Source: Pelagibius litoralis
GTDB lineage: Bacteria > Pseudomonadota > Alphaproteobacteria > Kiloniellales > Kiloniellaceae
Direction of reading: 5' to 3'
Assembly: GCF_011683915.1 (NCBI RefSeq)
Contig: NZ_JAAQPH010000029.1
Location: forward strand, 1 to 56,284
DNA: 56,284 bases
The notes below the pieces were generated by a model that made no database searches, was not told the origin of the DNA, and saw nothing but the letters and a program-made list of their open reading frames with translations. The first letter of the stretch is position 1. Each line of letters begins with the position of its first letter. The position numbers were made by a program, and so were the translations under genes. Below, one piece after another: positions 1 to 56,284 of this stretch.

Positions 1-196
1 CTGGGCCTTCACCCTCACCGCCACCGCCTGCAATCTTGTGCGAATACCAAAGCTCCTGGCCCAAACATGAGACCAACGCTCCACCAAAGCGCCGATCACC
101 CGGGATAGACCAGCACCCAAAACCACCCTCATAGGGGGCTGACCTCAAACCAAGGCCCAAAACCCTATACGTCAGACTTTTTCAGCAGCCTGCTAG
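1..196 (+). mobile_element. 3' end of an insertion sequence (IS5/IS1182-like)
   Basis: The window opens inside an insertion sequence. The last codons of a DDE-type transposase end at 70. About 110 bases of non-coding tail follow, and then the terminus TTTTTCAGCAGCCTGCTAG at 178-196. The same terminus, differing by one base, bounds the small element at 35696-35872, which supports this being the true IS end. The final CTAG (193-196) contains the TAG stop codon of the minus-strand glucosaminidase gene, so the element abuts that gene exactly. Family assignment rests only on the short transposase tail and is tentative. Confidence 0.7.
2..70 (+). CDS. transposase C-terminus (partial)
   Basis: Only the last 22 codons are inside the window, ending in TGA at 68-70. 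The tail reads WAFTLTATACNLVRIPKLLA followed by QT. This hydrophobic tail with an N-L-V/I-R-x-P-K-L-L core is, from memory, typical of the C-terminus of IS5/IS1182-type DDE transposases in alphaproteobacteria. The catalytic residues lie outside the window, so activity cannot be judged. Confidence 0.65.
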   Translation, partial: WAFTLTATACNLVRIPKLLAQT

Positions 197-1197
197 GTGC
201 CCGCGAGCTGATCCAGGCGAAGCCCGTCCAAAGTCAGAAGATCGTTGCTTCTGATCAGCGCGCGCAGCGCCGCGACATAGTCGGCGCCTTCTTCGGAATA
301 GCTGGTGAGACTGTCCGCCAGCTCCAAAGGAGAGGCGGCAACCCCGAGGGCGCGGGCGCGGGCACGGCGCTCCCGCAGGTCCTTGTAGGCCCGGTGGCTG
401 TTCAGGTTGTGCAGATAGGTGCGCACGCTGCTCATCAGGTCCGGAAAGGCGCGAACCCGGAAATCATCACGCTCCGCATCCCTGGGCACCAGCCCGGGAC
501 CGCTTTCTCCCCACACCCGTTGACCGAACAACGCATTGGCGTTGCGGGCGAAGCGCGACCGCCCCCAGCCGCTCTCCTGCGCCGCCTGGGCAAGCGCCAG
601 GCTGGGCGGCACCAGGTCGATGCGGCTGAGAATATCGGCATCATCAACGGGATCCGCCCCGTACCAGTCCGCGACCTGATCCAGCCAGAGAGCATCGGTG
701 GCACCGAGCCGACCGGCGGCGCGGGCATCCAGCGCCGCCATCACCTTGCCGCGAATGCGGGCGATTTCCACGTTGCCCTGCAGGATCAACGGCAGAAGGC
801 TGCGCAGGAACAGCGCTTTGCGAAGCTCACCGTCGGCAACCTGGTCGAGGTCGCGCGGCAGACGCGCAATCGCCAGGCGCGGCACGGCGGCGCCGTCCTG
901 CAGCTTGGCCAGGGTATAGCCGCGCTCGTCAAAGAGGGCCGAAAGGGCAGCCGCATCCCGGGGTGTCACGTGGCGCAGGGCAGGGCCCTCCGCCAACAGG
1001 CCGAGTTCCTGCCAGGCCGAACGCGGCAAAGGCTCCGCGCCCTGCCACAGCCCGAGCAACAGGCAAAAACCAAAGACGATGGAAAGAAAGGCCGCACGCC
1101 CGGCGAGGCTGCGGTTGGTACGATGGAAGAAATGCATAACCCGGGGACGCCATTCGCCCACCAGATCCAAGACCAGGTTTGATACCTGTGCCACCAT
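193..1197 (-). CDS. Bax-like glucosaminidase-domain protein
   Basis: A 334-residue protein with an N-terminal membrane segment (about residues 34-52, AAFLSIVFGFCLLLGLW) and a C-terminal glucosaminidase domain (about residues 200-320). The domain carries the GH73/Bax signature QAAQESGWGRSRFARNANAL, where the Glu in QES is the expected catalytic acid, followed by the typical FGQ and the FPDLMSSVRTYLHNLNSH stretch. Such proteins cleave glycan bonds in peptidoglycan and are anchored with the catalytic part in the periplasm. A second Met at residue 21 is an alternative start. It is the last gene of the minus-strand run that begins with glnD, but a 186-base gap from nfuA suggests its own promoter. 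Its TAG stop is part of the CTAG at the IS end. Confidence 0.8.
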   Translation of the reverse strand: MVAQVSNLVLDLVGEWRPRVMHFFHRTNRSLAGRAAFLSIVFGFCLLLGLWQGAEPLPRSAWQELGLLAEGPALRHVTPRDAAALSALFDERGYTLAKLQDGAAVPRLAIARLPRDLDQVADGELRKALFLRSLLPLILQGNVEIARIRGKVMAALDARAAGRLGATDALWLDQVADWYGADPVDDADILSRIDLVPPSLALAQAAQESGWGRSRFARNANALFGQRVWGESGPGLVPRDAERDDFRVRAFPDLMSSVRTYLHNLNSHRAYKDLRERRARARALGVAASPLELADSLTSYSEEGADYVAALRALIRSNDLLTLDGLRLDQLAGT

Positions 1198-1383
1198 TGC
1201 CTCAAAGCCTCCCGATAGAGTGCAAAGCAGCCCCGACGGAAAGAAAGATAACCAGCCTTCACGAAGAATTCGTTATCGACGCGACCAACGCAGCGGCAAC
1301 AGAAAAGACCGGCCGATCAACAACGAACCAACGAACAATGCAATGAAGGAAGCGGGTTGGAGAACCTGCCTAAACGGCCGCGG

Positions 1384-1944
1384 CTAAACGACCGGGCGCA
1401 CTTCCACGACCTCTGGGATGTAATGCCGCAGCATATTTTCAATTCCCATCTTCAAGGTCGCGGTGGAGCTGGGACAGCCGGCGCAGGCGCCCTGCATGTG
1501 CAGATAGACAACACCCTTTTCGAAACCGCGGAATACGATATCGCCGCCGTCCTGGGCCACCGCCGGACGCACGCGGGTATCCAGCAGTTCCTTGATCTGG
1601 CCTACAAGCTCGTCGTCTTCGGCATCGCCGCTGTGCCCCTCGTCGCCGTCGCCGGCATCGGGATTCAAGACCGGCCGGCCGGCTGTGAAGTGCTCCATGA
1701 TGACACCCAGGATGGCCGGCTTCAGCAGGTACCACTCACGGTCGTCTTCCTTGGTGACGGAGACGAAGTCGGTCCCGAAGAACGCGCCGACCACACCCTC
1801 GACGGCGAACAGGCGCTCTGCCAGCGGCGAGCGGCCGGCGGAGGCCGCGTCCGGGAAGTTCGCGGTGCCGCTTTCCAGTACCGTGCGGCCCGGCAGGAAC
1901 TTCAGGGTTGCCGGGTTCGGCGTCTGTTCGGTCTGAATGAACAT
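1384..1944 (-). CDS. nfuA: NfuA-like Fe-S scaffold protein
   Basis: A 186-residue Fe-S carrier. The N-terminal Nfu_N domain starts MFIQTEQTPNPATLKFLPG, and the C-terminal NifU domain holds the cluster-binding motif CAGC within MQGACAGCPSSTATLK. A linker rich in Asp, Glu and Gly (about residues 97-112) separates the two. The protein receives a 4Fe-4S cluster and passes it to client enzymes in the cytosol. The start at 1944 is chosen over an in-frame ATG 17 codons upstream because AAGGAG lies just before it and the family begins with MFIQ. It follows the usp gene in the glnD-murJ-trpS-usp-nfuA order. Confidence 0.93.
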   Translation of the reverse strand: MFIQTEQTPNPATLKFLPGRTVLESGTANFPDAASAGRSPLAERLFAVEGVVGAFFGTDFVSVTKEDDREWYLLKPAILGVIMEHFTAGRPVLNPDAGDGDEGHSGDAEDDELVGQIKELLDTRVRPAVAQDGGDIVFRGFEKGVVYLHMQGACAGCPSSTATLKMGIENMLRHYIPEVVEVRPVV

Positions 1945-2122
1945 CGGATATCGCTCCTTGATCTTTGACCTGCCTCCGGGCTCAGCCCAGGGCAACGGTT
2001 CCGCGGGAGTCAGGCTCCCCTGTCTGCTGACAATGTGGGCCGCAAAGTCCGAGGCTTCAAGCGCAATCCACCAAATATGACCAAATTAATCATGATTGGC
2101 CGAAAGGCACGAATTCCTGACT

Positions 2123-2611
2123 TCAGGTGACGGCGTCGATTTCCTCGAAGGTCATCGAATCAGGAACCACGGTCACCGGGATATGCAGGCGCCCCAGGAA
2201 CTTGCCGGTCATGGCCGAGACCAAGGGGCCCGGCCCGCGCTTGTTGGTGGCAGCCCCCAGAACCAGGATCGAAATATTGGGCTCCTCATCCAGCAGGGCC
2301 AGCAGCTGGTCGCGGCGGTCGCCCTCGCGCACATAGAGGATCGGCAGGGAACCGCAGAGGTCGCTGGCCTCCGCCGCCAGGCGCTGGAGAACCTGTTCGG
2401 CCTCGGTACGGGCCTCCTCACGCATGATGTCGCCGACCGACATCCAGTGCTGGAACTCCGACGGCTCCACCACATAGAGCATGGCGACCTTGCCGCCGGT
2501 GCTGCGCGCCCGAAGCGCGGCAAAGCGCAGCGCGACGCGCATCTCCTCAGTTTCGTCGACGACAACCAGAAAGACGCGGGGGTTGCTTGCCGTCTCTTGG
2601 GCTTCTGCCAT
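2123..2611 (-). CDS. universal stress protein (UspA family)
   Basis: A 162-residue single-domain Usp protein. The alpha/beta fold starts at PRVFLVVVDETEEMRVALRF. The nucleotide-binding pattern G-x2-G-x9-G-S/T is present in a variant form at LVLGAATNKRGPGPLVSAMT. It ends with HIPVTVVPD, typical of Usp C-termini. Members bind ATP and accumulate under stress; the client is unknown. The start MAEAQETAS is preferred over an upstream in-frame start because GAGGAAA precedes it at a suitable distance. It lies between trpS and nfuA, as in many Rhodospirillales genomes. Confidence 0.88.
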   Translation of the reverse strand: MAEAQETASNPRVFLVVVDETEEMRVALRFAALRARSTGGKVAMLYVVEPSEFQHWMSVGDIMREEARTEAEQVLQRLAAEASDLCGSLPILYVREGDRRDQLLALLDEEPNISILVLGAATNKRGPGPLVSAMTGKFLGRLHIPVTVVPDSMTFEEIDAVT

Positions 2612-2699
2612 GCCGGTTTCCTCGTGGTCCCTATCCAGCGAAAGACCTTGTTGCACGGAATCCTGCCACTACCGGGCTTGGCCGTGCAATCACCTCGTT

Positions 2700-2721
2700 T
2701 TCCCCCCTTTCAGAGGGGGAA
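2700..2721 (-). terminator. hairpin downstream of trpS
   Basis: Seven-base arms (TTCCCCC at 2700-2706 and GGGGGAA at 2715-2721) form a G/C-rich hairpin just beyond the trpS stop codon. A short A/T tract lies on either side but there is no long U-run, so it may be a weak intrinsic terminator or an RNA-stabilising end between trpS and usp. Confidence 0.4.
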
Positions 2722-2735
2722 TTGCCGGAAAAGGT

Positions 2736-3764
2736 CTAGGGGCGCAGGAATCCTACGATATCGTAGACTTCCGCAAGAATGGGGTCGGCGAGGGCGCGGG
2801 CCCGTTCAGCCCCGTCGCGCAGGACCGAATCGACATGAGAGGGGTCTTCGACCATACGCTTCATCTCCGCGCCCATGGGCCCGAGGGCGGCAACCGCGAC
2901 ATCGGTCATTTCCTTCTTGAAGTCGGCGAAGCCCTTGCCTTCGAAGGCGCCGACCGTGTCGGCCAGGGTCTGCCCGCTGAGCGCGGCGAAGATGGTCAGC
3001 AGGTTCGCCGCTTCCGGCCGGGATTGGCGGAATTCAGCCGTGAACTGACCGTCGGGGCCGATGACCGAGGGGTCGGGCAGCAGCTCGGCATCGCTGGTGG
3101 CGCGGCGAACCTTCTTTGCCACGGCGTCGGCGTCGTCGGTCATGTTGATACGCGCCGCGTCCGAGGGGTCGGAGCTGCTCATCTTCTTGGTGCCGTCGCG
3201 CAGCGACATGACCCGGGGCGCCGCCCCCTGGATCAACGGCTCGACGATGGGAAAATACTCAACGCCGAAGTCGTTGTTGAACTTCTGGGCGATGTCGCGG
3301 GTCAGCTCCAGATGCTGCTTCTGATCCTCACCCACCGGCACGTGGGTGCCCTTGTAGACCAGGATGTCGGCGGCCATCAGGTTGGGATAGACGTAGAGCC
3401 CGGAGGACGCTTTCTCGCGGTTCTTTCCGGCCTTGTCCTTGAACTGGGTCATGCGGTTCAGCCAGCCGAGCCGGGTGACGCAGTTGAACACCCAGGCCAG
3501 CTCGGCATGGGCGGCGACCTGCGACTGGTTGAAGATAATCGACTTCTTCGGATCGATCCCCGCCGCCAAGTAGCCGGCCGTCACTTCGCGCGTGCGCTGA
3601 CGCAGCTCCGCCGGGTCCTGCCAGACCGTGATGGCATGCAGATCGACGACGCAGTAAATGCAGTCGTTGTCGGCCTGCAGATCGACAAAACGGCGGATCG
3701 CGCCGAGATAGTTGCCGAGATGGAGGTCGCCGGAGGGTTGGACGCCCGAAAAGATACGTTTCAT
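2736..3764 (-). CDS. trpS: tryptophanyl-tRNA synthetase
   Basis: A 342-residue class I aminoacyl-tRNA synthetase that charges tRNA-Trp using tryptophan and ATP. The N-terminus [19 protein letters not shown] contains the HIGH-equivalent HLGN. The KMSKS loop appears as [10 protein letters not shown] at about residues 193-203, with Ser in place of the second Lys. The tryptophan-pocket motif [14 protein letters not shown] is complete. Length matches the bacterial family. It lies 66 bases downstream of murJ on the same strand, and the two are probably co-transcribed. Confidence 0.96.
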
Positions 3765-3830
3765 CGTTTTTTGGCCAGCTGGGAAGGGCTTTCAGGTGAG
3801 GCGGGTTTATCGCTGGCCCGCTGCCGGGGG

Positions 3831-5405
3831 TCAAGGCTCCTGCGGTCCCGTCCCCGTGGTGGAGCCGCGGCGGCGCAGCGCGGCCAGCAACTCGCTGCGA
3901 GAGACGGCACCCAACGCAAAGGCGGCCACGCCATAGACGGCCAGCCCCGCGGCGACCAGAACGACCAGCGCGGCAACCCGATCCAGGAACGTATCGCCCA
4001 GCCAGGAACCGAGCCCGATCTGCAGCCCCCACAGCAGCAGCGCCATGACCACCGAAGCCGCGAGAATACGGGGCAGACGCTGGCGAAAGCGCAGATCCAG
4101 CATCCAGAAACCGCGGCGGCGCAGCGCGACGATCAGCAGCACGGTGTTGATCCAGGCCGCCAGTGACGTCGCCAGAGCGATCCCTACATGGCCCATCTGC
4201 AGGAACAGCAGCAGGCTGAGGGCGATGTTGGCGACCACCGAAACCACGGAGAAGCGGAACGGCGTCACCGTGTCCTCACGCGCATAAAACGCCGGCTGCA
4301 GGATCTTCACCAGCACATAGGCGGGCAGGCCGCCGGCAAAAGCCCCCAGGGCGGCAGCGGTCGCGCGCGCGTCGTCACGGCCGAAGGCGCCGTGCTCGAA
4401 AAGCCCACCGACGATGGCGCCGGGCATGACCAGCAGCGCCAGAGTCGCCGGCAACGTCAGCAGCAGGGCGAACTCCAGGCCGCGGTTGAGGCTGTGCATC
4501 GCCGCCTCGTCGGCGCCGCTGCGCAGTTTGCGCGCCATGTCCGGCAGCAGCACGATGCCGATGGCGATCCCGATCAGCCCGAGGGGCAGCTGATAGACCC
4601 GGTCGGCGTAGTAGAGATAGGAAAAGGCGCCTTCCTGCCAGCTGGCGATGGAGGAGCCGACGAAGATGTTGATCTGCAAGGCGCCGGCCGAGAGAACGCC
4701 AGGCACCAGCAGGACCAACAGACGGCGCACGCCGGGCGTCAGGCGCGGGCGCGGCAGCCTGAGCGGCATGCCGGCACGTGCCGCGGCGACCACCAGAAAG
4801 ATCATCTGGGCGGCGCCGGAGAGACAGACCGTCCAGGCCATCAGATAGCCCGGCGCCCCGGTGAAGGGCAGCACCAGGGTCAGGGCCGCGATGAAGAGGA
4901 TGTTCAGCAGGATCGGCGCCGCCGCCGCCGCGGCAAAGCGGTAGAGGGAGTTCAGCACCCCGCTGATCAGCGCCACCACCGCCATGAAAAGAAGGTAGGG
5001 AAAGGTGATCCGCGAGAGCTCCACCGCCAGGGCCAGCTTTTCCGGATCCTGGGAAAAGCCGGAGCCGATCAGGTAGATGAACCAGGGCATCCCGGCCATC
5101 GCCGCGGCGCAGATGACCAGCAGGCCGGTGACCAGGATTGAAAGTGCCTGTTCGGCGAAGCGCCGGGCGGCGGCCTCGCCCTCCTGCTCCAGGCGCCGGG
5201 CGAAAAGCGGCACAAAGGCGGCATTGAAGGCGCCTTCGGCGAACAGCCGGCGAAACAGGTTGGGCAGGCGAAAGGCGGCAAAGAAAGCATCCGCCACCGG
5301 GCTGGCGCCGACCACGTTGGCGATCAGAATGTCGCGGACGAAACCCAGCACCCGGCTGATGCCGGTGTAGCCGCCGACCGTTGCGATTGAGCGAAGCAAA
5401 GACAT
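3831..5405 (-). CDS. murJ: lipid II flippase MurJ
   Basis: A 524-residue polytopic inner-membrane protein of the MOP superfamily that moves lipid II across the membrane for peptidoglycan synthesis. The start MSLLRSIATVGGYTGISRVL and the following GFVRDILIA are hallmark N-terminal motifs, and NLFRRLFAEGAFNAAFVP is the conserved TM2 region. About fourteen hydrophobic segments follow, matching the family. GAGAG lies before the start codon. It sits between glnD and trpS on the same strand, a conserved alphaproteobacterial order. The C-terminus (SELLAALRRRGSTTGTGPQEP) is short and polar. Confidence 0.95.
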   Translation of the reverse strand: MSLLRSIATVGGYTGISRVLGFVRDILIANVVGASPVADAFFAAFRLPNLFRRLFAEGAFNAAFVPLFARRLEQEGEAAARRFAEQALSILVTGLLVICAAAMAGMPWFIYLIGSGFSQDPEKLALAVELSRITFPYLLFMAVVALISGVLNSLYRFAAAAAAPILLNILFIAALTLVLPFTGAPGYLMAWTVCLSGAAQMIFLVVAAARAGMPLRLPRPRLTPGVRRLLVLLVPGVLSAGALQINIFVGSSIASWQEGAFSYLYYADRVYQLPLGLIGIAIGIVLLPDMARKLRSGADEAAMHSLNRGLEFALLLTLPATLALLVMPGAIVGGLFEHGAFGRDDARATAAALGAFAGGLPAYVLVKILQPAFYAREDTVTPFRFSVVSVVANIALSLLLFLQMGHVGIALATSLAAWINTVLLIVALRRRGFWMLDLRFRQRLPRILAASVVMALLLWGLQIGLGSWLGDTFLDRVAALVVLVAAGLAVYGVAAFALGAVSRSELLAALRRRGSTTGTGPQEP

Positions 5406-5479
5406 GCCCGACTCTCTCTAAAGAAATGTGGCTGAGATAGAAAGGCGTTAAGAACCGGACCGTCCGCGGCTGCGGTCCG

Positions 5480-8416
5480 TCACCGGGAGCCCCGGACCGG
5501 CTTCGGCCCCGTCTTTGCCAACTTCGGCCCGTCCTTGGGAACAACCTTGGCAAGGCTGCGGCTCTGTGGTTTTGCAGGGCTTTTTGCCGTAACGGCCTTC
5601 GCCGCCTTCTTGGCCGGGATGCAGTCGCCATCTTCGAGGGCGGCCAGGAGCTTCTTCTCGATGTTTTCCAGTCTGACCTTGTTGTCGATCTTGCCGCCCA
5701 GGGCGTCCTGAACATAAAAAACATCGACCGCCCGCTCGCCGAAGGTGGCGATGCGGGCCGCCTTGACGATCAGGTTGAGCTTGGTCAGCGCCTGGGTCAC
5801 CTGGTAGAGCAGCCCCGGACGGTCGCGGCCGTTGACCTCAATGACCGTGTGATTGCGGCTCGCCTTGTTGTCGACCAGCACCTGCGGCGAAACCTTGAAG
5901 ACCCGCAGGCGGCTGGGGATCGGCGACTTCTGCGCTTCCAGTTCCTGCAGGGGTCGCAACCGCCCCGCCAGGCATTGTTCGATCGCGGCGGAGAGGCGGG
6001 CCAGCTTGCCGGGCTGATCGAAGGGCCCGCCGTTGGCGCCTTCGACAAAGAAGGAATCCAGCGCCATGCCGTTTCTCAGGGTAAAGATCCGCGCCGCGGT
6101 GATCGAGGCGCCGGCCACCGCCATGGCCCCGGCGATGCGGCTGAAGAGGCCCGGATGGTCGGCGGCATAGATGGTGACCTCTGTGGCTTCGCGATAGCGG
6201 TCGACCCGGGTGTCGATGGTCAAAGGCGCCGCATTGTTCTCCGCCTCGCGAACCAGACGCGCGTGGCGCAGATGGATTTCGACGTCCAGGCCGCTCCAGT
6301 AAGCGGGATAGCCACGGCGCAGGTGGGCGGCGATGTCCTTCGTGCTCCAGCCGCTTTCCTGAAGTTTTTCCTTCAAGATGTCTTTGGCGCCCTTGACCCG
6401 GGCATCGCGGCTCTGCGCCGCAAGACCGCCGGAAAGCAGTGCCTCGGTGCGCCAGTAGAGATCGCGCAGCAGCGCCGCCTTCCAGGCGTTCCAGACGCCG
6501 GGGCCGACGGCGCGGATATCCGCCACGGTCAGGACCAGCAGCAGGCGCAGGCGTTCGGGAGACTGCACCAGGTCGGCAAAATCCTGCAGCGTCTTGGGAT
6601 CGTCGATGTCGCGTTTGAAGGCGGTGTCGCTCATCGCCAGGTGGTGCAGCACCAGCCAGGCAACCGTCTCGGTCTGTCCCGCGCTCAGGCCGAAGCGCGG
6701 GCAGACCTTGGAAGCCACCTTGGCGCCGAGGAGGGAATGGTCGCCCTGCCGCCCCTTGGCGATGTCATGCAGCAGCACCGCCATATAGAGCACCCGCCGT
6801 GACAGCACCTTGTGCACCACTTCGCTGGCGATCGGTGCCTCATTGGCCAGGCTGCCCTGTTCGATGGCATGCAGGATGCCGATGGCGAAGATCGTGTGCT
6901 CGTCCACCGTGTAGTGGTGGTACATGTTGTACTGCATCTGGGCGACGACCCGGCCGAAGTCCGGCAGGAAGCGGCCGAAGACGCCGGCCTCGTTCAGCCG
7001 CCGCAGGGTGGTTTCCGGATCGTGCTTTGAGGCGAGCATCTCCATGAACAACTCGTTGGCCGCCGGGTCTTCGCGCAACGCCTTGTTCACCCGCTTCAGG
7101 TTCTGGGTGATCCAGCGCAGCGCCTGCGGGTGGATATCCAGTTCATGCTTCTGCGCGACCCGGAAGATGCGCAGCATCTCAATCGGCTTCTCGGCGAAAA
7201 CCTCGCCCGAGGTCACGGTCAGGCGGTCGCGCTCCAGGCCGAAGCCGTCGATCTTGCGGCGGCGGCGCAGGCTGGGCAGGCGAAAGCGCGAACGCCGGTC
7301 GTGCTCGGCCTCAATGGCGGCGCAGAAGATCCGCGTCAGATCGCCCACTTCCTTGGCCACCAGGAAGTAGCGCTTCATGAAGCGCTCGACATCCATCAGG
7401 CCGGCATGGGCGGTGAAGCCCATCAGGGGCGCCAGATCCTTCTGCATATCGAAGGTCAGCCGCTCGTCGGCCCGGGCCGCGCGGTAGTGCATGTGACAGC
7501 GCAGGGTCCAGAGGAAGTTCTGCGCCTTTTCGAAGCGGCGCACCTCGGCCCCGGTGAAGACCTTGCGCTCCACCAGCTTGGCGATGTCGTCGACATTGTA
7601 GAGAAACTTTGCGATCCAGAAGAGGGTGTGGAGATCGCGCAGACCGCCCTTGCCCTCCTTGATGTTCGGCTCCAGCGAATAGCGCGATCCGCCGAAGCGC
7701 TTGTGGCGGGTGGCGCGCTCGGTCAGCTTGGCTTCGATGAACCTGGCCCCGCCGCCGGCCTGCACGTCTTTCGCAAAACGCTGGCGCAACTCACGAAACA
7801 GGTCCTGGTCGCCCCACAGCCAGCGCGCCTCCAGCAGCGCGGTGCAGATGGTCGTATCGGCCTTGGCGAGGCGCAGGCACTCGGCCACCGAACGGGTCGC
7901 ATGGCCCACCTTGAAGCCGAGATCCCAGAGGAAATAGAGAACCTCCTCCACCACCTGCTCGCTGCGCGGCGTGAGTTTGTAAGGCAGCAGGAAAAGCAGA
8001 TCGATGTCCGACTGCGGCGCCAGCTCGCCGCGGCCATAACCGCCGACGGCAACCAGGCAGAGACGCTCGCCGGTCGAGGGGTTGGCCAGGGGATAGAGCC
8101 GCTGACCGACGTGGTCGTAGATCACCCGCATAAGCTGATCGACCAGGTAGGATTCGGCGCGCACCGTCGCGGTGCCGGAGGCACCTTCGTCGAAACGCCG
8201 GCGGACCTCCGCCCGTCCGTCGCTGAGCGCGCCCTTCAAAAGCGCCAGAACACTGCTGCGCTGCTCCGGGCCGGCCGGCTGGCGTTCGGCAATTTCCGCC
8301 AGCGCGACAAGCAGGCGCCGCCGACTGAGGATCGACCGGCGATCCTCGATCACGGCCTCCGCTTCTGGCGTGAAACCGCTGTCTTCCGGCGGGGTTATAT
8401 CTAGGCTGGCTGGCAT
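5480..8416 (-). CDS. glnD: bifunctional PII uridylyltransferase/uridylyl-removing enzyme
   Basis: A 978-residue nitrogen sensor that uridylylates PII proteins when glutamine is low and removes UMP when glutamine is high. In order: a nucleotidyltransferase domain with GGYGRGELAPQSDIDLLFLL (catalytic Gly-Gly and Asp-x-Asp), a PII-uridylyltransferase helical region, an HD domain with LLHDIAKGRQGDHS, and two C-terminal ACT domains that sense glutamine. The ATG at 8416 is chosen over an upstream TTG because GAAGGA lies four bases before it. The last roughly 45 residues form a Lys/Ala/Pro-rich basic tail after the second ACT domain, which is longer than usual. Confidence 0.96.
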   Translation of the reverse strand: MPASLDITPPEDSGFTPEAEAVIEDRRSILSRRRLLVALAEIAERQPAGPEQRSSVLALLKGALSDGRAEVRRRFDEGASGTATVRAESYLVDQLMRVIYDHVGQRLYPLANPSTGERLCLVAVGGYGRGELAPQSDIDLLFLLPYKLTPRSEQVVEEVLYFLWDLGFKVGHATRSVAECLRLAKADTTICTALLEARWLWGDQDLFRELRQRFAKDVQAGGGARFIEAKLTERATRHKRFGGSRYSLEPNIKEGKGGLRDLHTLFWIAKFLYNVDDIAKLVERKVFTGAEVRRFEKAQNFLWTLRCHMHYRAARADERLTFDMQKDLAPLMGFTAHAGLMDVERFMKRYFLVAKEVGDLTRIFCAAIEAEHDRRSRFRLPSLRRRRKIDGFGLERDRLTVTSGEVFAEKPIEMLRIFRVAQKHELDIHPQALRWITQNLKRVNKALREDPAANELFMEMLASKHDPETTLRRLNEAGVFGRFLPDFGRVVAQMQYNMYHHYTVDEHTIFAIGILHAIEQGSLANEAPIASEVVHKVLSRRVLYMAVLLHDIAKGRQGDHSLLGAKVASKVCPRFGLSAGQTETVAWLVLHHLAMSDTAFKRDIDDPKTLQDFADLVQSPERLRLLLVLTVADIRAVGPGVWNAWKAALLRDLYWRTEALLSGGLAAQSRDARVKGAKDILKEKLQESGWSTKDIAAHLRRGYPAYWSGLDVEIHLRHARLVREAENNAAPLTIDTRVDRYREATEVTIYAADHPGLFSRIAGAMAVAGASITAARIFTLRNGMALDSFFVEGANGGPFDQPGKLARLSAAIEQCLAGRLRPLQELEAQKSPIPSRLRVFKVSPQVLVDNKASRNHTVIEVNGRDRPGLLYQVTQALTKLNLIVKAARIATFGERAVDVFYVQDALGGKIDNKVRLENIEKKLLAALEDGDCIPAKKAAKAVTAKSPAKPQSRSLAKVVPKDGPKLAKTGPKPVRGSR

Positions 8417-8533
8417 GGTATCCTTCAAATCGGCCCTTGCGGCGGCTTTGTCCAGGCTTCACCAATCCTTGCCGGGCGCCAAGCAGGCCACAATTGCTGG
8501 CGGAAACGCCGCCTTTAGCGCATTTGAGAGACT

Positions 8534-9031
8534 ATGCCACGAATCCTTTGTGCGATGCTAAGAGCTGTTTGCCTGCTGACAATGGTCGCGGCCTGCGCCA
8601 CAGCGGCCGAAACGCCGCTGATGCGCGCCTCGGCAAAGGCCGAGGCAACCAAGCTGCAGCTACGGGTCGACGACATTCCGCCGGGGCGCGAAATCCTGGC
8701 CCTGGTGCTGATCGACCCTCAAGACGGCGAAACGACTGCCCGCAACCGCCAAGTCGTCACCCGCGAACAGGGCAGCGGCGGCGCCTCCGGGCCCGGCATC
8801 GGTGTCGGCGCCACCGGCGGTTCCTCCAGCGGCGTGAAGCCCTTCATTTCCCTGGGCTACATCTTCAGCAGCCGCCAGGACGAACGGCGCAGCCGCTATC
8901 TGACCGCCGAAATACCGCTGGCCGATCCGGAAGCCTACCGGGCGGACTTTCGCGCCTCGCGCATCGAGGTCCGCTACCGCGATATCGAGGGCGGTGACGG
9001 ACTGCTCACCCTGGCGGCGCCCGCCCCCTAG
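8534..9031 (+). CDS. putative lipoprotein of unknown function
   Basis: A 165-residue protein with an N-terminal signal (MPRILCAMLRAVCLLTMVAAC) that ends in a lipobox-like VAAC, so it is probably lipidated and held in the envelope. The mature part has a charged beta-rich N-terminal half, a Gly/Ser-rich linker (about residues 84-103, GSGGASGPGIGVGATGGSSS) and a C-terminal segment rich in Arg and Tyr. I do not recognise a family. It is the only plus-strand gene between glnD and mutS, converges with mutS, and a strong palindrome lies right after it. GAGAG precedes the ATG; an internal ATG at codon 8 is possible. Confidence 0.6.
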   Translation: MPRILCAMLRAVCLLTMVAACATAAETPLMRASAKAEATKLQLRVDDIPPGREILALVLIDPQDGETTARNRQVVTREQGSGGASGPGIGVGATGGSSSGVKPFISLGYIFSSRQDERRSRYLTAEIPLADPEAYRADFRASRIEVRYRDIEGGDGLLTLAAPAP

Positions 9032-9045
9032 ATTCAGTTCGACTG

Positions 9046-9147
9046 ATGTCGAAGCGGTTCCAGCCCGCTCCCCCTCCCGGCCACCCACTAGGATAATCGC
9101 ATTGGGTGGCCGGGAGGGGGAGCGGGCCGGCGCCGAAAAAAGCGAAA
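9046..9147. repeat. GC-rich palindromic repeat, family A copy 1
   Basis: A perfect 25-base inverted repeat: left arm 9063-9087 (starting GCCCGCTCCCCCTCCC) and right arm 9103-9127, with a 15-base loop. Flanking bases (TCGAAGCGGTTCCAG before, CCGGCGCCGAAAA after) are shared with a second copy at 23052-23156. It lies between convergent genes, the lipoprotein (plus) and mutS (minus), and can form an equally strong hairpin in RNA from either side, so it probably acts as a bidirectional transcript end although no U-tract is present. Confidence 0.85.
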
Positions 9148-9152
9148 GCAGC

Positions 9153-11888
9153 CTAGCTGCTTTCGGACTCCAGCAGACTTTTCAGCCGGTACACCAGGTC
9201 CAGGGCCTCGCGGGGGCTGAGCGCGTCCGCATCGGCGGCCGCCAGGGCCTCTTCCACGGCGGAGCCCTGCGGCTCGGCGGCGGCCTGGGCAAGGGTGGCG
9301 GCGAAGAGCGGCAGGTCGTCGGCGAGGCGCGACAGGGCGCCGGCCTGTTCGCCCTGTTCCAAACTGGCCAGCACCGCCTCGGCGCGGGCAATGGCCGCCG
9401 TGGGCAGGCCCGCGAGCTTGGCAACGTGGATGCCATAGGAACGATCGGCGGCACCGGCCACCACCTCGTGCAGGAAGACCACATCGCCCTGCCATTCCTT
9501 CACCCGCATGGCATGACAGGACAGCGAGCCGAGCTTGGCGGCGAGCGCCGTCAGTTCGTGATAGTGGGTGGCAAAGAGCGCCCGGCAGCGGTTCACCTCG
9601 TCCAGATGCTCGATACAGGCCCAGGCGATGGAGAGGCCGTCGAAGGTTGCGGTGCCGCGGCCGATCTCATCCAGGATCACCAGGGCGCGCGGCCCGGCCT
9701 GGTTGAGGATCGCTGCCGTTTCCACCATCTCCACCATGAAGGTGGAGCGCCCGCGCGCCAGGTCGTCGGCCGCCCCGACGCGGCTGAAGAGGCGGTCCAC
9801 CAGGCCGATGCGTGCTTCGGCGGCGGGGACGAAGCTGCCCATCTGGGCGAGCACCGCGATCAGCGCGTTCTGGCGCAGGAAGGTGCTCTTACCCGCCATG
9901 TTCGGACCGGTGATCAGCCAGATGCGGCCTTCTTCCTCCAAACGGCAGTCGTTGGCGACGAAGCCGCTTTCCTGGGCCTGCGACAAGGCGGCCTCGACCA
10001 CCGGATGACGCCCGCCACGGATGTGAAAGGCCGTCGTCTCGTCAATCTGCGGGCGGCACCAGCGCTGGGTCACCGCCAGTTCGGCAAGGGCGGCGGTGAC
10101 ATCCAGGGCCGCCAGAACCTGGGCCGCACGGCCGATACCAGCCGCCTCGTTCAGCACCGCGGCGACCAGCGTCTGGAAGATCTCCAGCTCCAAGGCCAGG
10201 GCGCGCTCGGCGGCGCTGGCGATCTTCTGCTCCAGCTCCGACAACTCGACGGTGGTGAAACGCATCGCCGAGGCCAGGGTCTGGCGATGAATGAAGGGGC
10301 CTTCCTCGCCGGTCTTGATCTTGCCCGCATGGGTCGGCGTCACCTCGATGAAATAGCCGAGGACGTTGTTGTGCTTGATCTTCAGGCTGGCGACGCCGCT
10401 GTCTTCGGCATAGCGTGCCTGCATCCCGGCGATCAGCCGGCGGCTGTCGTCGCGCAGCGCCCGCAGCTCATCCAGCCCCTGGTCATGACCTGGCGCGATG
10501 CTGCCGCCGTCGCGCGCCAGCATGGGCGGTTCCGCCGCCAGGGCGGCTTCCAGATGCGCCACCAAGGCGCGGTGGCCGCCGAGAGTCTGCAGATCGGCAG
10601 GCGGCAGAGCGGGCGGGGCGAGACCGGCGTCCTGCGACCCCGCACCGGCGGCAATCAGGTCATGGAGCGCGCCGGCAACCGACAAAGCGCTGCGGATCGC
10701 CGCCAGGTCGCGCGGCCCGCCGCGCCCGAGGCTGAGCCGCGACAGCGCCCTTTCGATATCCGGACAGCGCCGCAGGCGCGCCCGCAATGCTTCGCGCAGA
10801 TCGCTCTCTGCGATCAGCCAGTCAAGCTGATCGTGCCGGGCGGCGATGGCCCCGACGTCGGTCAGCGGCGCCGCCAGACGCGCCGCCAGCAGGCGGGCGC
10901 CGGCTCCGGTGACGGTTCTGTCGATGGTGGCCAGCAGCGTCCCCTCGCGTCCACCGCCAAGGGCCTGGGTCAATTCAAGGTTGCGCCGGGTGGCCGCGTC
11001 GATCGCCATCACCGCATCGCCGGCCAGGCGTTTCGGCGGCAGCAGGCGCGGCATCCTGCCCTTCTGGGTCAGGGCAACATAATCGACCAACGCGCCGGCA
11101 GCCGCCAGTTCGGCCCGGCTGAAGGCCCCGAAGGCATCGAGGGCCCTGACCCCGAAGACCTCCTCCAGACGCTTTTCGGCGTTGCCGCTGTCGAAGCGCG
11201 ATCCGGGCAGCGGGCTCAAACGCTCACCCAGTTCGCTCAGAACGACGGACCACTCGGCCCGCTCCAGCAGGGCCTCGGGCAGGATCACCTCGCCGGGGTC
11301 GAGGCGGGCCAGCGTCGCCGTCAGGTTCGCGGCCTCCAGCGCCTGGGCCTGAAACACGCCGGTCGAGATATCCAGCCAGGCGATGCCGAGCCCGCCGCCC
11401 GCCTGGGCCAGGGCCGCCAGGTAGTTATTGGCACGGGCGTCCAGCAGCGCGTCCTCGGTGATCGTCCCCGGCGTCACGACCCGCACGACATCGCGCCGCA
11501 CCACGGATTTGTTGCCCCGCTTCCTGGCCGCGGCCGGGTCCTCCATCTGCTCGCAGACCGCGACCTTGAAGCCCTGGCGGATCAGCCGCGAAAGGTAACC
11601 GTCGGCGGCATGAACCGGCACCCCGCACATCGGTATGTCATTGCCCTGGTGCTGGCCGCGCTTGGTGAGCGCGATATCGAGCGCGGCGGAGGCCTTTTCG
11701 GCATCCTCGAAGAACAGCTCGTAGAAATCGCCCATGCGGTAGAACAGCAGGGTGCCGGGGTGCGCCGCCTTGATCTCCAGGTACTGCACCATCATCGGCG
11801 TCGCCGCGGCAGGCTTGCCGGCGGCCTTTGCGGTTTTCTCCGGCGCGGTTTTCTCCGGTGCTGAAGCGGTGGCTGCTTTGACGGTCAT
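9153..11888 (-). CDS. mutS: DNA mismatch repair protein MutS
   Basis: A 911-residue MutS that recognises mismatches and uses ATP to recruit MutL. The N-terminal mismatch-binding domain has the Phe-x-Glu motif in [13 protein letters not shown]. The connector, clamp and lever domains follow. The ATPase has Walker [10 protein letters not shown] (about residue 660), Walker [13 protein letters not shown] and the FATHYHEL motif. The N-terminal extension (about 30 residues rich in Ala, Lys and Thr before [10 protein letters not shown]) is common in alphaproteobacteria. It is divergent from the stress-type gene at 12043 and near maeB. Confidence 0.97.
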
Positions 11889-12042
11889 CGACTGGAAACT
11901 TGTGGCCCGGGGTTTTGAATGAGGGGCTTTTGGCGGAGTGGAAAGTTATCACAGGCGAGGCCGCTCTAGGCAAGCGGGCCCGGGCGCGTCACAATGGGAA
12001 ATTGGGTAGGAATCGAAGGGTTCTTATTAGGGAGACCAGTCT

Positions 12043-12564
12043 TTGACGCAGGAACACAGCGACGCAGCCTTTGCCGAGGGCCAGGCCGTAGAGGTGGTCG
12101 GACGTTTTGCCGAGCGCGACAGCTTCACGGCGGCGGTCGAAGCGCTCCTGGCCGCAGGCTTCGGACGCGACGATCTCTCGGTTCTCGATACTCATGAATC
12201 GCTCAGCGCCAGCGGCTCGCCCGGCGAGGCCTGGCAGGAAACCCTGGGCGGCCTGGTCGGTGAGATCAACTACGTCGGACCGCTGACCGCCGCCGGCCTG
12301 ATCGCCATCGCCACCGGACCGGTCGGCTCTGCCGTGGCGGCCCTGATGGCCGCCGGCATCAGCGTCGCCGCCGTGGTGGAGCTGCTCGACAAACTACGCG
12401 CCACCCCCCACACGGAGTCCTTCGCCCGGGCGCTGGAAGGCGGCGCCATCCTGCTCTGGGTGAGCGTCGCGGACAGCGAGGCCGCCGGCAAAGCCGAGGC
12501 CATTCTGGCCGATGCCGGCGCCGCCGATATTCATCGCCACGTCAGGCCGCCCGTCAGGTCATGA
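12043..12564 (+). CDS. hydrophobic stress-type protein of unknown function
   Basis: A 173-residue protein starting at a TTG, with AGGGAG placed about nine bases upstream. The N-terminal 50 residues (VEVVGRFAERDSFTAAVEAL followed by LAAGFGRDDLSVLDTHE) resemble the YflT/DUF1269-type sensor-like fold of general stress proteins. A hydrophobic Ala/Gly-rich stretch follows (about residues 80-117, GPLTAAGLIAIATGPVGSAV), which could be one or two membrane segments. The C-terminal half again has a beta-alpha pattern (GGAILLWVSVADSEAAGKAE). No enzyme motif is visible. Function is unknown; the fold resemblance is an inference. Confidence 0.65.
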   Translation: MTQEHSDAAFAEGQAVEVVGRFAERDSFTAAVEALLAAGFGRDDLSVLDTHESLSASGSPGEAWQETLGGLVGEINYVGPLTAAGLIAIATGPVGSAVAALMAAGISVAAVVELLDKLRATPHTESFARALEGGAILLWVSVADSEAAGKAEAILADAGAADIHRHVRPPVRS

Positions 12565-12706
12565 CCTTTGACGCTCGCATGACGGCTCTCTAAGATTTCT
12601 GGAAAAACAAGGCCCTGAGCCAATTGCCCCACTGGAAAGCTGACCGAAACTGCGGTCATCCAAGGGAATGCGGGCGTCTTGGGCAAGACCCTGGAGGGAA
12701 GACGCA

Positions 12707-14980
12707 GTGGACAGAACCCGCATCACCGAGGAAGAGGCACTTGAATTCCATGCCTCGGGCCGGCCCGGAAAATTCGAAATCCAGGCCACCAAGCCGCTGA
12801 CCACCCAGCGGGAACTGTCGCTGGCCTACTCGCCGGGTGTCGCGGTGCCCTGTCTCAGGATCAACGAGGACGAATCCAAGGCCTACGACTACACCGCCAA
12901 GGGCAACATCGTCGCCATCATCTCCAACGGCACCGCGGTGCTCGGCCTGGGTGACCTCGGCGCCCAGGCGGCCAAGCCGGTGATGGAGGGCAAGGCGGTG
13001 CTCTTCAAACGCTTCGCCGATGTCGACGGCATCGACCTGGAGGTCGACACCCGCGACGTCGACGAGTTCGTCAACTGCGTACGCTTTCTCGGCAAGTCCT
13101 GGGGCGGCGTGAACCTGGAGGACATCAAGGCGCCGGAGTGCTTCATCATCGAAGCACGGCTGAAAGAGCTGATGGACATCCCGGTGTTTCACGACGACCA
13201 GCACGGCACCGCGATTATCACCGCGGCGGGCTTCATCAACGCCCTGGCCCTGACCGGGCGGCAGATGGCTGATGTGAAGGTCGTCATCAACGGCGCCGGC
13301 GCGGCGGGGATCGCCTGCGCCGAACTGATCAAGGCGATGGGCGTGCCGCACAACTCGGTAATGCTCTGCGACACCAAGGGCGTCATCTACCAGGGCCGCG
13401 AGCAGGGCATGAACCAGTGGAAGTCCGCCCATGCCGTCGACACCCAGGCGCGCAGCCTGGCCGAGGCCATGGCCGGCGCCGACGTCTGCATGGGCCTCTC
13501 GGTCAAAGGCGCTTTCTCCGCCGAGATGATTCGCTCCATGGCCGACCAGCCGATCATCTTCGCCATGGCCAATCCGGACCCGGAGATCACACCGGAAGAG
13601 GTTGCCGGACTGCGCGATGACGCCATCGTCGCCACCGGGCGCTCCGACTATCCCAACCAGATCAACAACGTCCTTGGCTTTCCCTACATCTTCCGCGGTG
13701 CGCTCGACGTGCGGGCCTCGACCATCAACATGGAAATGAAAATCGCCGCTGCCCAGGCCCTGGCCGAACTGGCCCGCGAGGACGTACCCGACGAGGTCGC
13801 CCAGGCCTACGACAGCAAGGCCATGCGCTACGGCCGCAACTACATCATTCCGGCACCTTTCGATCCCCGCCTTATCGTCGCTGTACCCAAAGCGGTGGCG
13901 CAGGCGGCGATGGACAGCGGCGTGGCGCGCCGGCCGCTCGACGACATCGGCACCTATGAACAGCAACTCTCGGCACGCCTCGACCCGACCGCCTCCAGCC
14001 TGCAGCGCATCTTCGACACGGTGCGCCAGAACCCCAAGCGCGTGGTCTTCGCCGAGGGCGAGGAGGAACGCACCATCCGCGCCGCCCTGGCTTTCCAACA
14101 GGCCGGCTACGGCAAGCCCGTTCTGGTCGGCCGCGAAGAGCATGTGCGCGCAACGATGAAGTCCATCGGCCTGGAGCACAGCAACCTGGAAATCCACAAC
14201 GCGCGCCTGTCCAAGGACAACGCGCGCTATGTCGACTATCTGTACGGACGCCTGGGGCGCCTTGGCTCCCTGCGCCGCGACTGCCAGCGCATGGCCAATC
14301 AGAACCGCAATGTCTTCGCCGCCTGCATGGTGGCCTGCGGCGAGGCCGACGCCATGGTCACCGGCCTGACCAGAAGCTTCGGCGTCGCCTACGACGACAT
14401 CCGCCGGGCGATCGATCCTAAGCGCGGCCAGCGCGTCTTCGGCATGTCGATCATGGTGCTGCGCGGCCGCTCCATCTTCATCGCCGATACCTCGGTGCAC
14501 GAACTGCCCAACGCCCAGCAGCTGGCCGACATCGCCGTACAGGCCGCCGAAGAGGCCCGCTCCATGGGCCATGAGCCGCGGGTCGCCCTGCTGTCCTATT
14601 CCAACTTCGGCAACCCCTGGCACCCGGCGGCACAGCGCATCCGCGATGCGGTGCAGGAGCTCGACCTGCGCGAGCCCGGTTTCGAATACGACGGCGAGAT
14701 GCAGGCCAACGTGGCGCTGGACTATGAGGTGATGCAGGAACACTACCCGGTGTCGCGGCTTTCCGGCCCCGCCAACGTGCTGGTCATGCCCGGGCTGCAT
14801 TCGGCCAACATCACCGCCAAGCTGATCCAGCAGGCCGGCGGCGGCTCGGTCATCGGGCCGATCCTGATCGGCTTGGCCAAGCCGGCCCAGGTGGTCCAGC
14901 TCGGCGCCACGGTAAACGACCTCGTCACCGCCGCCGCCCTGGCGGCCTATGAGGCGGAGTCCGAGGTGGGTGGTTCCTAG
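12707..14980 (+). CDS. maeB: NADP-type malic enzyme with phosphotransacetylase domain
   Basis: A 757-residue enzyme that decarboxylates malate to pyruvate with NAD(P)+. The malic-enzyme part fills about residues 15-430: SLAYSPGVAVPC, the catalytic region GNIVAIISNGTAVLGLGDLG, VFHDDQHGTAII, and a nucleotide-binding fold VVINGAGAAGIACAELI. The C-terminal 320 residues are a phosphate acetyltransferase-like domain (VVFAEGEEERTIRAA to MPGLHSANITAKLIQQAGGG) that acts as an allosteric acetyl-CoA sensor in this family. A GTG start at 12707 is preferred because GGAGGGA precedes it, over an in-frame ATG 13 codons earlier. Located beside mutS, as in related genomes. Confidence 0.95.
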   Translation: MDRTRITEEEALEFHASGRPGKFEIQATKPLTTQRELSLAYSPGVAVPCLRINEDESKAYDYTAKGNIVAIISNGTAVLGLGDLGAQAAKPVMEGKAVLFKRFADVDGIDLEVDTRDVDEFVNCVRFLGKSWGGVNLEDIKAPECFIIEARLKELMDIPVFHDDQHGTAIITAAGFINALALTGRQMADVKVVINGAGAAGIACAELIKAMGVPHNSVMLCDTKGVIYQGREQGMNQWKSAHAVDTQARSLAEAMAGADVCMGLSVKGAFSAEMIRSMADQPIIFAMANPDPEITPEEVAGLRDDAIVATGRSDYPNQINNVLGFPYIFRGALDVRASTINMEMKIAAAQALAELAREDVPDEVAQAYDSKAMRYGRNYIIPAPFDPRLIVAVPKAVAQAAMDSGVARRPLDDIGTYEQQLSARLDPTASSLQRIFDTVRQNPKRVVFAEGEEERTIRAALAFQQAGYGKPVLVGREEHVRATMKSIGLEHSNLEIHNARLSKDNARYVDYLYGRLGRLGSLRRDCQRMANQNRNVFAACMVACGEADAMVTGLTRSFGVAYDDIRRAIDPKRGQRVFGMSIMVLRGRSIFIADTSVHELPNAQQLADIAVQAAEEARSMGHEPRVALLSYSNFGNPWHPAAQRIRDAVQELDLREPGFEYDGEMQANVALDYEVMQEHYPVSRLSGPANVLVMPGLHSANITAKLIQQAGGGSVIGPILIGLAKPAQVVQLGATVNDLVTAAALAAYEAESEVGGS

Positions 14981-15097
14981 GATAGGTTTTGGCCGCGCTT
15001 TGCGCCTGGTCGGCATTGCAAAAGCTTCACGCGCAGGGCCGAAAACCCGTGCTAGAATCACGGCTGGACGGCGGTTCCTGAAACCCAGAGAAACGGC

Positions 15098-16588
15098 ATG
15101 ACCGACGAGTCACCGGACAGCGAGGATCTGACCAAAGCACCCCCCGGCGGTAACGAGCCGGCACCGCACTACGGACGCCTGGCGCTGGCCACCGTGTTGC
15201 TCAGCCTGCCGGTGATGCTGGTCTTCGTCGTTCTGGTGATGGATGGCGACCTGTCGCTGCCGGCCGCCGCCATCAGCGCGGCCGTGGTGCCGCTGCTGAT
15301 GGCCGTCATACTGAACCAGCATTTCCGCCGGGTGGAGGCCTCGACCCGCTACCTCAGCCGCCTGCGCGAAGCCGACGACGACGGCCCGCTGCCCGCCGCG
15401 CCGTCGGGCGGCGACCTGCTGTCGCCGGGCCTCAGCGACGCCATCGCCGAGACCGCGCGCCAGCAGCGGGAGCGGCGGCACGACCAGCGCGACACCATGG
15501 CGATGAACGCGGCGGTCCTGGCGGGGCTGCCCGATCCCCTGATCCTGGTCGGCGAAAACCGGCGGGTGCTGCGCCTGAATCCGGCGGCCGAGGCCCTGCT
15601 GGGCCATGATCTGGCGGGCCGCGATTTGGCGCTTGGCCTGCGCAACCCCAGCCTGCTGGCCGCAGTCGAAGCAGTGCTGGCCGGCGGCGAGCAGGAGGCC
15701 GTGGAGTTCACCATCCCCGGCAAGGTGGAGCGCAGCATCGCCGCCAGGGTCCTCAGCCTGCCCATTGCCGCGCCGCAGCAGGCCCGTCTGATGATCGCCC
15801 TCTACGACCTGACCGGCGTCAAGCAGAGCGAGCGCATGCGCGCCGACTTCGTCGCCAACGTCAGCCATGAACTGCGCACGCCGCTCAGCTCTTTGATCGG
15901 TTTCATCGAGACCCTGCGCGGCCCGGCGCGCGAGGATCCGGAGGCCCAGGCGCGTTTCCTGAAGATCATGGAGGAACAGTCGCACCGCATGTCGCGGCTG
16001 GTCGACGACCTGCTGTCCCTGTCACGCATCGAGCTGCAGGAACACACCCCGCCGGACGGCGACTGCGACATCGAACAGATCCTGCGCTCGGTCGCCTCGA
16101 CCCTGGAACTCGAAGCAGCACGCTATGGCATGCGAATTCAGATATCCTGCGAAGCCCTGCCCGCGGTGGCCGGCGTGCACGACGAGCTGACCCAGGTTTT
16201 CCAGAACCTCTTGGACAACGCCCTGAAGTACGGCGAGGAGAATACCGTCATCCGTGTTTCGGCCCGGCCCCTGGCCAAGGAAGGCGCCGGGGAGCGCCGC
16301 CTGGGCCGCGCCGGCGTGAAGGTTTCCGTCTTCAACGAGGGCGAGGGCATCGAACGGGAACATATTCCTCGCCTGACCGAACGCTTCTACCGCATCGACA
16401 GCCGCCGCTCACGCCGCCTGGGCGGCACCGGGCTGGGCCTGGCCATCGTCAAGCACATCATCAACCGCCACCGCGGCGTGCTGGAAGTCGAGAGCCGGCC
16501 GGACGAAGGGGCGACCTTCTCGGTCTATCTGCCCAGCATCGTACCGCCTGCCCAGGCCGCGGAGCGGTCTCAAACCAGGGCCTCCTAG
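15098..16588 (+). CDS. phoR: phosphate regulon sensor kinase PhoR
   Basis: A 496-residue membrane histidine kinase. Two N-terminal membrane segments (about 29-48 and 52-70) are followed by a polar linker, a PAS domain (MAMNAAVLAGLPDPLILVGE onward), the HisKA phosphoacceptor FVANVSHELRTPLSSLIGF with His257, and a HATPase domain with QVFQNLLDNALKYG (N box), VSVFNEGEGI (G1), FYRIDSRRSRRLGGTGLGLA (F/G2) and an ending typical of PhoR. It phosphorylates PhoB when phosphate is low. It is first in the pho-pst cluster but separated from phoB by the transporter genes. Confidence 0.94.
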   Translation: MTDESPDSEDLTKAPPGGNEPAPHYGRLALATVLLSLPVMLVFVVLVMDGDLSLPAAAISAAVVPLLMAVILNQHFRRVEASTRYLSRLREADDDGPLPAAPSGGDLLSPGLSDAIAETARQQRERRHDQRDTMAMNAAVLAGLPDPLILVGENRRVLRLNPAAEALLGHDLAGRDLALGLRNPSLLAAVEAVLAGGEQEAVEFTIPGKVERSIAARVLSLPIAAPQQARLMIALYDLTGVKQSERMRADFVANVSHELRTPLSSLIGFIETLRGPAREDPEAQARFLKIMEEQSHRMSRLVDDLLSLSRIELQEHTPPDGDCDIEQILRSVASTLELEAARYGMRIQISCEALPAVAGVHDELTQVFQNLLDNALKYGEENTVIRVSARPLAKEGAGERRLGRAGVKVSVFNEGEGIEREHIPRLTERFYRIDSRRSRRLGGTGLGLAIVKHIINRHRGVLEVESRPDEGATFSVYLPSIVPPAQAAERSQTRAS

Positions 16589-16643
16589 AGCAGATCCCGG
16601 TCTTTGCCCTAGGCTCTGTGTCAGTTTTGCAGATTCTCCGTTT

Positions 16644-16672
16644 CTGTCATTTAAGTGTAACAGAACTGCAGT
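16644..16672 (+). promoter_or_regulatory. Pho box upstream of pstS
   Basis: Three heptamers spaced at 11 bases: CTGTCAT (16644-16650), GTGTAAC (16655-16661) and CTGCAGT (16666-16672), separated by TTAA and AGAA. The first two match the PhoB consensus (CTGTCAT, 4-base A/T spacer, CTGTCA[CT]) at 12 of 14 heptamer positions; the third is degenerate. The site lies 140 bases before the pstS start, so phosphorylated PhoB should activate pstS and the genes behind it. Confidence 0.75.
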
Positions 16673-16811
16673 AATACCATCGCTGTGCGGACGTAGTTTG
16701 TGCCCGCCGGCAAGGGGCCGGTGCAGGCGTTGTTCCCGAACCGGTCCAGGCTTTGGCCGGAAGGCAACACCGAGACAGTTCCATCAATGGGCATCCAGCG
16801 GAGGTATTCCC

Positions 16812-17834
16812 GTGATCAAGAAATCGCTAGCCATGGCGGCAGTTGCCGGTCTGGTCGTGGCCGCGCCGGCCATTGCCGAGGCGCGTGATCAGATCCGTAT
16901 CGTCGGCTCTTCTACCGTTTTTCCTTTCTCCACAGCCGTGGCCGAGAACTTCGGCCGCAGCAGCGACTTCAAGACCCCGGTCGTCGAGAGCACCGGTTCC
17001 GGCGGCGGCATGAAGCTGTTCTGCTCCGGTGTCGGCACCCAGCACCCGGACATCACCAACTCCTCGCGGCGCATCAAGGAATCCGAGTTCTCCAAATGCA
17101 CCGAGAAGGGCATCACCATTACCGAGGTGAAGATCGGCTTCGACGGCATCGTGCTCGCCAACTCGAAGACGCATGCGCCTTTCGCCCTGACCAAGAAGCA
17201 GATCTTCCTGGCCCTGGCCAAGGAGATCCCGGTCGACGGCAAGCTGGTCGCCAACCCCAACAGGCTGTGGAGCGATATCGACCTCTCCCTGCCGGCTGAA
17301 AGGATCGAGGTTCTGGGCCCGCCGCCGACCAGCGGCACCCGTGACGCCTTCGTCGAGTTGGTGATGGAGTCAGCGGCCAAGCAGTTCCCGGAAATCAAGG
17401 CCCTGGACAAGGCAGCCTTCAAGGCGGCCGCGCACTCGGTGCGTGAGGACGGCGCTTTCGTCGAAGCCGGCGAGAACGACAACCTGATCGTCCAGAAGCT
17501 CGAAGCCAACCCGAATGCCCTGGGCATCTTCGGTTTCAGCTTCCTCGACCAGAACGCCGACAAGCTGCAGGGCGCGACGGTCGGCGGCGTGGCCCCGGAA
17601 TTCGAGAACATCGCTTCCGGCGACTACGGCATCTCCCGTTCGCTTTACTTCTACGTGAAGCAGCAACACGTCGGCACGATCCCCGGCATCAAGGAGTTCG
17701 TGGCCGAGTTCACCTCCGACAAAGCTTGGGGTGACGAAGGTTATCTGACGGAAAAGGGTCTGATCCCGCTGCCCGAGGATGACCGCAAGGCGATGATGAA
17801 GTCGGCCAACGGCATGTCGCCGCTGAGCATGTAA
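16812..17834 (+). CDS. pstS: phosphate-binding periplasmic protein PstS
   Basis: A 340-residue solute-binding protein of the high-affinity phosphate ABC transporter. A cleavable signal peptide covers about the first 24 residues (VIKKSLAMAAVAGLVVAAPA then IAEA). The mature N-terminus RDQIRIVGSSTVFPFSTAVA and the motifs ESTGSGGGMKLFCSG, DITNSSRRIKESE and PPTSGTRDAFVELV bind phosphate. Start: GTG at 16812 with GGAGG upstream; an in-frame ATG 38 codons earlier would bury the signal peptide. A Pho box lies upstream and a hairpin lies between this gene and pstC. Confidence 0.95.
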   Translation: MIKKSLAMAAVAGLVVAAPAIAEARDQIRIVGSSTVFPFSTAVAENFGRSSDFKTPVVESTGSGGGMKLFCSGVGTQHPDITNSSRRIKESEFSKCTEKGITITEVKIGFDGIVLANSKTHAPFALTKKQIFLALAKEIPVDGKLVANPNRLWSDIDLSLPAERIEVLGPPPTSGTRDAFVELVMESAAKQFPEIKALDKAAFKAAAHSVREDGAFVEAGENDNLIVQKLEANPNALGIFGFSFLDQNADKLQGATVGGVAPEFENIASGDYGISRSLYFYVKQQHVGTIPGIKEFVAEFTSDKAWGDEGYLTEKGLIPLPEDDRKAMMKSANGMSPLSM

Positions 17835-17843
17835 CCGAGTGTC

Positions 17844-17894
17844 GGCCGGCGGAAGACCCCTGGGGTTTTTGGACCAAAGGATTTTCCGCCGGCC
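17844..17894 (+). terminator. hairpin between pstS and pstC (partial terminator)
   Basis: An 11-base perfect inverted repeat (GGCCGGCGGAA at 17844-17854, TTCCGCCGGCC at 17884-17894) encloses a second, smaller CCCC/GGGG hairpin followed by TTTTT. It starts ten bases after the pstS stop codon. Such structures commonly make the binding-protein mRNA more abundant or stable than the downstream permease mRNA; that role here is an inference. Confidence 0.6.
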
Positions 17895-18041
17895 CCCCGC
17901 TGCTTTAAGAACCAGGTACAAAGAAACCATAAACAAGCCGGAGACGTTGCTTAGAGCGGGTGAAGATGCAAGCGCCCGCACCGCCTTTCCCAGCAGGAAC
18001 CAGGTGTCAGCAAGTTCCGGTCTTCGATCCGATGGGCCGCC

Positions 18042-19424
18042 ATGAACAGCTTCATTCTCATTGCGATCCTGCTGACCTTGGCAACGATCGGCTACAGCTT
18101 CGGTCAACGGCGCGCCCGCAAGGTAAGCGGTGGCGAGCCATCGACGCTCCACTCACGCCCGCAATACTATGGCCTCTATGTGGCCCTCTGGTGCGGCATC
18201 CCAAGTCTGATACTGATGGCCATCTGGCTGATCGTGGAGCCGCAGGTCGCCGAGTGGATGCTGATCTCCAACCTTCCCGAAGACATTCAGGCACTGCCGG
18301 CCGACCGGCTTTCCCTGCTGATCAACGATGTGAAGAACCTGGCCTCAGGTAACATCGTCAGCCGCGAAATCGATGGGGCGCTTCAACGCGCCGCCGATGG
18401 CTATGCAAGCGCGCGGCAGATCGGCAACGCGGCCATGGTGGTCGTCGCCATCGCCATTGCGGTGATCGGCCTGGGTTTCGCGCAACGCCACATCACACCG
18501 ACACTGCGGGCGCGCAATCTGTTTGAGCGCGCCGTCAGCGTCCTGATGATCGCAGCCTCCACCATCGCGGTCCTGACCACCCTGGGTATTGTCCTCTCGC
18601 TGCTGTTCGAAGCGATGCGCTTCTTCGCCCAGGTGCCCTGGTACGAGTTTCTCTTCGGTCTGAGCTGGAGCCCGCAGACGGCATTGCGCGTCGATCAGGT
18701 CGGCGGCTCCGGCGCCTTCGGCGCGGTCCCGCTGTTCGCCGGCACCCTGATGATCACCCTGATCGCCATGTGCGTAGCGGTGCCCATCGGCCTGTTCTCG
18801 GCCATCTACATGTCCGAATATGCACCGCCCAGGATGCGCGCCATCGTCAAGCCGCTGCTGGAAATCCTGGCCGGCGTGCCGACGGTGGTCTACGGCTTCT
18901 TCGCCGCCCTGACCGTCGCCCCCTTCATTCGCCGAACCGGCGAATCGATCGGCCTGGATGTTTCTTCGGAATCTGCACTCGCCGCCGGCATGGTGATGGG
19001 GATCATGATCATCCCCTTTATCTCGTCGCTCAGCGATGACGTGATGAACGCGGTGCCCCGCGCGCTGCGCGACGGCGCCTTTGCACTGGGCGCGACCAAA
19101 TCGGAAACCATCAAGCAGGTGATTTTCCCGGCCGCGCTGCCCGGCATCGTCGGCAGCCTGCTGTTGGCCATGAGCCGGGCGATCGGTGAGACCATGATCG
19201 TGGTCATGGCCGCCGGCCTGGCGGCAAACCTGACGGCGGATCCGCTGGAGGCAGTGACCACCGTCACGGTGCAGATCGTCACCCTGCTGGTCGGAGACCA
19301 GGAATTCGACAGCGCCAAGACCCTGGCCGCTTTCGCCCTGGGGCTGGTGCTCTTTGCGATCACCCTGACACTGAACGTGATCGCCCTGCATGTTGTTCGG
19401 AGGTACCGAGAGAAGTATGACTGA
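18042..19424 (+). CDS. pstC: phosphate ABC transporter permease PstC
   Basis: A 460-residue inner-membrane permease. It is longer than the classic roughly 320-residue PstC: an N-terminal extension of about 170 residues has two or three extra membrane segments (MNSFILIAILLTLATIGYSF and YYGLYVALWCGIPSLILMAI), as in other alphaproteobacterial PstC proteins. The core MetI-type domain starts near GAVPLFAGTLMITLIAMCVA. The EAA loop that contacts PstB is present as PRALRDGAFALGATKSETIK. It overlaps pstA by eight bases. Confidence 0.93.
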   Translation: MNSFILIAILLTLATIGYSFGQRRARKVSGGEPSTLHSRPQYYGLYVALWCGIPSLILMAIWLIVEPQVAEWMLISNLPEDIQALPADRLSLLINDVKNLASGNIVSREIDGALQRAADGYASARQIGNAAMVVVAIAIAVIGLGFAQRHITPTLRARNLFERAVSVLMIAASTIAVLTTLGIVLSLLFEAMRFFAQVPWYEFLFGLSWSPQTALRVDQVGGSGAFGAVPLFAGTLMITLIAMCVAVPIGLFSAIYMSEYAPPRMRAIVKPLLEILAGVPTVVYGFFAALTVAPFIRRTGESIGLDVSSESALAAGMVMGIMIIPFISSLSDDVMNAVPRALRDGAFALGATKSETIKQVIFPAALPGIVGSLLLAMSRAIGETMIVVMAAGLAANLTADPLEAVTTVTVQIVTLLVGDQEFDSAKTLAAFALGLVLFAITLTLNVIALHVVRRYREKYD

Positions 19425-20721
19425 CAGCACGGCACGCGTTCCGGCACTGCGCCGCGCCGACCTCTCGGAACAGCGGTTGAAACGCCGCTATGCCGCGGAG
19501 AAGCGATTCCGTTTCTACGGCCTGGCCGCCATTTTCGCTGCCCTGGCCATTCTCGGGCTGCTGATCGGCACCATCGTCCTCAACGGTCATACGGCCTTTG
19601 TGCAAACCCACCTGGAAATTCCGGTGTTTCTCGACCCCGAGGTCATCGACCCCGAGGGCAACGGCGATCCGGGTGCCCTGCGCCGTGCGGATTATCAAGG
19701 TCTGTTGAAAAAGAGCCTGCGCGAACGCTTCCCCGATGTGAGCGGCCGGCGCGACCGCATCAAGCTTTACGGTATCCTTTCCAACGGCGCCGGCCTGGAC
19801 CTGCGCGCCGAGGTACAGGCCGACCCCTCGATCATCGGCACGAACCAAACCATCTGGGTCAAGTCCTCCGACGATATCGACAGCCTGGTGAAAGGCTATA
19901 TCGACCGCGATCTTCCCGAAGGAGACCGCCGGGTAAAAGACAACGAAATCGCCTGGATCGACGCCCTGGAGGCCGACGGCGGGGTCGAAAAGCAGTTCAA
20001 CACCACCTTCTTCACCGCCGGCGATTCCCGCGAGCCGGAGCAGGCGGGCATCTGGGGCGCGGCGGTCGGTTCCTTCTTCACCCTGATGATCACGTTGATC
20101 CTGAGTTTTCCGATCGGCGTGCTCTCGGCGATCTATCTGGAGGAATTCGCACCGAAGAACCGCTGGACCGACCTGATCGAGGTGAACATCAACAACCTGG
20201 CGGCGGTGCCCTCGATCATCTTCGGCCTCCTCGGGCTCGCCGTCTTCCTGGGCGTCTTCGGGTTTCCACGCTCGGCGCCGCTGGTCGGCGGCATGGTGCT
20301 GGCGTTGATGACCCTGCCGACCATCATCATTGCCGCGCGCGCCGCCCTGAAAGCCGTGCCGCCGTCAATCCGCGAAGCGGCCCTGGGCGTGGGTGCCTCG
20401 CGGTTGCAGGTCGTCACTCATCACGTGCTGCCGCTGGCATTGCCGGGCATCATGACCGGCACCATCATCGGCATGGCCCAGGCCCTGGGCGAGACCGCGC
20501 CGCTGCTGATGATCGGCATGGTCGCCTTCATCGTCGACGTGCCCGGCGGCGTCACCGATCCGGCCACCGTGCTGCCGGTGCAGATTTTCCTCTGGGCCGA
20601 TGCGCCGGAGCGTGCCTTCGTCGAAAAAACCAACGGCGCCATCATGGTGCTGCTGGCTTTTCTCATTCTTATGAATGCGCTCGCCGTCCTGCTGCGTAAG
20701 CGCTTCGAACGTCAATGGTAG
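19417..20721 (+). CDS. pstA: phosphate ABC transporter permease PstA
   Basis: A 434-residue permease paired with PstC. An N-terminal domain of about 200 residues (DUF3333-like, with one membrane segment around residues 34-58 and a soluble part) precedes the MetI-type core that begins GAAVGSFFTLMITLILSFPI. The EAA loop reads PPSIREAALGVGASRLQVVT. The start ATGACTGA overlaps the pstC stop codon, so the two are translationally coupled. An in-frame start nine codons upstream lies deeper inside pstC and is less likely. Confidence 0.93.
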   Translation: MTDSTARVPALRRADLSEQRLKRRYAAEKRFRFYGLAAIFAALAILGLLIGTIVLNGHTAFVQTHLEIPVFLDPEVIDPEGNGDPGALRRADYQGLLKKSLRERFPDVSGRRDRIKLYGILSNGAGLDLRAEVQADPSIIGTNQTIWVKSSDDIDSLVKGYIDRDLPEGDRRVKDNEIAWIDALEADGGVEKQFNTTFFTAGDSREPEQAGIWGAAVGSFFTLMITLILSFPIGVLSAIYLEEFAPKNRWTDLIEVNINNLAAVPSIIFGLLGLAVFLGVFGFPRSAPLVGGMVLALMTLPTIIIAARAALKAVPPSIREAALGVGASRLQVVTHHVLPLALPGIMTGTIIGMAQALGETAPLLMIGMVAFIVDVPGGVTDPATVLPVQIFLWADAPERAFVEKTNGAIMVLLAFLILMNALAVLLRKRFERQW

Positions 20722-20739
20722 CGTACAAGGGAGTCCATC

Positions 20740-21543
20740 ATGGATGCAGTTGCAGAAGCTGAGGCGCCGCAGACGATGCTGCAGAACACGCCCAAGATGT
20801 CGACCCGTCGCGTGAACGTTTACTACGGCGAAACCAAAGCGCTGAAGGACGTCGATCTGGACATCGGCGAGAACCAGGTGACCTCCCTGATCGGTCCTTC
20901 CGGTTGCGGCAAGTCCACATACCTGCGCTGTCTCAACCGGATGAACGACGTGATCGACGGCTGCCGCGTCGAGGGTGACATTACCTTGGACAACGTCGAC
21001 ATCTATCGCAGTGGTCTGGACGTGGTGCAGCTGCGCGCCAGGGTCGGCATGGTGTTTCAGAAACCCAACCCCTTCCCGAAGTCGATCTACGACAACATCG
21101 CTTATGGCCCGCGCCTGCACGGCCTCGCCGAAACCAAGGCTGATCTCGACAACATCGTCGAGATCAGCCTGACCAGGGCCGGCCTCTGGAAGGAAGTGAA
21201 AGACCGCCTGCTGGCGCCGGGCACCGGCCTTTCCGGCGGCCAGCAGCAACGTCTCTGCATCGCCCGCGCGATCGCGGTCAATCCCGAGGTGATCCTGATG
21301 GACGAGCCCTGTTCGGCGCTCGACCCCATCGCCACCGCCCGGATCGAGGAACTGATCGACGAATTGCGGCAGAACTTCACCATCGTCATCGTCACCCATT
21401 CCATGCAGCAGGCCGCGCGGGTATCCCAGAAAACAGCCTTTTTCCACCTGGGCGATCTGGTGGAAGTCAGCGATACCGAGCAGCTCTTTACCAACCCGCG
21501 CGATCAGCGCACGCAGGGCTACATTACCGGGCGTTTCGGTTGA
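20740..21543 (+). CDS. pstB: phosphate ABC transporter ATP-binding protein PstB
   Basis: A 267-residue cytosolic ATPase that powers phosphate import. It contains Walker [18 protein letters not shown], the PstB-specific [20 protein letters not shown], the ABC signature [14 protein letters not shown], Walker [14 protein letters not shown] and the switch His in IVIVTHSM. Length and motifs match the family; the first 20 residues are a polar extension. GGGAG precedes the ATG. It lies between pstA and phoU in the usual order. Confidence 0.97.
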
Positions 21544-21595
21544 TCCCAGGCAACACCATAGCCCCGCCCTACGCGAACCCGAAGGACCGGCCAGT

Positions 21596-22348
21596 ATGAA
21601 CAGCGAACACATCGTCAAATCCTTCGACGAGGAACTGCAGCAACTCAATGCCATCGTTCTGCGCATGGGCGGCGTGGCCGAAGCGCAACTCGCCGGATCG
21701 ATCGAAGCGCTGGTGCGCCGCGATTCCGAACTCGCCGACAGGGTCGTAAAGGGGGACGAGGCCATCGATCAGATGGACCTGGAGCTCGACGAGAATGCGA
21801 TTCGCACCCTGGCCCTGCGCCAGCCCATGGCCAACGACCTGCGCGAGGTTATCTCGGCCCTGAAGATCTCCGGCGATCTGGAGCGTATCGGCGACTACGC
21901 CAAGAACATCGCCAAGCGGTCCATCGCCCTCAATCAACTGGCCCATCACGAGGCGGCACGCTCTATCCCGCGGATGGCCAAGCTGGTCCAGGCGATCATC
22001 AAGGATGTGCTCGACGCCTACGCCAATCACGACGCCAATCGCGCGATGGATGTCTGGCACCGCGATGAAGAAGTCGACGAGATGTACACGGCGCTGTTCC
22101 GCGAGCTGCTGACCTATATGATGGAAGACCCGCGCAACATCACGCCCTGTACCCATCTGCTTTTCGTCGCCAAGAACATTGAGCGCATCGGCGACCACGC
22201 TACCAACATCGCCGAGACGACTTACTATCTGAGCACGGGCAAGCGGATTGAAGGCGGACGCCCGAAGAGTGACATGTCGAGCTTCCAGGTGGTAGAGCCC
22301 GAGGACGAGGACTCTTCCGGCGAAGCAACGGAAAGGGAGGGCGCGTGA
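21596..22348 (+). CDS. phoU: phosphate signalling protein PhoU
   Basis: A 250-residue protein with two PhoU three-helix repeats. The metal-binding signatures are ELADRVVKGDEAIDQMDLEL in the first repeat and HRDEEVDEMYTALFRELLTY in the second, and ERIGDHATNIAE closes the second. PhoU links the PstSCAB transporter to PhoR, keeping PhoB inactive when phosphate is plentiful. The C-terminal tail is acidic (EPEDEDSSGEATEREGA). GAAGGA precedes the ATG, and its stop codon overlaps the phoB start by four bases. Confidence 0.95.
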   Translation: MNSEHIVKSFDEELQQLNAIVLRMGGVAEAQLAGSIEALVRRDSELADRVVKGDEAIDQMDLELDENAIRTLALRQPMANDLREVISALKISGDLERIGDYAKNIAKRSIALNQLAHHEAARSIPRMAKLVQAIIKDVLDAYANHDANRAMDVWHRDEEVDEMYTALFRELLTYMMEDPRNITPCTHLLFVAKNIERIGDHATNIAETTYYLSTGKRIEGGRPKSDMSSFQVVEPEDEDSSGEATEREGA

Positions 22349-23037
22349 GACCGCTTGTTCTGATCATCGAGGACCAGGAAGCCCTGGTCACGATGCTGCG
22401 CTATAACCTGGAGGGTGCAGGCTTCCGGGTGAATACCGCAGGCGACGGCGAGGAAGCGCTGGTGGTGGCCGCCGAGGAGGTACCCGATCTTATCCTGCTC
22501 GACTGGATGCTGCCGCTGATGTCCGGCATCGAGGTCTGCCGCCAGCTGCGCAGCAAACCGGACACCAAGCGCGTGCCCATTATCATGCTGACGGCACGCG
22601 GGGAAGAGACCGACAAGCTGCGCGGCCTCGACAGCGGCTGCGACGATTACATGACCAAGCCCTTCTCGCCGGCCGAACTGATCGCCCGCATCAACGCGGT
22701 GTTGCGTCGAAGCAAACCGGAGCTGAGCAGCGAGATGCTGGCCTTCGAGGATCTGGCCATGGACCTGGCCGCCCATCGGGTCAAACGCAACGGCCATGAC
22801 GTTCATCTGGGCCCGACCGAATTCCGGCTGCTGCGCCATCTGATGCAGAACCCGGGGCGCGTCTTCACCCGCGAGCAGCTTCTCGATTCGGTCTGGGGCC
22901 GCGACGTCTATGTCGAACCACGCACCGTCGACGTGCACATCCGCCGGCTGCGCAAGGCGCTGAACCAGAACGGCAGCGACGACCTTATCCGCACCGTGCG
23001 CTCCGCCGGCTACTCGCTCGACCGCGCCGGGCCGTAA
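22345..23037 (+). CDS. phoB: phosphate regulon response regulator PhoB
   Basis: A 230-residue OmpR-family regulator. The receiver domain has the acidic pair in IIEDQE, the phosphoacceptor Asp53 in LLDWMLPLMSG, and the switch residues in IMLTARGEE and KPFSPAEL. The C-terminal winged helix ends with EPRTVDVHIRRLRKALNQNG and RTVRSAGYSLD, typical of PhoB. The GTG start forms GTGA with the phoU stop codon, so the two are coupled. When phosphorylated by PhoR it should bind the Pho box at 16644-16672. Confidence 0.96.
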   Translation: MRPLVLIIEDQEALVTMLRYNLEGAGFRVNTAGDGEEALVVAAEEVPDLILLDWMLPLMSGIEVCRQLRSKPDTKRVPIIMLTARGEETDKLRGLDSGCDDYMTKPFSPAELIARINAVLRRSKPELSSEMLAFEDLAMDLAAHRVKRNGHDVHLGPTEFRLLRHLMQNPGRVFTREQLLDSVWGRDVYVEPRTVDVHIRRLRKALNQNGSDDLIRTVRSAGYSLDRAGP

Positions 23038-23051
23038 CGGCAGAGTGTTTT

Positions 23052-23156
23052 CGACTTGCGTCGAAGCGGTTCCAGCCCGCTCCCCCTCCCGGCCACCCAA
23101 CGCCAGTATCCTATGGGTGGCCGGGAGGGGGAGCGGGCCGGTGCCGTCTAAACCGA
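23052..23156. repeat. GC-rich palindromic repeat, family A copy 2
   Basis: A second copy of the palindrome found at 9046-9147: left arm 23075-23099 and right arm 23114-23138 are 25 bases each, perfectly complementary, and identical in sequence to copy 1. The 14-base loop differs. It lies between phoB (plus, ends 23037) and the acyl-CoA synthetase gene (minus, ends 23163), again a convergent junction, and so probably ends transcripts from both sides. Confidence 0.85.
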
Positions 23157-23162
23157 AAGACT

Positions 23163-25922
23163 CTATTCGGGCACCGCGGCCAGATCCCGTGTGACATGGA
23201 CCACCCCCGCTTCGGCGTGGACAAGGGAGAAGCCGAACTCTTTGCAGAGTGCCAACATGGCGGTGTTGCCGGCCAGCACAGAACCCCAGACCTGGCCCGT
23301 ACCGCGGGCTTCGGCATAGTCCAGGATGGCTTTCATCAGCGCCCGGCCCAGGCCGCGCCGCTTCATGTCGGAGCGCACCACAATGGCAAATTCAGCCTTG
23401 CGGTTATCCGGGTCTGCGGCCAGGCGCACGACCCCCAAACCTTCCTGCCCCTTATCCGCCTGGCCGTTGTCCCCCTGCCCGCCGCCCGAAGGCGCAAAAG
23501 CGGCCAGCGCCATTTCACGGTCGTAGTCCAACTGGGTCAGCCGCGCCAGAAGATCGTCTGAGATCTCGTCCAGCGGCATGAGAAAGCGCATCCGCACATC
23601 TTCGGCATCGAGCCGGCGAAAAGTCTCGCGCAGGGCCGGCGCGTCGCTCGGCCGCAAGGGCCTGAGGAAAACCGCCGTGCCGTCCGGCAGGGCAAAACTG
23701 CGTTCCAGTTCGCGCGGGTAGGGACGGATGGCCAGACGCGCCGTGGCAGCCGCCGGTGCCCCCGTCGTTGACAGGCCGCGCGGCGTCACGCGAACGCGCG
23801 CGTCCAAGGCAATCACGCCCTCGGCATCCGCCAGCAGGGGATTGATATCGACTTCGCCGATCTCCGGCATGTCGATGATCAGTTGGGAGAGCCGCACCAG
23901 ACAGGCGGCGATCTCATCGACTGCGGCCGGCGGGCGGTCGCGGTAGCCCTGCAACAGGCGGTAGACCCTGGTCTCCGCCATCATCGCCTCGGCCAGGACC
24001 GTGTCCAGGGGCGGCAGTGCCAGCGCCTTGTCAGCGATCACCTCCACCGCGGTGCCGCCCTGGCCGAACAGCATCACCGGCCCGAACTGGGGATCGTCGA
24101 CGACGCCGAGGATCAGCTCTTCGGCGTCAGGGCGGCGGCACATGGCCTGCACGGTGAAGCCTTCCAAAAGCGCCGTCGGCGCCGCCGCCGCGATCCGCCG
24201 GTTCATCGCCTCCGCCGCCTCGGTCACCGCCGCCGCGCCCTGCAGGTCCAGCGCGACGCCGCCCATATCGCTTTTGTGGGTGATGTCGCGCGACAGGATT
24301 TTCAACGCCACCGGCCCACCGATTTCCGCCGCCGCCGCCCCGGCTGCCTCCGGGTCCGCAACGACCCGGGTCGCCACCACGGGAATGCCATAGGCCTGCA
24401 GCACCGCCTTGGCCTCGGCCTCGCTGAGCCATTCGCGTTGCTCCGCCAGGGCCTGATCGAGAAGCCCGCGCACCGCCGGGCGGTCGGGTTCCTCACCCTC
24501 CGGTTCCGGGCGCGGCACCCGCAGCAGCAGCGCCTGATTGCGGCGATAGCGCTCCAGATGCATGAAGCCCTGGACCGCCTCTTCCGGCGTGTCGTAGCCG
24601 GCGATGCCTTCGCGGGCAAACAGCGCCCGCGCCTCGCCCACGGCCTGATCGCCGACCCAGGCGGTGAAAACCGGTCGCACCCTGCCCGCCCGGGCTGCAA
24701 GCGTCTCGACCACCGCTTCGGCCGCCTCGGTCGCGGAGGCAATGGCGGTGGGGCAGTGCATGACCAGGACGGCGTCCGCCGAGGGTTCTTTCAGCAGGGC
24801 CTCCAGCGCGGCGCGATACCGCGCGCCCGGCGCATCGCCGATGATGTCGACCGGGTTGGCACCGCTCCAGGTCGCCGGCAGGCAGGCGTCGAGCGCCTGT
24901 TTGGTTTCCGGCGAGAGTGCCGCGAGACGGCCGCCTTCGTCGATCAGCGCATCGGTCGCCAGCACGCCCAGACCGCCGCCGTTGGTAAGGATCGCCAGAC
25001 GGCCGCCGCCATCGGCGCGCCGCCGCTGGACCGAGAGATTGGTCAGGGTTTCCGCCGCGTCGAAAAGCTCGTTCAGGCTGTAGACGCGCAGCAGGCCGGC
25101 GCGGGCGAAGACCGCGTCATAGACCGCATCGGCCCCGGCCAGCGCGCCGGTGTGAGAGGCAGCGGCCGCCGCCCCCTCGGCATGGCGGCCGCCCTTCACG
25201 ACGATCACCGGCTTGTTGCGCGCGGCGATACGCGCGGCGGAGAGGAACTTGCGCGCGTGGGCAATGGATTCGACGTAGAGCAGGATGGCGCGGGTCCGGC
25301 CGTCCATCGCCAGATAGTCCAGCAGGTCGCCGAAGTCGACGTCGGCCTTGTCGCCCAGCGACACGATCTTGGAAAAGCCGATGCCGCGCGGCGTCGCCCA
25401 ATCCAGCATGGCGGTGACCATGGCGCCGGATTGGGTGACAAAGGCGAGGTCGCCGGGCAGCGGAGCGATGTGGGAAAAACTGGCGTTGATCCCGAGGCCC
25501 GGCACCATCATACCCAGGCAGTTGGGCCCGACGATGCGCAGCAGATTGGGTTGCGCCGCATCCAGGATCGCCTGTTTTCGCGCAGCCCCCGCGCCGTCGC
25601 CGCCCTCGCCGAAACCGGCGGTAATGACAACCGCCGCGCGGGTGCCGCGATCGCCGAAGGCCTTGAGGAGGCCGGCCACCGAGTCCGGCGGCGTCGCAAT
25701 CACCGCCAGGTCCGGGGTTTGCGGCAAAGCCTCCACCGAGGGATAGGCAAGCACGCCCTCGATGGCGTCGCTGTTCGGATGAACCGGCATGATCGGGCCT
25801 TGAAACCCGCCGGCAAAGAGATTGCGCGCCAGGACGGCCCCCAGGGAACCCGCCCGCCGGCTGGCGCCGACCAGGGCAATCGATCCGGGTTGGAAGAGTG
25901 CATCGAGATTACGGATGGTCAC
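23163..25922 (-). CDS. ADP-forming acyl-CoA synthetase fused to GNAT acetyltransferase
   Basis: A 919-residue fusion. Residues about 1-460 are the CoA-binding and ligase-CoA domains (LFQPGSIALVGASRRAGSLG; IVGPNCLGMMVPGLGINASF; the likely phospho-His in AAASHTGALAGADAV near residue 257). Residues about 490-710 are an ATP-grasp domain (EAKAVLQAYGIPVVATRVVA; GPVALKILSRDITHKSDMGG). Residues about 740-919 are a GNAT domain with RRGLGRALMKAILDYAEARG. Known relatives are Pat-type protein acetyltransferases, in which the synthetase-like part senses ligand, or NDP-forming acetyl-CoA synthetases. The presence of the His suggests the ligase part could be active. A Gly/Gln/Asp-rich insert (GGGQGDNGQADKGQEG) interrupts the GNAT domain. 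Confidence 0.9.
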   Translation of the reverse strand: MTIRNLDALFQPGSIALVGASRRAGSLGAVLARNLFAGGFQGPIMPVHPNSDAIEGVLAYPSVEALPQTPDLAVIATPPDSVAGLLKAFGDRGTRAAVVITAGFGEGGDGAGAARKQAILDAAQPNLLRIVGPNCLGMMVPGLGINASFSHIAPLPGDLAFVTQSGAMVTAMLDWATPRGIGFSKIVSLGDKADVDFGDLLDYLAMDGRTRAILLYVESIAHARKFLSAARIAARNKPVIVVKGGRHAEGAAAAASHTGALAGADAVYDAVFARAGLLRVYSLNELFDAAETLTNLSVQRRRADGGGRLAILTNGGGLGVLATDALIDEGGRLAALSPETKQALDACLPATWSGANPVDIIGDAPGARYRAALEALLKEPSADAVLVMHCPTAIASATEAAEAVVETLAARAGRVRPVFTAWVGDQAVGEARALFAREGIAGYDTPEEAVQGFMHLERYRRNQALLLRVPRPEPEGEEPDRPAVRGLLDQALAEQREWLSEAEAKAVLQAYGIPVVATRVVADPEAAGAAAAEIGGPVALKILSRDITHKSDMGGVALDLQGAAAVTEAAEAMNRRIAAAAPTALLEGFTVQAMCRRPDAEELILGVVDDPQFGPVMLFGQGGTAVEVIADKALALPPLDTVLAEAMMAETRVYRLLQGYRDRPPAAVDEIAACLVRLSQLIIDMPEIGEVDINPLLADAEGVIALDARVRVTPRGLSTTGAPAAATARLAIRPYPRELERSFALPDGTAVFLRPLRPSDAPALRETFRRLDAEDVRMRFLMPLDEISDDLLARLTQLDYDREMALAAFAPSGGGQGDNGQADKGQEGLGVVRLAADPDNRKAEFAIVVRSDMKRRGLGRALMKAILDYAEARGTGQVWGSVLAGNTAMLALCKEFGFSLVHAEAGVVHVTRDLAAVPE

Positions 25923-26172
25923 GGAACGGCAGCCTGCCTTTGTTGTTTGAAAACAAAGCGTTCAATCGGGCTTTAGCGTAACACCTCTCCATGACCGGAC
26001 GATGATCTGAATCAGCCGCAGCGACCAACAACATCTGCCCGCAGGGATCGCATCTTACAGGACCAGCGACACGCTGGATTGAACCTCTGCCCGGTTTCAA
26101 GCGACCCATTTGGATCGCCAGAGTCTTTTGCGGTCATCTCGGAATTCTCATCTAGATGTATTGGGGAGTAAA

Positions 26173-26526
26173 ATGATTAGAACGAACCGCCGCACGCGTA
26201 TGTCTATTGCCGGAGCTCTGTCTTTGGGAATCATTGGGCCTTTGGCAGCCGTTGGATCCGCACAAGCAGACACCATCGTTACCTGCTATGCCTCGATCCA
26301 TGAATACTGCTACCCGCCGGGCCGTGACGCGCACTGCTCGCCGGAAGAGTATGATTTCGCCCTTGATCTTTGCGATGAAATCTTCACCCACGAAGCAGAG
26401 CGGCCTGCGCCTCCGGCCAACTTGGCGACAGGCACCGAAACAAGACCCGATCCCAAGATCTTGCGCGAGTTGAGGTCGACCGTGGAGCGTAAGTTCGGAA
26501 AACCGGACAGAAGCAAAAGAAATTAG
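26173..26526 (+). CDS. small secreted protein of unknown function
   Basis: A 117-residue protein with a clear signal peptide (MIRTNRRTRMSIAGALSLGI then IGPLAAVGSAQA, cleavage expected after AQA). The mature part is about 85 residues and carries four cysteines (CYASIHEYC, HCSPEE, LDLCDE) that could form two disulfides in the periplasm, then a basic C-terminus ending KPDRSKRN. I recognise no family. The start is chosen because GGGGAGTAAA lies directly before the ATG; an in-frame start 21 codons upstream would displace the signal peptide. By eye the gene is less GC-rich than its neighbours. Confidence 0.65.
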   Translation: MIRTNRRTRMSIAGALSLGIIGPLAAVGSAQADTIVTCYASIHEYCYPPGRDAHCSPEEYDFALDLCDEIFTHEAERPAPPANLATGTETRPDPKILRELRSTVERKFGKPDRSKRN

Positions 26527-26570
26527 ATACTACCTCACCTTCCGATAGGGCGCTGACCGCCCAACCGGGT

Positions 26571-26607
26571 CGGCCTGCGGCAATCACGTTTTCTGCGCCG
26601 CAGGCCG
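26571..26607. terminator. hairpin between convergent genes
   Basis: Perfect 11-base arms CGGCCTGCGGC (26571-26581) and GCCGCAGGCCG (26597-26607) with a 15-base loop containing TTTT. It lies between the small secreted gene (plus, ends 26526) and the macro-domain gene (minus, ends 26618), where it can serve as a terminator for both. Confidence 0.55.
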
Positions 26608-26617
26608 TCGTGGGGAG

Positions 26618-27145
26618 TTAAGGCAAACGGTCAAGCTTTTGGCGGTAGGCGGCGTCAGCCTCCGCGCCAAAGACACAGAAGACCACACGCTCCACGGCTT
26701 CTTCCTCTGCCAAAAACGCGCGCACCGTATCCACCGCGATCTCCGTCGCAGGCACCAGCGGAAAACCGCAGACACCGGTGGAGATGGCGGGAAAGGCGAG
26801 GGAGCGCGCGCCGATCTGCTTGGCGATCTTCAAGGACGTGCGATAGCAGGAGGCCAGCAGCGCCTCCTCATTCTGCCCGCCGCCGTGCCAGACCGGGCCG
26901 ACGGCGTGAATGACGAAGCGGGCTTTCAGATCGAAGCCGTCGGTGTGGACGGCATTCCCGGTTTTGCAGCGCCCGATGGCAGCACAAGCTTCACGCAGAT
27001 TGCGCCCCGCAGCGCGGTGGATGGCGCCGCAGACTCCGCCGCCCGGCTGCAGCCGCGCATTGGCGGCGTTCACAATCGCGTCGACGTCCAGCTGAGTGAT
27101 GTCGCCGCTATGAATCTCGATACGGTCGTCAGGGGATCCGCTCAT
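26618..27145 (-). CDS. macro-domain O-acetyl-ADP-ribose deacetylase-like protein
   Basis: A 175-residue single macro domain. It begins DRIEIHSGDITQLDVDAIVN and has the ADP-ribose loop AANARLQPGGGVCGAIHRAA and the second loop AFPAISTGVCGFP. Relatives such as YmdB remove acetyl from O-acetyl-ADP-ribose or ADP-ribose from proteins in the cytosol. The ATG at 27145 is chosen because the upstream in-frame extension reads into the AmpG gene and has no family similarity. It overlaps the end of the AmpG-type gene by 17 bases, so the two are co-transcribed. Confidence 0.9.
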   Translation of the reverse strand: MSGSPDDRIEIHSGDITQLDVDAIVNAANARLQPGGGVCGAIHRAAGRNLREACAAIGRCKTGNAVHTDGFDLKARFVIHAVGPVWHGGGQNEEALLASCYRTSLKIAKQIGARSLAFPAISTGVCGFPLVPATEIAVDTVRAFLAEEEAVERVVFCVFGAEADAAYRQKLDRLP

Positions 27146-28541
27146 GGGCCGGCTCGCCAACTGTGGAGGCCGCAGCCTCCTTGCGCCGGTAATGATACAT
27201 GAGATAGAGCACCAGCAAAATCGCCGGAATGCCAAGGGCCGAGGCGTAGATAAAGAAGTTTACGTAACCGAAGGACTCGACCACGAAGCCCGAACCGCCC
27301 GCGACGATCTTGCCCGGCAGGGTGAAGAGCGAGGAGAAGAGGGCGTACTGCGTTGCCGTGTAGGCCGTGTTGGTCAGGCTGGAGAGGTAAGCGATGAAAA
27401 CCGAGCCGGCGAGGCCGTTGGAAACATTGTCCGCGGTAATCGTGACCGTCAGCATGGCGAGATCCGCGCCCATTGTCGCCAACAGGGCGAACAGCAGATT
27501 GGTTCCCGCCACCATCACGGCACCCACCAGCAAGGAACGCAGCAGGCCGAGGCGCACCACCAGGATGCCACCGATGAGGGCGCCGGCCAGGGTCGCGATC
27601 ACGCCGTAGAGCTTGGTAATGTTGGCGATCTCAATCTTGGTGAAACCGAGATCAGTGTAGAAGGGATTGGCCATCACCCCAAGGGTGATGTCAGAGAGCC
27701 GGTAGAGCCCGATGAACGCAAGGATCACCAGGGCGAACTGGCCGTTGCGGGCGAAGAAGTCGATCAGAGGACTGATCACCGCCCCAGAGAACCAGGCAAT
27801 AAGCGTATGAAGCGATCCCCGGTGCTCGCCCTCTCCTTCGATACGGCGCAGCAGTTCCGCTTCGCGTAGCAGCGTCGCTTGATCACGGACCACCGCCGGC
27901 TCGCGGATGATCAGCACCGTGGCCATGCCGACACCGACCAAGGCGGCCATCGTCGTATAGGCGATGGACCAGGATGTGAAAGCCGCGATGTAGAGGGCAC
28001 CCGCGCCGGCGGCAATCAAACCGATGCGATAACCGACTTGATAGGTGCCGGCCATAGCGCCCTGTAGGGACTTCTCCACCGCCTCGATACGGTAGGCGTC
28101 GATAGCGATGTCCTGGGTCGCCGCGGCGAAAGCCACGAGCAGGGCAAAGTAGACGATGAATTCCAGGTTCTGTGTCGGGTCGGTATAGGCGATGCCGAGT
28201 AGCCCCAGGGCGATGGCGATCTGGGCGGCCAGCATCCAGCCGCGGCGTTTGCCGAGCAGAGTGGTGAAGGGCGGCAGCGGCAGGCGGTCGACGACCGGCG
28301 CCCAGAACACCTTGATGGAAAAGGTGATGCCGACCCAGCTGAACAGGCCGATGGTCGAGACGCTGACGCCGACCTCACGCAGCCAGAGCGAGAGGGTGGA
28401 AAACAGCAGCAGGAAAGGCAGGCCGGCGGAGAAGCCGAGGAACAGCATGCCGATGACGCGCGGATGCAGGTAGACCTCGAAGGCCTCCCCCCAGGAACGC
28501 CGCGCGGCGTCCGGTTTTTGGTCGAAGCCCTCAGCCGGCAT
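27129..28541 (-). CDS. ampG: AmpG-type MFS transporter
   Basis: An MFS permease of about 470 residues with 12 or more hydrophobic segments. It starts with a short polar head, then VYLHPRVIGMLFLGFSAGLP and FLLLFSTLSLWLREVGVS, which are hallmark AmpG motifs. AmpG proteins import anhydro-muropeptides released from the cell wall for recycling. The gene start is uncertain: ATG at 28541 overlaps the typA stop region by 11 bases, and an ATG at 28571 is also in frame; neither has a strong ribosome site, which suggests coupling to typA. Other AmpG-like MFS carriers with different substrates exist. Confidence 0.85.
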   Translation of the reverse strand: MPAEGFDQKPDAARRSWGEAFEVYLHPRVIGMLFLGFSAGLPFLLLFSTLSLWLREVGVSVSTIGLFSWVGITFSIKVFWAPVVDRLPLPPFTTLLGKRRGWMLAAQIAIALGLLGIAYTDPTQNLEFIVYFALLVAFAAATQDIAIDAYRIEAVEKSLQGAMAGTYQVGYRIGLIAAGAGALYIAAFTSWSIAYTTMAALVGVGMATVLIIREPAVVRDQATLLREAELLRRIEGEGEHRGSLHTLIAWFSGAVISPLIDFFARNGQFALVILAFIGLYRLSDITLGVMANPFYTDLGFTKIEIANITKLYGVIATLAGALIGGILVVRLGLLRSLLVGAVMVAGTNLLFALLATMGADLAMLTVTITADNVSNGLAGSVFIAYLSSLTNTAYTATQYALFSSLFTLPGKIVAGGSGFVVESFGYVNFFIYASALGIPAILLVLYLMYHYRRKEAAASTVGEPAHERIP

Positions 28542-30369
28542 CCTTGAGGCGGCTCTCTCTCTTGCGCGCATGCGGGTCGAGCAGGCGCTTGCGAAGGCGG
28601 ATCGACTTGGGCGTCACCTCCACCAGCTCGTCATCGGCGATATAGGCGAGCGCCTGTTCCAGGCTCATCACCCGCGGCGTGGTCAGGCGCACCGCCTCGT
28701 CCTTGCCCGAGGCGCGCATGTTGGTGAGCTGCTTGGCCTTCATCGGGTTCACTTCAAGGTCGTTGCCGCGGCTATGCTCGCCGATCACCATGCCTTCGTA
28801 AACCGGCTTGCCGGGGTCAATGAACATCTCGCCGCGCTCTTCCAGGTTCCACAGCGCGTAGGGAACCGCCTTGCCGGTGCCGTTGGAAATCAGCACGCCG
28901 TTGCGCCGCCCCTGGATCGAGCCCTTGTAGGGCGCATAGCTGTGGAACACGCGGTTCATGATGCCGGTGCCGCGGGTATCGGTCAGGAACTCGCCATGAT
29001 AGCCGATCAGGCCGCGCGCCGGCGCCAGGAAGGTCACGCGGGTCTTGCCGCCGCCCGACGGGCGCAGATCGCTCATCTCGGCCTTGCGCAGGCCCATCTT
29101 CTCGACCACCACGCCGGAGTATTCCTCGTCGACATCGACCTGGACTTCCTCGATCGGCTCCATGCGCTGGCCGGTATCCGGGTCGTTGCGGAACAAGACG
29201 CGAGGGCGGGAGATTGAAAGCTCGAAACCCTCGCGGCGCATGGTTTCGATCAGCACGCCAAGCTGCAGTTCGCCGCGGCCGGCGACTTCGAAGGCGTCCT
29301 TGTCCGCCGTCTCGGTGATGCGGATGGCGACATTGCCCTCGGCCTCGCGTAGCAGGCGGTCGCGGATCATGCGGGAGGTGACCTTGTCGCCCTCCTTACC
29401 CGCCAGGGGGGAATCGTTCACCGAAAAGGTCATGGCCAGGGTCGGCGGATCGATCGGCTGGGATTCCAGCGCCGCCGGAAACTCGGGCGCGCAGATGGTG
29501 TCCGCCACCGTGGCGTCGCTGAGGCCGGCGATGGCAACGATGTCCCCGGCGGCGGCCTCTTCGACCGGCTCGCGCTTCAGGCCGTTGAAGGACAGCAGCT
29601 TGGTGAGGCGCCCGCCGTTGATCGCGGTGCCGTCGCGGCGCATCACCTTCACCGGCATGTTCAGCTTGGCGGTGCCGCTGAAAATACGGCCGGTCAGGAT
29701 GCGGCCCAGGAAGTTATCGGCCTCCAGGGTCGTTGCCAGCATGGCAAAGGGGGCGTCGACTTCGGCGACCGGCGGCTTCACATGCGCGACGATCAGGTCG
29801 AAGAGGCTGTGCAGATCCTTGCGCTCATCATCCAGATCGGCAACCGACCAGCCCTGCTTGGCCGAGGCAAAGAGCATCGGGAAATCGAGCTGCTCGTCGG
29901 AAGCCTCAAGCGCCACGAAAAGATCGAAGATCTGATCATGCACCCAGTGCGGCCGGGCATCGGGCTTGTCGGCCTTGTTCACCACGACGATGGGCTTCAG
30001 GCCGCGGGCCAGCGCCTTGGCGGTGACGAACTTGGTCTGCGGCATCGGCCCCTCGGCGGCGTCGACCAGCAGCAGCACGCCGTCGACCATGGAGAGGATG
30101 CGCTCCACCTCGCCGCCGAAATCGGCATGGCCCGGGGTATCGACGATGTTGATCTTGATGCCGTCCCAGGTCACTGCCGTACACTTGGCGAGAATGGTGA
30201 TGCCGCGCTCGCGCTCCAGATCGTTGGAGTCCATGGCGCGCTCGGCCACCTGCTGGTTGCTGCGATAGCTGCCGGACTGCTTCAGCAGTTCGTCGACCAG
30301 CGTCGTCTTGCCGTGGTCAACGTGGGCGATGATCGCAATATTGCGAATATCCTTGGCTTGAACCGTCAT
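28531..30369 (-). CDS. typA: translational GTPase TypA/BipA
   Basis: A 612-residue GTPase that binds the ribosome and helps 50S assembly and stress adaptation. G1 is [21 protein letters not shown]2 is RGITI, G3 is [14 protein letters not shown] and G4 is [12 protein letters not shown]. Domain II, EF-G-like domains III and V and the BipA C-terminal domain (ANP-like region [20 protein letters not shown]) follow. Length matches the family. It lies 32 bases after the PfkB kinase gene on the same strand and overlaps the AmpG-type gene. Confidence 0.97.
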
Positions 30370-30401
30370 GGTTTTGGCTCTGCTTTCCAGTAAAGGGCCG
30401 G

Positions 30402-31415
30402 TCAGGCCCGTTTCGCCTGCGCCGCACCGAGTTCGGCGGCGATCAGTTCTGCGAGTTTTTGTTCCGGCCGCGCCCCGACATGGGAGATCACCTCTGCCGC
30501 GGCGATGGCGCCGATGCGCCCGCTGTCGTAGAGGCTGTGGCCATTGGTAATGCCGTAGAGAAAGCCGGCGGCGAAGAGATCGCCGGCGCCCGTCGTGTCA
30601 ACGACATTGGCGACCGGGACCGCGTCGACCACATGCACTTCGTCGCCGCTGACGATGACCGCGCCTTTTTCGCTGCGGGTGAGCGCCGCCACATCGCAGT
30701 GCCGGCGCACCTGCTGCAGGGCGCCATCGAAATCCGGCGCATCGAAAAGGCCGCAGACCTCTTCTTCATTGGCGAAGACGATGTCGACATGCTTGGCGAC
30801 GAAGTCTCTCAGCTCATCCTTGTAGCGGTCGACCAGAAAGGGATCGGAAAGGGTGAGGGAGACCTTGCGGCCGGCGGCATGAGCCAACCCGGCAGCCCTC
30901 AGAAAAGCGGCCTTGGCCGAGGGCGAGTCCCAGAGGTAGCCCTCCATATAGGTGACCGCCGCCGCCTCGACCCGGGCCGCGTCCACGTCATCGGGGCCGA
31001 AATCGACGGCCGCGCCCAGAAAGGTGTTCATGGAGCGCGCGGCATCGGGCGTCACCAGGATCATCGAGCGCCCGGTGGCGGGCCCGCTGGCGGCATGCGG
31101 CGTATCGAAACCGACGCCGGTCGCCCTGATGTCGTGGGTGAAGATGGCGCCGAGCTGATCGTCGCGCACCTTGCCCAGAAACACGGCCTTGCCGCCCAGT
31201 GAGGCAACGCCGGCGGCGGTGTTGCCCGCCGATCCGCCGGAGACCTCGACCGCCGGGCCCATGGCGTCATAAAGCTCCACCGCCCTGGCCTCGTCGATCA
31301 GGGTCATGCTGCCCTTGTTGATCTGATGGGCCTCAAGGAAGGCGTCGTCTGTCTTGGAAAGGACATCGACGAGGGCGTTGCCGATGGCGACGACATCGAA
31401 TTGCGGTGCAGTCAT
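30402..31415 (-). CDS. PfkB-family sugar/nucleoside kinase (adenosine kinase-like)
   Basis: A 337-residue ribokinase-fold kinase. It starts FDVVAIGNALVDVLSKTDDA and has the N-terminal substrate motif GGSAGNTAAGVASLGGKAVF and the C-terminal catalytic motif DTTGAGDLFAAGFLYG, in which the Asp of GAGD is the base. Sequence style matches the adenosine kinase-type branch common in alphaproteobacteria, but the substrate (adenosine, or a sugar such as ribose) cannot be fixed from the sequence. It is the first gene of the minus-strand run kinase-typA-ampG-macro. Confidence 0.9.
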   Translation of the reverse strand: MTAPQFDVVAIGNALVDVLSKTDDAFLEAHQINKGSMTLIDEARAVELYDAMGPAVEVSGGSAGNTAAGVASLGGKAVFLGKVRDDQLGAIFTHDIRATGVGFDTPHAASGPATGRSMILVTPDAARSMNTFLGAAVDFGPDDVDAARVEAAAVTYMEGYLWDSPSAKAAFLRAAGLAHAAGRKVSLTLSDPFLVDRYKDELRDFVAKHVDIVFANEEEVCGLFDAPDFDGALQQVRRHCDVAALTRSEKGAVIVSGDEVHVVDAVPVANVVDTTGAGDLFAAGFLYGITNGHSLYDSGRIGAIAAAEVISHVGARPEQKLAELIAAELGAAQAKRA

Positions 31416-31723
31416 GGTTCTTCTGTCTTCAGTTCTCGGTCAATTCTTGCGGGGTCCTAACGACTCACGGCGTTCGGGCCAAAACTGTCGGGCCATTTGC
31501 CTGTGCCCCAAACGCGATGCTGTGGGGGATCCAGGCCCCGGTCTTTCCCGGTGCCACGCCCAGCGGACAGCTGCACCGATCTAAAGCCGGCTGCAGACCG
31601 CAATTGCGGCCCCTTTTAGAGCCACTTGCCGGTGGCGGCAAGCTCTGCGTCGCCGGAGCGGCCCTTTCATCCCCGGGCAGGCGGGTTCCCGGTCCAACCC
31701 CAGGTTCCAGCCCAGGCGCCCGT

Positions 31724-31747
31724 CCCCAGGCCCATCCCCAGGCCCAT
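31724..31747 (+). repeat. 12-base tandem repeat
   Basis: CCCCAGGCCCAT occurs twice back to back (31724-31735 and 31736-31747), preceded by a degenerate third unit (CCCAGGCGCCCGT). Possible slippage site; no function is visible. Confidence 0.8.
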
Positions 31748-31751
31748 CTCT

Positions 31752-31777
31752 TGTAGCCGGGGCCGGGGCAGGCTACA
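31752..31777 (+). promoter_or_regulatory. hairpin in the leader of the EI24 gene
   Basis: Arms TGTAGCC (31752-31758) and GGCTACA (31771-31777) with a 12-base loop GGGGCCGGGGCA. It ends nine bases before the ATG of the EI24 gene, and the only purine-rich, ribosome-site-like bases are within its loop. It could affect translation; this is an inference from position. Confidence 0.35.
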
Positions 31778-31786
31778 TATCCGGCC

Positions 31787-32503
31787 ATGTTCCAAGCACT
31801 CTCGCGCGCATTCCGCCAGTCCTTCGATCCGGCTTTCCGCCGCGTTTTCAACCGTTCCATGCTGTTTTCGCTGGTGACCTTCATCCTGCTCTGGCTGGGC
31901 GCCTGGTTCGCCCTGGACTGGGCCGGCGAGGGGCTGGTGGCCTGGGTGCGCGACTGGGCCGGCGACGGCTTCTGGCTCGGCCTGATCGACTGGCTGGTGA
32001 ATGCCGCCGCCATCGGCGCCATCGCCGTGGTGTCGTTTTTCCTGTTTCCCGCGGTGATGGTCACCATCATGGCGCTCCTGCTCGACGAAATTGCCGGCGC
32101 GGTAGAGCGGCGCCACTATCCCGACCTGCCGCCGGCCCGCTCTCAACCGATCGCCGAAGCGATCCTCGGCAACGTCATATTCGTCGCAGTAACCTTAATA
32201 CTTAATTTACTCGTGCTGCCGCTCTACTTGATTCTGATTTGGCTGCCGCCGCTCAATCTCGTTTTGTTCTATCTGTTGAACGGTTATCTGCTGGGGCGTG
32301 AGTACTTTGAGATGGTGTCTGTGAGGCGGCTCGATCTGCCGCAAAGCCGGCAACTGCGGCGCAGGTTTCGCGGCAGGGTTATCCTGGCCGGCGCCGTCGT
32401 TACCTTCCTGCTAACCATTCCCTTGGTAAATTTGGTGACGCCGATCATCGCAACCGCCTTTATGCTGCACATTTTCGAAGACCTGCGCCGACGCGGCGCC
32501 TGA
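31787..32503 (+). CDS. EI24-domain (CysZ-like) membrane protein
   Basis: A 238-residue inner-membrane protein with four or more hydrophobic segments (about 22-42, 70-100, 125-160 and 200-225). It begins MFQALSRAFRQSFDPAFRRV, and the family motif region NGYLLGREYFEMVSVRRL is present. EI24/CysZ proteins include the E. coli sulfate channel CysZ, but alphaproteobacterial members have no proven substrate. It is followed 42 bases later by a bactofilin gene on the same strand, so the two are probably one operon. Confidence 0.85.
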   Translation: MFQALSRAFRQSFDPAFRRVFNRSMLFSLVTFILLWLGAWFALDWAGEGLVAWVRDWAGDGFWLGLIDWLVNAAAIGAIAVVSFFLFPAVMVTIMALLLDEIAGAVERRHYPDLPPARSQPIAEAILGNVIFVAVTLILNLLVLPLYLILIWLPPLNLVLFYLLNGYLLGREYFEMVSVRRLDLPQSRQLRRRFRGRVILAGAVVTFLLTIPLVNLVTPIIATAFMLHIFEDLRRRGA

Positions 32504-32545
32504 AGACCAACGGGACGACGGCTTCTGCCGGAAAGGACTGCTTTT

Positions 32546-33169
32546 ATGTTTGGTAAGCGAAAAGGTCCCGGGGGACTTGGCGAGACACCGACAAACGCGT
32601 CCGCCGATACCATGGCGCAGTCCGGCGGCGACGATGCCGGCGGGGGTCGCGCTTCGGGGTCGGGCACCAAACAGCCGCTGGGCGTCGCCGGCATCAAGGC
32701 GCCGCGCCGCCAGGACCCGCGCAATCCCGGGGCCGTGGAAGGCCGCAAGCTGGTGGTCGGCCGCGAAATCTGCCTCTCCGGCGAGATCAAGACCTGTGAG
32801 AAGCTGGTGGTCGAGGGCCGGGTCGAGGCCGACCTGAACGACAGCCAGAGCCTGGAAATCAGCGAGCCCGGCCTGTTCAAGGGTCACGCCACGGTCGAAG
32901 ACTGCGAAGTCTACGGCACCTTTGAGGGGGAACTGACCGTCACGGGTTGTCTTGTGATCCGGTCGACCGGCCGCGTCAGCGGCAAGATCCGCTATGCCGA
33001 CATCGAAATCACCAGGGGCGGCCGCCTGAGCGGCGATATCGACGTTCTGGAGGCCTCCCTGAAAGGCCGGCTGCGCGGCGAGAGGCCGAAGCTGGCCCAC
33101 AGCAGTGACGGGTCCCACAGCGACGGCAACGAGCCACAGGACGGCAATCCCAAAAGTCAGGCCGGTTGA
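32546..33169 (+). CDS. bactofilin
   Basis: A 207-residue bactofilin, a polymer-forming cytoskeletal protein. The N-terminal 60 residues and the C-terminal 35 residues are polar and likely disordered (rich in Gly, Ser and Asn). The core (about residues 65-165) is the right-handed beta-helix, with repeating turns such as EICLSGEIKTCEKLVVEGRV, DCEVYGTFEGELTVTGCLVI and ADIEITRGGRLSGDIDVL. Bactofilins scaffold cell-wall enzymes and localise polar structures. GGAAAGGA precedes the ATG. Its stop codon overlaps a possible TTG start of the next gene. Confidence 0.92.
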   Translation: MFGKRKGPGGLGETPTNASADTMAQSGGDDAGGGRASGSGTKQPLGVAGIKAPRRQDPRNPGAVEGRKLVVGREICLSGEIKTCEKLVVEGRVEADLNDSQSLEISEPGLFKGHATVEDCEVYGTFEGELTVTGCLVIRSTGRVSGKIRYADIEITRGGRLSGDIDVLEASLKGRLRGERPKLAHSSDGSHSDGNEPQDGNPKSQAG

Positions 33170-33174
33170 AGCAG

Positions 33175-33681
33175 ATGCGGCATCGCGGCAAAAACTGGCC
33201 TGCGGTTCTGGCCCTGCTGCTCAGCACGGCAGCCCTGGCGGCCTGTCAGACCGCCAATACCGCCAGGCCGCAAACCGGTGCCAACGGGGCCGTTCCAAGC
33301 AAGGCGGCGGTCATTGAGCCGCAAAGCGCCGCCGCCGCGGAGGTTGCCCCGGCTGAAGCACCCGGCCAGATAGCCGCAGTGCCGCCCCAGCCCGTGGCGA
33401 TAGAACCCTCGATCAACGACGATCCCAATCAACTGATGGGCCTGGACCGCAGCGGCCTGACCGCGCTGCTTGGCCGGCCGGATCTGGTGCGCCGCGAAAA
33501 ACCGGCGGAAATCTGGCAATACGTGACCGCCGACTGCGTCTTCGATGTGGTGCTTTACGACAGCGGCCCGCAGTACCGGGTCACCTACCTGGAGGCCCGC
33601 AATGCCGCTGCCGACCGCCTGGCGCCGCGCCCCTGCCTGAACCAGGTGCTGCGCAGCCGCCTCAACGCACCGATCAGCTAG
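33175..33681 (+). CDS. putative lipoprotein of unknown function
   Basis: A 168-residue protein with a lipoprotein signal (MRHRGKNWPAVLALLLSTAA then LAAC; the lipid-bearing Cys is in LAAC). A long Ala/Pro/Gln linker (about 28-80) leads to a conserved C-terminal domain with LMGLDRSGLTALLGRPDLVR and PAEIWQYVTADCVFDVVLY, reminiscent of small outer-membrane lipoproteins with an SmpA/BamE-like fold, though I cannot confirm that. Start may also be a TTG at 33166 that overlaps the bactofilin stop codon (TTGA). Translational coupling suggests a role linked to the bactofilin. Confidence 0.75.
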   Translation: MRHRGKNWPAVLALLLSTAALAACQTANTARPQTGANGAVPSKAAVIEPQSAAAAEVAPAEAPGQIAAVPPQPVAIEPSINDDPNQLMGLDRSGLTALLGRPDLVRREKPAEIWQYVTADCVFDVVLYDSGPQYRVTYLEARNAAADRLAPRPCLNQVLRSRLNAPIS

Positions 33682-33731
33682 ATTTTCCCGGTCGGTGCTT
33701 GCGCTTGCAAGGTGCTGCCGTTGCCCACAGG

Positions 33732-33760
33732 CGTCACCCCGGATCAAGTCCGGGGTGACG
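33732..33760. repeat. palindromic repeat, family D (short form)
   Basis: Perfect 12-base arms CGTCACCCCGGA (33732-33743) and TCCGGGGTGACG (33749-33760) with loop TCAAG. This word is part of a dispersed alphaproteobacterial palindrome family; a longer member is at 44946-45053. It sits between the lipoprotein (plus) and nth (minus), a convergent junction, and its AT-rich right flank could make it a terminator for the plus-strand gene. Confidence 0.8.
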
Positions 33761-33770
33761 GGATTAGATT

Positions 33771-34505
33771 TTAGACGGCTTTCTTCCTGACGGCTGCCGT
33801 CTTGACGCTCTTCTTCATAGCCCTTTTCTTTGCCGCCGGCTTCTTGACCGGCTTGGTCTTCACCGGTGCCTCCAGGGTGGTCTTGCCCTTGAAGGCGCAG
33901 AGATCGATGACCGTGCAGGCCGGGCAGTCGGGCTTGCGCGCCTTGCAGACATAGCGTCCGTGCAGGATCAGCCAGTGGTGGGCATGCAGTTTGCGGTCCG
34001 CCGGCACCACCTTCTCCAGCTTCTGTTCCACCGCCAGCACCGTCTTGCCCGGCGCCAGGCCGGTGCGGTTGCCGACCCGGAAGATGTGGGTGTCGACGGC
34101 GATGGTCGGCGCGCCGAAGGCGATGTTCATGACCACGTTGGCGGTCTTGCGCCCGACGCCGGGCAGCTTCTCCAGGGCTTCTCGATCAGCCGGCACCGCG
34201 CCGCCATGCTCCTCGATCAAAAGGCGCGACAGCGCCATGACGTTCTTGGCCTTGGCGTTGAACAGCCCGATGGTCTTGATGTGGTCCTTCACCCGCCCCT
34301 CGCCGAGAGCCAGCATGGCCTGGGGCGTCGTCGCCTCCTTGAAGAGTCCGCGCGTCGCCTTGTTGACGCCGACGTCGGTAGCCTGGGCGGACAGCACCAC
34401 GGCGACCAGCAGGGTATAGGGATTGACGTAGTCCAGCTCGCCCTTGGGCTCCGGCATGGCGGCGGCGAGACGGTCGAAAAAGGTGACGATATCGGCTTTT
34501 TTCAT
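33771..34505 (-). CDS. nth: endonuclease III
   Basis: A 244-residue base-excision repair glycosylase/AP lyase for oxidised pyrimidines. The helix-hairpin-helix with catalytic Lys is LEKLPGVGRKTANVVMNIAF, followed by the Asp in VDTHIFRVGNR. The 4Fe-4S cluster ligands are CKARKPDCPACTVIDLC. The last roughly 30 residues (from VKTKPVKKPAAKKRAMKKS onward) are an extra Lys/Ala tail beyond the normal family length, likely adding non-specific DNA affinity. It converges with the bactofilin-linked lipoprotein gene. Confidence 0.95.
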   Translation of the reverse strand: MKKADIVTFFDRLAAAMPEPKGELDYVNPYTLLVAVVLSAQATDVGVNKATRGLFKEATTPQAMLALGEGRVKDHIKTIGLFNAKAKNVMALSRLLIEEHGGAVPADREALEKLPGVGRKTANVVMNIAFGAPTIAVDTHIFRVGNRTGLAPGKTVLAVEQKLEKVVPADRKLHAHHWLILHGRYVCKARKPDCPACTVIDLCAFKGKTTLEAPVKTKPVKKPAAKKRAMKKSVKTAAVRKKAV

Positions 34506-34651
34506 GACCCGGCTTTTGTTTTTGGACCCAGTTGCTCTCCTGGCGCGGCGAGTGTAGCGGGATCGGCTGCGAAAGGAAGGCGCAATGCTTACGCCCTGAA
34601 GCCAGGCTCAATTTCCGGGGCGGAAATACCTATCCCTAGTTTGTCCGTGAA

Positions 34652-35086
34652 TTACTTCTGGTCTTTCGACAGTGACCACCGGACCTCCGCGTCATGATCT
34701 GAGCCCATAATATCGACATCACGGAACTCCCCGAGCCTGCGAACCGCTTTCGCGCTATCGGTTACCAGCAATGGATCAAGGGTCGCCTTCAGTTCATCGT
34801 GGCGCGGTCGATCGGCGGGGAGGGCCGGATTAGTATCTGACGATGTCTTACCTGCGTGATATGCGGTGGCCCATCTGGTCCAGATTTTCCACTTTTCTTC
34901 GATAAGGGGCAGAAGAGCCTCATCGATCGGTGTCAGATTGAACTCTTCTGAGTACTCGTCTCGGGCCTTGTCAAACACTGACTCGAAAACATGAAGCCTG
35001 CCATTAAGAAATGCGACACCGCCTCTTGGCCCGTCATAAAAATCTTCAATCGTGACAACCCGTTCCCAACACATGGCCCGGGGCAT
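34652..35086 (-). CDS. hypothetical protein, possibly acquired
   Basis: A soluble 144-residue protein starting MPRAMCWERVVTIEDFYDGP; a second Met four codons in (35074) is an alternative start. It has GGVAFLNGRLHVFESVFDKA, DEYSEEFNLTPIDEALLPLI and EEKWKIWTRWATAYHAGKTS, an arrangement of conserved aromatic residues that I have seen in scattered hypothetical proteins but cannot name. By eye the gene is close to 50% G+C, clearly below the surrounding genes, and no good ribosome site precedes it. It separates nth from DUF2244. The longer in-frame reading upstream is a shadow of DUF2244. Confidence 0.6.
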   Translation of the reverse strand: MPRAMCWERVVTIEDFYDGPRGGVAFLNGRLHVFESVFDKARDEYSEEFNLTPIDEALLPLIEEKWKIWTRWATAYHAGKTSSDTNPALPADRPRHDELKATLDPLLVTDSAKAVRRLGEFRDVDIMGSDHDAEVRWSLSKDQK

Positions 35087-35164
35087 ATCACGCAGTGGTT
35101 GAGGTGTCCAACAATCTGCCCCTCGCCATTTGAAGCGCGCCCGCCGTCTGGCTATATTGTTTAG

Positions 35165-35695
35165 ATGACCGCGATCTGCAGACCCGCGCCCGTCGGCCCG
35201 CCGCAGGCCCCCGAAGGCAACCCGCTTCCCGAAGCCCGGAACGCGCTGCTGTTCGATGCGGAACTGACCCCGCACCGCAGCCTGCCGCCGCGTGGCTTCC
35301 TGCTGCTCATGGCGGGGGTCAGCGCCATCAGTTTCGGCGCCGGGCTGCTGTTTTTCCTGATGGGCGCCTGGCCGGTGATCGGCTTCCTGGGCGCCGACGT
35401 GCTGCTGATCTTCCTTGCCTTCAAGATCAACTATCGCCGGGGCCGCCTGGCCGAACACCTGCAGCTCACCGCAGGGGACCTGACGGTCACCCGCGTCTGG
35501 CCGGGCGGGCGCAGCAAATCCTGGCAGTTCCAGACCGCCTGGCTGCAGATCCTGCTGGACGACCCGCCCAAGCATGACAGCCCGCTGGTCCTGCGCTCCC
35601 ACGGGCGCAGCCTGACCATCGGCAGCTTCCTGACCAAGGAGGAACGCGCCGACCTGGCCCGGGCGCTGCGCTCGGCCCTGGCCGAGGCGCGCTAG
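35165..35695 (+). CDS. DUF2244 membrane protein
   Basis: A 176-residue protein with the DUF2244 signature LLFDAELTPHRSLPPRGFLL, two adjacent membrane segments (about residues 44-63 and 66-86), and a C-terminal cytosolic domain with HLQLTAGDLTVTRVWPGG and SHGRSLTIGSFLTKEERADL. Function is unknown; the family is restricted mostly to alphaproteobacteria and is often near nth or dapB, as here. No strong ribosome site is seen before the ATG. Its TAG stop codon (35693-35695) is part of a CTAG that flanks the MITE. Confidence 0.85.
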   Translation: MTAICRPAPVGPPQAPEGNPLPEARNALLFDAELTPHRSLPPRGFLLLMAGVSAISFGAGLLFFLMGAWPVIGFLGADVLLIFLAFKINYRRGRLAEHLQLTAGDLTVTRVWPGGRSKSWQFQTAWLQILLDDPPKHDSPLVLRSHGRSLTIGSFLTKEERADLARALRSALAEAR

Positions 35696-35872
35696 CGGGC
35701 TGCTGAAAAAGGACGAAGGAGCCCTTGGCTATCCTTCGAGACAGCCCCTTGCGGGACTTCCTCAGGATGAGGTTTGTGTTTGAATTTCAATCAATTAGCC
35801 TCATGCTGAGGAGGCGCGAAGCGCCGTCTCGAAGCATGTCTGCGCCGCGTTCTCGGCTTTTTCAGCAGCCCG
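35696..35872. mobile_element. MITE-like element with IS-matching ends
   Basis: A 177-base non-coding element whose two ends are inverted copies of TTTTTCAGCAGCCCG. It is bracketed by CTAG on both sides (35692-35695 and 35873-35876), consistent with a 4-base target duplication. The right end matches the end of the IS at 178-196 with one difference, so that IS family could move it in trans. Inside are inverted arms (CTTCGAGACAGCCCCTTGCG near 35732 and a CTTCGAGACGGCG-type complement near 35830), the common alphaproteobacterial CCTCAGGATGAGG-type repeat. Confidence 0.8.
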
Positions 35873-36679
35873 CTAGATCCCCAGGACGTCGCGCATGGAA
35901 TAGAGGCCGGCGGGCTTGCCGCGGCCCCAGAGCGCGGCCTTGACCGCGCCCTTGGCGAAGACTTCGCGGCTGCTCGCCTTGTGGGTCAGCACGATCTGTT
36001 CACCCTCGGTCGCGAAGATCACCGAGTGCTCACCCGCCACATCGCCGCCGCGCAGGGTGGCAAAGCCGATCTCACCGCGCGGCCGGGCGCCGACCTGTCC
36101 TTCGCGGGCCTTGCGGGCGACGCTGTCCAGCGCCAGACCGCGCCCCTTGGCCGCCGCCTCGCCCAGCATCAGGGCGGTGCCCGAGGGCGCATCGACCTTG
36201 TGGCGGTGGTGCATCTCCAGCACCTCGATGTCGTAATCCGGGTCCAGGGCGCGGGCGACCTGTTCGACCACCATCTCCAGCAGATTGACCCCCAGGCTCA
36301 TGTTGGCGGCCTGCACCACCACGGTCTGGATCGCCGCCTTTTCGATCATCGCCTGGGTCTCGCTATCCAAGCCGGTGGTGCCGGCGACATAGACCACCTC
36401 GGCCTGGGCGGCCAGTTCGGCATGGCGGCGGGTGGCGGCCGGGGTGGTGAAGTCGATCACCGCATCGACCGCTGCGAAAAGCTCCACCGGATCGTCGCCG
36501 ACCATGATGCCGACCGGATCGGCGCCTGACAAAAGACCGAGATCCTGGCCGATGGCCGGGCTGCCGGGCAGGTCGCTGCCGCCGCCAATGACGCAGCCCT
36601 CGCTGGCGGCGATGGTCGCCAGGTTCATCCGGCCCATGCGCCCGCCGCAGCCGACGATACCGATTTTGAGGGGGTCCAT
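35873..36679 (-). CDS. dapB: 4-hydroxy-tetrahydrodipicolinate reductase
   Basis: A 268-residue enzyme of lysine and diaminopimelate synthesis that reduces hydroxy-tetrahydrodipicolinate with NAD(P)H. The nucleotide-binding fold starts KIGIVGCGGRMGRMNLATIA. FTTPAATRRHAELAAQAEVV, VYVAGTTGL and the substrate motif LEMHHRHKVDAPSGTALMLG, with its His-His and Lys, are intact. AAGGAG precedes the ATG at 36679; the upstream in-frame start is not needed. Its TAG stop codon lies inside the right-hand CTAG flank of the MITE. Confidence 0.96.
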   Translation of the reverse strand: MDPLKIGIVGCGGRMGRMNLATIAASEGCVIGGGSDLPGSPAIGQDLGLLSGADPVGIMVGDDPVELFAAVDAVIDFTTPAATRRHAELAAQAEVVYVAGTTGLDSETQAMIEKAAIQTVVVQAANMSLGVNLLEMVVEQVARALDPDYDIEVLEMHHRHKVDAPSGTALMLGEAAAKGRGLALDSVARKAREGQVGARPRGEIGFATLRGGDVAGEHSVIFATEGEQIVLTHKASSREVFAKGAVKAALWGRGKPAGLYSMRDVLGI

Positions 36680-36826
36680 GCGCTTCTCCTTATTGAAAGG
36701 CCGGTTTAGCATGCCGCGCCCGAAGCGCAAAAGCGCGACGTCTGCTTAACCTTGACGCCCCCGGACTTGACGGGGCCCGATCCGCTCTGGCCTGCTGCGC
36801 CTGTCCGACAGCAAGCGAGTAGCAAC

Positions 36827-37483
36827 ATGCCGCAAACCGATGGCCCCAAATCCCAAGCCGACGGCTTCCTCGATCTTTGGCCCACCACTTTGCTGCTCCG
36901 CAGCCTGCCCGGCCATGAGGCCGCCAATGCGGAGCTGCTGCGGCTGATCGCGGCGATGGAGGTGCAGAAGACGGATCTCACCACCGACTACCGCAGCGGC
37001 AATCTGCTGACCGTCGACAACCCGGCGATCACCTGGCTGCGCGACTGCATCAACAAGACGGTGATCGACTACCTGAAGCGCGCCGGGCTCGACTACGCCG
37101 TGAACTGGTCGCTGCAGGGCTGGGCCAACGTGAACCGGCGCGGCGACTATCACGACCCGCACAACCACCCCCATGCCTACCTGAGCGGCACCTACTATTT
37201 GCAGGTGCCGGAAGCGGGCGCACCCGCGGAAAACCGCGCCGACGTCCGGCCGGGCGCCATATCCTTTTATGATCCGCGCGGCGCCGCCAACATGACCGCC
37301 ATCCGTGGCGACCGGCAGATCGAGGCGGAATTCACCCACCACCCCAAGGCCGGCGAGATCCTGCTCTGGCCCGCCTTCCTGCTGCACTTCGTCCACCCCA
37401 ACCTGGCCGAGGAAAAGCGGGTCAGCATCTCCTTCAACGCTGTGCTGAAATGGTCTGAGGACTATTTGCCGGATCAGGGGTGA
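36827..37483 (+). CDS. putative 2-oxoglutarate/Fe(II) oxygenase (TIGR02466-like)
   Basis: A 218-residue double-stranded beta-helix protein. The predicted metal site is His-x-Asp-like at GDYHDPHNHPHAYLSGTYYL with the distal His in LLWPAFLLHFVHPN, and an Arg in EEKRVSISFNAVLKW would bind 2-oxoglutarate. Such proteins hydroxylate unknown substrates; phage and cyanobacterial relatives are known. The start MPQTDGPKS is chosen because the preceding in-frame codons (MTPPDLTGPDPLW) overlap the promoter region and look non-conserved, but this is uncertain. It is divergent from dapB. Confidence 0.75.
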   Translation: MPQTDGPKSQADGFLDLWPTTLLLRSLPGHEAANAELLRLIAAMEVQKTDLTTDYRSGNLLTVDNPAITWLRDCINKTVIDYLKRAGLDYAVNWSLQGWANVNRRGDYHDPHNHPHAYLSGTYYLQVPEAGAPAENRADVRPGAISFYDPRGAANMTAIRGDRQIEAEFTHHPKAGEILLWPAFLLHFVHPNLAEEKRVSISFNAVLKWSEDYLPDQG

Positions 37484-37537
37484 AACGAAGAGGGCGGGGC
37501 ACTGGCAGGCCCGGGGAGCCTTCGCTATCCTACAGGC

Positions 37538-37969
37538 ATGAGCGAAACGGAAGAGATTCATGGCGGCGGCTGCCTCTGCGGGGCCGTGCGCTATGAGGTG
37601 CGCGGGCGCCTGCGCGATGTCGTCAACTGCTACTGCAGCATGTGCCAGAAGCTGCACGGCGATTACGGGGCGCATTCGAAAGCGGACAAGACCAATATCG
37701 TCATCGTCGAAGGCCGCGGCCTCAGATGGTATGAAAGCTCGGCGCGGGCACGACGCGGGTTTTGCGGCGACTGCGGTTCCAGCCTTTTCTGGGAGCCGCT
37801 GGACCAGCCCGGCACCGGAATTCTCGCCGGCTCGCTGGATCAACCGAGCGGCCTGCGCGTCATCGGTCACATCTTCGTCGGCGAGAAAGCCGACTTCACC
37901 GAGATCGCCGGGGAGGCACCGCAGTTCGACGGCTCGTCCGGGGGCAGCCTGGAAGGCGATGACCTGTAG
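37538..37969 (+). CDS. GFA-family (glutathione-dependent formaldehyde-activating-like) protein
   Basis: A 143-residue zinc-binding protein. It has the GFA motifs GGGCLCGAVRYEVRG, NCYCSMCQKLHG and the second zinc pair FCGDCGSSLFWE. The family is named after glutathione S-(hydroxymethyl) synthase, but most members have no proven activity and the name should not be read as a function. It is followed 39 bases later by the hydratase gene on the same strand, so both may be one operon. Confidence 0.88.
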   Translation: MSETEEIHGGGCLCGAVRYEVRGRLRDVVNCYCSMCQKLHGDYGAHSKADKTNIVIVEGRGLRWYESSARARRGFCGDCGSSLFWEPLDQPGTGILAGSLDQPSGLRVIGHIFVGEKADFTEIAGEAPQFDGSSGGSLEGDDL

Positions 37970-38008
37970 CGATGTTTCACGCCGGTCCGGCTTCGCGGAG
38001 GGCTGCTT

Positions 38009-38824
38009 ATGAATGAATTGCTTTCCGACATCGCCGACCGACTGATCGCCGCCTACGATTCAGCCGCGATGCTGGAGCCGATCACGGCGGCATTGCCGGA
38101 CTTCACCGTTGCCGAAGCCTACGACGTCCTGGGCGAGATCAAGGCGCGGCGGTGCCGGCAGGGCTGGCAGCCGGTGGGACGCAAGATCGGTTTCACCAAC
38201 CGGACGATCTGGGACCGCTACGGCGTCTGGCAACCGATGTGGGCCCACACCTGGGCGCACACGGTGCAGTATGCGGCGGAGGCGCGCGCATCGCTGTCGT
38301 TGCAAAACCTCGTGCAGCCGCGCATCGAGCCTGAAGTGGTGTTCAAGCTGAAGGCGCCCCTGCCGGTGACGGACGACCCCTTGGTGGTGCTGGAAAGCGT
38401 GGACTGGATCGCGGCGGGCTTCGAGATCGTGCAGAGCCATTTCCCGGATTGGATCTTTACCGCCGCCGACTGCACCGCCGCCTTCGGCCTGCACGGCGCG
38501 CTGGCCGTCGGCGCACCCTTGCCGATCACCGACACGAACCGGGCGACGGTTGCCGCAACGCTGCCGGTTTTCACCGCCACCCTGTCGCGCGACAAGACCG
38601 TCGTCGACCGGGGCGTCGGCGCCAACGTTCTGGACAGCCCGGCGCTGGCGCTGGTCCATCTCGCCCGCGTGCTCTCCGAACAGCCGCAGTTCCCAACCCT
38701 GGCCGCCGGCGAGATCGTCACCACCGGCACCCTGACCGACGCCTGGCCGGTGAAACCCGGCGAGACCTGGTCCTCCGACTATGGCGACCTCGGCCTGCAA
38801 GGCCTGAGCGTGACGTTCACGTAA
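38009..38824 (+). CDS. 2-keto-4-pentenoate hydratase-like protein
   Basis: A 271-residue protein of the hydratase/decarboxylase branch of the fumarylacetoacetase fold. GRKIGFTNRTIWDRYGVWQP carries the conserved Lys-Ile-Gly-x-Thr. RIEPEVVFKLKAPLPV contains the Glu-Pro-Glu metal ligands, and AGEIVTTGTLTDAWPVKPGE is typical of the C-terminal region. MhpD-type enzymes add water to 2-hydroxypenta-2,4-dienoate in aromatic meta-cleavage; no other meta-pathway gene is here, so the substrate is uncertain. GGAGGG precedes the ATG. It converges with acdS. Confidence 0.85.
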   Translation: MNELLSDIADRLIAAYDSAAMLEPITAALPDFTVAEAYDVLGEIKARRCRQGWQPVGRKIGFTNRTIWDRYGVWQPMWAHTWAHTVQYAAEARASLSLQNLVQPRIEPEVVFKLKAPLPVTDDPLVVLESVDWIAAGFEIVQSHFPDWIFTAADCTAAFGLHGALAVGAPLPITDTNRATVAATLPVFTATLSRDKTVVDRGVGANVLDSPALALVHLARVLSEQPQFPTLAAGEIVTTGTLTDAWPVKPGETWSSDYGDLGLQGLSVTFT

Positions 38825-38861
38825 GATCGCGCCTCAACAGTCTCCTGCGATACGAAAACGC

Positions 38862-39878
38862 TCAGCCGTTCCTGTAGGTGTAGCTGTAGCCGTTCAGCGC
38901 CGGCGCGCCGCCGAGATGGGCGTAGAGCACTTTTGAGCCCTCGGGGAAGAAACCCTTCTTCACCAGATCCATCATGCCCTGCATGGATTTTCCTTCGTAA
39001 ACCGGATCGGTGATCATCGCTTCGGTGCGGGCGGCGAAGCGGATCGCCTCGTTGGTTTCCTGGCTGGGGACGCCGTAGGCCGGGTAGGCGTAATCCGGAT
39101 TGATGACGATCTCATCGTCGCGCACCACCCGGCCCAGCTCGACCAGCTCTGCGGTGCTGTCGACGATCTGGCGCACCTGCGCGCGGGTCTGTTCCGGTAT
39201 GCCTGACGCATCGATACCGATCACACCTTCGGCGCGGTCATCGGCGGCAAAGCCGACAATCATCCCCGCCTGGGTCGAGCCGGTGACGACGCAGACGACG
39301 ATGTAGTCGAACTTTATGCCGAGATCGGCTTCCTGGGCGCAGACCTCTTCGGCAAAACCGACATAGCCGAGGCCGCCGAACTTGTGGACCGAGGCGCCGG
39401 CGGGGATGCCATAGGGCTTGCCGCCTTCGTCGCGCACGGCCTGCATGGCATCTTCCCAGCTCTTGCGAATGCCGATGTCGAAACCCTCGTCGACGATGCG
39501 GCTGTCGGCACCCATCAGGCGGGTCAGCAGGATGTTGCCGACGCGGTCGTAGACGGCATCTTCATGCGGCACCCAGCTTTCCTGAACCAGGCGGCACTTC
39601 ATGCCGATCTTGGCCGCGACGGCCGCCACCATGCGGGTGTGGTTCGACTGAACGCCGCCGATGGAAACCAGCGTGTCCGCATTCGACGCGATGGCGTCGG
39701 GGATGATGTATTCCAGTTTGCGCAGCTTGTTGCCGCCCAGGGCGAGGCCGGAGTTGCAGTCGTCGCGCTTGGCCCAGATTTCCACCTTGCCGCCGAGCGC
39801 TTCGGTCATGCGCGGCAGGTATTCGACAGGTGTCGGACCGTCAAAGGTCAGCGGATAACGTTCGAATTTTTCGAGCAT
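38862..39878 (-). CDS. acdS: 1-aminocyclopropane-1-carboxylate deaminase
   Basis: A 338-residue PLP enzyme that opens ACC, the plant ethylene precursor, to 2-oxobutyrate and ammonia. The PLP Lys is in [18 protein letters not shown], followed by [15 protein letters not shown]. The residues that separate true ACC deaminases from D-cysteine desulfhydrases are conserved: the Glu in [18 protein letters not shown] and the Leu in [17 protein letters not shown]. The ATG at 39878 matches the family start [14 protein letters not shown]-like (here [20 protein letters not shown]). It is divergent from an Lrp-type gene, the known acdS-acdR arrangement. Confidence 0.93.
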
Positions 39879-39988
39879 GGCGTCCTCACGGGAATGAACG
39901 GGCTTGGCGAACAGGCTATCCAATACAGCGCGCAAGGTGTTCTCGAAATTTCTTCTAAAAAGGTGATGTTTTTATCGATATACTTCCA

Positions 39989-40002
39989 TTCATGATGATG
40001 AA
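39989..40002. promoter_or_regulatory. palindrome in the acdS-acdR intergenic region
   Basis: TTCATGATGATGAA is a perfect palindrome of 5-base arms around GATG. It lies between the divergent acdS and acdR genes, in an AT-richer stretch (39940-40023) that also holds GAAATTTC. It is a candidate AcdR operator. No binding site for this regulator is proven here. Confidence 0.4.
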
Positions 40003-40023
40003 GATCAGATAACCCGATTATAG

Positions 40024-40503
40024 ATGAGAGATTCTTCCGCAATGCCTGATCTGGACCGGACCGACCGCCGGATTCTGCGCTGTTTGCAGCGCGACGGGCG
40101 CCTGACGAATGCCGAACTGGCCAGGAAAGTGAACGTCAGCGCGGCCACCTGTCACCGCCGGACCCAGCGCCTGTTTGACGAGGGTTACATGCGTTCCGTG
40201 CGTGCGGAGGTCGACCCGGGCCGCGTCGACCGCGGCGCGCTGGTCGTCGTCGGCGTTGTTCTCGACCGCTCGACACGGGAAAGCTTCGGCGCCTTCGAGG
40301 CGGCCATTACAAAGCTGCCTTCCATTCTCGATTGCCACCTGGTGGCCGGCGACTTCGATTACTTCCTGAAGATCCGCGTGCGCGACATCGCCGACTTCAA
40401 CCGCCTGCATGGCGAGCAACTGCTCGCCCTGCCCGGCGTCCGCCAGACCCGCACCTTCTTCGTCATGAAGGAAGTGATCGACAACGCACCGCTGGAGTTC
40501 TGA
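40024..40503 (+). CDS. acdR: Lrp/AsnC-family regulator, probable AcdR
   Basis: A 159-residue regulator. An N-terminal winged helix (LDRTDRRILRCLQRDGRLTN then AELARKVNVSAATCHRRTQR) is followed by the RAM ligand-binding domain (LPSILDCHLVAGDFDYFLKI and LLALPGVRQTRTFFVMKEV). Lrp-type AcdR controls acdS in Pseudomonas and Bradyrhizobium, and the divergent position here supports the same role. Start may be 40024 or the ATG at 40042 (MPDLDRTD), which has GAGAG 11 bases upstream and fits the family length better. Confidence 0.88.
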   Translation: MRDSSAMPDLDRTDRRILRCLQRDGRLTNAELARKVNVSAATCHRRTQRLFDEGYMRSVRAEVDPGRVDRGALVVVGVVLDRSTRESFGAFEAAITKLPSILDCHLVAGDFDYFLKIRVRDIADFNRLHGEQLLALPGVRQTRTFFVMKEVIDNAPLEF

Positions 40504-40521
40504 CGCGCGAACGCTCGGTCC

Positions 40522-41655
40522 CTACTCCGTCAGGTCTTCCCAGAATTCTTTCACGCGGGCGAAGAAGCCTTCGGATTCCGGGCTCATGGCGCGGCCCTTG
40601 CCTTCTTCCTCGAACTCTTTGAGCAGTTCTTTCTGGCGCTTGGTGAGGTTTACCGGGGTTTCGATGCCGACCTCGACGTACATGTCGCCGACGGCCTTGG
40701 AGCGCAGCACCGGCATGCCCTTGGTCTTCAGGCGGAACTGCTGGTTGGCCTGGGTGCCGGCAGGCACGGTGATCTTGGCGCGGCCGCCGTCGATGGTCGG
40801 CACCTCGACCGACCCGCCCAGGGTGGCCGTGGTCATGGGGATCGGCACCCGGCAGTAGATATTGGCGCCGTCGCGCTGGAACAGGCGGTGCGGGGCGACC
40901 GAGAGAAAGATGTAGAGATCGCCCGACGGGGCGCCGCGCAGGCCGGCCTCGCCTTCGCCGGCCAGGCGGATGCGGGTGCCGTCCTCGACACCTTCGGGAA
41001 TGTTCACCTGCAGGGATTTTTCGCGGTGCACGCGGCCCGCCCCCTCGCAGGACTTGCAGGGGTTGTCGATCACCCGGCCGGCGCCGTGACAGGCCGGGCA
41101 GGTGCGTTCGATGGTGAAGAAACCCTGCTGCGCGCGGACCCGTCCATTGCCCTGGCAGGTCGGGCAGGCGACCGGCTGGGCCCCGCCCTCGGCGCCGCTG
41201 CCGTCGCAGGAATCGCAGGTCGCCGCGGTCGGCACCCGGATCTGCGCGGTCTTGCCGGCGAAGGCCTCCTCCAGGGAGATTTCCATGTTGTAGCGCAGGT
41301 CCGAACCGCGGGCGGCGGTGTTGCCGCGCCGGCCGCCCATGAAGTCGCCGAACATCTCATCGAAAATGTCGGCGAAGCCGCCGCCCGAGAAACCACTGAA
41401 GCCGGCGCCCTGGCCCGCCGCCCCGCCGGCGCCGTTGGTGAAGGCTTCGTGGCCGAAGCGGTCGTAGGCGGCGCGCTTCTGATCGTCCTTCAGAATCTCG
41501 TAGGCTTCGTTGATTTCCTTGAACTTATGCTCGGCCTTTTCGTCACCCGGGTTGCGGTCCGGATGGAATTTCATGGCGAGCTTGCGGTAGGCCGCCTTCA
41601 GGGCCCCGCCGTCGGCGTCACGCGGGACGCCGAGTGTTTCGTAATAGTCACTCAT
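40522..41655 (-). CDS. dnaJ: chaperone DnaJ
   Basis: A 377-residue Hsp40 that delivers clients to DnaK and stimulates its ATPase. The J domain has the HPD motif in [14 protein letters not shown] Gly/Phe-rich stretch (about residues 75-110) follows. Four zinc repeats are complete: [24 protein letters not shown] and CKSCEGAG. The start [10 protein letters not shown] at 41655 is the family start; the nine upstream codons in frame are not conserved. It is 153 bases downstream of dnaK, with a hairpin between them. Confidence 0.97.
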
Positions 41656-41723
41656 AGGTTCGACCGCTGCTTGCCCCCGCAAACCATAGACAGCCTCTCG
41701 TTCAAGACCGTCCCAAAGAAGAA

Positions 41724-41773
41724 GGGCCGGACCAGGCTTTTGCGCTCCGCGCTCCCCTGCCTCTGTCCGGCCC
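41724..41773 (-). terminator. hairpin between dnaK and dnaJ
   Basis: Left arm GGGCCGGACCAGGC (41724-41737) and right arm GCCTCTGTCCGGCCC (41759-41773) pair with a single bulge, and TTCTTCTTTGGG follows in the direction of dnaK transcription. It probably ends part of the dnaK transcripts, so that DnaJ is made in smaller amounts than DnaK. Confidence 0.6.
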
Positions 41774-41808
41774 TCTCATCCATCGTCTGCCTCTTAGGCT
41801 GACTGTTC

Positions 41809-43746
<1,938 letters not shown>

Positions 43747-43848
43747 TTCTAATCCTCACTTCGATCAGCAGACCCCTTGGGCGGCCTGATTTCAGCACCA
43801 CCCGGCGGATCTCCGCCAGAGAGAGTTCATGACCATGGGTTCTGCGCT

Positions 43849-43879
43849 TATATAAGCAGCATGGGCCTTGCTGCAAGGC
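43849..43879 (-). promoter_or_regulatory. RpoH (sigma-32) promoter of dnaK
   Basis: On the minus strand, CTTG (43879-43876) is followed by a 17-base spacer and CTTATATAAG (43858-43849). This matches the alphaproteobacterial RpoH consensus CTTG-N17/18-CYTATNTNNG at every fixed position. It lies about 100 bases before the dnaK ATG. The -10 element is itself a perfect palindrome. Confidence 0.85.
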
Positions 43880-44034
43880 GCAAAGCAGGGAGAATCTAAT
43901 CGTTAACGCTAGGTTTTTGGCGCTTTGCGGGTCGCCGGAACGGATTCGGACGGCGCCGGGCCCGAATCTGGCCAAACCCAGAACCGAAACGAAAACCATG
44001 GAGGGCTTGGCAACGTGATCCGGGAATCCCGAAA

Positions 44035-44292
44035 ATGAGCCGAAAAACACCGGACACTCACCCCGAAGCGGACGGCCTGTACCGGGCGATCCTGCTGGTA
44101 CTGATGGGATCGATCCTCCTGGGGGTGGTCCTGACGCTGACCGGCGAAACCCTGTTCGGCAGCCGCCCCCTGGCCAGCGTCGGCCTGGGCATGGCGGTCC
44201 TGGCCGGGGTCGCCTATTGGGGCCTGCGCCTGAAGGCGCGCGCCGCCGCAAAACGGGCCGAGAGGGATCAGGATCGGCGAGGCAAGGAATGA
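44035..44292 (+). CDS. small membrane protein of unknown function
   Basis: An 85-residue protein with two predicted membrane segments (AILLVLMGSILLGVVLTLTG and PLASVGLGMAVLAGVAYWGL) and a basic, Arg-rich C-terminal tail (RAAAKRAERDQDRRGKE). No family is recognised. It is divergent from dnaK and 25 bases before alkB on the same strand, so it may be co-transcribed with alkB. Coding is supported by the hydrophobic pattern and strong third-position GC bias. Confidence 0.6.
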   Translation: MSRKTPDTHPEADGLYRAILLVLMGSILLGVVLTLTGETLFGSRPLASVGLGMAVLAGVAYWGLRLKARAAAKRAERDQDRRGKE

Positions 44293-44317
44293 CGGCCCCA
44301 GCAACGAAGGGCCCAGA

Positions 44318-44935
44318 ATGAACGCGGGACCGCCCGAAGGCTTTCGCTACCTGCCCGGCTACCTCTCGCCGGAACAGCAGGAAAACCTGCTCCCGGCACT
44401 GCGGGCGATCATCGCCGAGGCGCCACTCTACCAGCCGCGCATGCCGGGCAACGGCAAACCGATGTCGGTGCGCATGACCAATGCGGGCAGCCACGGCTGG
44501 TATTCCGACCCGGCGGCGGGCTATCGCTATCTGCGCGATCACCCGGCGACCGGAAAGGGCTGGCCGGCGATTCCCGAAGCCCTGCTGGCCATCTGGCGCG
44601 ACCTGGCCGGCTATCCCGACGACCCGCAGTGCTGCCTGATCAATCTCTATCAGGGCCCCAAGGTGCGCATGGGTTTGCACCGCGACCAGGATGAGGAAAC
44701 CTTTGAGGCGCCGGTGGTGTCCCTCTCGCTCGGCGACAGCGCCGTCTTTCGCATCGGCGGGCTGGCGCGGCGCGGCGCGACGTCATCGGTGAAACTGCAC
44801 TCCGGCGACGCGGTGGTGCTGGCCGGGCAGGCAAGGCTGGCCTACCACGGCATCGACCGGGTTCTCGGCGGTTCCAGCAGGCTGCTATCCGAGGGCGGGC
44901 GCATCAATATCACCCTGCGCCGGGTGACTGTCTGA
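44318..44935 (+). CDS. alkB: AlkB-family 2OG/Fe(II) DNA dealkylase
   Basis: A 205-residue dioxygenase that removes alkyl lesions such as 1-methyladenine and 3-methylcytosine from DNA, releasing formaldehyde. The metal site is His-x-Asp in MGLHRDQDEETF with the distal His in RLAYHGIDRV. The 2-oxoglutarate Arg pair is in GRINITLRRVTV. Substrate loop residues PRMPGNGKPMSVRMTNAG and INLYQGPKVRMG are typical. It lies between the small membrane gene and a palindromic repeat. Confidence 0.92.
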   Translation: MNAGPPEGFRYLPGYLSPEQQENLLPALRAIIAEAPLYQPRMPGNGKPMSVRMTNAGSHGWYSDPAAGYRYLRDHPATGKGWPAIPEALLAIWRDLAGYPDDPQCCLINLYQGPKVRMGLHRDQDEETFEAPVVSLSLGDSAVFRIGGLARRGATSSVKLHSGDAVVLAGQARLAYHGIDRVLGGSSRLLSEGGRINITLRRVTV

Positions 44936-44945
44936 GCACCACTTT

Positions 44946-45053
44946 CGTCAGCCCGGACTTGATCCGGGGTCCATGGCAGCGGCAGCCCTGGTGTTTGCCG
45001 AAAGGCGTTCTTGCGAACCGGACAATGGATCCCGGATCAAGTCCAGGATGACC
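44946..45053. repeat. palindromic repeat, family D (long form)
   Basis: A 108-base imperfect palindrome. The left arm (44946-44974) begins CGTCAGCCCGGACTTGATCC and the right arm (45025-45053) contains GGATCCCGGATCAAGTCC. A central stretch of about 50 bases separates them. It lies between alkB (plus) and grpE (minus), so it probably marks the transcript ends of both. The same core word is at 33732-33760, and a truncated relative is at 56139-56159. Confidence 0.8.
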
Positions 45054-45093
45054 GTATGAACAGGTTGCGAGATCGGAATGCACCGAAGACGAT

Positions 45094-45828
45094 CTAAGCC
45101 GAGGTGTCGACCTTGCTGCCCGGGCCGTCGTTACCAGGGGTATCGTCGTTGGAGGCATCGCCTTCCGCCTTGGCGGCACCTTCCTTGGGGCCGCCCTTGG
45201 AGATGCCCACCCGGGCCGGGCGCAGCAGGCGGTCGTGCAGGCGATAGCCGGTCTGGATGACCTGGACCACCGTACCGGCGGGTTTTTCCGGATCTTCCAG
45301 CTCGAACATCGCCTCGTGAAGATGCGGGTCGAGCTTCTCGCCCAGCGGTGCGATCGCGCGGATCTGATGGCGTTCGAAGACCGACATCAGCTCTTTCTGG
45401 GTCATCTGCACGCCAAGGCGCAGATTGCTCATTACCTCGCTCTCCGCCGCCATTTCCTCGGGCACGCTCTCCAGAGCACGCTGCAGGTTGTCGGCCACGC
45501 CCAGGAGGTCGCGGATCACCGGCACGGCGGCGTATTTCACACTGTCCTCGCGCTCGCGCTGGCTGCGGCGGCGGATGTTTTCCGTCTCCGCCATGGCGCG
45601 CAGGAGCTGATCCTTCAGCGAGGCGACCTCGCCCTCCAGAACCGTCACCGGATCCTCGTCCGGCGACAATGCAGCAGCGGATTCCAGGCCGGAGAGGTCG
45701 ACCAGCGGCTCGTCACCCGTGATCGGGGCGTCTTCCGCCATGTCGTTCTGGGCGTCACGGGCGGCAGCCTCAGCCGCCTCCGCGCTTTCCGGGTTGGCCT
45801 TGTCTTGTTTCTTGTCGTCTTGCGCCAT
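45094..45828 (-). CDS. grpE: nucleotide exchange factor GrpE
   Basis: A 244-residue DnaK partner that releases ADP. The N-terminal 70 residues are acidic, Ala-rich and probably disordered. A long coiled coil (about 72-140, VTVLEGEVASLKDQLLRAMA to VPEEMAAESEVM) and the beta-wing with EKLDPHLHEAMFELEDPEKP and VVQVIQTGYRLHDRLLRPAR are typical. The C-terminal 35 residues are polar. ATG at 45828 is preferred over a GTG one codon earlier. It is 40 bases downstream of hrcA. Confidence 0.95.
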   Translation of the reverse strand: MAQDDKKQDKANPESAEAAEAAARDAQNDMAEDAPITGDEPLVDLSGLESAAALSPDEDPVTVLEGEVASLKDQLLRAMAETENIRRRSQREREDSVKYAAVPVIRDLLGVADNLQRALESVPEEMAAESEVMSNLRLGVQMTQKELMSVFERHQIRAIAPLGEKLDPHLHEAMFELEDPEKPAGTVVQVIQTGYRLHDRLLRPARVGISKGGPKEGAAKAEGDASNDDTPGNDGPGSKVDTSA

Positions 45829-45868
45829 CACGGGACGGCTGCTCCTTTCAAACTATCGGGTATTTCTC

Positions 45869-46948
45869 TCAGCCGGCGAGGCGGCCGATCACTTTTGCGG
45901 TGTAGTCGACCATCGGGATGATACGGGCGTAGTCGATCCGGCTCGGACCGATCACGCCGATGGCGCCGACGATCTTTTGCTGCGAATTGCTGTAAGGCGC
46001 AATCACCATCGAACAGCCCGCTAGGCTGAACAGCTCATTTTCAGCACCGATGAAGATCTGCACACCCTCGGCACCGCCGGCCAGATCCAGCAGATTGACC
46101 AGCGCGTCCTTGGTCTCGAGCATGGCAAAGAGCTGGCGAATGCGCTCCAGATCCTCCAGCGCCGTCACGTCGCCCAGAAGCTGGGACTGGCCGCGCAGGA
46201 TCAGGGCCCCGCTCTTGGTCCCGCCCTGGCTGCCCGACCAGCTGGCCAGGCCCCGTTCGATCACCCGCGACGTCAGGGTATCGAGCTCGGCGCGCTGCTG
46301 TTCCAGTTCTTTCAGAACCTCGCTCTGCGCCTCTTCCAGCGTCCGGCCGGTCAGGCGCGCCGTCAGGTAATTGCTGGCCTCCACCAGGGAAGAGGCGGGC
46401 AGCCCGGCGGGCACGTCGATGATGCGGTTCTCGACCACGCCGGAAACCGAGATCAGGACGACCAGCGCCCGGCCCGGCCCCAGCGACACGAACTCGATGT
46501 GTTTCAGCGGTTCGCCCAGCTTGGGCGCCACCACCAGCCCGGCACAGCGCGACAGGCCGGAAATGGTTTCCGATGCCTCTTCCAGCACCTCGGGAAAGGA
46601 CCGGCCGTCAGCGGCGCACTGGCTTTCGATATGGGCCCGCTCGTCCTTGGTCAGGTTGCCGAGCTCCAGAAGCCCGTCGACGAACAGCCTGAGCCCCATA
46701 TCGGTGGGCATGCGCCCGGCGGAGGTGTGCGGCGAGAACAGCAGTCCGAGATCTTCCAGGTCCGCCATCACGTTGCGGATCGTCGCCGGCGACAGCCCCA
46801 GCCCCAGGCTGCGCGACAGGGTGCGCGAGCCGACCGCCGCGCCGGTTTCCACATAGGCGTCGACGATATGCTTCAGCACCTCGCGGGAGCGCTCGTTGAG
46901 GCCCTTTGCCGCCAGGGATTCTGCCAGGGATCGTGCTGTCTCGTTCAT
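45869..46948 (-). CDS. hrcA: heat-inducible repressor HrcA
   Basis: A 359-residue repressor of heat-shock genes that binds CIRCE operators with help from GroEL. The winged helix has LNERSREVLKHIVDAYVETG then AAVGSRTLSRSLGLGLSPAT and IRNVMADLEDLGLLFSPHTS. The GAF-like domain and the C-terminal IGVIGPSRIDYARIIPMVDY are complete. No CIRCE sequence (TTAGCACTC-N9-GAGTGCTAA) is visible in this window, so its target, probably groESL, is elsewhere. It is first in a hrcA-grpE operon. Confidence 0.95.
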   Translation of the reverse strand: MNETARSLAESLAAKGLNERSREVLKHIVDAYVETGAAVGSRTLSRSLGLGLSPATIRNVMADLEDLGLLFSPHTSAGRMPTDMGLRLFVDGLLELGNLTKDERAHIESQCAADGRSFPEVLEEASETISGLSRCAGLVVAPKLGEPLKHIEFVSLGPGRALVVLISVSGVVENRIIDVPAGLPASSLVEASNYLTARLTGRTLEEAQSEVLKELEQQRAELDTLTSRVIERGLASWSGSQGGTKSGALILRGQSQLLGDVTALEDLERIRQLFAMLETKDALVNLLDLAGGAEGVQIFIGAENELFSLAGCSMVIAPYSNSQQKIVGAIGVIGPSRIDYARIIPMVDYTAKVIGRLAG

Positions 46949-46956
46949 TCTCTTGG

Positions 46957-46985
46957 AATGTAGTGAGCCCCACAGCAGGGGTCAA
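46957..46985 (-). promoter_or_regulatory. candidate promoter of hrcA-grpE
   Basis: On the minus strand, TTGACC (46985-46980), a 17-base spacer and TACATT (46962-46957) form a good sigma-70-type promoter. The expected start of transcription, six to eight bases beyond the -10 hexamer, would fall within a few bases of the hrcA ATG at 46948, giving a leaderless or nearly leaderless mRNA. Confidence 0.5.
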
Positions 46986-47009
46986 CGCGCCGAAAGAGGG
47001 CGGGGCCCC

Positions 47010-47045
47010 CTGGATGCACTGCTGGATGCACCGCTGGACGTGCTG
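47010..47045. repeat. 12-base tandem repeat, three units
   Basis: CTGGATGCACTG, CTGGATGCACCG and CTGGACGTGCTG follow each other without a gap between hrcA and rph. The first two units differ at one base and the third is more diverged. It lies upstream of both divergent genes; no function is visible. Confidence 0.8.
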
Positions 47046-47154
47046 GGAACCTTAAGTTAGCTTGCCGCCGCTGAGGCGCCGGACCGCAGAGTCCGCCGCC
47101 ATGACTTTCCGGATCAAGAGGCCGTTCCCAAAGGCCGTTTCATAAGGATTTTCC

Positions 47155-47874
47155 ATGCGCCCTTCCGGCCGTGCCCTTGACCAGCTGCGAGAAATCCGGC
47201 TGGAAACCAACGTGAACAAACATGCCGAAGGCTCCTGCATGGCGCGTTTCGGCGACACCCATGTGCTCTGCACGGCCTCGGTTGAGGAAAACATTCCGCC
47301 CTGGCTGCGTAATTCGGGCCGCGGCTGGGTGACGGCGGAGTACGGCATGCTGCCGCGCTCGACCAACACCCGCAGCGACCGCGAGGCGGCGCGCGGCAAA
47401 CAGAGCGGACGCACCCAGGAAATCCAGCGGCTGATCGGCCGGTCGCTGCGCGCCGTGACCAACCTGAAGGGCTTCGGGGAGCGGCAGGTGCGCATCGACT
47501 GCGACGTGATCCAGGCCGACGGCGGCACCCGGACGGCTGCGATCACCGGGGGCTACGTCGCCCTTCACCTGGCCTTCCAGCACATGAAAGACATCGGCGC
47601 CATCGAAGAGCTGCCGTTCACCGACCAGGTCGCCGCGGTTTCCTGCGGGATCTATCAGGGAAAAGAGGTCCTGGACCTGGACTATGCCGAGGATTCCAAT
47701 GCCGCCGCCGATGCCAACTTCGTGCTGACCAAGGCCGGCGGCGTGGTCGAGGTCCAGGGCACGGCAGAGGACGTGCCCTTTCAGCGCAGCCAGTTCGATG
47801 AACTGCTGGATCTGGCGGAAAAGGGCGTCGCCGAACTCTGCGCCGCCCAGGCCAAGGCCCTGGGTCTGGCTTAG
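47155..47874 (+). CDS. rph: ribonuclease PH
   Basis: A 239-residue phosphorolytic 3'-exoribonuclease that trims tRNA precursors. [20 protein letters not shown] is the canonical start, [20 protein letters not shown] holds the phosphate-binding Arg residues, and [20 protein letters not shown] contains the catalytic Asp residues. Length equals the family. AAGGA precedes the ATG. It is first in a plus-strand run rph-rdgB-hemW, divergent from hrcA, a conserved alphaproteobacterial order. Confidence 0.97.
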
Positions 47875-47892
47875 AACCCTTTGGGGGTCTAA

Positions 47893-47910
47893 AGCGGGCC
47901 GGTGCCGAAA
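47893..47910 (+). repeat. relic of palindrome family A (right flank only)
   Basis: GCGGGCCGGTGCCGAAAA matches the right flank of the family A palindromes at 9046-9147 and 23052-23156, but the long stem is missing. It lies in the rph-rdgB gap and seems to be a decayed or half element. Confidence 0.5.
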
Positions 47911-47945
47911 AACAGCAAGCCGTCTCGAAGAGACAGGATTCAACG

Positions 47946-48548
47946 ATGCGAAAACTCAATCCCGGCGACAAACTGGTCCTCGCCACCCACAACGCCGGCA
48001 AGTACCGCGAGAATGCCGATCTGCTGGCACCCTACGGCCTGGAGGTGCTGTCCGCCGGCGACCTGGGCCTGCCGGAGCCGGAGGAGACCGGCAGCACCTA
48101 TAGCGAGAACGCGGTCCTGAAAGCCAAGGCCGCCTGCGAGGCGACGGGACTGGCCGCCATCGCCGACGATTCCGGCCTCGACGTGCCGGCCCTGGGCGGC
48201 AAGCCGGGCATCCACACGGCGCGCTGGGCCGGACCGGAACGCGACTTCAAACTGGCCATGGAAAAGGTTCACCGCGAACTGGGCGAGGCCACCGACCGCC
48301 GTGGATTCTTCGTCTGCAATCTCTCGGTGGTCTGGCCCGACGGCGAGACGGCCTCCTTCGAAGGGCGGATGGAAGGCAGCCTGGTCTGGCCGCCGCGCGG
48401 CGACATCGGTTTCGGTTTCGACCCGATGTTCCAGCCCAAGGGCTACGACCTGACCTTCGCCGAGATGGACCCGGCGAAGAAACACGCCATCAGCCACCGC
48501 GCCCTGGCCTTTGCGCAGTTGAAAAAGGCTTTGCTGGAAGCGGCATGA
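47946..48548 (+). CDS. rdgB: XTP/dITP diphosphatase (RdgB/HAM1)
   Basis: A 200-residue house-cleaning pyrophosphatase that removes ITP, dITP and XTP from the nucleotide pool. [20 protein letters not shown] is the nucleotide-binding N-terminus; [40 protein letters not shown] with metal-binding Asp residues, and the C-terminal [20 protein letters not shown] followed by [12 protein letters not shown] are complete. Its 3' end is part of a short tandem duplication (see findings). It lies between rph and hemW. Confidence 0.96.
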
Positions 48549-48564
48549 CCCTGGAAGTGGCATA

Positions 48565-49737
48565 GTGGGCGCGGACGACAGCCTGGCGGAGGATCCCGGG
48601 TTCGGGGTCTATGTCCACTGGCCGTTCTGCAAATCCAAGTGCCCCTACTGCGACTTCAACAGCCACGTGCGCGAAAGTGTCGATCAGGCGCGCTGGCGCC
48701 GCGCCCTGCTCAGCGATCTCGACCACGCCGCCGGCCATAGCGCCGGACGCCGGGTCACCTCGATCTTCTTCGGCGGCGGCACGCCCTCGCTGATGCCGGC
48801 GCAAACCGTTGCCGCGGTGATCGAACGGATCGGCCGGCTGTGGAGCCTGGACCCGGCGGTCGAGATCACCCTGGAAGCCAACCCGACCTCTTCGGAAGCG
48901 GAGAAATTCGCGGCCTTCGCCGAGGCCGGGGTAAACCGCCTGTCGCTGGGCGTGCAGGCGCTGAACGACCGCGCGCTCGGCTTTCTGGGCCGCCAGCACA
49001 GTGCGGCCGAGGCCTTGGCGGCGCTGGATCTGGCACGCCGCAGCTTTCCGCGCATCTCTTTCGACCTGATCTATGCGCGCCCCGATCAGAGCCTGGGGGC
49101 CTGGCAGGCCGAACTGACCGAAGCCCTGGCGCTGGGGCCGGAGCATATCTCGCTCTACCAGCTGACCATTGAGGAGGGCACGGCTTTCCAGGCCGCCTGG
49201 CGCCGGGGCGAGATTGTCCTGCCGCCGGAGGCGGCGGCCGCGACGCTCTATGAGGAGACGGCCCGGCAACTCACCGAGGCCGGCCTGCCGGGTTACGAGG
49301 TTTCCAACCATGCCCGGCCGGGCGCGGAATGCCGCCACAACCTGACCTACTGGCGCTACGGCGACTACGCCGGGGTCGGTCCCGGCGCCCATGGCCGGCT
49401 GACCTGGGACGGAGTCAAGCACGCCACCCGCCAGCACCGCGCGCCGGAGCCCTGGTTGGACCTGGTGGAGAAACAGGGTCACGGCTGGCGCAGCAGCGAT
49501 CCTGTGGCACGCTCGGAAAGCCTCATCGAACTGGTGATGATGGGACTGCGCCTTGAGAAGGGGATCCCGCGCGCCGCCTTCCAGCGGGTGCTGGGCGCCT
49601 CACCGGAAGAAGCGCTGCCGGTCGATCGTCTGGCAAAGCTCGAAGAAGAGGGCTACCTCACCCTGGACGCTGAGGGGCTGCGCGCCACCAACAGCGGCCG
49701 CCAGCGGCTCGACGCCCTGCTCGGCTATCTGCTCTAA
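48565..49737 (+). CDS. hemW: radical SAM heme chaperone HemW
   Basis: A 390-residue radical SAM protein. GVYVHWPFCKSKCPYCDFNS has the CxxxCxxC cluster motif followed by Phe, the HemW form, instead of the extra Cys found in coproporphyrinogen oxidase HemN. GGGTPSLMP, DLIYARPDQSLGAWQAEL and SLYQLTIEEGTAF are also typical. HemW binds heme and delivers it to respiratory enzymes. The start is a GTG with GGAAG upstream. Its final codons and TAA stop lie in sequence shared with repeat family C. Confidence 0.94.
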   Translation: MGADDSLAEDPGFGVYVHWPFCKSKCPYCDFNSHVRESVDQARWRRALLSDLDHAAGHSAGRRVTSIFFGGGTPSLMPAQTVAAVIERIGRLWSLDPAVEITLEANPTSSEAEKFAAFAEAGVNRLSLGVQALNDRALGFLGRQHSAAEALAALDLARRSFPRISFDLIYARPDQSLGAWQAELTEALALGPEHISLYQLTIEEGTAFQAAWRRGEIVLPPEAAAATLYEETARQLTEAGLPGYEVSNHARPGAECRHNLTYWRYGDYAGVGPGAHGRLTWDGVKHATRQHRAPEPWLDLVEKQGHGWRSSDPVARSESLIELVMMGLRLEKGIPRAAFQRVLGASPEEALPVDRLAKLEEEGYLTLDAEGLRATNSGRQRLDALLGYLL

Positions 49738-49812
49738 CTGTTTGATGTCGATCGGATTCACATGCTTTGGCGCAACCACGAAGTGGTTCCGTCAAAACAT
49801 GATCCGATCTAG
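49727..49812. repeat. palindromic repeat, family C copy 1 (truncated)
   Basis: From ATCTGCTCTAACTG to CTAG, this matches the right two-thirds of the element at 55208-55348. It forms a long hairpin (CATGCTTTGGCGCAACCAC pairing with GTGGTTCCGTCAAAACATG, separated by GAA). It covers the hemW stop codon on the left, and its terminal CTAG (49809-49812) contains the TAG stop codon of the convergent LpoA-like gene. Confidence 0.8.
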
Positions 49813-51224
49813 TTGATCTCTTGGCCGAAAGCCTGGGGCGCGGGATCGACCTCGCCGAAGACGTCAGGCTGCAGTTCCAGGATCGCCAGGCCCCGCTGGA
49901 CCTGACCGTCGGGCAGGAAGCGGAAGATACCATCAATGCCGGAGAAACCGACCGGCTGGGTGATGCTCTCGGCGGTATAGATCAGAAAGGCGCCCTCGTT
50001 CCGGGCCCGCCGATCCAGGACCGCCGCCAGGGCCACCGCATCATAACCAAGGGAGGCGACCCGCGGCGGGGTGCGGCCATAGGCCTGGCGGTAGCGATTG
50101 CTGAAGGTGCGCCAGAGCGCCGGCGGCGGCGCCGGGAACCAGCTGCCCTTGAGGCTCGGCTCCTTACGCAGCGAGGGATCGTCCCACAAGGCGGTGCCGA
50201 GAAACCGCACCTCGTCCGGATCGACGTCGTAGTAGGCCAGCAGCGGCGCGACCGCGAGCAGTTGCCGCCCGCTGGCGGGAATCAGGATACCGTCGAAGTT
50301 CGGTGGACCCAGGGTTTCCAGGCCCCGCAGGCGGGCGAGCGCCCGCCGGGCGGCAGCGTCGTTGCGTGCATTCAGACTGCGCCTCTGGGCCTTCAAGGCC
50401 GCAGCGCGCTGATCGTAGTCGGACAGGGCGCGCACCTCGGCGGAAATGTCCGGCGAACCCGGGTCGAAAAACACCACCCGGCTAAGCTCGACCCCATTGC
50501 GGAAGATCGCCTCCTGAAACGACCGCACCACCGAGCTGCCATAGGGCGATTCCGGGGCCAGCACGGCGAAGCGCCGAACCCCTTGGACCACCGCATAGTC
50601 GACAATCCGATCGACCTGGGTGCGCGGCGTCACCCCCATGACGAAGGTCTGCGGGTCGGCGATATCGGTGTTGTTGGAAAAGGTGATGAGCGGCAGGTCG
50701 GTCTCGGCGAGCAGCGGCTTCACCGCCTCCACCGAAGTGGAAAACAGCGGTCCGAGAATCAGGGATACCTCTGCAGCCAGGGCGGACTCGGCAGCAGCGA
50801 CCGCGCCTTCGCGGGTGCCGGCCGTGTCGCGCACCACCAGGGTGAAGCGATCGCCCGCCAGATCGAACAGGGCGAGCTGCGCGGCATTGAGAATGGACTG
50901 GCCGACCGTCGCGCGGCTGCCGCTCAGCGGCAGCAGAAGGCCGATCTTCACCGGCGCGTTCAACGCCTCCCGCGCTGCGGCCTCCGCCTCGTTCACGGCG
51001 GCCAGGCTGTCGTCGGGCGCGCCACCGGTCTCACCCGCCGACGGCGCCGAGGGCAGGCTGGGTGGTTGCACCTCGGGCTCGGCGGTGGGTACCTTGGAGC
51101 CGGCACAGGCCGACAGCGAAAGCGCCAGTCCGGCCAGCAGTAACAACCGCCACCCCTGCAAAACAGACTCAGCAATGAACCTTCGGTGCGGCCTGAATGT
51201 CAGCAAAATCAACGGATCACCCAT
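49809..51224 (-). CDS. LpoA-like penicillin-binding protein activator (lipoprotein)
   Basis: About 470 residues. A lipoprotein signal (GWRLLLLAGLALSLSAC) and a disordered Pro/Ser/Ala stretch precede a periplasmic-binding-protein-type domain (VKIGLLLPLSGSRATVGQSI, LNAAQLALFDLAGDRFTLVV, ITFSNNTDIADPQTFVMGVT). Such LpoA-like proteins activate penicillin-binding proteins from the outer membrane. The start is uncertain: ATG 51224 (or GTG 51233) gives an over-long leader and overlaps rsmI, while TTG at 51161 gives a normal 18-residue signal and no overlap. Its TAG stop lies in the CTAG of repeat C. Confidence 0.85.
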   Translation of the reverse strand: MGDPLILLTFRPHRRFIAESVLQGWRLLLLAGLALSLSACAGSKVPTAEPEVQPPSLPSAPSAGETGGAPDDSLAAVNEAEAAAREALNAPVKIGLLLPLSGSRATVGQSILNAAQLALFDLAGDRFTLVVRDTAGTREGAVAAAESALAAEVSLILGPLFSTSVEAVKPLLAETDLPLITFSNNTDIADPQTFVMGVTPRTQVDRIVDYAVVQGVRRFAVLAPESPYGSSVVRSFQEAIFRNGVELSRVVFFDPGSPDISAEVRALSDYDQRAAALKAQRRSLNARNDAAARRALARLRGLETLGPPNFDGILIPASGRQLLAVAPLLAYYDVDPDEVRFLGTALWDDPSLRKEPSLKGSWFPAPPPALWRTFSNRYRQAYGRTPPRVASLGYDAVALAAVLDRRARNEGAFLIYTAESITQPVGFSGIDGIFRFLPDGQVQRGLAILELQPDVFGEVDPAPQAFGQEIN

Positions 51225-52165
51225 CCTCTTCACGGAGCGCTGAGCCTAGCGAGGAGCCCAGGCGAAGTAAACCGCCGGAAAAGGGCGAGACCGCGGCAGC
51301 GGCCTCACTGCCTGCAGGCCTCTATCTGGTGGCGACGCCGATCGGAAATCTCGGCGACATCACGCTGCGGGCGCTGGAGGTGCTGCGCCGGGCCGGGCGC
51401 ATCGCCTGCGAGGACACACGCACCACCCGCAAGCTGCTGAACGCCCACGGCATCGCCACGCGCACCAGCACCTATCATGATCACAGCGGGGAGCATGCCC
51501 GCGAAGCTCTGTTGCAGGAACTGCGCGACGGCGGCGCCATTGCCCTGGTGTCCGATGCCGGCACGCCGCTGGTCTCCGACCCCGGTTTCAAACTGGTGCG
51601 CGCCGCCCTGGCCGAAGGCCTGCCGGTGACCAGCCTGCCCGGAGCCTCCGCCCCCACCACCGCGCTGCTGCTGTCGGGCCTGCCCAGCGACCGCTTTTTC
51701 TTCGGCGGCTTCCTGCCGGCCAAGTCCGGCGCGCGCCGCAAGGTTCTGCAGGACCTGCGCAACCTGGAGGCCAGCCTGCTGTTCTTCGAGACCGCGCCGC
51801 GCCTGGCCGCCAGCCTGGCGGACATGGCCGCCGTGCTGGGCGAACGAGAGGCCGCCGTTGCCCGTGAGCTGACGAAGCTTCATGAAGAGGTGCGGCGCGC
51901 CAGCCTTGTCGAGCTCGCCGAACACTATGCCGCGGCAGGTCCGCCGAGGGGCGAGATCGTGCTGGTGGTGGCACCCCCCGGCGCGACGGCGGAGGAAAAC
52001 GAAAGCGCCGACCTGGACGGCCAACTGCTGACCGCCCTGCAGCACGCCAGCCTGCGCGACGCCGCGGCCACGGTCGCCGCCGCCAGCGGCCTGCCCAAGC
52101 GCCAGGTCTATGCCCGTGCCCTGGAACTGGCCAAGCGCGGGGATGCGGATAAGGACGGCGGTTGA
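51197..52165 (+). CDS. rsmI: 16S rRNA (cytidine1402-2'-O)-methyltransferase
   Basis: A 322-residue SAM-dependent enzyme that methylates C1402 of 16S rRNA. After a polar N-terminal extension of about 38 residues, the core begins GLYLVATPIGNLGDITLRAL. ACEDTRTTRKLLNAHGI, LVSDAGTPLVSDPGFKLVRA and PGASAPTTALLLSGLPSDRF then FFGGFLPAKSGARR are hallmark motifs. Its 5' end overlaps the annotated 5' end of the divergent LpoA-like gene; the TTG start of that gene would remove the overlap. The stop codon overlaps the yraN start (TTGA). Confidence 0.95.
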   Translation: MSAKSTDHPSSSRSAEPSEEPRRSKPPEKGETAAAASLPAGLYLVATPIGNLGDITLRALEVLRRAGRIACEDTRTTRKLLNAHGIATRTSTYHDHSGEHAREALLQELRDGGAIALVSDAGTPLVSDPGFKLVRAALAEGLPVTSLPGASAPTTALLLSGLPSDRFFFGGFLPAKSGARRKVLQDLRNLEASLLFFETAPRLAASLADMAAVLGEREAAVARELTKLHEEVRRASLVELAEHYAAAGPPRGEIVLVVAPPGATAEENESADLDGQLLTALQHASLRDAAATVAAASGLPKRQVYARALELAKRGDADKDGG

Positions 52166-52593
52166 CCGGCACCGGCGCCCGCAAACGCGAAAAACCCGGC
52201 AAGCGCCAAAAGCAGGGCGCCTACCGCAGGGGCCGCCGCGCCGAATGGATCGCCGCGGGCTGGCTGCGCCTCAAAGGCTATCGCATCCTCGCCCGGGGTT
52301 ACCGCTGTCCCGTGGGAGAGATCGACCTGATCGCACGCCGGGGCAGCGTGCTGGCCTTCGTCGAAGTGAAACAACGCGGCCGGCTTGCCGCCGCGGCCGA
52401 GGCAATCTCGCCGCGCCAGCGCCGGCGGATAGGGCGCGCCGCAGAAGCGTTTCTGCAGGAGCGCCCGCAGCTCGCCGGCCTGTCTCTGCGCTTCGACGCC
52501 GTCCTGATCCAACGCGGCGGTTTCTCCTTGGCCGAGCCCTGGCTACGCCACGAAAAAGACGCCTGGCGAAGTGACACAGGATTGCCATATTAG
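52162..52593 (+). CDS. yraN: YraN/UPF0102 endonuclease-fold protein
   Basis: A 143-residue protein of UPF0102, predicted from family knowledge to have a Holliday-junction-resolvase-like nuclease fold. After a basic N-terminus it has RRAEWIAAGWLRLKGYRILA and the PD-(D/E)xK-like core CPVGEIDLIARRGSVLAFVE followed by VKQR. Function is unproven; a role in DNA uptake or repair has been suggested for relatives. It starts at a TTG that overlaps the rsmI stop codon by four bases, so the pair is coupled. Confidence 0.88.
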   Translation: MTGTGARKREKPGKRQKQGAYRRGRRAEWIAAGWLRLKGYRILARGYRCPVGEIDLIARRGSVLAFVEVKQRGRLAAAAEAISPRQRRRIGRAAEAFLQERPQLAGLSLRFDAVLIQRGGFSLAEPWLRHEKDAWRSDTGLPY

Positions 52594-52639
52594 GGGAGCA
52601 ATGTCGCCCAAGTGATGCGAATCGCCGAGGGAATCCTGA

Positions 52640-53278
52640 ATGACCGATCAAATCAAAAGCGCCGAAACGAAAGGCGCCGGGAAAACGATTCTGGCGCTGG
52701 CCGGGCTTGCCGTGGCCGCGCTGATGCTGGCCGGCTGCAGCGCCGCGGGTGTCGCCGTGGGGGCGGGCGCCGTGGGCGCCACCGCGGCACAGACCGAAAA
52801 AGGCTTTCGCCGCAGCGTCGCCGACACGGAAATCCGGCTGGCCATCAACGATCTCTGGTTTCAGGCCGACGAGCAGATGTTCCGCAAGGTGAACCTGCAG
52901 GTCCAGGAGCAAAGGGTCCTGCTGAGCGGCAACGTGCCGCGGCCGGAGCAGCGGGTCGAGGCGGTGCGCCTGGCCTGGCAGGCGCCCGGTGTGCGCGAGG
53001 TCATCAACGAGATCGTCGTGAACGACACCTCCAGCCTGGGCAATGCGGCCCGGGATTCCTGGATCTCCACACAGCTGGAGACGACGCTGCTGTTCGACAA
53101 GCAGGTCTCTTCGATCAATTATTCGATCGAAACCGTGAACCAGGCGATCTTCATCATGGGGGTGGCCCAGTCAGAGACCGAACTGGACCGCGTCGTCGGC
53201 CATGCCAAGGACATTTCCTATGTGCGTCGCGTGGTAAGCTACGTACTGTTGAAAGACGATCCGGCGCGTACATCCTGA
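52640..53278 (+). CDS. BON-domain lipoprotein (OsmY/DolP-like)
   Basis: A 212-residue lipoprotein: membrane signal ILALAGLAVAALMLAGC with the lipidated Cys in LAGC, although the n-region is long (MTDQIKSAETKGAGKT), then a Gly/Ala stretch and two BON domains (about 60-125, VADTEIRLAINDLWFQADEQ to QAPGVREVINEIVV; and 140-200, DSWISTQLETTLLFDKQVSS to KDISYVRRVVSYV). BON proteins bind phospholipid and protect the envelope. GAGGGAATCC precedes the ATG. It is in the rsmI-yraN-BON-gshB run. Confidence 0.88.
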   Translation: MTDQIKSAETKGAGKTILALAGLAVAALMLAGCSAAGVAVGAGAVGATAAQTEKGFRRSVADTEIRLAINDLWFQADEQMFRKVNLQVQEQRVLLSGNVPRPEQRVEAVRLAWQAPGVREVINEIVVNDTSSLGNAARDSWISTQLETTLLFDKQVSSINYSIETVNQAIFIMGVAQSETELDRVVGHAKDISYVRRVVSYVLLKDDPARTS

Positions 53279-53369
53279 AGCGCCGACGAAACGAAAGTGC
53301 CGAGAAGAAAGCCTGCCATGTCCGCCGAAACCAGCACCACCGCTCCGGCCATGGAAACCCCATCATGAG

Positions 53370-54233
53370 TTGGCCGCTGTGAACTGGTCTGCCGCCAGCA
53401 ACCGCAAGGATGTGGAAAGCCGCCTGCGCCGGCTGGGCGGTACCGCGGATGCGGAGATCGACATCGCCCAGGCGGCGTTGCTGCTGGCGGCCCTGGAGCG
53501 GCCGCAGGTCAGCCTGGACCGCTACAATCATCACCTCTCGCTGCTGGAACGCGATACCGCGGCGCTGGCGGCGCGTCAGGGCGCAGCCGAAGACCTGACG
53601 GCCAGGATCGCGGTTTTGAACCAGGTCCTGGTGGAGCGCTACAGCTATCAGGGCGACCGGGAAAGCTATGAGGACCTGCGCAACGCCAACCTGATGCGGG
53701 TGATCGACCGGCGGCGCGGCCTGCCGGTTGCGCTGGGCATTCTCTATCTGCATGCGGCAAGATCCCAGGGATGGTCGATCGACGGGCTGAACTTCCCGGG
53801 CCACTTCCTGCTGCGCCTGGACCTGGCCGGCGAGCGCGCCATCATCGACCCCTTCAACAGCGGCCGGATCTGCGACGCGGCGGCGCTACGCGGCCTGGTC
53901 AAAACCCTGGCCGGCGCCGAGGCGGAACTGCGCCCGGAACACACCGACAGGGTCGGCAACCGGGATGTCCTGCTGCGCCTGCAGAACAACATCAAACTGC
54001 GGTTGATCCGGCAGGAGCGCAGTGGCGATGCCCTGGAAGTCATCGAGACCATGCTGATGTTTGCGCCGGACCGGCCGGCGCTTTGGAAGGAAGCGGGTAT
54101 TCTTCACGCCCACCTGGACAACATGCGCGCCGCCATCATGGCCTTCGAACACTATCTGGAACTGGCGGGACCGGAGCCGGACCGGCAGTCTATCGCCGAC
54201 CTGCTGCACCAACTGCGCAACCAATTGAATTAG
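53370..54233 (+). CDS. SirB1-type transglutaminase-like/TPR protein
   Basis: About 285-287 residues. The N-terminal transglutaminase-like domain has DIAQAALLLAALERPQVSLD and the core RRRGLPVALGILYLHAARSQ then GWSIDGLNFPGHFLLRLDLA. C-terminal tetratricopeptide-like helices run from LQNNIKLRLIRQERSGDALE. Function is unknown. The start is unclear: only TTG (53370) or GTG (53379) is available in frame, and a well-placed ATG at 53318 opens another frame that ends at 53368. One base deleted in the C-tract 53358-53361 would join the two (see findings). It ends 12 bases before gshB. Confidence 0.8.
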   Translation: MAAVNWSAASNRKDVESRLRRLGGTADAEIDIAQAALLLAALERPQVSLDRYNHHLSLLERDTAALAARQGAAEDLTARIAVLNQVLVERYSYQGDRESYEDLRNANLMRVIDRRRGLPVALGILYLHAARSQGWSIDGLNFPGHFLLRLDLAGERAIIDPFNSGRICDAAALRGLVKTLAGAEAELRPEHTDRVGNRDVLLRLQNNIKLRLIRQERSGDALEVIETMLMFAPDRPALWKEAGILHAHLDNMRAAIMAFEHYLELAGPEPDRQSIADLLHQLRNQLN

Positions 54234-54245
54234 GGGAACAAGAGT

Positions 54246-55211
54246 ATGAGCCTGGCGGTTGCCATTCAGATGGACCCGGTCGAGACCATCGATATCGAGG
54301 GGGACAGCTCATTCGTGCTGGGCATGGAGGCGCAGCGCCGCGGCCACGGCCTCTATCACTACCTGCCGCAGGACCTCAGCCTGCGCGACGGGCGGGTCTA
54401 TGCCCGCATGCACCCGCTTGCGCTGCGCCGGGAAGCGGGCAACCACGCCAGCCAGGGCGCGCCCCAGAGCATCGACCTGGCGACCATGGACGTCGTGCTG
54501 ATGCGCCAGGACCCGCCCTTCGACATGGCCTATATCACCGCCACCCATCTGCTGGAGCACGTCCATCCGGAGACCCTGGTGGTCAACGACCCGGTCCACG
54601 TGCGCAACGCGCCGGAAAAGCTTTTCGTCACCCATTTTCCCGACCTCATGCCGCCGACCCTGATCACCAGCGACCGCCGGGAGGTCGAGGCCTTTCGCGC
54701 CGAGCATCAGGACATCATCGTGAAGCCGCTGTTCGGCAACGGCGGGGCCGGCGTGTTCCACATCGAACCGGGCGACGAGAACCTCTCCGCCCTGCTGGAA
54801 CTCTTTACCGATCTCTACCGCGAGCCGATCATCGTGCAGAAGTACCTGCCGGCGGTGCGCAGCGGCGACAAGCGCATCATCCTGATCGACGGCCGCCCGG
54901 CCGGGGCCACCAACCGGGTGCCGCCCCCGGGCGAGGCGCGCTCCAACATGCATGTCGGCGGGCGGCCGGAAAGTTCGGAGCTCAGCAAGCGGGACCTGGA
55001 AATCTGCGAGGCCATCGGCCCGGCCCTGAAGGAACGCGGGCTGATCTTCGTCGGCATCGACGTGATCGGCGGCTACATGACCGAGATCAACGTAACCTCG
55101 CCGACCGGCCTGCAGGAAATCAACCGCTTCGACGACGTCTGCCTGGAAGCGGAAATCTGGGACGTCATCGAAAGCCGCTACGGCAGCAGCCACCTTACGC
55201 CGAGCGTCTAG
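54246..55211 (+). CDS. gshB: glutathione synthetase
   Basis: A 321-residue ATP-grasp ligase that joins gamma-glutamylcysteine and glycine. The N-terminal domain starts [20 protein letters not shown] and has [20 protein letters not shown]. The ATP-grasp core has [19 protein letters not shown] and [20 protein letters not shown], and the metal/ATP end has [20 protein letters not shown]. Length matches the family. AGGGGAACA precedes the ATG. Its TAG stop codon is inside the left CTAG of repeat C copy 2. Confidence 0.97.
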
Positions 55212-55348
55212 AGCAGGTCCCGGTGGGATGGAATCGCTTTTGCGATCCATTCGACCGGGTGAATCTGCTCTAACTGCTTGATGGTGATCGGATTCACATG
55301 TTTTGGCGCAACCACGAAGTGGTTCCGTCAAAACATGATCTGGTCTAG
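55208..55348. repeat. palindromic repeat, family C copy 2 (full length)
   Basis: An element of 133 bases between two CTAG copies (55208-55211 and 55345-55348). The left part is a hairpin (AGAGCAG at 55211-55217 pairing with CTGCTCT at 55265-55271, with an inner GATGGAATCGC/GCGATCCAT stem). The right part is a second hairpin (55297-55337, CATGTTTTGGCGCAACCAC pairing with GTGGTTCCGTCAAAACATG). The left CTAG holds the gshB stop codon; the right CTAG holds the stop codon of the minus-strand XRE gene. Right two-thirds are repeated at 49727-49812. Confidence 0.85.
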
Positions 55349-55709
55349 GTGACCGGCATGGCAAGGCAGATGCCGGGGCCGCCGCTGTCGTCGTCGTCGA
55401 TCAGCATCACGCCGGATGTGATGAAGGTCAGGCGCAGCAGCCGGGCGCTTCCCGGTTTCAGGGTGCAGTGGCCGAGTTCGAAATTGCAGAGGGTGATGTA
55501 GTGGACGCCGCTGCGTTCGGAGAGTTCCTCGCGGCTCCATTGCAGCATGGCGCGCGCCGCGCGGCACTGCCTGCCGGTAATCAGCGGCGGCTTCGGCGGA
55601 TGGTGGCCCGTCCGGTCGCTGTTGTCGCCGGTGATGTCTTCGGGGGCACTGTTGTCGGGGCCTGATTGTTTCGGGAAGGCGAATCCGTGATAAGGCTGTC
55701 CTTAGCCAT
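55345..55709 (-). pseudogene. mini XRE regulator, apparently frameshifted
   Basis: The ATG at 55709 is preceded by AGAGGAG seven bases upstream, a strong ribosome site, but this frame ends at a TGA (55583-55581) after 42 codons (MAKDSLITDSPSRNNQ onward). The helix-turn-helix lies in another frame, open from 55701 to the stop at 55345: LITGRQCRAARAMLQWSREE then LSERSGVHYITLCNFELG. A single indel between 55584 and 55701 would join the two into a protein of about 120 residues. The first in-frame ATG of the helix-turn-helix frame (55548) would cut away the first helix. It is homologous to the intact gene at 55877. Confidence 0.6.
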
Positions 55710-55792
55710 GGCCTGACTCCTCTAGCAGTCGGGTTGCGGTCAGGCGCGGGCGGGTGTGCTATCACCCGTTTGCGCCGCTAATAAGTACTTTT

Positions 55793-55805
55793 TTATATCA
55801 TATAA
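55793..55805. promoter_or_regulatory. palindrome in AT-rich region between the two XRE genes
   Basis: TTATATCATATAA is a perfect palindrome with 6-base arms and a central C. It lies in a short AT-rich stretch (about 55780-55815, which also holds AAGTACTT) between two divergent XRE-type genes, where promoters and an autoregulatory operator are expected. The surroundings are strongly GC-rich, so this stretch stands out. Confidence 0.45.
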
Positions 55806-55876
55806 TCGAAAAACAAACTTATGTCACCTTGTTTCCGCAACCTTGACGTTGAGAACTTCCTGCCTAAAGTTGCGCC

Positions 55877-56110
55877 ATGACTCCCGCCCAATGCCGCGGT
55901 GCCCGCGGCTTACTTGATTGGACACAAGAAGAGCTAGGCGACGCCTCCGGCGTTTCGACGGCGACCGTACGGGCCTTTGAGCACGCCACACGCCCGCCGA
56001 ACCGCTCCACGGTGAAAGCCCTTGGGTTCGCGCTCGAAGCTGCGGGCATTATCTTCATTGAGGAGAATGGTGGCGGTGCCGGGGTGCGCCTGCGCGACCG
56101 CGCCGACTAG
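55877..56110 (+). CDS. mini XRE-family helix-turn-helix regulator
   Basis: A 77-residue protein made of one HTH_3 domain: MTPAQCRGARGLLDWTQEEL then GDASGVSTATVRAFEHATRP. It continues with a conserved short C-terminal strand (ALEAAGIIFIEENGGGAGVR) found in many alphaproteobacterial mini-regulators, including its divergent neighbour. The recognition helix is GVSTATVRAFE. No strong ribosome site is seen before the ATG. Such small regulators are often linked to mobile DNA or act as orphan antitoxin-like repressors; no toxin gene is next to it. Confidence 0.8.
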   Translation: MTPAQCRGARGLLDWTQEELGDASGVSTATVRAFEHATRPPNRSTVKALGFALEAAGIIFIEENGGGAGVRLRDRAD

Positions 56111-56138
56111 CTCTCGTTCCTCATCGCATCCCCACAGC

Positions 56139-56159
56139 CGTCATGCTCGGGCTTGTCCC
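56139..56159 (+). repeat. truncated family D-like palindrome at IS junction
   Basis: CGTCATGCTCGGGCTTGTCC is the left half of a common alphaproteobacterial palindrome whose other half (GACAAGCCCGAGCATGACG-like) is missing. The sequence changes to IS-type sequence at about 56160, so the insertion sequence seems to have entered the palindrome. Confidence 0.5.
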
Positions 56160-56190
56160 ACTGGTGTCCGGTTTAGATTTGGTGGACTGA

Positions 56191-56267
56191 GCGCACGGTG
56201 TTGATTCTACTGGTGTCCAAGCGTTTGGCGACGTCCTGGGACACGAGAAAGGAACAACACCGTGCGC
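56191..56267 (+). promoter_or_regulatory. inverted repeat covering the transposase start codon
   Basis: GCGCACGGTGTTG (56191-56203) is perfectly complementary to CAACACCGTGCGC (56255-56267). The right arm contains the GTG start codon (56262-56264) and follows the ribosome site AAAGGA by a few bases. A nested stem (GTGTCC near 56213 with GGACAC near 56240) would strengthen the fold. In RNA read from outside, the start codon would be paired. Confidence 0.7.
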
Positions 56268-56284
56268 CACCACAATAGCGTTTT
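56262..56284 (+). CDS. IS4-family transposase N-terminus (partial)
   Basis: A GTG start with AAAGGA upstream begins a reading frame encoding (M/V)RHHNSV followed by the start of the next codon at the window edge. MRHHNSVF is, from memory, the N-terminus of IS4-type transposases with a DUF4372 leader. Only seven codons are visible, so the call rests on this word, its ribosome site and the IS-like leader. Confidence 0.55.

Follow-up and report, generated by a model that had tools for sequence, protein, structure and literature searches.

In the genome of Pelagibius litoralis, a short mobile element lies between two convergent genes, one encoding a DUF2244 protein and the other DapB, in such a position that the stop codon of each gene falls within the four bases, CTAG, bordering the element. 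This raises the question of how an element can enter so exact a place and leave both proteins whole, and of whether gene ends are a usual seat for elements of its kind. The window, meaning the whole stretch of 56,284 nucleotides that was analysed, is one entire contig of a draft genome of 6.03 Mb in 64 contigs; its relevant features are given in Table 1.

Table 1. Features of the window at the contig start and at the DUF2244/dapB junction.
Feature	Position	Strand	Remarks
Right end of resident IS5-family insertion sequence (IS)	1..192	.	Terminal repeat preceded by the 3′ end of the transposase gene; lies at the contig end
CTAG flanking the IS right end	193..196	-	Stop of the minus-strand gene 193-1197
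DUF2244 protein gene (PF10003)	35165..35695	+	176 aa
CTAG, left copy of target duplication	35692..35695	+	Contains the TAG stop of the DUF2244 gene
MITE	35696..35872	.	177 bp
Left terminal inverted repeat (TIR)	35696..35711	+	CGGGCTGCTGAAAAAG; matches the resident IS ends, CAGGCTGCTGAAAAAG, at 15 of 16 bases
MITE body	35731..35837	.	Two REP-like palindromes
Right TIR	35857..35872	-	Perfect complement of the left TIR
CTAG, right copy of target duplication	35873..35876	-	Contains the TAG stop of dapB
dapB (DapB_N, DapB_C)	35873..36679	-	ATG start at 36679 inferred; ORF listed from 36730

The element and its resident relative

The arms of the element (35692-35711 and 35857-35876) are complementary at 20 of 20 positions, CTAG included, the TIR proper being a perfect repeat of 16 bp. 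The sole ORF of at least 60 aa that starts inside it is a 72-aa frame running out of the MITE, and it contains no transposase gene. On either side, the DUF2244 protein matches PF10003 (E 3.1e-44) and its gene stops at TAG 35693-35695, and DapB matches PF01113 and PF05173, with a minus-strand stop at TAG 35875-35873. The first-pass annotation had described a MITE bracketed by two CTAGs that hold these stops, and had claimed that removal of the element and one CTAG would leave a single palindrome ending both genes; both descriptions are borne out, the joined flanks reading GGCGCG-CTAG-ATCCCC. The terminal repeats and the duplicated YTAR target (below) identify the 177 bp element as a MITE of a known kind, related to the IS5 family.

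Palindromes like those of the body are present elsewhere in the genome, without TIRs, as matches to the inner part of the element. The MITE bodies of the genus at L057, L069, L105, and L106 resemble REP doublets between IS ends, as though a REP pair had been taken up by an IS and had so become mobile.

A search of the genome for the TIR with its CTAG, allowing up to two mismatches, returned 31 ends. Twenty-five are at contig ends, and they divide into 13 copies of one end of a single IS and 12 of its other end. A transposase gene begins in one of the two ends, and its 3′ part lies in the other. The assembly breaks at these places because the ends of a multi-copy IS sit there, and only its ends, at these 25 sites, were assembled, with no unbroken copy. 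One such end opens the window, and the minus-strand gene that stops at its flank is putatively glucosaminidase-like, by reading of the sequence. The C-terminal piece of the transposase matches PF13751, while the N-terminal piece alone gave no family match. In other genomes, two complete relatives that carry this TIR match the NCBIfam IS5 model NF033581 at 254 and 262 bits (cut-off 140). By these matches the resident element belongs to the IS5 family, with a predicted DDE transposase of the IS5 type, and it is presumably autonomous.

The transposase of a relative matches 1,703 of 72,556 plasmid records, the annotated ones among the best matches listed being mostly of the IS5 family. A scan of the phylum gave a match in three of 398 genomes, and the new loci were left out of the counts given here. 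Among the matches listed, elements bearing the terminal repeat CAGGCTGCTGAAAAA between CTAG flanks come from many bacterial phyla, and most of them measure 100-230 bp (L170-L286).

The target and its duplication

The four bases flanking the 31 ends are CTAG in 20, TTAG in six, CTAA in four, and CTGG in one, so that 30 of 31 conform to YTAR, in a search whose CTAG-containing pattern itself leans towards CTAG. The earlier claim of an element targeting CTAG is refined accordingly: the target is YTAR, which holds a TAR stop on either strand. The MITE and the resident IS share the same 4 bp YTAR duplication.

That the four bases belong to the target is seen in a repeat that occurs uninterrupted at eight distinct places in the genome, as CAAACAG-TTAG-AGCAGAT. 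In copies filled by the IS, CAAACAG-TTAG borders the IS on one side and CTGCT-CTAA on the other. The comparison is between separate copies of the repeat, some empty and some filled, and not between two states of a single copy; TTAG in the empty repeats, with TTAG and CTAA flanking the filled ones, indicates that the four bases were present in the target and were duplicated. The 4 bp flanks are identical in 51 of 65 TIR pairs, which were selected by YTAR at both ends and therefore do not test YTAR itself. The duplication of four bases proposed in the first-pass annotation agrees with both results.

It could instead be supposed that both CTAGs belong to the element, which would insert without duplicating its target and would supply stops to gene ends in the right frame. 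CTAG being palindromic, the MITE in the window alone cannot discriminate between these readings, and its DUF2244 protein is slightly shorter than those of congeners, with a stop three to six codons earlier than in the six congeners read. Against this, the TTAGs to the left and right of the element have one and the same orientation at L067 and L211, the four bases are retained in the empty repeats, and a DUF971-like protein, followed directly at its stop by a MITE in P. litoralis, ends with the same residues (..GLSRDP) in eight of eight members of the genus. On the orientation of TTAG at the two loci and on the empty repeats, an element-borne CTAG without duplication was rejected, this origin being highly improbable. 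With duplication of YTAR, a stop that is entered is preserved, since the four bases hold a TAR stop on each strand.

Empty and filled sites in relatives

A DUF2244 match was found in 51 of 58 genomes, and 30 loci were read. By motif search dapB is close to the DUF2244 gene in 16 of the 30, the window included; by eye it seems to be near also in L036 and L042. No single shared CTAG was found at the other 15 junctions that were read, and the shared stop that preceded insertion at dapB/DUF2244 is deduced from the duplication. An empty site with overlapping stops, which had been predicted for this junction, was found at another one. In G005, a member of the genus, one TTAA ends both speE and a convergent SnoaL-like gene, with both frames intact up to TTAA. 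At the same spot G001 has TTAG-MITE-CTAG, where TTAG ends speE and CTAG ends the SnoaL-like gene, and the two proteins end at the same residues in both genomes. Insertion of a related MITE into a shared stop, the event proposed for the window, is therefore directly visible between G005 and G001.

In G002 there is also an element after the speE stop, with a decayed far end. The elements after speE in G002 (L353) and G001 (L350) have the same TIR variant (..GAAAGA) and different bodies, reflecting either two insertions or a body that was exchanged.

Copies of the IS lie at the stops of putative ABC-permease-like and ArsC-like genes, so named by reading, at or near the points at which the congeners' genes end. 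These comparisons draw on seven congeners for the permease, some differing by a few residues, on three of seven for ArsC, and on one of five loci for the glucosaminidase-like gene.

Taken together, it is very probable that a MITE moved in trans inserted into a YTAR site, in this case a CTAG with which two convergent genes both ended, having landed there passively and survived. The resident IS5-family transposase would move the non-autonomous MITE, which would insert into the CTAG forming the overlapping stop of DUF2244 and dapB in the ancestral state. The staggered cut would duplicate the four bases, and each gene would retain its stop, leaving both proteins unchanged.

Elements at stop codons

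CTAG is scarce in this genome, with 181 occurrences in 456,284 bases, the window among them, where base composition predicts 1,539; the window has 26, while dinucleotide shuffles average 69. Genes, called here and throughout with an in-house codon-usage script and not a published program, make up about 85 % of the sequence, yet contain only 42 of the 181, while 103 are intergenic and 36 are at stops. Two of the 36 are common to convergent genes, and three are element flanks in the window. Within the window itself, 12 of the 26 are at called stops and two are inside genes. CTAG was thus correctly described from the outset as scarce within genes and frequent at stops.

In P. litoralis, none of the 31 ends is inside a called gene and seven adjoin a stop. 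Set against 38 of 362 CTAG flanks at stops, this is not significant for this genome alone (p 0.07), nor is the five of 29 that remain without the window's MITE (p 0.35). Outside the genus, the excess of elements at stops is statistically clear. Among the matches listed in a scan of public genomes that required an exact CTAG, a gene ends at 28 of 122 element flanks, compared with 48 of 717 other CTAG flanks (p 2.8e-7); these derive from 129 TIR matches in 117 loci from many phyla, seven with short flanks having been dropped.

The same excess is seen when elements are excised in silico and the sites rejoined. Of 65 pairs among the matches listed, eight with under 300 bases of flank were dropped, leaving 57 sites from 55 loci, 43 from named public loci and 14 from the genomes of P. 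litoralis, its genus, order, and class. There are 27 sites at stops, 25 intergenic, and five inside genes, whereas the 351 control CTAGs, taken from the named loci only, divide into 38, 179, and 134 (27/57 vs 38/351 at stops, odds ratio 7.4, p 7e-10). The named loci alone give 21 of 43 at stops (p 1.5e-8), and controls from the same loci give 19 of 141 (p 1.3e-6). Where flanks differ, a pair was scored as a stop if either copy gave one; a fixed single copy also yields 27 of 57. The excess is stable over four gene-calling thresholds, and at the middle setting pairs with identical flanks alone give 18 of 43. Some of the loci share an assembly, so the sites are not fully independent, and at L069 the left gene, by eye a putative short-chain dehydrogenase, was called on the joined flanks and not on the cut ones. 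Genes that end at an element have a Pfam match in 30 of 32 cases, none to a transposase family, and include those for 3-dehydroquinate synthase, a member of the dihydrodipicolinate synthetase family, CobU, and spermidine synthase.

Stops shared by convergent genes account for five of the 57 sites and two of the 351 controls among the matches listed. The window's genus contributes three of the five, among them the case from which the analysis started, and for the named loci alone the comparison is two of 43 with two of 351 (p 0.06).

A transposase that actively prefers stops or gene 3′ ends, for example through terminator hairpins or local melting, might also produce such a distribution. Among the matches listed, 40 of the 52 non-genic sites have a gene 3′ end facing them at a distance of no more than 100 nt. 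In P. litoralis a REP-like double palindrome is a recurrent target of the IS, which inserts at YTAR sites both beside and between the hairpins (G000 contig ends, e.g. L078, L079, L083, and L100), and by eye 16 of the 31 ends lie within REP-like palindromes. When distance is matched (within 100 nt of a facing 3′ end, among the matches listed), however, the exact stop is not significantly preferred over nearby CTAGs (27:13 vs 38:34 in controls, p 0.16), and the loss of harmful insertions would be expected to give the same picture. Active preference is thus considered unlikely. The elements do gather at stops; nothing shows active choice of them, and the 'safe-site strategy' of the first-pass annotation exceeds the evidence in this respect.

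Another possibility is that the element serves convergent genes as a bidirectional terminator and is retained for that role, its position at stops being selected. The region 35680-35890 folds more strongly than shuffled sequences (z -6.65), and 20 of the 57 sites among the matches listed are in a convergent context. Yet the region has a single terminator-like match, not above shuffles (0.4, sd 0.7), so a terminator role was rejected as a candidate, and the perfect TIRs and flanks look recent; selection as a terminator has a low probability, below that of active preference. A search of Rfam gave two matches, both below the family gathering scores.

Passive landing and survival are therefore presumed to lie behind the stop excess. 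In the simplest account, CTAGs near gene ends would be largely stops, CTAGs within genes would be few, and harmful insertions would be lost. Elements would accumulate where genes end, since few CTAGs lie within genes and many form C-TAG stops, at which insertion costs little.

A four-letter target that is also a stop signal on both strands would explain the harmless seat in last codons, and hints at why GC-rich genomes tolerate such elements where convergent genes lie close together. It also yields a testable prediction for every IS and MITE that targets YTAR. More tentatively, and with considerable doubt, YTAR specificity may be in effect a stop-codon safe harbour for IS5-type elements and their MITEs: since the four bases are duplicated on insertion, it would let them occupy the final codon of a single gene, or those of a convergent pair together, with no change of protein. 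It would thereby allow them to spread in compact GC-rich genomes, and the transposase may have kept that specificity for this reason.

Some features of this system have parallels elsewhere. In Brucella, IS711, an IS5-related IS, enters the palindromic Bru-RS repeats at a YTAR-like site. The terminal repeats of Escherichia coli IS5 are presumably different from those of the present family. Its duplication is the same Py-T-A-Pu (YTAR), CTAG being the commonest at 15 of 24 listed sites, and CTAG is under-represented in bacterial genomes; in the parts consulted, IS5 is discussed in relation to destabilised intergenic DNA and not stop codons (PMC5493358, PMC10359306). The 100-nt MITEPsy1 of Pseudomonas syringae, related to ISPsy2, is likewise a short element with TIRs like those of a resident IS and a 4-nt duplication, CTAG or YTAA, and differs in TIR sequence; its six copies comprise two that interrupt loci, two intergenic ones, and two in other transposons, and the sections consulted mention no placement at stop codons (PMC3189936). 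Among open-licence papers, no description of CTAG-targeting elements landing at stop codons was found. The element is therefore of a known kind, and the stop-codon pattern is the new part.
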